From contig JAUCQE010000281.1 of NCBI GenBank assembly GCA_030372865.1, positions 1 through 35,096 on the forward strand: a stretch of 35,096 nt of DNA. The letters run 5' to 3'. The notes below the pieces were generated by a model. The model made no database searches. It had not been told where the DNA came from and saw nothing but the letters and a program-made list of their open reading frames with translations. Below are positions 1-35,096 of the stretch, piece after piece. A program made the translations under genes and the position numbers. This DNA comes from Pyrinomonadaceae bacterium. Its GTDB lineage: Bacteria > Acidobacteriota > Blastocatellia > Pyrinomonadales > Pyrinomonadaceae. Within the stretch, counting starts at the first letter, position 1. Each line of letters opens with the position of its first letter.

Positions 1-25
1 AGCGTCAGATGTGTATAAGAGACAG
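1..25 (+). other. Residual Nextera/Tn5 sequencing adapter (AGCGTCAGATGTGTATAAGAGACAG)
   Basis: Exact match to the last 25 nt of the Nextera read-1 adapter TCGTCGGCAGCGTCAGATGTGTATAAGAGACAG, at the extreme contig edge. Confidence 0.97.
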
Positions 26-1046
26 TGCCTGGGCAACCTCTAATGAATTTATTTGGCGAAGCACGCGTGCCAACATTCCGACGAAGGGTTTTGTTCCGGT
101 TCATATGTTCTACCTGCCCGAAAGGGCAGGTTTGTTTGCTAACGCCGGCAAAAATTCCCGCCATGCGCTGGAGTTTTACTCTAAGCTCTTGATCCCATAC
201 GCCTTTCCGCAATTGACGCTGCAGGATGGCCCAAGTGCCGGAATGGAATATCCGATGGTTATCAACTCAAATCAAGGGGCGGCCGATCACGAGACGTTCC
301 ATCAATGGATACCGATGATGGTGGGAACTAACGAAACCCGTTACGGCTGGATGGACGAAGGCTTTAATCAATATTCAAATATACTTTCGAATGCCGATGC
401 CCGTGGGAAACCTTTTGACCTTGATCGTTTGGGGCAGAGCTATGGAAGGATAAGCGGCAACGAAGACGAGCCGACGATGATGTGGAACGCCAACTATGGC
501 GGCATTTTCTACGGTTTTCAAACTTACAACAAAACACCGCTAATGTTTTCGATGCTGGGCGGAATCGTCGGTGACGACGCGATGAACGCAGCCCTCAAGA
601 AATATGTAGAAACGTGGAAGTTCAAGCATCCGTCGCCCTGGGATTTCATTTTCTTTATGAATAAAGAGCTTGGCCGTGACCTGAATTGGTTCTGGTATTA
701 CTGGCTCTTTACCACAGAGAGCGTTAACGGCTCGATCAAAGAGGTCGTTGCGCAAGGCGACAAGACAATAGTCACGGTGCATCAAGCAGGCGAAATGCCT
801 TCCCCGGTCGAGCTCAGAGTCGAATTTTCTGACGGCAGCGAGAAGATCAAAGCAATGCCGAATGCAAAGATGATCGACGATAAGACAGCGATCGTGCGAT
901 GGAATGAAGATGTTTGGTTTAACGGCGACCGCGATTTTCAAGCTGTGCTTGATTTTGGAAAACGCAAGATCAGCAAAATTACTCTGGATCCGTTTGGAAG
1001 GTTCCCCGATTCGGACATTGCAGACAATGTTTGGATCAGCAAATAG
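26..1046 (+). CDS. M1-family metallopeptidase, 5'-truncated (C-terminal part)
   Basis: Zinc motif HETFH-x18-E (HETFHQWIPMMVGTNETRYGWMDE) typical of gluzincin M1 peptidases. The provided ORF start at 9 lies in adapter sequence; the true 5' end is missing. Confidence 0.85.
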
Positions 1047-1072
1047 GAAAAGCAGACTCGATATTGAACTGT

Positions 1073-1243
1073 CTATTGCGAACGCCCGACTCGCACGGCC
1101 AATTCCTTAGATCGGGGGTTGTCTCGTCGCAGGATGCTTTCGAAAGAGGCATTACCAGGTCCATCGAGAAACCTATTGCCGTCGTCGAGGCAATAGAGCA
1201 GCGTGTCGTCGTAATAGTCTCGCCTGCATTCCGGGCAACGTTT
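1073..1243 (-). pseudogene. Remnant of a zinc-ribbon N-terminal domain paralogous to the 1494-3095 protein
   Basis: Minus-strand translation KRCPECRRDYYDDTLLYCLDDGNRFLDGPGNASFESILRRDNPRSKELAVRVGRSQ* matches MKRCPQCRRDYYDDTLKFCLDDGSSLLEGPG (21/29 identical over the core). No ATG/GTG/TTG in frame upstream before a stop; the remaining domains are absent. Confidence 0.7.
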
Positions 1244-1274
1244 CGTAGGGTAACGTTTGGAGGGAAATTCCCGA

Positions 1275-1303
1275 TTGACAATCTGAACGGCTAACTATAC
1301 ATT
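1275..1303 (+). promoter_or_regulatory. Putative sigma70-type promoter for the REPNT small ORF
   Basis: TTGACA at 1275-1280, then 17 nt and TACATT at 1298-1303 (alternative TATACA at 1296-1301), upstream of SD AAAGGAG (1321-1327). Confidence 0.4.
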
Positions 1304-1334
1304 TAGCGTCCGTTTATAACAAAGGAGAAACTAT

Positions 1335-1481
1335 ATGCAAGACCCGAGAGAACCTAATACTATCGACGCACCCGAGGACGACGCGGCACGCGAACCGAAT
1401 ACCCTGAATGACACTGAGTCGGACGTCGTGCGTGAGCCAAATACCGGTGTTGCTCGCGAACCGAATACGCGGCAAGAGTAG
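1335..1481 (+). CDS. Small acidic repeat peptide with four REPNT motifs (48 aa)
   Basis: ATG at 1335 preceded by AAAGGAG at 1321-1327; translation MQDPREPNTIDAPEDDAAREPNTLNDTESDVVREPNTGVAREPNTRQE*. Synonymous codon variation among the four repeats. Too short for the supplied ORF track. Confidence 0.75.
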   Translation: MQDPREPNTIDAPEDDAAREPNTLNDTESDVVREPNTGVAREPNTRQE

Positions 1482-1493
1482 CGAAACCGTCAA

Positions 1494-3095
1494 TTAATCG
1501 CCAAGCCCGATGCTCTCCATTAATGGATGCCACCGGCGGTCATTCTTGAGGTTCCGGAATCGCGGGTCGACCTTAGCGTGGGTCAGGCCCGGGTCCCGGG
1601 CTTCATACGCGCGTTCGAGCCAGGCAAACGCTTCGTCCGCCTCTTTCCTTTCGGCGTGGACTTCGGCTATCTGATAAGCATCACCGACCGTCGCTTCGCT
1701 CTTAAGTCGTTCGAGGGCCGCGTCAGATGCGGCAATGTTCCCGTCGCGATAGCTGATCATTGCGAGTGCCCAATCCCGCCAAAATTCATCGCTCTCAGCG
1801 GCTACAATTTCCTTCGCACGCTCGGTCTCGCCGCGATCTAACAGCACCATCGCAAGCAGAGCACTCGTCGCGACACCGCTCGTCGGCATCTCGAGCGACC
1901 GATTGAAAGCCTTCTCCGCCTCATCCAACAAACCTGCGCAATGGCATAGCAGGCCGAGGTTATGCCAAACCGGAGCGCTTAACGGATCGTGGTCGAGCAC
2001 GCGGCGAGAGAGTGCAAGTGCACGGTCAAAATCGCCCTTTTTATAGGCCAGGATGCTCGCTCCGTCGAGCACCGACGAACTTCCCGGGGCAAGAGCCAAC
2101 GCGCGATCGTAAGACGCCTCGGCGACTTTGATGTCCCAGTCGTAGGCTGCCTGTATCCTGCCTAATTGAGCGTGGGCCTCGGCAAGTTCCGGCTCAAGTT
2201 CCAGTGCACGCATCACCGCCGCTCGAGACAACTCAAAGGCTTCATCGGTCGACGCCCACGACTTGCCCGCGCAGATCGAATAGGCGCGGGCAAGTTCAGC
2301 CCAGCACAGTGCAAATGCCGGATCGATATCCAACGCACGCTTGTAGCAATCGATGGCCGCCTCCGCATTTTCGCGGGTAAAGATCGAAAGGCGGTAACGC
2401 CCGAGGAGCATCAGCCGATACGCTTCAGGGTCAGCGGCTCGTCCGCGGACCGCCTCGGCGACGTCGGATTCAACGTCCTTAAGCGAGACATTTTCGGGTT
2501 CGACGCCCAAAAGAAGGCCGCGAAGTTCCTGCACGACTGACTGTGCGATGTCGTCCTGTACCGCAAAGATATCGTCGAGCGTACGGTCGTAGGTCTCCGA
2601 CCACAGCTGAAAGCCGTCGCTTACTTTCACGAGGCTGACGGAGATCCTGACCCGTTCGCCCGCCGATCGGACGCTGCCTTCCAAGACCGTCGCAACACCG
2701 AGCGAGCGACCTATTTCGGCAATGGTCGTGCTGGCGTTCTTAAAGGAGAACGCCGACGTACGCGCGGCGACACGCAGCCCGTCGATCTTTGAGAGCACGT
2801 TAAGAAGCTCTTCAGCGAGGCCGTCGGAAAAATAGTCGCCTTCCTGCCCCGAACTGAGATTTCGAAACGGGAGTACCGCAATGGAACTAAGGGGCGGCGG
2901 GGCGGTCAAAAGCGGCGACGTGAACTGTGCCGTGGCGTCCTCCGACGTGACCAGAACGTGCATCGGAACGGTCACCGCTTCGTGCTCAAGTGTAGAAAAG
3001 CTGCCCGGCCCTTCGAGCAGCGAACTGCCGTCATCGAGACAGAATTTCAGCGTATCGTCGTAGTAATCCCGTCGGCATTGTGGACAGCGTTTCAT
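1494..3095 (-). CDS. Zinc-ribbon / TolB-like (FlgO-type) / TPR repeat protein
   Basis: N-terminal CPQC...CLDDG zinc ribbon; SSIAVLPFRNLSSGQEGDYFSDGLAEELLNVLSKIDGLRVAARTSAFSFK is the TolB-like N-terminal domain seen with adenylate-cyclase/TPR proteins; TPR-like repeats follow. Confidence 0.85.
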   Translation of the reverse strand: MKRCPQCRRDYYDDTLKFCLDDGSSLLEGPGSFSTLEHEAVTVPMHVLVTSEDATAQFTSPLLTAPPPLSSIAVLPFRNLSSGQEGDYFSDGLAEELLNVLSKIDGLRVAARTSAFSFKNASTTIAEIGRSLGVATVLEGSVRSAGERVRISVSLVKVSDGFQLWSETYDRTLDDIFAVQDDIAQSVVQELRGLLLGVEPENVSLKDVESDVAEAVRGRAADPEAYRLMLLGRYRLSIFTRENAEAAIDCYKRALDIDPAFALCWAELARAYSICAGKSWASTDEAFELSRAAVMRALELEPELAEAHAQLGRIQAAYDWDIKVAEASYDRALALAPGSSSVLDGASILAYKKGDFDRALALSRRVLDHDPLSAPVWHNLGLLCHCAGLLDEAEKAFNRSLEMPTSGVATSALLAMVLLDRGETERAKEIVAAESDEFWRDWALAMISYRDGNIAASDAALERLKSEATVGDAYQIAEVHAERKEADEAFAWLERAYEARDPGLTHAKVDPRFRNLKNDRRWHPLMESIGLGD

Positions 3096-3126
3096 AAATG
3101 GGCACAGACGAACTCGATTGCTCGGT

Positions 3127-3942
3127 TTATTTGAATAGCTGCCATTTTATCCGAGTGTAGGCTATCTGGAAACCATTCTTTTGGGCATTCTTTTGCGACT
3201 GGCTTCCGGGTGCGGCCCCCATCATCGCCAGCTTGCAGCCGCGGGACGCGGCAAAACGAAGGCGGTCGGTAAGCAATGCATTCTGGGCTCCGCGGTTGCG
3301 GCCTTCGGCGACGGTGCTGGCTCCGGCGAGAATACAGATGTCGTCATATATGAACAGCATCCCGGTCGAGATCGGCTCGCCAGCGAGTTCGGCGAGATAC
3401 GGGTGGGCTCCGTCGCATAGGGCACTGACCTGCCCGAAATTGAACATGAAATCCGCCAGGCCCTCGTGCTCGGTCGACCAACCCGCGGCGGACGTGCGTG
3501 CCCATAGGTCGGCCTCATCGGCCGCGATGACGCGGGTCTTGAGCTCCGGATCGCGCTGACGCGTTTCGGCCACATCTCGATCAAGCGTCCGGAACATCAC
3601 GCTCGTAAGCTCGATCGGCCGATAGTTCCGCGTGGCGAACAACTGCAGTATGGATGCGTCGGCCATCGGGCTTACTTCGTGAAAGACAGGTGCACCGCGT
3701 TCGCCAAAGAATGTCTCAAGCCGGTCAAGATGTTCGTCCTTCGCCTCCTCGAACACCCCGAGCCCGAATGTCTGGGTAAGCGGCGATTCCGGTCCGTCAA
3801 ACATTGCGTACGCACCGCCCACTTCGATCCACGCGGCGCCACTTTCCGGATCGAGCCGGGCACGGGTTTCGACAAAATCGGCATTCGCCCGAGCTTCGGT
3901 CCGCTCGAGTTTGCGCGAGAGTGTTAGGTCTGAATAGATCAT
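3127..3942 (-). CDS. GNAT-family N-acetyltransferase
   Basis: 271 aa; C-terminal pattern GASTVAEGRNRGAQNALLTDRLRFAASRGCKLAMMGAAPGSQSQKNAQKNGFQIAYTR resembles the GNAT acetyl-CoA site and NxxR-A-xxxGF ending. Confidence 0.8.
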   Translation of the reverse strand: MIYSDLTLSRKLERTEARANADFVETRARLDPESGAAWIEVGGAYAMFDGPESPLTQTFGLGVFEEAKDEHLDRLETFFGERGAPVFHEVSPMADASILQLFATRNYRPIELTSVMFRTLDRDVAETRQRDPELKTRVIAADEADLWARTSAAGWSTEHEGLADFMFNFGQVSALCDGAHPYLAELAGEPISTGMLFIYDDICILAGASTVAEGRNRGAQNALLTDRLRFAASRGCKLAMMGAAPGSQSQKNAQKNGFQIAYTRIKWQLFK

Positions 3943-4490
3943 AAGGGAAAACCTAGCCGTGCGATCTCACTCTGAGATGCGCCGCTTCGTATCATCTGAA
4001 CAAGTTGTTCCGGGTCGATAAGGTGGCCGAAATATGGCGGCGTCATTATCTCCGTCATGGCTTTTGTCTTCATCCACGCCCGGCACTCATCTTTGGACGC
4101 GAAGTTATCGACGCTTAGCTCGACCTGGTTCCCCTCAGGGTCGTCGTAATAGAGCGACGTCGTGAAACCATGATTGACCGGCAGACTCGGTGTGATGCCG
4201 TGAGCTTTCAGCCGCTCATAGTTATCCGCAAGCGACGGAAAATCCGGAAGCCCGAAAGCTACATGCTCGACGCCGGCCGCGTTCGGATCTTTTTCCGCGG
4301 TATCGTCCGCGGTAAAGATGACAAGCCGGTGATGTTCCTCATCAAAGGTCATAAAAACGCCAAAGCCCATGTCGTGTTCGATACGTGCGTCGAGAAACTT
4401 GCAGTACCAGTCTGTCGCTTCCGCGAGGTCGCGAACACGCAGAGCATAATGCGAGACGTACTTTGACGCGAATTTCGGATTGCCGTTCAT
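3939..4490 (-). CDS. VOC-family (glyoxalase/extradiol dioxygenase-like) protein
   Basis: VSHYALRVRDLAEATDWYCKFLDARIEHD... and YYDDPEGNQVELSVD are typical VOC motifs. ATGA overlap with the downstream GNAT gene. Confidence 0.85.
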   Translation of the reverse strand: MNGNPKFASKYVSHYALRVRDLAEATDWYCKFLDARIEHDMGFGVFMTFDEEHHRLVIFTADDTAEKDPNAAGVEHVAFGLPDFPSLADNYERLKAHGITPSLPVNHGFTTSLYYDDPEGNQVELSVDNFASKDECRAWMKTKAMTEIMTPPYFGHLIDPEQLVQMIRSGASQSEIARLGFPL

Positions 4491-4518
4491 ATCACTTCTC
4501 CAAATGCTATTCCTCGGG

Positions 4519-4860
4519 TCACGCGGTCTCGATCACCGACCCGCCGCCGGATACCCATTTCAATAGACGGTATGCGGGATAAAACATGGCAACTATCGCC
4601 AACGAGTAAAGGCTGTTGACCGGATTGCTTACGACATATCCGACGAGAAAGACCGCCGCGATCAATAGAACGACCGCCGGTAGTATTTGGTAACCGATAG
4701 CCTGGTACGGCCGCGGCAGATGCGGCTCTTTTCGCCCCAGGACGAACAAGTCGAGGCAGACCACACCGAAGACGATGGATACCCCAAAGCCGATGCCAAG
4801 AATCTTAAGAAGATGATTGGACCCCGCAGGGCGGGCGTCGGAAACAAGAGTGTTGTCCAT
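4519..4860 (-). CDS. C-terminal fragment of an APC-family amino acid permease (113 aa)
   Basis: LDLFVLGRKEPHLPRPYQAIGYQILPAVVLLIAAVFLVGYVVSNPVNSLYSLAIV matches the conserved C-terminal part of APC permeases; N-terminal helices absent. May be a degraded gene. Confidence 0.65.
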   Translation of the reverse strand: MDNTLVSDARPAGSNHLLKILGIGFGVSIVFGVVCLDLFVLGRKEPHLPRPYQAIGYQILPAVVLLIAAVFLVGYVVSNPVNSLYSLAIVAMFYPAYRLLKWVSGGGSVIETA

Positions 4861-4943
4861 CAGGGTAAGAAGCCGAACAGCCCCTTATTCTTCACGAAAA
4901 TGCGTAATTTGTCTCTCCGCGAAGGACGGGCGACCGGCATCAT
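4860..4943 (-). CDS. Possible 27-aa ORF overlapping its neighbours on both sides
   Basis: Minus-strand MMPVARPSRRDKLRIFVKNKGLFGFLP*; start overlaps the RibA-like stop (ATGA), stop overlaps the permease-fragment start (TGATG). Confidence 0.3.
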   Translation of the reverse strand: MMPVARPSRRDKLRIFVKNKGLFGFLP

Positions 4944-5452
4944 TCCAGATCAAGCGGCCGTGTATCGGCTACGGTAATGCCCTCGTCGGCAAGATCGGCC
5001 GCCTTTGCCGGGTTTCCGGTCAGCATATTTATCGACGTGATGCCCAGTTCACGAATTATCTTCGCAGCCGGGCGGTAGTTTCGGGCGTCCGCTTCGAAGC
5101 CGGCGAGACGATACGCCTCGGCCTGCCCGTGCTCCTTTTTATACTTGATACTTTCGATCAGGGCGAGATGGCCGTTGCCCTTGCCTTCTTGGTCGAGATA
5201 TACGATCACGCCGCGTCCCTCTTTTTGGATCGCCGCCTGGGCAGCTGCCATCTCCGCGGCGCATTCGCATTCGATGCTGTTGAACACATGACCGCCGATG
5301 CACGCCGAATGCAGCCGGCAGAGCACGTTCTCACCACCGTCAACGTCGCCCATCACCAACGCGATCGACTCACGCTGGCCATCGTAATAAAGAACTTCGT
5401 TGAACACACCGAACCTGGTGCACAGTTCACGGTCGGCAAGTCTGATCATCAT
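4940..5452 (-). CDS. Divergent GTP cyclohydrolase II-like (RibA-type) protein
   Basis: LHSACIGGHVFNSIECECAAEM retains the three zinc Cys of RibA; EGRGVIVYLDQEGKGNG, GFEADARNY and MLTGNPAKAADLADEGI align with RibA motifs. Confidence 0.8.
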   Translation of the reverse strand: MMIRLADRELCTRFGVFNEVLYYDGQRESIALVMGDVDGGENVLCRLHSACIGGHVFNSIECECAAEMAAAQAAIQKEGRGVIVYLDQEGKGNGHLALIESIKYKKEHGQAEAYRLAGFEADARNYRPAAKIIRELGITSINMLTGNPAKAADLADEGITVADTRPLDLE

Positions 5453-5456
5453 TAGC

Positions 5457-6836
<1,380 letters not shown>

Positions 6837-6848
6837 AGACTTTATCGG

Positions 6849-8231
6849 CTATTCTGGATGAAGCTCGAAGTGTTCGATCTTGCCGTCTTTGTCCGTCTCG
6901 ACCTCGATCGTCACTGCCATGCTCTTGAAGTCGGCACGGTATCGATAACCCGGTGAGCCGTTCGTTGGCAGTTCGACCAGTTCAAACTTTTCGATCGGCA
7001 GAATATTTTTCAGATGTGCGATCAAACGGTCATTCGGGTCGAGAAGGAGTTTCCGGACCGACGGAGCGAAGCGGTTCTCATCGACATTGCCGTTCAACAT
7101 TGCTTCGAACAATTGACGGATGTCCGCGGTCCGCTTCGGATCGGGGTCGGCGACGGGCTGCGGCTTTAGCGTCGGGTCAAACGCCTCAGAGATACCGGCG
7201 GCAAGCTTGGCCGGGTTCACATTCGCCAGATTCGCGAAGGCGATCACCGTAAGCCGGCGGTCGGGATACCGTGCGATATACGACTTAAAGCCCTGCCACG
7301 ATCCGCCGTGTTCGATAACGACCCGGCCGTTCAGGCTCCGCAATGACCATCCGAACCCGTAACGCCGCTCGCGTCCGTTGTTCAGTTTTGCACGGGTCCA
7401 CATCTGGTCGTAAGAAGCCTTGCTTAGAAGCTTGCCGCCGGCGAGCCCTTCTTCCCATTTGATCATGTCAAGGACCGAGAGATACAGCGACCCGTCGGCG
7501 GTGGTGTTCAAGGTCGGCGAAACCCAAACCTGGTTCTTCACCACGCCGTCTCTTACGAAATAACCCGCCGCACGATTCGGAACTATATCGCTTTCGGTAA
7601 TAACGCGGGCAGTCGTCATCCCAAGCGGCTTGAACACACGCTCCGCCAAAAAATCGCCGTAAAATCTTCCGGATGCTTTGTGAATGATGATACCGAGCGT
7701 AACGTAGCCCAGATTGCTGTACTGCCATCGCTCGCCGGGCTCGAAAGCGAGCGGTACAGCCTTGATGGCCGCGAGCAAGTCATCCTCCGTGTAGTCCTTT
7801 CGGTAATCAAACCCATCCGGATAGTCCGTCATCCCGCCGGTATGCGTCAGCAAATGGCGAATGGTGATCTTTGCCCAGCTCGGAGGCACCTCGCCGAGAT
7901 ACTTGCCGATGTTGTCGTCGAGCCCGATCTTTCCCTCATCGACCAGCAGCATTACCGCAAAGGCCGTGAATTGCTTACCGACCGAGCCCGATTGAAATAT
8001 CGTCTCCGGCTTGACCGGCACATTGTGCTCGATATTCGCGAGGCCGTAACCCTTCACGATCACCGGCTTGCCGTCCTTAATTATCGCGAGCGACACACCC
8101 GGAATATTATCGTCCTCCATCGCTCGTTTGACGAAAGCGTCGACGTCCGCGACACGGTCATTCTGCGAATAGCCCGACACCGCGAGCGACAATAACAAAA
8201 GTATTACAATCCCTGCCTTTCGATTCATCAT
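6849..8231 (-). CDS. Serine hydrolase, beta-lactamase class C / PBP4-like family, secreted
   Basis: Signal peptide; SVGK (SxxK) in TIFQSGSVGKQFTAFAVMLLVDEGK; YSNLGY (YxN) motif; HGG in VVIEHGGSWQGF. Confidence 0.9.
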   Translation of the reverse strand: MMNRKAGIVILLLLSLAVSGYSQNDRVADVDAFVKRAMEDDNIPGVSLAIIKDGKPVIVKGYGLANIEHNVPVKPETIFQSGSVGKQFTAFAVMLLVDEGKIGLDDNIGKYLGEVPPSWAKITIRHLLTHTGGMTDYPDGFDYRKDYTEDDLLAAIKAVPLAFEPGERWQYSNLGYVTLGIIIHKASGRFYGDFLAERVFKPLGMTTARVITESDIVPNRAAGYFVRDGVVKNQVWVSPTLNTTADGSLYLSVLDMIKWEEGLAGGKLLSKASYDQMWTRAKLNNGRERRYGFGWSLRSLNGRVVIEHGGSWQGFKSYIARYPDRRLTVIAFANLANVNPAKLAAGISEAFDPTLKPQPVADPDPKRTADIRQLFEAMLNGNVDENRFAPSVRKLLLDPNDRLIAHLKNILPIEKFELVELPTNGSPGYRYRADFKSMAVTIEVETDKDGKIEHFELHPE

Positions 8232-8267
8232 ATTTGTTTGGATAGTTGGTCATTCACCCCGGTAGCT

Positions 8268-9611
8268 TCATGCCGCCGGGTATTGTTTTAATGTTGTTTC
8301 CCACTTATTGAACGCATTCCGAAGATCGTCGATAATAGCAGGCTCGCGTTCCTTGAAATCGGCATTCTCTCCTTCGTCTATCGAAAGGTTGTAAAGGAAT
8401 TCGTTCTTGCCGTCACGCAAATACTTCCAGTTTCCGTTCCGAACCGCACCCTGACGCTTCGTCCGCCAAAAGAACATTCTGTCGCCCGGATCTTTCTGTC
8501 CCGTTAAGGCCGACCTCACATCGATGCCGTCGAATGGATAATGTTCGTCCGCCTTCGCTCCTGCTGCAGCTACCATGGTCGCCGTCCAGTCCATCGTAAT
8601 TACAGGCTGGTCGGAAACCGATCCCGCTTTTGTGACGCCGGGCCAGCGGACGATCGCAGGGACGCGGACGCCACCTTCATACAGTTCCTGCTTTTGTCCG
8701 CGAAAGGGCCAGTGGTATGAGAAACGCTCGCCGCCGTTGTCGCTGGTGAATACCACGAGCGTGTTTTTATCGAGTCCGGAACTGCGCAATGTGTCCAACA
8801 CCTTGCCGACATTCGCATCCAGATTCTTTACCATTTCGGCATAAACCTTGATCGACCCGCCGGCACGAAATCCTTCCCTGCTGTACTCGATCGAATCGCT
8901 GAACGCCTTGTCTCCGGGTCCCTCCCACGGCCAATGCGGCGAAACATGATGCAAGCTCAAATAGAACGGCTCTACATGCGGACGCTTGAGGTACTCAACA
9001 GCACGGTCCGTCAACAGGTTCGTCAGATAACCGACGCGTTCGACCGTGACCTCGCCTTCGTACAGATCTAGGTTCTCGGTCATGTCTTTATGAGTAAAGT
9101 GGTCGACGGCGCCGCTCATGATGCCGAAGAACTCGTCAAATCCGTAGTGTAGTGGGCCAAAATCGGGCCAATAGCCGAGGTGCCATTTGCCGATCAGGGC
9201 AGTGTCGTAGCCAGCGGATCTGATAATAGATGAAACCGTTGGATGCGAACGCGGAATACCGGTCGTTTTCACGCGCTCACCGATCGCGGAGCGCTCGTGG
9301 ATCGGCTCTTCAAGACCGACAGGCAGACGCGCGGGGTAACGCCCGGTGTGGAAACCCACGCGTGTCGGTGTACATACCGGTGCAGCGGAGTACGCGTTGG
9401 TGAAACGAATGCCCTCTGAAGCCAGCCGATCGATTTTCGGCGTCTTATAATCGGGCCGCCCATAGCAGCTAAGATCGCCCCAGCCGAGATCGTCGGCCAT
9501 TATAAAAACAATATTCGGACGTGTCCGAGAATTTTTCGGTACTTGGCCGCTGACCCTCGCCGCTGCGGATAATGCGGCGGCACCTGCGATGAACTCTCTT
9601 CGGCTAACCAT
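8268..9611 (-). CDS. Arylsulfatase (type I sulfatase), Tat-type signal
   Basis: RRPNIVFIMADDLGWGDLSCYG-type start (RTRPNIVFIMADDLGWGDLSCYG); CTPTRVGFHTGRYP formylglycine motif (CxPxR); SRREFIAGAAAL Tat-like leader. Confidence 0.95.
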   Translation of the reverse strand: MVSRREFIAGAAALSAAARVSGQVPKNSRTRPNIVFIMADDLGWGDLSCYGRPDYKTPKIDRLASEGIRFTNAYSAAPVCTPTRVGFHTGRYPARLPVGLEEPIHERSAIGERVKTTGIPRSHPTVSSIIRSAGYDTALIGKWHLGYWPDFGPLHYGFDEFFGIMSGAVDHFTHKDMTENLDLYEGEVTVERVGYLTNLLTDRAVEYLKRPHVEPFYLSLHHVSPHWPWEGPGDKAFSDSIEYSREGFRAGGSIKVYAEMVKNLDANVGKVLDTLRSSGLDKNTLVVFTSDNGGERFSYHWPFRGQKQELYEGGVRVPAIVRWPGVTKAGSVSDQPVITMDWTATMVAAAGAKADEHYPFDGIDVRSALTGQKDPGDRMFFWRTKRQGAVRNGNWKYLRDGKNEFLYNLSIDEGENADFKEREPAIIDDLRNAFNKWETTLKQYPAA

Positions 9612-9797
9612 TGTTATGTCGCTATCTCACTTCGTGACACGGATGTCTCTCACTCGTGAACTGCTGTTGTGCAGATTGACAGCCTCGCCAGAAACGGGGC
9701 CTATGATTCTATCGGCAAACTTGACTGCGTTACCCCTCCGGTGGAATTCTGATTTTATACGCTAAGTTTGGGATTTTAGCTATAGGCGGCAGGTAAT

Positions 9798-11087
9798 TTA
9801 ACGGCGTTCACCGTGGCTGGGGCCCTCGGTTTTCGGCTCCTCGTTTTCGGGGTCTTCCTCGACCTGTTGTGCCAGAACGGTGTCCGCAGCCTCGGCGATG
9901 CGTTCCTCGATGTTCTCTGGCGGTGCCTCAGAGGGCGGAATTTCGCCGCCGTGATAGAAGGATGAGGCCTCGTAAAGTTCGCGAAGAAATTTCAGAAATA
10001 CCTTGCTTATCGCGATGGCGGGGATCGCGAGCACAAAGCCGAGAAACCCGAAAAGCTTGCCGCCGACGAGCAATCCAAGCAGGACCGCCATCGGATGCAG
10101 GCTCAGCCGTCCGCCGAGAATCTTTGGCGTAAGGTAGTATCCCTCAACGCTCTGGACCGCCACGAATATCCCGAGAACTGCGCTGACCTGCCATATCCCG
10201 CCGCCCTCGGCGATGGTAAAAGCAACCGCCAAGACAATGCCGAGAATCGTGCCGACGTACGGAATTGCATTGAGCAACCCCGCGATCAACGCGATGCCCG
10301 CCCAGGCCGGCACTCCTAGAAACCAGAAACCGATCGCGTAAAGCACTGCCATGATCATCCCGATCAGGAGCTGGCCGCGAACATAGGATTCAAGGATGCG
10401 GCCGGATTCGTCGAACAGCCGGCTGAACGGCCCGCGAAACCGCGGCGGAATAAGCCCTTCCATCGAATCACGCCATCGCTGAAAGTCGATAAGTATGTAA
10501 AACACAAAGAACGGCACCAGCAGCATGTCGAGCGACGAACTGATAGTTGCCCACAACACCGTGCCACGGCCGTTGGTTTTCGTAATGTTGCCCGACGGGT
10601 CGATGGTGGTCGTTGGCGTCGAAAGAAATTCGTCGTAGAAAGCGACCGGGTCGCTCAGAAATTTTTCGATCGTGTCACCGGCCACGCGTTCGAGCGGCGG
10701 CGAATATCGTTTCAGGAACGCCCGCTGGCGAGCCGCATTCTCCGGCGTGAAGCTGTCCGATAATGCCTGCCCGGCCTTCGAACTTTCCTCCCAAAGGTCG
10801 GGCACTACGTAGGTAAGGAATGCGGCGATAGATAGCGAGACCAACGCGATAGCTCCGAGCGTGGCGATCGGACGCGACAGTCCTAAGCCCTCTCCACGTA
10901 CGACCAGCGGGTTCAAAAGATATGCAATGGCGAAGGAGGCGAGGACGGGAACGATAACAACCGATCCCACAATGTAAAGAAAATAAAGGACGATGGCGGA
11001 GACAACGACGACCGGAACCCAGCGGAACCACCAGAAGGGCGACGCTCCATCAGGCAGCCGCAAAGTAAGCCATCGTCGTTTCATCAT
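9798..11087 (-). CDS. AI-2E family transporter / permease
   Basis: LVPFFVFYILIDFQRWRD, RGQLLIGMIMAVLYAIGFWFLGVP and AGLLNAIPYVGTILGIVLAV, PKILGGRLSLHPMAVLLGLLVGGKLFGFLG are typical. Confidence 0.93.
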   Translation of the reverse strand: MMKRRWLTLRLPDGASPFWWFRWVPVVVVSAIVLYFLYIVGSVVIVPVLASFAIAYLLNPLVVRGEGLGLSRPIATLGAIALVSLSIAAFLTYVVPDLWEESSKAGQALSDSFTPENAARQRAFLKRYSPPLERVAGDTIEKFLSDPVAFYDEFLSTPTTTIDPSGNITKTNGRGTVLWATISSSLDMLLVPFFVFYILIDFQRWRDSMEGLIPPRFRGPFSRLFDESGRILESYVRGQLLIGMIMAVLYAIGFWFLGVPAWAGIALIAGLLNAIPYVGTILGIVLAVAFTIAEGGGIWQVSAVLGIFVAVQSVEGYYLTPKILGGRLSLHPMAVLLGLLVGGKLFGFLGFVLAIPAIAISKVFLKFLRELYEASSFYHGGEIPPSEAPPENIEERIAEAADTVLAQQVEEDPENEEPKTEGPSHGERR

Positions 11088-11143
11088 TTAACACGTCCAA
11101 CAGGACGCATGTTATCTGAACACAAAACCGAGCGGCCGGATGT

Positions 11144-12448
11144 TCAGCACTGTACAAACGCGGCATCAAGGGCGGCGACCAGCTCGTCGACGTTGTCTTT
11201 TGTTGAGTTAAGCATCATTCCCGTTCTGATCACATTCCCGTAGAGCCCGCCTTTTCCGATCAACACACCGCGGCGTTTTGTTTCTTCAAAGACCTGTAGG
11301 ACTGCGGCCGGTGCCGGTTCTTTGGTCTCGCGGTCCTTAACGAGCTCGATTCCCTGCATCAGGCCCATGCCGCGAACGTCACCGATGACAGGATATTTAT
11401 CCTTTAGCTCCTCAAGCTTTTCACGGAGGTAATTACCGACAACGCGTGCATTTGTTCGAAGGTCGTCGTCCTCGATCATTTCGATCACCGCCAAAGCCGC
11501 GGCCGTCGAGACGGGATTTCCGCCGAAAGTGGCAAATGTAAGGCCCGGAAATTTATCGGCAACTTCGGGCGTCGCGATCGTCCAGCCGATCGGGATGCCG
11601 TTCGCCATCCCTTTTGCCGACGTGATGATGTCCGGCCCCGAGTCCCAATGCTCGATGCCGAACCACTTATCGCCGGTGCGTCCCCAGCCCGTCTGCACTT
11701 CGTCCGCGATGCACAGGCCGCCATATTTTCGCGTGATCTCGTAAACACGCTGGAAATAACCCTGCGGCGGTACGATAAATCCGCCGACGCCGAGTATCGG
11801 TTCGGCCATGAATGCGGCGATCTCGCCGGTCGTGGTCGTTTGTATCAACTCTTCGACATCATTCGCACAGGCAAGTCCGCAATTCTCCGGCGTCGCGTTG
11901 AACGGACAGCGGTAGCAATAAGGTGCGTGAGCATGGACCATGCCTGCGACCTGTGCCGGCAGCGGACGCCAGGTCGAATGGCCGACGGCCGAAAGTGCGG
12001 TCGCCGACCGCCCCGAATAGCTATGCCGGAGCACGACGACCTCATGCCGTCCGGTCGCGGTCTTCGCAGCCATCACCGCGGTATCATCAGCCTCGGTGCC
12101 GCTGTTCGAGAAAAAGCTCTTCTTCAAATTCCCCGGCGTGATCTCGGCAAGCTTCTCAGCAAGGTTAGATTGGTTCGGGTTGGCATAAAGTGCCGACGTG
12201 TGCTGGATCGTCTTGTTCTGTTCCAGGACCGCCTCATTTATCCTTGGATTCGCATGCCCGACGCTGACCGTCAACACGCCGCCGAAACAATCCAGATACC
12301 GGTTGCCCGCGTCGTCCCATACATACTCACCCTCGCCTTTTACGAGAGCAAGCGGCTCCTGGTAATAGGTCGCCACGGCCGGAAAAAGAAATTCCTTGTG
12401 CTTTTCGATCGCACTCTTCAACGACGTCTTGGGTTCTGGATGAGTCAT
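11144..12448 (-). CDS. Class III aminotransferase (AGXT2/acetylornithine aminotransferase-like)
   Basis: PLP fold motifs FFSNSGTEADDTAVMAAK, CIADEVQTGWGRTG, DIITSAKGMANGIPIG, TFGGNPVSTAAALAVI. Confidence 0.92.
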   Translation of the reverse strand: MTHPEPKTSLKSAIEKHKEFLFPAVATYYQEPLALVKGEGEYVWDDAGNRYLDCFGGVLTVSVGHANPRINEAVLEQNKTIQHTSALYANPNQSNLAEKLAEITPGNLKKSFFSNSGTEADDTAVMAAKTATGRHEVVVLRHSYSGRSATALSAVGHSTWRPLPAQVAGMVHAHAPYCYRCPFNATPENCGLACANDVEELIQTTTTGEIAAFMAEPILGVGGFIVPPQGYFQRVYEITRKYGGLCIADEVQTGWGRTGDKWFGIEHWDSGPDIITSAKGMANGIPIGWTIATPEVADKFPGLTFATFGGNPVSTAAALAVIEMIEDDDLRTNARVVGNYLREKLEELKDKYPVIGDVRGMGLMQGIELVKDRETKEPAPAAVLQVFEETKRRGVLIGKGGLYGNVIRTGMMLNSTKDNVDELVAALDAAFVQC

Positions 12449-12540
12449 AGGATCATGATAACCGCGGAATATGTGAAAAAGGAGACGTCATTGTACTCCA
12501 ATTTCGGCCCAACCCGAGTCTGCAGATCGCGGCGGCCTGC

Positions 12541-14124
12541 TTAAAGTTCGTCGACAGTTAACTTAATATCGGCATATTTCCATGCGTCACCATACCGCTT
12601 TGCCACGGCCGCAGTTTCATCGTTTTTGCCCTGTGCCTCAAGTGCTTTCATCAGGCCAAACAGTGAGCGGCCGCTGCCCGGATTACGTCGCAGATCCTCG
12701 CGAAAAGTCTTCTCGGCCTCGACGAACTGCCCGTCGCGGAGCAGCGCACCGCCGAGATTCTCCCTGACCGGTGAGATCGATAGCGGCGGTTCGGAATACG
12801 GAAGCGTGTCTTCAGCATCGACAGCATCTCTTAAATAGTCGATCTCGGCGGCCTTGTCGCCCTTTTGACGAGCGATCGCCGCGTTGATCCGAGCGTCATC
12901 GATCTTTCTGAGCGGGGACGTGTCGGCAGTATCTTTTGGTCTTTCCGCTTCAGCTTTGACGACATCTCCTTTTGCGATCAGGGCCATCGCGCGTGCCCAT
13001 GACCAAGCGGTGAGCGTCTCAGGGCGGCTCTCCGTAGGCGGGGCCGGAGCATTTAGAATGTCGTCCCAACGCTTAAAGCGAACCCAATATCGCGGCCGCT
13101 GGTCTGTTGCACGAGGCGTTTTGAAGATGAACTTGCGATCGAGCGAATGTTGAACCTTGGCAAAATTACCCTGCATTGCATACGAGAACAAAAGGAAATT
13201 CAGAACGTGGTTGTAGTGCCAGTTCCTGAAGTCCTCCGATAACGTATCGGTCGGCATTGTTGCGGTCTCTTCGTTTGACTCGATCGATTTTTGAAAGTTG
13301 CCTGTCCGAACATAAATATGAGCAGGCATATGAACAAGATGACCAAATGACGGGATGAATATCTTTTGCCCGCGAAGCGTGTCGGCAGCTGCAAGAGCCC
13401 TTTCCGGCTGAAGCGAATCTTCGACGGCATGAATATAAGTATGCGTCAATCCGACGTGCTTTGGATGCCGTTTAAGGCCGGCCTCTAGAACAGCCAGCAT
13501 TTCCGGCCATCTGCCGACCGGCTCACCGTCACGCGTCCAATTCGTATACCCGGCTGAATAGAAAATGCTTAGAGCATAAAGAGCGGCGGCATCGGCATCC
13601 CGCGGCGTAGCTTCAAAGATCGGCTTCATCGCCTCGCGATAGGCGTCCTGGGAGGCTTTCCTGTCGTAACCGGCTTCGTCAGGAAGGAGCTTCGACAATG
13701 CTTCGATATACTTTCGGTCGGAAGGCGGAGACGGCATGGACATCGCGATCTTAATTGCATCCCGAGCCGTTTTCATGCGTTCTTTATCATTCGGATTTCC
13801 GCCTCCGGTACCACGAGGATAAGCCGCTAACGCAATTCCCCAATGTGCCATCGCCAGTTTCGGGTCGAGTTCGGCTGCACGGCGAAATGATCGGACAGCG
13901 TCGCCATCATTGAACGCATAATAAAAGGTCAAACCCTGATCGAAAAACTTCTGCGCCTCCTCGTTCGAGGTCGCGACCTTTCGATGCGAGATCGCGTCTG
14001 TTGCTACAAGCTCGATCGGCTTAGTTGATGCCGTGGTTTCCCCTGCCTGGTGACCGGAGTGTTGTGCCGCCACTGCTGCAACCAACAGCAGGATCACCGC
14101 AACCGAATTGCAGATTGATTTCAT
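12541..14124 (-). CDS. Secreted TPR-repeat protein
   Basis: Signal peptide MKSICNSVAVILLLVAAVAAQ; SNEEAQKFFDQGLTFYYAFNDGDAVRSFRRAAELDPKLAMAHWGIALA TPR pattern. Confidence 0.85.
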   Translation of the reverse strand: MKSICNSVAVILLLVAAVAAQHSGHQAGETTASTKPIELVATDAISHRKVATSNEEAQKFFDQGLTFYYAFNDGDAVRSFRRAAELDPKLAMAHWGIALAAYPRGTGGGNPNDKERMKTARDAIKIAMSMPSPPSDRKYIEALSKLLPDEAGYDRKASQDAYREAMKPIFEATPRDADAAALYALSIFYSAGYTNWTRDGEPVGRWPEMLAVLEAGLKRHPKHVGLTHTYIHAVEDSLQPERALAAADTLRGQKIFIPSFGHLVHMPAHIYVRTGNFQKSIESNEETATMPTDTLSEDFRNWHYNHVLNFLLFSYAMQGNFAKVQHSLDRKFIFKTPRATDQRPRYWVRFKRWDDILNAPAPPTESRPETLTAWSWARAMALIAKGDVVKAEAERPKDTADTSPLRKIDDARINAAIARQKGDKAAEIDYLRDAVDAEDTLPYSEPPLSISPVRENLGGALLRDGQFVEAEKTFREDLRRNPGSGRSLFGLMKALEAQGKNDETAAVAKRYGDAWKYADIKLTVDEL

Positions 14125-14136
14125 ATCTTATTTGCC

Positions 14137-15633
14137 TCAATAGAGATTCCCTTCGCGTTTGCGTCCGGTGTAGTCGACGTAAACGACCTTAAGTTCGGTG
14201 TAAAAATCGAGAGCGGTCGAGCCCTGTTCGCGGGCACCGAGGCCGGTATTTTTAACGCCGCCGAACGGGATATGAGCCTCGCCGCCGGTCGTCGGAGAAT
14301 TGACATGCGTGATGCCAGTCTCGATCTCGTCGACGAAGCGGTAAATAGTGTTCGCGTCGTTCGTGAATATTGATGACGACAGGCCGTATTCGCTGTCGTT
14401 GGCGATGGTCATCGCCTCTTCGAAATCCTTGACCCTGATCACAGAAAGCACCGGACCGAAGATCTCTTCCTGTGCGATCCGCATATCTGTGGTCACGCGA
14501 TCAAAGACTGTCGGCTCAACGAACCAACCGTTCTCGAGCCCGTCGCCCTCCGCACGCTTCCCGCCGCACAAAAGTTCGGCTCCGTCTTCTCTGCCGATGT
14601 CGATGTATTTCAACACGGTCTTGAACTGGCCCTCATCGACCGAAGGCCCTATATGCGTTTCCGCGTCGTCGCCCGGCCCGAGCCGAAAGCTTTTTGCCCG
14701 TTCAACTATCTTCTCGACAAACTGATCTGCGACCGAGTCAACGACGATCGCCCGCGACGTCGCCGTGCACCGCTGGCCGGTAGAACCGAATGCTCCCTGT
14801 GCGGTCGATTCGACAGCAAGCTGCATATCGCAATCTTCAAGCACGACGACCGGATTCTTGCCGCCCATTTCTGCCTGCACCTTCACGCCCCGCGGAGCGA
14901 CCTGTGCATATATCTTCAGGCCAGTTTCGGTCGAGCCCGTGAACGATACGGCCTTTACTGCAGGGTGATTCAAGATCTCATCGCCGGCCTCGCTCCCTGA
15001 GCCGAGCACAAGGTTCAAGACACCCGGCGGCAGGCCCGCTTCGTTGAAGACCTTCGTCAGCAAGACGGCCGTCATCGGCGTCAGCGTCGCCGGCTTGAAG
15101 ACCACCGTGTTGCCCGCGACCAATGCCGGAGCGATCTTCCAGGCCGGTATCGCCACCGGAAAGTTCCACGGCGTGATGCAAGCCACTACGCCGTGCGGTT
15201 CCTTCACGGTGTACGCAAAATTTGCGGGTAGCTCCGACGGTATCGTCTCACCGACCAACCGACGCGATTCGCCCGCACAAAATTCGACCACGTTGATCGC
15301 GCGGCTAAGCTCGCCGCGGGATTCGGGAAGTGTTTTGCCTTCCTCGCGGGTTATCGCCCGGGCAAGCTCTTCCTTGCGTTCCTCCATCAGCCGGGCCGCT
15401 CGGGCGATGATGCGGCCGCGTGCGGGGGCGGGAGTTCGTTTCCATTCGCGGAAGGCATTGTACGCGGCTTCGACCGCGCGTCGGGCTTCGTCACGCGACG
15501 CGATCTGCACGGTACCGACCGTGTCGTTTACAACTGCGGGGTTGATGTTCGGGACGGTTTTGCCCGACTGTGATTCGATCCACTCTCCGTTGATAAAACT
15601 TCGATAAATTTCCATAGCTGCAAATGCGGGCAA
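14137..15633 (-). CDS. NAD(P)-dependent aldehyde dehydrogenase (semialdehyde dehydrogenase-like)
   Basis: ITPWNFPVAIPAWKIAPALVAGNTVVFKPA, FTGSTETG, AEMGGKNPVVVLED, FGSTGQRCTATSR catalytic Cys, EEIFGPVLSVIRV. Confidence 0.95.
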   Translation of the reverse strand: MPAFAAMEIYRSFINGEWIESQSGKTVPNINPAVVNDTVGTVQIASRDEARRAVEAAYNAFREWKRTPAPARGRIIARAARLMEERKEELARAITREEGKTLPESRGELSRAINVVEFCAGESRRLVGETIPSELPANFAYTVKEPHGVVACITPWNFPVAIPAWKIAPALVAGNTVVFKPATLTPMTAVLLTKVFNEAGLPPGVLNLVLGSGSEAGDEILNHPAVKAVSFTGSTETGLKIYAQVAPRGVKVQAEMGGKNPVVVLEDCDMQLAVESTAQGAFGSTGQRCTATSRAIVVDSVADQFVEKIVERAKSFRLGPGDDAETHIGPSVDEGQFKTVLKYIDIGREDGAELLCGGKRAEGDGLENGWFVEPTVFDRVTTDMRIAQEEIFGPVLSVIRVKDFEEAMTIANDSEYGLSSSIFTNDANTIYRFVDEIETGITHVNSPTTGGEAHIPFGGVKNTGLGAREQGSTALDFYTELKVVYVDYTGRKREGNLY

Positions 15634-15698
15634 AGGGTCCGTTGAAGTGCAATGAATATAAGCAATACGCCGCTAAAACGCAATATTCCGGCCAAAGC

Positions 15699-15731
15699 AA
15701 AAGCCCCGGCAGACTTTACTTCCGGGGCTTT
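15699..15731 (-). terminator. Intrinsic terminator downstream of the 15754-16302 lipoprotein gene
   Basis: Perfect 10-bp stem AAAGCCCCGG (15700-15709) / CCGGGGCTTT (15722-15731), 12-nt loop, followed on the minus strand by TTTTGCTTT. Confidence 0.75.
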
Positions 15732-15753
15732 CCACGTCGTTATTATACTCAGG

Positions 15754-16302
15754 CTACTTGCCGCCGTCTTTTTCCTTTTCCGGGCCCATCTCCATATCTG
15801 GAAAACTGATCTTCCACGCTCCGCCTTCCTTTTTGAAGTCCATGGTTTTCCAGCCGCCCTTTTCGTCCAGATACTCGACCGTCGCGCGGTCACCGTTTAT
15901 CTTTTCATTCCGGACCTCGGCTTTTTCCGCCTGCGGTTTGTTGAACATTTCACGAATGCCGTCGTCAACCGTCTTACCCGCGTCTTTACCGATCTCTGTA
16001 AAGAACTCGATAACATCGGACGCAAAGATCTTCTTCAGGCCTTCGTAGTCCTTCTCCTGCCGCATCTTATGAGCGGCCTTATAGACCTCGGACGGCGTCG
16101 CGTTTGCACTCACCTCGTTAACCGCCGCGGCGGGCGAGGCCGTCGGAGCCGGCGTGGCCGTAGTGTTCGCGGCGTTCACGTTCTGATTCGCCTTGTTCGA
16201 TTGTTGATTCCCGGTATTGGCTACGGGGCTTGCACATCCGAACGAAATAGAGACCGCGGCAAGCATTGAGCCGGCGATCAGGTTTTTAAAAGATCGATTC
16301 AC
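15754..16302 (-). CDS. Putative lipoprotein with C-terminal SnoaL/DUF4878-like region
   Basis: Lipobox-like SISFGC; Asn/Ala/Thr-rich linker; charged C-terminal domain with GDRATVEYLDEKGGWKTMDFKKEGGAWKISF. Family assignment of the domain is tentative. Confidence 0.7.
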   Translation of the reverse strand: MNRSFKNLIAGSMLAAVSISFGCASPVANTGNQQSNKANQNVNAANTTATPAPTASPAAAVNEVSANATPSEVYKAAHKMRQEKDYEGLKKIFASDVIEFFTEIGKDAGKTVDDGIREMFNKPQAEKAEVRNEKINGDRATVEYLDEKGGWKTMDFKKEGGAWKISFPDMEMGPEKEKDGGK

Positions 16303-16348
16303 AATTTCTCCGTATTCTTATCAAGTTTTCCGCCTCGATTTTGGGCGG

Positions 16349-16366
16349 GTAATATCACTGTATTAC
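16349..16366. promoter_or_regulatory. Perfect inverted repeat GTAATA-N6-TATTAC in a divergent intergenic region, possible operator
   Basis: GTAATATCACTGTATTAC lies between the lipoprotein gene (-) and the acyl-CoA ligase (+). Confidence 0.35.
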
Positions 16367-16456
16367 AACGCTGCCGGGCCCGGGCACACCCATTTGGGTA
16401 GTTTTGTTACCGTGAATTTCCGAACCGCCGCATTAGCACGTATAGTACTGCAAAGA

Positions 16457-18025
16457 ATGGACGTTGCGAACATCGGACAATTGCTTAAGGATCGCGTATC
16501 GCATTACCGGGAAAAGCCTTTTTTGTTCTCCGAGGCAGACGGCCGCGAGTGGACCTATGCTGAGTTCGATGCGGCCGTGAACCGCTCGGCGAACATGCTG
16601 TTGCAGCACGGCATTCAAAAAGGCGACGTTGTGAGCCTTTTGCTGCCCAATTCCGCCGAATACATCATCGCCTATTTCGCCTGCTGGAAGATCGGGGCTC
16701 TGGCTGGGCCGGTCAACAGCCTGCTCAAATCTGAAGAGATCGAATGGATCGTCTCGAACTCTGAGTCCAAACTGATCCTGATCGGCGACGAAGGCGCGAT
16801 CCCGACCCGAATCGAGGGTGTCGGGCGAACGCCGTCGATCCTGTTCGGAAACGTGGATATCGCAACCGAAGGCTTCAGCGACGAACTGGACGAAACCGAG
16901 ATCACTGAGAACGACGAGGCGATAATCATCTACACCTCAGGCACGACCGGCAAACCAAAGGGGTGCCTGCTGACTCACGGCAACCTGATAGCAAATGCGC
17001 GGCAGATCACGGAATGGCTCGGGTTCGGGCCTGATGACCGGCTGCTGAGTGTGATGCCGCTCTTTCACATGAACGCCGTTTCGGTTACCACGGTGTCGGC
17101 CCTTTATGCGGGCGGGTCGACGGTTGTCTCGCCAAAGTTCTCAGCCTCGCGTTTCTGGGACATTATCGAAAAATACCGCATCACATCATTCGGCTCCGTC
17201 GCGACAATGCTGTCGATGCTCCTCAATGTGAGCAGTGAGCAGCGAGCGATGAGCAGCACAGATAGAAAACCGCTTACTGCTCACGGCTCACCGCTTACTT
17301 CCCTGCGATTCGCAATGTGCGGTTCGGCCCCCGTGCCGTCGGAGGTATTGAAGAGATTCGAGGAGACCTTCGGTGTGCTCGTTATCGAGGGCTACGGCCT
17401 TTCGGAATCGACTTGCCGCTCGACTTTCAACCCGCCAAACCAGAACCGCAGGCCGGGCTCATGCGGCATGCCGATCGGCAACGAGATGCGCGTTGTCGAT
17501 GACGAGGACAGCGACGTCCCGGACGGCACACTCGGCGAGATCGTGCTCCGCGGCCCGAACATCTTCAAGGGTTATTTCAAGAACCCTGAAGCCACCGCAA
17601 AGGCGTTCGCCGGTGGCTGGTTCCACACAGGCGACATCGGCTATCGTGATGCCGACGGCTTCTACTACATCGCCGACCGCAAAAGTGACATGATCATCCG
17701 CGGCGGCGAGAACATTTACCCGCGCGAGATCGACGACCTCCTATACACGCACCCCGCAGTCGCCCACGCAGCCGTCATCGGGGTGCCCGATGAACTATAC
17801 GGCGAAGAGGTCGCCGCATTCATCGTACTCAAGGCAGAAACACGACCTGTAGGGAGTGTGCCCGGCGAACCTCAAGTTACCGCTCAAGACATCATCGACT
17901 TCTGCCAACTCCACCTCGCAGATTACAAATGCCCTAAGACCGTGCACTTTGTCGACGATATCCCCAAAGGCCCGACCGGTAAACTGTTGAAACGCGAGTT
18001 GGCAAAGCGGTTTTCTAAGGCGTAA
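16457..18025 (+). CDS. AMP-dependent acyl-CoA synthetase/ligase
   Basis: AMP-binding signature IIYTSGTTGKPKG; GYGLSES; GWFHTGDIGYRDADGFYYIADRKSDMIIRGGENIYPREID; PTGKLLKREL. Start chosen at MDVANIGQLL; the ORF-track start at 16217 runs into the divergent gene. Confidence 0.93.
   Translation: MDVANIGQLLKDRVSHYREKPFLFSEADGREWTYAEFDAAVNRSANMLLQHGIQKGDVVSLLLPNSAEYIIAYFACWKIGALAGPVNSLLKSEEIEWIVSNSESKLILIGDEGAIPTRIEGVGRTPSILFGNVDIATEGFSDELDETEITENDEAIIIYTSGTTGKPKGCLLTHGNLIANARQITEWLGFGPDDRLLSVMPLFHMNAVSVTTVSALYAGGSTVVSPKFSASRFWDIIEKYRITSFGSVATMLSMLLNVSSEQRAMSSTDRKPLTAHGSPLTSLRFAMCGSAPVPSEVLKRFEETFGVLVIEGYGLSESTCRSTFNPPNQNRRPGSCGMPIGNEMRVVDDEDSDVPDGTLGEIVLRGPNIFKGYFKNPEATAKAFAGGWFHTGDIGYRDADGFYYIADRKSDMIIRGGENIYPREIDDLLYTHPAVAHAAVIGVPDELYGEEVAAFIVLKAETRPVGSVPGEPQVTAQDIIDFCQLHLADYKCPKTVHFVDDIPKGPTGKLLKRELAKRFSKA
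17228..17299. repeat. Heptamer-based inverted repeat inserted in frame in the acyl-CoA ligase gene
   Basis: Left arm gtgagcagtgagcagcgagcgatgagcagc, right arm cgcttactgctcacggctcaccgcttact; both arms are built from RGTRAGC-like 7-mers in opposite orientation. Confidence 0.75.
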
Positions 18026-18039
18026 TATTAACGGTTTCT

Positions 18040-19203
18040 ATGGCAAAGCGAACTTTAGGCATTGCGGTGGTCGGGCTTGGCGGGGCGGTCGGCACGACCA
18101 TGGCCGCGGGCATCGAACTGCTCAAAAACGGCCTTATCGGGACCGAAGGTTTGCCGCTAGCAGATGCCGCGGGGCTTGCGGATTATACTGATATCGTTTT
18201 TGCCGGTTGGGACCTTTTCGGCGACCACCTTGCCGCCGCAGCCGAGTCGCATGAGGTGCTGACATACAAACAGCACGTCGCGGTTGCCGACGCCCTTAAA
18301 GAGATCAAACCGTGGCCCGCGATCGGCAGCGAACGCTTCCTCGCAAACATCGACGGCGAGAATAAGCTCGCGGCCCCGTCGCACCGAAAAGCGATCGAGG
18401 CTGTTCGTGCGAACCTCGCCGAGTTCAAAGGCCGCTGCGATTCGGTCGTAGTAGTCAATCTTGCCTCGACCGAGAAGCTGGCCGCCGAGGGCAACGAAAT
18501 ATTCAATTCGCTCGCCGGTTTCGAAACGGCTTTGGATGAAAATTCGCCGGATATATCGCCGGCGATGCTATACGCCTACGCGGCGATCGCGGAAGGCGTC
18601 CCCTACGGCAATTTCACACCGTCCGTCGCAGTAGATATTCCGGCATTGATCGAGTTTGCGGAGAAACAGAAAGTTCCAGTAGCGGGTAAGGACGGCAAGA
18701 CCGGCCAGACGTTTATCAAGACCGTGCTCGCACCGGCACTCAAAAACCGGGCCTTGCACATTGACGGCTGGTATTCCACCAACATACTCGGCAACCGCGA
18801 CGGGCTTGCTCTCTCGAATGAAGATTCGCTCGCCTCAAAGGTGAAGACAAAAAGCTCCGTGCTCGATGACATCCTCGGCTACGACGTCCAGGACCACATC
18901 GTCGACATCCGCTATTACCGGCCTCGCGGCGATAACAAAGAAGCCTGGGACAATATCGACATCCGCGGCTTCCTTGGCCAGACGATGCAGATCAAGGTTA
19001 ACTTTCTCTGCCGCGACTCGATCCTCGCCGCCCCGCTCGCCATAGAGATCGCCCGCTGTCTAAATCTCGCCAAACAACGAGGCGAAGGCGGCATCCAGGA
19101 ACAACTGGCAGTGTTCTTCAAACTGCCGATGACCCGCAACACAAAACCGCAGCATGACTTTCACAAACAGGAAGAAATGCTAAAAGACTGGTTAACGCGC
19201 TAG
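18040..19203 (+). CDS. Inositol-3-phosphate synthase family protein
   Basis: N-terminal GxGGxxG (VVGLGGAVGTTMAAGIELLK), DIVFAGWDLF, GKDGKTGQTFIKTVLAPAL, NILGNRDGLALSNEDSLASKVKTKSSVLDDIL. Confidence 0.88.
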   Translation: MAKRTLGIAVVGLGGAVGTTMAAGIELLKNGLIGTEGLPLADAAGLADYTDIVFAGWDLFGDHLAAAAESHEVLTYKQHVAVADALKEIKPWPAIGSERFLANIDGENKLAAPSHRKAIEAVRANLAEFKGRCDSVVVVNLASTEKLAAEGNEIFNSLAGFETALDENSPDISPAMLYAYAAIAEGVPYGNFTPSVAVDIPALIEFAEKQKVPVAGKDGKTGQTFIKTVLAPALKNRALHIDGWYSTNILGNRDGLALSNEDSLASKVKTKSSVLDDILGYDVQDHIVDIRYYRPRGDNKEAWDNIDIRGFLGQTMQIKVNFLCRDSILAAPLAIEIARCLNLAKQRGEGGIQEQLAVFFKLPMTRNTKPQHDFHKQEEMLKDWLTR

Positions 19204-20088
19204 CTCTGCCTCAGCGGCGATATACCCAAAGCTTGCCCACTGGTTTCCTGCGACGATCTTGCGGAATATCTCCATCGCTTTCGTCTTGTCTCCGTTATAG
19301 AGATAGTAATTCCCTATCCCGTACGCGAGCGATGCGGAGCCGAGCGTGTTCGCATCGCCGCTGATCTTGGCAAGCAGCGTCTCGGCCTTTACTTCGCCCT
19401 TGTTCAGCTTTAGCAGATCAAGATAATCCGTGTTTTCTATCACTTCGACGTTCGTCTTGAAACGCCCGAGCACCTTTGCCGCATCGCCCTTCTTTCCCGC
19501 ACGCCGCACCGTCATGTAATACCAATAAACCGTCGCGGCACGCATGTCGTTATTTTTTGAAACGAGATAGGCTTCCTGGTACGCCTTTTCCGCTTTTGCG
19601 AAATCGCCTTTTAGGTAATACGCGAGCCCAAGGTGATACCAGATGTTCGATTGCAGAGTGCTGGTCGGGATGTTTTTCGCGTTCGGCAGGCCGTCGGGTT
19701 CCACTTCATCCGGCTTCCCCTTAATAAGGCTCGCGGCCTTTTCAAAGTCTTTGATCGCGTCGTCAAAACAGCGAAGTGTAATGTACCGATGGCCGCGGTG
19801 GCGGTAGAACCGGGCGTCGTCCGCGTACAGCCCGATGCCCTCCGTAAACACCTCGATCGCCGCAAGGTATTCACCCAGATACGCCGCCCTTCGCCCGACC
19901 CAGATCATGTTGTCGGCTGTCTGGTCTGCGGCAAACTTTTTCGCCGCATCGACGACGTTCTTTTTGTATTCCGCCCGGACGCTGTCGGGCATCTCCGGCG
20001 GAACGACCTCGGCATTCTCGGCACAATCCTGCGCGGCAGCGTGGCCGGCAAAAACGAGCAAAAGGGTAAGCGATAGAACGGTTCTCAT
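19192..20088 (-). CDS. Secreted TPR-repeat protein
   Basis: Signal peptide MRTVLSLTLLLVFAGHAAAQ; TPR-like segments; 12-bp convergent overlap with the inositol-phosphate synthase gene. Confidence 0.8.
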   Translation of the reverse strand: MRTVLSLTLLLVFAGHAAAQDCAENAEVVPPEMPDSVRAEYKKNVVDAAKKFAADQTADNMIWVGRRAAYLGEYLAAIEVFTEGIGLYADDARFYRHRGHRYITLRCFDDAIKDFEKAASLIKGKPDEVEPDGLPNAKNIPTSTLQSNIWYHLGLAYYLKGDFAKAEKAYQEAYLVSKNNDMRAATVYWYYMTVRRAGKKGDAAKVLGRFKTNVEVIENTDYLDLLKLNKGEVKAETLLAKISGDANTLGSASLAYGIGNYYLYNGDKTKAMEIFRKIVAGNQWASFGYIAAEAELAR

Positions 20089-20217
20089 GACGGGAATATT
20101 AACAGCATTGTTAACATCCGCCGAACCGCGGGCACGGGCCGCGATTGCGTTCCCGCCCGCTTAGGGTAAGATAAAAGCTCGCGTAAATTGCAGAAAACAT
20201 TGAGGCCGTAACACTTT

Positions 20218-21921
20218 ATGACCACTTCATCTTTCACATTCTCGCTCCCCGAAAACATCGACCAAGCCGTGACCGCCGAGATCGCCGCGTGGCACAGCGA
20301 GCGCAAGATCGCACGCATCTGGGAAAAAGACGCCGGCGTCTGGACGTCTTCGGGCGAAGAGAAATGGCTCGGCTGGCTCGACATCGTCGCCCGCGAACTC
20401 GGCGATCTGGAAAGATATCGCGAGCTCAGACGTGACATTGAAGAAGCAGGGTTCAGGGACATCCTGCTGATGGGAATGGGCGGCTCGTCGCTCTGCCCGG
20501 AGGTTTTGGCCATCACGTTCGGCAGGCCGAATTTCCATATCCTCGATTCGACAGTCCCCGAACAGGTCAAGGCCGTCGAAGAAAAACTGGACCTCGCGAA
20601 CACGCTATTCATCGTCGCCAGCAAATCGGGTTCGACGCTCGAACCGAACTGCTTCAAGCAGTATTTCTATGAGCGCGCGTCAGACATCGTCGGACGCGAA
20701 AACGCGGGCAAGCAGTTCATTGCCATCACCGATCCCGGCTCAAGGATGGAACAGGTCGCGAAGGAAGACGGTTTTCGCCACATCTTCTACGGCGAGCCGA
20801 CGGTCGGCGGGCGGTTTTCCGCATTGTCGCCATTCGGGATAACGGCCGCAGCGGCGATGGGGCTTAATGTTGAAACCGTTCTCCGGCGTGCCGCATTGAC
20901 GGCGGACGAATGCCGGATCGAAGATCCCGCGAACAATCCCGGTGCGATGCTCGGCCTTGTCCTCGGCGTTTGCCATCGGCTCGGCCGCGACAAGCTCACG
21001 ATCATCACTTCGCCGGGGATATACGATATGGGGGCATGGATGGAACAGCTGATCGCCGAATCGACCGGAAAGCACGGCGTCGCGATCATCCCCGTCGACC
21101 GCGAGGCAAAACAGCCCGCCGTCAGCTACGGCGACGACCGAGTTTTCGTTTACGTGAAGCTCGCAGGTTCCGAGTCGGCGGTTGACCTTGCCGAACTTCA
21201 CCTTTGCGGGCATCCGGTGCTGCAGATCGAGATGCCGGAGATCTACGACATCGGTGCCGAATTTTTCCGCTGGGAGTTTGCGACCGCCGTCGCGGGCGCG
21301 GTGATGGGTATCAACCCGTTCGACCAGCCCGATGTCGAATCGGCAAAGATCGAGGCCCGAAAGATCACCGACGAATACGAAACCACGGGCGAACTTCCGG
21401 CAGAGACACCGTTCTTTGAAGAGGATGGCATATCGCTCTTTTCATCCGAAACGTACGCGGCAAAGCTGATGGAAATGACGGACGAGCCGAGACTCACCGA
21501 GATACTGTCAGCGCATTTCGCGAACGTCGAGGACGGCGATTACTTTGCCGTCCTCGGTTATATCGAGATGAACGTGTCGAACGAAGAGACGCTGCAGCGG
21601 ATAAGGACGCACGTCCTTGAGCTTCGGCTCGCGGCGACGTGTCTCGGTTTCGGGCCGCGATTCCTCCACTCGACAGGGCAGGCATACAAGGGCGGTGCGA
21701 ACAACGGCGTGTTTCTACAGATCACCGCAGACGACGCGGTCGACCTGCCGGTGCCCGGGCAGAAATATACGTTTGGAGTGGTGAAGGCCGCACAGGCACG
21801 TGGCGATTTCCAGGTGCTGCTTGACCGCGAACGCCGTGCGCTTCGCGTGCATATTAAAGGCCCGGTCGATGCGGGCCTCGAGAAGCTGGTCAATAGCCTG
21901 ATAGTACCGGTTGCTATCTAG
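20218..21921 (+). CDS. Glucose-6-phosphate isomerase, stand-alone version of the PGI half of bifunctional transaldolase/PGI
   Basis: LLMGMGGSSLCPEVLAITFG, FIVASKSGSTLEPNCFKQYF, FSALSPFGITAAAAMG; N- and C-terminal regions resemble the PGI portion of Tal-PGI fusions. Confidence 0.82.
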   Translation: MTTSSFTFSLPENIDQAVTAEIAAWHSERKIARIWEKDAGVWTSSGEEKWLGWLDIVARELGDLERYRELRRDIEEAGFRDILLMGMGGSSLCPEVLAITFGRPNFHILDSTVPEQVKAVEEKLDLANTLFIVASKSGSTLEPNCFKQYFYERASDIVGRENAGKQFIAITDPGSRMEQVAKEDGFRHIFYGEPTVGGRFSALSPFGITAAAAMGLNVETVLRRAALTADECRIEDPANNPGAMLGLVLGVCHRLGRDKLTIITSPGIYDMGAWMEQLIAESTGKHGVAIIPVDREAKQPAVSYGDDRVFVYVKLAGSESAVDLAELHLCGHPVLQIEMPEIYDIGAEFFRWEFATAVAGAVMGINPFDQPDVESAKIEARKITDEYETTGELPAETPFFEEDGISLFSSETYAAKLMEMTDEPRLTEILSAHFANVEDGDYFAVLGYIEMNVSNEETLQRIRTHVLELRLAATCLGFGPRFLHSTGQAYKGGANNGVFLQITADDAVDLPVPGQKYTFGVVKAAQARGDFQVLLDRERRALRVHIKGPVDAGLEKLVNSLIVPVAI

Positions 21922-22640
21922 ACGAGCTGGTGCGATTCCGGCATCAGTACGACCTCGGCCATCACGCCTTCGCCTTCCTGCGTCGCTGCGAAAAAGGCGG
22001 CCTGAGCGGCGGCCTCGACCGAGAGCATTTTTGAGCGGTCGACCTTCATCGTGACATTGTCCCAAAAGGTGGAATCAACGCCACCCAAATGCATCAGGCT
22101 GAACCGGACACCGAACCGCTTATACTCCTGTGCAAGGCATTTCACCATGCCGGTCAACGCATACTTTGCCGCGCAATAACCCGCCGCCTGCATCATCGGG
22201 GCTTTACCCAAAATGCCCGGAAACGCGACAACGCGGCCGAATTTCTTTTCCGCCATTTTCGGCAGCACGGCCTGAAACACGTTGAACGACGTGCGAACGT
22301 TCGCGTTCAACAACGCATCGAGATCAGCCGCCGTCAGTTCCGCGAACGGCTTCACGATCCCGAGCCCCGCAGCCTGTATCAGATAGTCGATCGACCCGAA
22401 CCGCTCGGCCGCCGCCTCTGCAAGCTGCCTCGCATCATCCTCATTCGACGCATCCGCCGCCAACGCCAGCACGTTCGGGTTCCCGCCCGCGTTCAGCTTG
22501 TATTCAAGCTCGAGCAGTTCCGATTCCGTCCGCGAGCTCACAACAACATTTGCCCCGGCCTCCGAAAAAAGCTCCGCGACCCGCTGCCCGATCCCGCGGC
22601 CAGCACCAACAACAAGACAAGTCTTCCCTTCAAGATTCAT
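21918..22640 (-). CDS. Short-chain dehydrogenase/reductase
   Basis: CLVVGAGRGIGQRVAELFSEAGANVVVSSR Rossmann motif; YCAAKYAL (YxxxK). Start chosen at MNLEGKTCL; ORF-track start is 22682. Confidence 0.9.
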   Translation of the reverse strand: MNLEGKTCLVVGAGRGIGQRVAELFSEAGANVVVSSRTESELLELEYKLNAGGNPNVLALAADASNEDDARQLAEAAAERFGSIDYLIQAAGLGIVKPFAELTAADLDALLNANVRTSFNVFQAVLPKMAEKKFGRVVAFPGILGKAPMMQAAGYCAAKYALTGMVKCLAQEYKRFGVRFSLMHLGGVDSTFWDNVTMKVDRSKMLSVEAAAQAAFFAATQEGEGVMAEVVLMPESHQLV

Positions 22641-22779
22641 TTCGTTATGTTTCCCAATGCGCCAAGACATGTTTTCGGCCATATGCGCGTTCGGGATTCA
22701 GAGGTGCGCGGTTTTGAGATATGTCGGCTGCATTACGGACGAACCAGGCGGATTCGGATTGTGATGTAGGTAACGCGCC

Positions 22780-24108
22780 ATGTCAGGACTTAAGCCGCCA
22801 TTCCTATTCGCGACCGGAATCGAGAACAGTTGCCCGACGATCGAGAACGGGCGGACACGTAGGGACGAGTTCGCACATTGCGGACATTACGAACGCTGGG
22901 AAGAGGATTTACAGCTCGTCTGCGATCTCGGGATAAGGTTTCTACGTTACGGGGTGCCGATCTACCGTGTCCACACTGCGGCTGACACTTACGACTGGGA
23001 ATTCTCCGATCTCGCGTTCGAACGGCTACGGAAACTCGATATCGCCCCGATCGTCGATCTTTGCCATTTCGGCGTGCCGGATTGGATCGGCGATTTCCAA
23101 AATCCGGAACTCCCGTCGCATTTTGCGCGCTATGCCGAGGAATTCGCGAAGAGGTACCCGTGGGTGCAGCTATACACGCCGATGAACGAGATGTTCATTT
23201 GCGCAATGTTCTCCGCTGCGTACGGGTGGTGGAACGAACAGCTTGCGAGCGACCGGGCTTTCGTGACCGCACTGAAGAACATCGTTAAGGCAAATGTGCT
23301 GGCGATGAACGCGATATTGAAGGTGCGCGCTGACGCGATTTTCGTCCAGAGCGAATCTTCTGAATACTTTCATGCGGAGAACCCGGCCGCGATCGGGCCG
23401 GCCGAGATACTGAACGCGAAGCGATTCCTTTCGCTCGACCTGAACTACGGTAGGCGGATCGAATCTGAAATGTACGAGTACTTGATGGACAACGGGATGA
23501 CGCGGGAGGAGTACCATTTCTTTCTCGAGCACCGGTTCAAGCAGCACTGCATCATGGGCAACGACTACTACGTGACCAACGAGCACTTGGTGCATGCTGA
23601 CGGGACAACGAGGGCGTCTGGGGAGGTTTTCGGATACGACGAGATCACGTGGCATTACTATGACCGCTATCACCTGCCGGTGATGCACACCGAAACGAAT
23701 CTGCGCGAGGGCCCAAGTGGCGAAGAGGCGGCCGATTGGCTGTGGAAGCAGTGGGCGAACGTGCTTCGCGTGCGCAACGACGGGATCCCCGTGGTCGGTT
23801 TCACTTGGTATTCATTAATCGATCAGGTGGACTGGGACGTCGCTCTGCGGGAGGTTAACAACAACATCGACCCGGTCGGGCTTTACGATATTGACCGAAA
23901 GATCAGGCCGGTGGGGCTAAGGTACAAACAGTTGATAAGCGATTGGCGCAACGTGCTGCCGGCGCAGAGCGTCTGCCTTCAAGTACCGGTGTCGATGCCG
24001 TCCGACTACGAAAGCTGCCCGGAAGAAGCCGAACAGGAGGAAGCGGAGGCGAGGCGGATAAATACGACACCGGCGGATGCAGCCTCTGTCCAGGGAGTCA
24101 GAAGATGA
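22780..24108 (+). CDS. Family 1 glycoside hydrolase-like protein
   Basis: TPMNE acid/base motif, MHTETN nucleophile motif, FTWYSLIDQVDWD aglycone-region motif, (beta/alpha)8-like pattern. Confidence 0.85.
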   Translation: MSGLKPPFLFATGIENSCPTIENGRTRRDEFAHCGHYERWEEDLQLVCDLGIRFLRYGVPIYRVHTAADTYDWEFSDLAFERLRKLDIAPIVDLCHFGVPDWIGDFQNPELPSHFARYAEEFAKRYPWVQLYTPMNEMFICAMFSAAYGWWNEQLASDRAFVTALKNIVKANVLAMNAILKVRADAIFVQSESSEYFHAENPAAIGPAEILNAKRFLSLDLNYGRRIESEMYEYLMDNGMTREEYHFFLEHRFKQHCIMGNDYYVTNEHLVHADGTTRASGEVFGYDEITWHYYDRYHLPVMHTETNLREGPSGEEAADWLWKQWANVLRVRNDGIPVVGFTWYSLIDQVDWDVALREVNNNIDPVGLYDIDRKIRPVGLRYKQLISDWRNVLPAQSVCLQVPVSMPSDYESCPEEAEQEEAEARRINTTPADAASVQGVRR

Positions 24109-24845
24109 TGCGGTTTAAAGGCAAGGCGGCCCTAGTGACTGGCGGGGCGAGCGGAATCGGCAGGGCAACGGCGAAGCGATTGGGGTCGGAGGGAGCAAGC
24201 GTGCTGATCGCGGACGTTGATCTTAAGAAGAGTAACGCGGCTGCGGAAGAGGTAAAACGCGCCGGCTCTCCGGACGCGATAGCTGCAGTGTGCAATGTCG
24301 CGGAGGAGACCGCGGTGGAGAACGCTGTTGATGTCGTTATCGAGCGGTTCGGCAAGATCGACATCGTGGTCAACAATGCGGGCCTGATGGTCTTCAAGCC
24401 GATCGCGGAGCAGACCGGAGAGGATTGGCTAAAGATACTCAACGTAGACCTACTCGGGGCTTTTTACTTTACCAAGCAAGCCTTTCTTAAGATGAAGAGC
24501 GGCGGCGTCATCGTGAACGTATCGAGCGTGCACGCCGTGGAAACCACACCGCTCGTGGCCGCTTACGCTGCCGCAAAGGCCGCGCTCGTTTCCCTGACGC
24601 GCTCAGCATCGCTCGAAGGCAAATCGAAAGGCATACGCGTCAATGCCGTCCTGCCCGGAGCCGTCGACACGCCGATGCTCTGGGAAAACCCGAACATCAG
24701 ATCCGGTGTCGAGACCATCAGCCTCACCGACGTCGGCAAGCCCGAAGATATCGCAGCGGCGATTGCTTACCTGGCCTCGGATGACGCAAAGTTTGTGGAT
24801 GGCGCGGCGATGAGAGTGGACGGCGGGAGATTGAGTAGGCTTTAA
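24105..24845 (+). CDS. Short-chain dehydrogenase/reductase
   Basis: ALVTGGASGIGRATAKRLGSEGASVLIADVD, NNAG, YAAAKAAL. Start at ATGATG overlapping the GH1 stop; the ORF-track start at 23943 extends into the GH1 gene. Confidence 0.92.
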   Translation: MMRFKGKAALVTGGASGIGRATAKRLGSEGASVLIADVDLKKSNAAAEEVKRAGSPDAIAAVCNVAEETAVENAVDVVIERFGKIDIVVNNAGLMVFKPIAEQTGEDWLKILNVDLLGAFYFTKQAFLKMKSGGVIVNVSSVHAVETTPLVAAYAAAKAALVSLTRSASLEGKSKGIRVNAVLPGAVDTPMLWENPNIRSGVETISLTDVGKPEDIAAAIAYLASDDAKFVDGAAMRVDGGRLSRL

Positions 24846-25087
24846 ACTCGCTCGCTACGGGTTTGCGAATTTAGCTGATCTAGACCTCGTTTCACCCAAC
24901 TCTCACGGACATCCGGTAAGCTCTCGACCTGCGGTGGCTGGTTCAACAGAGGGGCTTGCTTCTACTCCAAATCATTTGTGGGCCGCACAAAGGCCAAGCA
25001 GCGAAAACGTCAAGGCGAACCTGATCTTAAGGTCAGAGTTTTCACGTGTTCATGCTAGGTCGATTCAAGACATGAAGCAACAGATTT

Positions 25088-26254
25088 TTACTGAAACGCC
25101 TCAAGATATTTCACGCCCGCTCCGGTGTTGAAGATCACGACGCGTTCGCCGCCTGTGACGAAGCCGTCGGCGATGAGTTTTCTGAGTGCGGGAAGGCAGG
25201 CGGCGCCTTCGGGTGCGGTGAATATGCCCTCGGCGGCACCTACCTCTTTCACGGCCGCGACAAGCTCTTCATCCGTTACGGCGACGGCCGTTCCGCCCGA
25301 AGCACGGATCGCGTCTAAAATAAGAAAATCACCGATTGCCTTCGGCACGCGAAGGCCCGACGCGACGGTCGCGGCGTTCTCGAATTCGTTGGCAAAGCGT
25401 TCACCGGCATGAAAGGCTCGGACGATCGGGGCGCATGTCGCCGACTGCACAGAGACCATCTTCGGCCGCTTAGGCCCGATCCAGCCCAACTGCTCCATCT
25501 CGTCGAACGCCTTCCACATACCGATCAGGCCGGTGCCGCCGCCGGTCGGGTAGAGAATGACGTCCGGCAGTTCCCAGTTGAACTGCTCGGCAAGTTCGTA
25601 ACCCATCGTCTTCTTGCCCTCGACGCGATAAGGCTCTTTAAGGGTCGAGACCTCGAACCAGCCTTCGTCCTTTTTCCGGTCGCCGACGATCTTTCCACAG
25701 TCTGTTATCAGGCCGTCGATCAGCGTCACGTGTGCGCCCGTCTGCTCGCATTCGATCACGTTAGCGCGCGGCGTGTCGGCGGGCATAAAGATGTGTGCTT
25801 CCATTCCCGCACGCGCGGCGTAGGCCGCCATCGCTCCGGCAGCGTTTCCTGCAGAGGGCACCGCCACCTTCCGAACGCCGAGTTCCTTAGCCATCGAGAT
25901 CGCGGCCGTCATCCCGCGTGCCTTAAAGCTCTGCGTCGGGTTCTGCCCCTCGTCCTTTATATAAAGATCGACCGCGACCTCCAGCGATTCCGCCGTCCGA
26001 GACGCGTTCAAAAGCGGCGTCCAGCCCTCGCCGAACGAGACAACGTTGTTCCAGTCGCGGACCGGCAGCACCTCACGGTATCGCCAAAGACTCGATTCGC
26101 GGCCTTTCAGACTGTCCGGATATAGCGTCTGCCCTGCAGCCTTAAGGTCGTAGCGGACGAGCAGCGGCTTGCCGCATTCAACGCAGAGATTCTGCAGTAC
26201 ACCTGCCTCGTGCCGAAGTCCGCAAAGCGCGCATTCCAAATGGGTAACGTTCAT
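25088..26254 (-). CDS. thrC: Threonine synthase
   Basis: Zinc-ribbon-like N-terminus ([24 protein letters not shown]), [34 protein letters not shown]-Lys motif, [33 protein letters not shown]. Confidence 0.92.
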
Positions 26255-26263
26255 AATCTGATC

Positions 26264-27526
26264 CTACGTCCGACGCATGGCTTCGGCCGGGTCGAGCCGC
26301 GACGCCTTGAGAGCCGGATAAAATCCAGCGGCCAGCCCTACCATCACTGAAGCAGCAAAACCGCCGGCGATCGCCCAAAAAGGCACAGCAGCCGGAAAAC
26401 TTATGATACTTCTCACGGCAAACGCGAGAAAGAGCCCGGCCGCGATGCCAATGATACCGCCCAACCCGGTCAGGGTCATCGCCTCCAGCAAAAATTGCGA
26501 CAAGATCGCGCCGCGGGTCGCTCCAAGTGAGCGCCTGATGCCGATCTCCGCCGTCCGCTCCTTAACGGAAACCAGCATTATATTCATGACGCCGACGCCG
26601 CCGACGAACAGGCTTGCAAGAGCGATCGGCACGACAACCACGCCGAGCCCGCTGATAACATCATCAACGAGTTCGAAAACCTGTTCCGAGCGGTTAACGC
26701 CGAAATTGTTTTCGTCAGTCGACTTCAATCCGCGCCGCTGTCGTAAAAGAAATGTCACTTCCTCCGTGACCTCATCTACACGTCCGGCCGGGGCCCGAAC
26801 CGCGATCAGCGTTTCTTCGATCTCGGGATAGAATTTTTCTGAGGTCTCGAACGGAATATAGATTGTCCGTTCGTCGAGTTCGCCGCTGCCTATCACGCCT
26901 TCGCCCGTCGATTGCCCGAGCACACCGATAACACGAAACAATTTCCCGTCGATCTTGATGGATTCACCGACCGGTTCTAGGTCTTCGAATATCTGCTTTG
27001 CGATCCCAAATCCGATAACCGCGACCGATGACCTCGCACGCCGCTCGGCCTCCGTAAAGAACCGGCCTTTTTCGATAGGAACGTTTATCACCGATGGATA
27101 GTTTTCCCAAACGCCCAGGATCAGCGGATTGATGCCCTCCCGCGAACGAGCGGTCACTTTGGGAATATCAACCGAAGGCCCGTAGCTTCCGCGGACCTTT
27201 TGCGGAGACACCGCCTGCGGCGAACTCAGCTCTGAAACGGCTATCGCATCTTCGATCGTGAAGTCCTTTCGCTGGCGTTCCTCCGCGGTCGGCTGCTGAA
27301 GCGACGGGCCGATCCGCGCCTGTTTCGTGAAATAGATAACGTTCGGCGCGCTTTTCTCTGAGGCTTCCTGAACGCGCTGGGACAAGCCGGTAAGTACAGC
27401 ACCGACGAGTGCCACCACTGCCGTTCCGACGATGACTCCGGTCAACGTAAGGCCCGAACGCAGCTTATTGCTCCGGATCGAATCGATCACGGTCTGCCAC
27501 GTGTCGGTTATGCGTTGCGTATTCAC
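26264..27526 (-). CDS. ABC transporter permease, MacB/FtsX-like
   Basis: MacB_PCD-type N-terminus, GGVGVMNIMLVSVKERTAEIGIRRSLGATRGAILSQFLLEAMTLTGLGG, and C-terminal YPALKASRLDPAEAMRRT. Confidence 0.92.
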   Translation of the reverse strand: MNTQRITDTWQTVIDSIRSNKLRSGLTLTGVIVGTAVVALVGAVLTGLSQRVQEASEKSAPNVIYFTKQARIGPSLQQPTAEERQRKDFTIEDAIAVSELSSPQAVSPQKVRGSYGPSVDIPKVTARSREGINPLILGVWENYPSVINVPIEKGRFFTEAERRARSSVAVIGFGIAKQIFEDLEPVGESIKIDGKLFRVIGVLGQSTGEGVIGSGELDERTIYIPFETSEKFYPEIEETLIAVRAPAGRVDEVTEEVTFLLRQRRGLKSTDENNFGVNRSEQVFELVDDVISGLGVVVVPIALASLFVGGVGVMNIMLVSVKERTAEIGIRRSLGATRGAILSQFLLEAMTLTGLGGIIGIAAGLFLAFAVRSIISFPAAVPFWAIAGGFAASVMVGLAAGFYPALKASRLDPAEAMRRT

Positions 27527-27556
27527 CTTAGTTACCTTGACCGCGTCGCCGCGGGA

Positions 27557-28825
27557 TCACTCCGACCGAAGCGCCTCGATCGGGTCGAGTGCGGCCGCTT
27601 GCCTTGCCGGAACTACACCAAAAATAATGCCGACCGCGCACGACACCGCTATCGCCGCCGCGACCGCCCAGATCGGAAGTGTAAGCGGCAGTTGGGTTGC
27701 CCACGCCAACAGCCAGACGATCCCGGCGGCACCGATGATGCCCCATAACCCGCCGATGACCGTCAGCGTTGTCGTCTCTATCAGAAATTGAATTAGGATA
27801 TCTCTGCGTCTCGCACCAACCGCCATTCGGACACCGATCTCACGTGTTCGCTCCGTCACGGACGCGAGCATCATGTTCATGACGACGATGCCGCCGACAA
27901 ACAGGGCTATGGCCGTAAGCGGAAATACGATGGTGCCCACAATGCCCGTCAAAGACGCCGAAAATGCCTGAATGCTCTTCGCCGTCACAACACTGAAGCC
28001 GTCCTCTGCGTCCGTGCCGACGGTCTTTCGCCGGATGCGGATCGCCACGCGCACCTGCTCCTCGACCTCTTCGAGCGACATTTTCTCCGTATCTTTAGCT
28101 TTGGCGAGAATCGCCAGCGATCGCGAACGGGCGCCGAATACCCGCGTAAAGGTCCCGAGCGGTATCTGGACAAAGCCGTCCTGCGACGACCCAAATGACG
28201 AGCCTTTCGATTCGGCGACGCCGACAACCTGATAGCGATCCTGCCCTAGCTGTATTTCGCTGCCAATCGCACCGGACGTCGGGAAAAGCTCGTCAACGAT
28301 GTCCTGGCCGATAACGCACACGTTGCGCCGAAATTCGTTATCCGTCGTGGTCAATCCCCGGCCGTACGCGATCTTCAGATTTGAAAGGTCTTGGATGTTT
28401 GGTGTGACGCCCTGGACGGCAACGCCGATGAGCGTCTTGCCGAGCCGGCGGGCAGGTAAAGCCGCGACTCCCTGAGCCCCGAGCTCTATCCGGTCACCTA
28501 ATTTTTCTTCGAGGTACTCAAGGTCTTCGACAAACAGATCGGGACGTTTCGCCTGGGCCTCGACGAATGCCTGGCCGTCGGCCCCAAAATCCTGGAATGA
28601 GGCTTTCTCGATCCGGAGGACGTCCGGAGCAAAAGCCGCCACCGAGTTCACAACAAACGCCTGAGCACCCTGCAGAAGCGAAGCAACGATCACTACTACG
28701 GCTACGCCGACAGTAACGCCAACGATCGTCAGCCCCGAGCGCGTCCGATTGGCACGAACCGAGTCCCACGCCAAAGAGAACGATTCGCGAAACAGGTTAA
28801 ATCTCGCGGTAAAATGCATGGGCAC
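27557..28825 (-). CDS. ABC transporter permease, MacB/FtsX-like
   Basis: GGIVVMNMMLASVTERTREIGVRMAVGARRRDILIQFLIETTTLTVIGG and VPARQAAALDPIEALRSE. Confidence 0.92.
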   Translation of the reverse strand: MPMHFTARFNLFRESFSLAWDSVRANRTRSGLTIVGVTVGVAVVVIVASLLQGAQAFVVNSVAAFAPDVLRIEKASFQDFGADGQAFVEAQAKRPDLFVEDLEYLEEKLGDRIELGAQGVAALPARRLGKTLIGVAVQGVTPNIQDLSNLKIAYGRGLTTTDNEFRRNVCVIGQDIVDELFPTSGAIGSEIQLGQDRYQVVGVAESKGSSFGSSQDGFVQIPLGTFTRVFGARSRSLAILAKAKDTEKMSLEEVEEQVRVAIRIRRKTVGTDAEDGFSVVTAKSIQAFSASLTGIVGTIVFPLTAIALFVGGIVVMNMMLASVTERTREIGVRMAVGARRRDILIQFLIETTTLTVIGGLWGIIGAAGIVWLLAWATQLPLTLPIWAVAAAIAVSCAVGIIFGVVPARQAAALDPIEALRSE

Positions 28826-28857
28826 CCGGTAAAGAGGTTACGCAAACTGTACGCAGG

Positions 28858-29601
28858 CTACTTTTTCCAGACAAATTCCTTGATCAGGTTGAACGCAGCA
28901 TTGAACCCGAGCGATATCGAACCGGTACGGATCCCGTCTTTGTAGTCGTATCTTGCCGGATAGAATGTTTCAGCGGCAATGATGCTCGAAGTGTAAGTGC
29001 CGACGATCCGGGGAATGCCGATCGTGCGTTTGCCGTCCGGCTTACGGGCCGTGACCGGCGAGACCAGGGCATTTACTATCTTCGACGTCGTGTCGCGCTT
29101 TTCACTGCGATAAAAATGGCTGTCAACTTTGAGCGCTTCATCGAGGCCGAACATCACCGAATTGCGGATAACGCTGCGGCCGACGTTCGCGGCAAAGCGG
29201 CGACCGAAACCTTCCCAGTGCGGACCCCATTCCTCCGGCGAGTTACGCCATGTGCCGATGCCCGCCGTCGCTGCCGAACGGGCGAGTGCAAACGGGCCGA
29301 ACATGCTGTTGAAATACCGCTTCGCTCGGGTCTTACCGTCCGGCCGCGTATACATGCTTGTCTGGCTCGCGGGTTGAGCGTCGGGAGTCGGCGTCGGCGT
29401 TGGGAATGCCTTCAGCGTCGTCTTATCCACCGGCACTACGTCCGGAAATTCGACCGACGGCCGCGGGACGGCCGGCTTGAATTTGTCTGCGGCCGCGACG
29501 GCCTCTGCCGCGGGGATCGCGGGCTTCGCAGTTTCGTCCTGCGCGGTAACGCCGCCGGTGAATACCAGTGCGCCAAGAATAAACGTAAAGATCAGCCTCA
29601 T
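28858..29601 (-). CDS. Secreted/outer-envelope protein of unknown function
   Basis: Signal peptide MRLIFTFILGALVFTGGVTAQ; Pro-rich linker; conserved-looking C-terminal region, no family recognised. Confidence 0.7.
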   Translation of the reverse strand: MRLIFTFILGALVFTGGVTAQDETAKPAIPAAEAVAAADKFKPAVPRPSVEFPDVVPVDKTTLKAFPTPTPTPDAQPASQTSMYTRPDGKTRAKRYFNSMFGPFALARSAATAGIGTWRNSPEEWGPHWEGFGRRFAANVGRSVIRNSVMFGLDEALKVDSHFYRSEKRDTTSKIVNALVSPVTARKPDGKRTIGIPRIVGTYTSSIIAAETFYPARYDYKDGIRTGSISLGFNAAFNLIKEFVWKK

Positions 29602-29625
29602 AATTCCCTCCTTAATCGTTAGGGC

Positions 29626-30333
29626 CTATTGCTTCAGCATTGGCCTCAGCTTCGCGTAGATGTTCTCGGTCATGATCTTTGTCCCCTCGGCATTCGGATG
29701 AATTCCGTCTGCCTGGTTAAGTTCACGTTTGAGAGCTACGCCTTCAAGTAAAAATGGTAAGTATTCGACCTTGTGCTCCGAGGCGAGGTCGGGAAAAGCA
29801 TTCGTGTACGCCTTTTGATACTCCGCGCCCATCGTCGGCGGTGCAAGCATTCCGCAAAGCAGAACCTTGACGTTCTTCGCCTTTGCCTTCTCGATAATGC
29901 GGCCGAGGTTTTGCTTCATCTTGTCAACGGGCATGCCGCGAAGCAGGTCATTCGCTCCGAGTTCAAGCACCAGCACCTCGACGTTCTCCTGGTCGAGCAC
30001 CCAATCCGCCCGCTCCAGCCCGCCAAGGCTCGTATCTCCCGAAACCCCCGCGTTGACCACTTCGTAATTAAAGCCGTCGGCCTCAAGCCGATTCTGCAGC
30101 AGATACGGATACGACTCGTTTTCGGCCAGGCCGAAGCCTGCGGTGAGGCTGTCGCCCAGTGCGATTATCTTAGGGCGTTTTACTGCCGCCTCGGGCATAA
30201 CGAGCGGCCGATTTACGTTGGACGAGGCGACCGGGCCCGGCGAGGCCGTGCCGCAGCCCGCGAATAAGAATGCAGCGGCGGTGAAACTTATAAACCCAAT
30301 GATTCGAATAAAATGACGCATAGGCGAAACCAA
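29626..30333 (-). CDS. tesA: Arylesterase / SGNH hydrolase, TesA-like, lipoprotein-type leader
   Basis: ALGDSLTAGFGL (GDSL block I), ELGANDLLRG (block III), DGIHPNAEG (block V DxxH); lipobox LFAGC. Confidence 0.9.
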   Translation of the reverse strand: MVSPMRHFIRIIGFISFTAAAFLFAGCGTASPGPVASSNVNRPLVMPEAAVKRPKIIALGDSLTAGFGLAENESYPYLLQNRLEADGFNYEVVNAGVSGDTSLGGLERADWVLDQENVEVLVLELGANDLLRGMPVDKMKQNLGRIIEKAKAKNVKVLLCGMLAPPTMGAEYQKAYTNAFPDLASEHKVEYLPFLLEGVALKRELNQADGIHPNAEGTKIMTENIYAKLRPMLKQ

Positions 30334-30449
30334 GTCTTACGGCTATTTTAACCTTTTGGATGCACGTTAATTGGAACTTGTTTATGCCTTTTTCGCAAGC
30401 GGGTTGCCCGGGATGCGTGCCGACACGGGTAAAGGATATTATCTAGACA

Positions 30450-31124
30450 ATGATCACTCTTCGAAACGTAACAAAAACGGTGCGGTCGGGCACCGAAGAC
30501 CTGACGATCCTCTCGGATGTCTCGCTCGAAATACCCGAAGGCCAGTTCGTCGCCCTGACCGGTGCCTCTGGCAGCGGAAAATCGACACTGCTCGGCCTGC
30601 TCGCCGGGCTCGACTCGCCGTCGTCCGGCAGCATCAACGTCGATGGCGACGAGATCACGACCATGAGCGAGGACGGCCTTGCCGAACTCCGCAGCGAAAA
30701 GATCGGTTTCATCTTTCAGTCGTTTCACCTGATCCCGAGCCTGACGGCGAAAGAGAACATCCTGATACCGATGGAGATCCGCGGTGACCGCGACGCCGGC
30801 GAGCGTGCCGAAGAATTGCTCCGCGAGGTCGATCTTTCGAACCGCGGCCACCATTACCCGTCGGAGCTTTCCGGCGGCGAGCAGCAGCGCATTGCGATCG
30901 CCCGTGCATTCTCGAACCGGCCGAAGATCCTGCTCGCCGACGAGCCGACGGGCAATCTCGATTCGAAGAACGGCCAGCACATATTTGACCTGATGACCGA
31001 GCTTCACCGGCAAAACAAGGTCACGCTTGTTCTCGTCACTCACGACAACGCGCTTGCGGCCCGTGCCCAACGTCAGATCGTTCTCAAAGACGGACGCGTC
31101 ATCAGCGACACCACCAACGTATGA
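30450..31124 (+). CDS. ybbA: ABC transporter ATP-binding protein, YbbA/LolD-like
   Basis: Walker [10 protein letters not shown], signature [15 protein letters not shown], Walker [13 protein letters not shown]. Confidence 0.95.
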
Positions 31125-33643
31125 GGTTCATTCTTAACCTGACCGCACGCGAGATCAGATCGTCGTGGCGTCGGCTGCTGTTCTTTTTCCTTTGCATCGC
31201 ACTCGGCGTCGGGTCGGTCGTTGCCCTGCGTTCATTGATACAGAACCTGACAAAAGCGGTCGGGACGGACGCCCGTGCTCTGATGACCGCCGACCTCGAG
31301 ATCAACTCCACCAGCGATTTTTCGCCGACCGACCTCGCAAAGGTAGAGTCCGTCGTCTCGCGGTCCAACATCGTCGAAGCCCGGAACGAGGCCATCACCA
31401 CATCGTCGATGGCACGCCCTTCAGACCCGGCGAACGAAAACCTCAGGCTGGTAGAACTCAAAGGCATCGAGCCGCCGTTCCCGCTCGTCGGCGAATTTCA
31501 GCTCGACGGCGGAAAGGCATTCGACCATTCACTTCTCGAAAACAACGGCGCGGTCGTCGCGCGGATATTGCTTGAGGACCTGAACGTAAAGGTCGGCGAC
31601 AAGATTAAGATCGCCGAGGGTGAGTTCCAGATACGTGCGACCTTTGACCAGGAACCCGGCGGTTCGGGCGGCTTCCGGCTCGGTGCACGCGTGTTCGTTG
31701 AAAAGAAGGCGTTTGACGACGCAGGCATCACTCGCAACGCAAGCCGTGTCCGCCGGACATTGCTTTACCGCACGTCTTCGAATCCGACCCCGCTGGTCGC
31801 ACAGCTTCGCGAAGAGCTGAAAGGCACGACGCTGCAGGTCCGTTCTTACCGGGAAACTCAGGAGCGGCTCGGCGAGCAATTTGCCCGCACTGAAAACTAC
31901 CTTGCCCTGACCGGCTTACTCATATTGGTCCTCGGCGGCGTCGGCGTCTGGAACGTCTCGCGTGCCTTCGTCGAGCAGAAGCGGCGGGCAGTCGCCGTCC
32001 TCAAATGCCTCGGCGCAAGCGGTAACCGGATCATCGCCGTTTACCTTCTCCAGATACTTACGCTCGGCCTCATCGGCAGTGCCTTTGGGATATTGTTCGC
32101 GCAGGCAGCTTTGACCGGAGTGAAATGGCGTTTCGCCGCGGAACTGCCCGAAAAGATGGCCTATACCGTCGGCCTGTCGACAGCGGTACAGGGCCTGATC
32201 CTCGGCGTTCTTATCTCGATGCTGTTCTCGGCGTTGCCGCTGTTGCAGGTTCGAAACATCAAGCCGAAACTCTTGCTTCGCGACGAGAATAATGCCAGCC
32301 TCCGAAAGCTCGACACGACAAAATGGGCATTCGGTGCTGTAAGCCTCGCGGGACTACTCGGCCTAGCCGTCTGGCAGGCAGGCTCGCTCGTGGTCGGTGC
32401 TTTGTTCCTCATCGGACTCGCCATCACATCGGTCTGCCTTTACGCCGCGGCGATCGTTCTCACGATGATCCTTCGACGTGCGAGACCGCTCGGTTCGTTC
32501 TCGATCAAGCAGGCTATCAATTCGCTCTACCGTCCCGGCAACCAGACTCGCATTATCCTGCTTGCGGTCGGCCTCGGAGCTTTCGTCGTGCTCGCGGTCC
32601 AGTCGCTGCAGACCAATCTCGTCCGCGAGTTCGACTTCACCCGCAATCAGCGGCTGCCGACCCTATTCTTCATCGACATTCAGAAAAGCCAGATCGCCGA
32701 CCTTGCCGCCCTGATCGAACAGCGGACCGGCGAAAAGCCCGAAACGACACCAACGGTCCGTGCACGTATCGCTTACGTGAACGGCAAGCCGCTCGATTTC
32801 GGCAACCCGGAAGTGCGTCAGATGCAGGGACAGATCGGCCGCGAATTCGCCGTCACCTACAGGCCGAACCTGGATGAGAACGAGACCGTCATCGCCGGCC
32901 GCTGGTGGGAAGGCGACGACGGAGTTCCCGAGGTTTCCGTAGAGCAAACGATGGCGGATCGGCTAAAGGTCGTTCCGGGAGATTCGATCACCTTCGACGT
33001 TTCCGGCCGCAACATCACAACGCGTGTCGCCGGCATTCGGAAGATCGATCTCAGGAATACCCGCACCGCATTTATCTTTGTCTTTCGTCCCGGCGTACTC
33101 GAGACTGCCCCGCAAAGCTTTGCCGCGACGATACTCTCGCGCATCGGTTCGACCGAACGGCAACGTTTGCAGCGTGAGGCGGTGACCGCATATCCGAACG
33201 TTCAGATCTTCGACGTCGCCGATATCGTCGCGACCGTTCAGCAGCTCGTGAACAATTTCGTCATCGCAATATCGTTCGTCGGAAGCTTTGTTATCCTGAG
33301 CGGAATTTTGATCCTGATCGGCTCGATCGCGCTGACGAAATCCCAGCGGGTCTATGAGAACGCGGTCCTCAAGACGCTCGGTGCGAAACGGCGCACTCTG
33401 GCGACCGTGCTGATCGCTGAATACGGGATCTTAGGACTATTGGCGGGGTTGATCGGGGCTTTATTCGCGACGGCACTTTCGTTCGCCGTCAGCCGGTTTG
33501 CACTCAATATCGAATGGGAGCCGAACCTGCTGCTGACCGCCGCCGGCGTCGTCGTAACGGCCCTGACCGTGCTGACGGTCGGTGCGTTGTCCAGTTTTGA
33601 CGTGCTTTTCCGTAAACCGCTCGGAACGCTCAGGTCGCAGTAG
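31121..33643 (+). CDS. ybbP: ABC transporter permease, YbbP-like (FtsX domains)
   Basis: 840 aa, two FtsX-like domains (NVSRAFVEQKRRAVAVLKCLGASGNRI; IALTKSQRVYENAVLKTLGAKRRTLATVLIAEYGILG); ATGA overlap with ybbA. Confidence 0.92.
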   Translation: MRFILNLTAREIRSSWRRLLFFFLCIALGVGSVVALRSLIQNLTKAVGTDARALMTADLEINSTSDFSPTDLAKVESVVSRSNIVEARNEAITTSSMARPSDPANENLRLVELKGIEPPFPLVGEFQLDGGKAFDHSLLENNGAVVARILLEDLNVKVGDKIKIAEGEFQIRATFDQEPGGSGGFRLGARVFVEKKAFDDAGITRNASRVRRTLLYRTSSNPTPLVAQLREELKGTTLQVRSYRETQERLGEQFARTENYLALTGLLILVLGGVGVWNVSRAFVEQKRRAVAVLKCLGASGNRIIAVYLLQILTLGLIGSAFGILFAQAALTGVKWRFAAELPEKMAYTVGLSTAVQGLILGVLISMLFSALPLLQVRNIKPKLLLRDENNASLRKLDTTKWAFGAVSLAGLLGLAVWQAGSLVVGALFLIGLAITSVCLYAAAIVLTMILRRARPLGSFSIKQAINSLYRPGNQTRIILLAVGLGAFVVLAVQSLQTNLVREFDFTRNQRLPTLFFIDIQKSQIADLAALIEQRTGEKPETTPTVRARIAYVNGKPLDFGNPEVRQMQGQIGREFAVTYRPNLDENETVIAGRWWEGDDGVPEVSVEQTMADRLKVVPGDSITFDVSGRNITTRVAGIRKIDLRNTRTAFIFVFRPGVLETAPQSFAATILSRIGSTERQRLQREAVTAYPNVQIFDVADIVATVQQLVNNFVIAISFVGSFVILSGILILIGSIALTKSQRVYENAVLKTLGAKRRTLATVLIAEYGILGLLAGLIGALFATALSFAVSRFALNIEWEPNLLLTAAGVVVTALTVLTVGALSSFDVLFRKPLGTLRSQ

Positions 33644-33648
33644 GCGGC

Positions 33649-34956
33649 CTAACCGTGAAGAGGATAATTGTTGAGCACCGAACGCAGGTTCACCTGGCGT
33701 AAGAGAGTTTCGACGTACGCAGCAAAACGGTGCAATATCGGCACAAGGTCCTTGTTGCCGTCGGCCGCCGGGATCTCTTCACAGAAACGTTCGAAAGATT
33801 CGCGGTCTTTGTAGAAAAGGAACTTTATCGGTTCCTGCAGGAAGTCGTTCAGCTCTTTATTGAGGGCGTCCATCCGTGCCTTGTCGGGCTTTTGCTCTGC
33901 AGCCTGGATCGTATTCATCACCGTCACAAGGTGGTCGCGAAGCAAGAGCGACTCGGCGAGTTTCTTGCGAAACTCCGGGAACACCTCGGTCGATTCGACC
34001 TCCGGATCTACGAACCGTGCAAAGCTCGTCAATATTTGCTGCATGCTGTCATGAAGCATGCCGTACGCAGCCTCGACTCGTGCATATGTTGTCGGTGCGG
34101 GCCGCAGTGCGACCAGACCGGCGAGCTCTTCGAAATAGGCCTTTTTCAATTCCAGCGTCGCCATGTACGAGGTTCCGTCGAGAAGTGCAAAGATCTCGGT
34201 CTCCTCGTCATGGAAACGCGAAAGGCTGTTGTTGACGTGTTCGATCAGAAGCCGGGTCTCTTCATAGACGCCCGAAAAGATAAGTATCGAGGGCTTGAGC
34301 GGCTCGTCGTTCGTCAGCATTCCGCGGACGATCTGAAGCGAGCGAAGTATCCGGCTCAACCTTGCCGCGACCGATGACGCGGCGGTCTTCTCAAAGAGCG
34401 GGAGGTCGTTCGAACTTATCAGCTGCTGAAGGTCTTCGGGCAGAAACCGGGTGCCGGTCGCAGACATCGTCGCGTCGAGCCGGTCATAGAGTGCAAGTTT
34501 TGAGATCTTGCCCGAAAGCAGTTGCCGCCACGCCTTCCATTCCGCGTAGCTGAGATTGGAGCTTTTGATGAGGGCGGCGTTCAGCACCGAGCAGTCCTGC
34601 AGCACGGCCGAACAATCGCCGATCTCTTTGCCGCTCGCCCCCAGAAGCGACTTGACGTTCGCCTGGTCGAGCTGGCGGACCTGACGCAGCAAGTCCGAAA
34701 CGCGAATAAGAGCGTCGTGGGTCAGGTAAAATTCCGGGTGCCGATCGCGGGTCGTCGCGTTTGTCCTGTCGGCCTCCGAGATCGAGCGGTCGTAAATGTT
34801 TAGAAAGCCGTTCAGGCCCGTTAGCCACGCCCCGAGGTCGAAGATCAGATCGATCGGTTCGCGGTCGGCGAAACGCGGCTTATAGCGGGCGAACAGTTCG
34901 TCCGTGTAGACCGTATCCGAATACGGCACCGGCTTTGAGGATGCTTGATCGAACAA
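33649..34956 (-). CDS. Conserved helical protein of unknown function
   Basis: Long ORF; likely TTG start at 34956 with SD AAGGAG (minus strand, 34967-34972). The ORF-track N-terminal extension to 35064 (MYDFHCAERVKQCINSI...) looks non-coding. Confidence 0.65.
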   Translation of the reverse strand: MFDQASSKPVPYSDTVYTDELFARYKPRFADREPIDLIFDLGAWLTGLNGFLNIYDRSISEADRTNATTRDRHPEFYLTHDALIRVSDLLRQVRQLDQANVKSLLGASGKEIGDCSAVLQDCSVLNAALIKSSNLSYAEWKAWRQLLSGKISKLALYDRLDATMSATGTRFLPEDLQQLISSNDLPLFEKTAASSVAARLSRILRSLQIVRGMLTNDEPLKPSILIFSGVYEETRLLIEHVNNSLSRFHDEETEIFALLDGTSYMATLELKKAYFEELAGLVALRPAPTTYARVEAAYGMLHDSMQQILTSFARFVDPEVESTEVFPEFRKKLAESLLLRDHLVTVMNTIQAAEQKPDKARMDALNKELNDFLQEPIKFLFYKDRESFERFCEEIPAADGNKDLVPILHRFAAYVETLLRQVNLRSVLNNYPLHG

Positions 34957-35096
34957 CTTTGGGATTCTCCTTGGACAGTAACGAGGTGAACGCGAGGCAG
35001 TCCGGGAGACTGCTATACTATTTATACATTGTTTAACCCGCTCTGCGCAATGAAAATCGTACAATTATCAGAGTCATGGCCGGCAGTTATCCTATG

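Follow-up and report, generated by a model that had tools for sequence, protein, structure and literature searches.

A pentapeptide-repeat small protein family encoded tail to tail with one TPR protein in an acidobacterial genus: a candidate multivalent ligand

We analysed a stretch of 35,096 nucleotides (the window) from a Pyrinomonadaceae bacterium, forward-strand positions 1–35,096 of contig JAUCQE010000281.1 in assembly GCA_030372865.1, using translation, homologue searches and comparative codon analysis. At window positions 1335–1481 on the forward strand lies an open reading frame of 147 bp encoding 48 aa, in which, exactly as a preliminary description had reported, the pentapeptide REPNT occurs four times in different codons. 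The units start at residues 5, 19, 33 and 41 (period 14, 14 and 8) and are encoded, all on the forward strand, by AGA GAA CCT AAT ACT (1347–1361), CGC GAA CCG AAT ACC (1389–1403), CGT GAG CCA AAT ACC (1431–1445) and CGC GAA CCG AAT ACG (1455–1469). Both expression signals proposed earlier are present on the same strand: the Shine-Dalgarno sequence AAAGGAG at 1321–1327, seven nt before the ATG, and a sigma-70-like promoter, TTGACA-17-TACATT, at 1275–1303, with 10 of 12 bases matching the consensus. A gap of 12 bp (1482–1493) separates the stop codon from that of a convergent gene on the reverse strand (1494–3095), which encodes the 533-aa TPR protein that we call the partner; no terminator-like site was found here. 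The contig begins with a Nextera transposase adapter (window positions 1–25, with AGATGTGTATAAGAGACAG at 7–25), so that the bases at its very start are an artefact of library preparation or assembly, as are the residues with which the M1-peptidase frame there begins.

A protein search covering 60 genomes, whose matches were checked by frame-aware inspection, yielded convincing homologues of the repeat protein in the same acidobacterial genus only; two further divergent members were found via the neighbouring TPR gene, bringing the total to ten genomes, each a different species, and these carriers are scattered across the genus in an rpoB tree. Outside the ten, weak protein matches turned out to lie in antisense or in unrelated frames. 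A profile HMM (A4) built from the ten proteins matched exactly the same ten among 162 genomes of the class (E<=0.001). At the DNA level, a pattern of two nearby EPNT units matched, in 41 genomes of the genus, this locus, its homologues and one place within an unrelated ORF (G001:C177), while the reversed control pattern gave zero matches; in 396 genomes of the phylum it matched this genus and only two single sites outside. EPNT-x-EPNT matches in other phyla were mostly low-complexity stretches of longer proteins or unrelated short frames, lone REPNT sites elsewhere in four genomes were few and not far above the level of control patterns, and no viral contig carried the tandem EPNT pattern. Several of the genomes are MAGs, and incompleteness may affect presence and absence, though for several absences we confirmed that the site itself is intact.

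The start codon and the open frame are kept in all ten members, and a GGAG-type Shine-Dalgarno sequence precedes nearly all of them (AAGGTG in G009), in agreement with the earlier view that this is an independent gene. TTGACA/T followed after 17–18 nt (counted by eye) by a hexamer beginning with TA also lies 5' of the homologues in G020, G010, G007 and G016. The genes contain three to seven units and encode products of 47–60 aa. What the preliminary description missed is that the motif, compared across the family, varies by lineage: G000 (the genome of the window), G020, G010, G007, G009 and G029 have REPNT proteins with four to seven units, G001 and G019 have the QEPNT type, G008 has five QDPNT units, and G016 has three of the KEPNN/REPNN type. 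As might be expected from the earlier statement that no family was recognisable, the protein has no profile match in Pfam, NCBIfam or PHROGs, and our literature search found no paper describing the motif. All ten proteins are hydrophilic, with net charges from -4 to -11, and none has a hydrophobic or signal segment (in every one, mean hydropathy over 15 residues stays below zero even at its maximum). AlphaFold2 gave no fold for the 48-aa protein (pLDDT 60, pTM 0.11), which, as anticipated, is acidic and, by this model, intrinsically disordered.

Random reordering of the 48 residues, repeated 200,000 times, never produced a protein with one 5-mer present four times, and reached three copies once. 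The 30 REPNT units of the family are written in 26 different DNA sequences, and these differ solely at synonymous sites (third positions and the first position of the Arg codon). Codon difference between units is 0.55 within one gene and 0.59 between genes, which suggests that the copies are old at the DNA level. In pairwise comparisons, pN/pS was 0.00–0.14 for motif codons (pS 0.55–1.0) and 0.12–0.65 for the remainder of the gene, and five of six pairs showed clearly stronger constraint on the motif, the two values being similar in the sixth, G010/G007 (0.14 for the motif, 0.12 for the rest). By these comparisons, purifying selection acts on the motif at the peptide level, as had been proposed from the single locus, and positions 1335–1481 are a genuine small gene whose four units are a product neither of chance nor of recent DNA duplication. 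Within each lineage the units are homogeneous as peptide, not as DNA, and all units of one protein change type jointly (R to Q, E to D, T to N), a pattern that fits several identical sites reading one partner.

At the N-terminus of the partner, which lies convergent to the repeat gene, is a Cys-rich motif (CPxC...C); the protein also comprises an alpha/beta TolB/FlgO/CadC-like domain and about eight TPRs. Pfam TPR models scored above cut-off, the structural model shows tandem helix pairs, and TPR proteins are among the fold matches. The alpha/beta domain resembles part of the CadC periplasmic domain, in which an alpha/beta domain is likewise combined with a helical TPR-like part (3ly7 group; normalised by target length, the TM-score is about 0.55); unlike CadC, for which we know of no small repeat-peptide partner, the protein encoded in the window shows no Pfam match to a DNA-binding domain. 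In the orthologues of G008 and G016 the Cys-rich motif is replaced by what we take, from the sequence, to be a Ser/Thr-kinase-like N-terminus, so the N-terminus varies while the TolB-TPR part is constant. The orthologue group is set apart by at least 48% identity (about 40% for the next paralogues) within a family that, at first look, has 31–93 TolB-TPR candidates per genome in the genus. A run of four tandem Zn-ribbon-like TolB-TPR paralogues on one strand in G028 (L210:4210-11221) is a strong local expansion of this family. On the TPR tree, the replacement of R by Q at the first motif position falls on roughly a single branch. Among group-specific invariant TPR residues, 19 lie in helix A and three in helix B; we dropped this as support for a REPNT ligand, since an unpartnered paralogue clade shows a like bias (33 and 11), and the conservation therefore indicates only some conserved ligand for the group.

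The comparison also revealed what the preliminary description, looking at one locus, had not noted, namely that the genus-restricted repeat family is always convergent with this one TPR protein. The two genes lie tail to tail in ten of ten genomes, with a gap of -4 to +58 bp, and none of about twenty other TPR paralogues that we checked has a repeat ORF at its 3' end. Within the class, a search with the HMM of the repeat protein and one with the TPR protein select the same ten genomes; the two were run independently, so their agreement does not follow from the method itself, even though the genes are linked. We found the pair in at least four different chromosomal settings. In G000, G020, G010 and G007 it seems to lie in one common region, with a gene upstream that we take, by sequence recognition rather than profile search, to be aldehyde-dehydrogenase-like (in G000 this gene is on another contig, also ending in the M1 peptidase, and the join is inferred); the pairs of G009, G029, G001 and G019 adjoin a PRC-MgtE_N-CBS gene; that of G008 adjoins genes that we take, again by sequence recognition, to be obg and nadD, and that of G016 lies elsewhere. 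The same sites lack both genes in G032 (near G010 and G020) and G036 (near G009 and G029), and in G021, G028, G013 and G006 they hold other TPR paralogues or kinase-type relatives with no repeat ORF. The presence of the repeat gene is thus tied to one TPR orthologue group, not to the site or to TPR genes generally.

Only the TPR gene is a constant neighbour: no gene for a modifying enzyme, for a protease or for a transporter adjoins the repeat gene throughout. Both genes of the pair evolve faster than the MgtE-CBS neighbour, with identities of 76% (TPR), 77% (repeat protein) and 95% (neighbour) between G009 and G029, where the TPR genes are cut by contig ends, and of 62%, 64% and 90%, respectively, between G001 and G019. 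For the TPR gene, G020 and G010 share 83% identity, about as much as G007 and G010 (84%), while rpoB is 99% and 88% identical in these pairs, perhaps due to fast evolution or to horizontal exchange of the locus. At some of these sites we saw further genes: in G010, the stretch from the upstream neighbour to the repeat gene holds an extra TPR paralogue and a small gene pair (L051:5319-5944) that we recognised by sequence as nucleotidyltransferase/HEPN-like, and where G009, G029 and G019 have the repeat/TPR pair, G013 (L211:3425-7942) and G006 (L212:217-3282) have kinase-type proteins encoded convergently to the PRC-MgtE_N-CBS gene.

With moderate confidence, we read the repeat protein as an intracellular, disordered protein whose multivalent linear motifs would make it a ligand or regulator of the TPR protein encoded convergently. 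The two tail-to-tail genes would form a two-gene module in which (R/Q/K)(E/D)PN(T/N) units, several per chain, would bind the concave groove of the TPR superhelix and regulate the TPR protein, through competitive occupation or clustering. The logic would resemble that of Phr peptides and Rap, minus the export signals. The TPR protein is the natural candidate because it is linked and because its fold class binds short extended peptides (PMC3601992), and with one partner facing all units, homogeneity as peptide but not as DNA is to be expected. Of the functions floated in the preliminary description, a repeated motif that binds a partner is thus kept as the best reading, while physical binding itself, like translation in the cell, the binding site, the stoichiometry and the direction of the effect, is something that we infer. 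The idea of a substrate or tag peptide found no support; a threonine phospho-substrate in particular is disfavoured, since the motif Thr is replaced by Asn in the KEPNN set of G016, where the partner is a Ser/Thr-kinase fusion, and a general phospho-acceptor role is therefore unlikely.

The repeat protein might instead be small, disordered and independent of the TPR protein, with some other binding target, the TPR gene being no more than a conserved neighbour. Tight linkage alone could keep the two genes together, linkage can persist by descent where all homologues belong to one genus, and the TPR family is large; however, persistence of the linkage in several settings, and relatives without both genes at the same sites, make this rather unlikely.

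A second alternative comes from the likeness to Rap-Phr and other RRNPPA systems, and would make the repeat protein a Phr/AimP-like pheromone precursor, whose pentapeptides would be cut out, exported, taken up again and bound by the TPR protein. There too a small ORF adjoins a TPR protein gene and the units are pentapeptides, phr products (39–57 aa; PMC3601992) are close in length to those seen here, and some Phr propeptides carry several pheromone copies in tandem (PMC11343458, PMC3601992). Yet the repeat proteins have no export segment and have more identical units (up to seven), the gene order is tail to tail, the host is an acidobacterium and not Gram-positive, and no processing or transport gene is constantly nearby. 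The TPRs, moreover, are joined to a TolB/FlgO-like alpha/beta domain with a Cys-rich or (in two orthologues) kinase N-terminus, and where an RRNPPA receptor has an HTH or response-regulator-binding domain, no DNA-binding or response-regulator-binding part was detected, Pfam finding only TPRs. We therefore consider such a pheromone quite improbable.

That the transcript matters rather than the peptide, as a convergent antisense RNA to the TPR mRNA, is very doubtful: the close gene ends and the lack of a detected terminator do make overlapping transcripts likely, but motif codons change almost only synonymously, start and frame are kept while most other frames hold stops in part of the set (the antisense VFGSR frame, open in places, is interrupted by stops in some relatives and does not keep a constant phase with respect to the TPR stop), and there was no Rfam match. 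A RiPP precursor with repeated cores, suggested by short units, variable spacers and a sub-threshold match of the partner to TIGR04510, a putative peptide-modification cyclase (38.7 against a cut-off of 400 bits), is just as hard to credit, since no modification enzyme is conserved beside the gene and the match is limited to the shared TolB-TPR part (residues 123–475, profile positions 305–636).

A ligand of the TPR protein would follow the same principle as the C-terminal Hsp70/Hsp90 peptides read by the TPRs of Hop and Tom71, if the groove reads a short acidic motif, and Tom71-peptide complexes do occur among the partner's fold matches; unlike those ligands, which end in a free C-terminal EEVD, the REPNT motif is internal and repeated. 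We tentatively suggest a previously undescribed Acidobacteriota module, in which a multivalent pentapeptide-repeat ligand is dedicated to one convergent TolB-TPR protein (or TPR-kinase), motif and receptor diversify together, and neither export nor quorum sensing is involved. If such a dedicated, gene-linked ligand is real, peptide-TPR regulation would reach beyond exported pheromones, and the ligand would be a first handle on what TolB-TPR domains read; to our knowledge, no ligands are known for the TolB-TPR relatives, of which each genome of the genus has dozens of candidates. Real genes of 50–60 codons, easily missed, can be recognised by comparison. A second conserved small ORF lies 47–58 bp downstream of a TPR stop, and convergent to it, in L069, L071 and L075 (G003, G018 and G014); it has a core of about 54–56 aa with one likely membrane segment (MKGN..LAIAVCVACFLIGYLAYLSVAEIVGF), and it adjoins a different TPR paralogue group, possibly forming a second small-protein/TPR pair.
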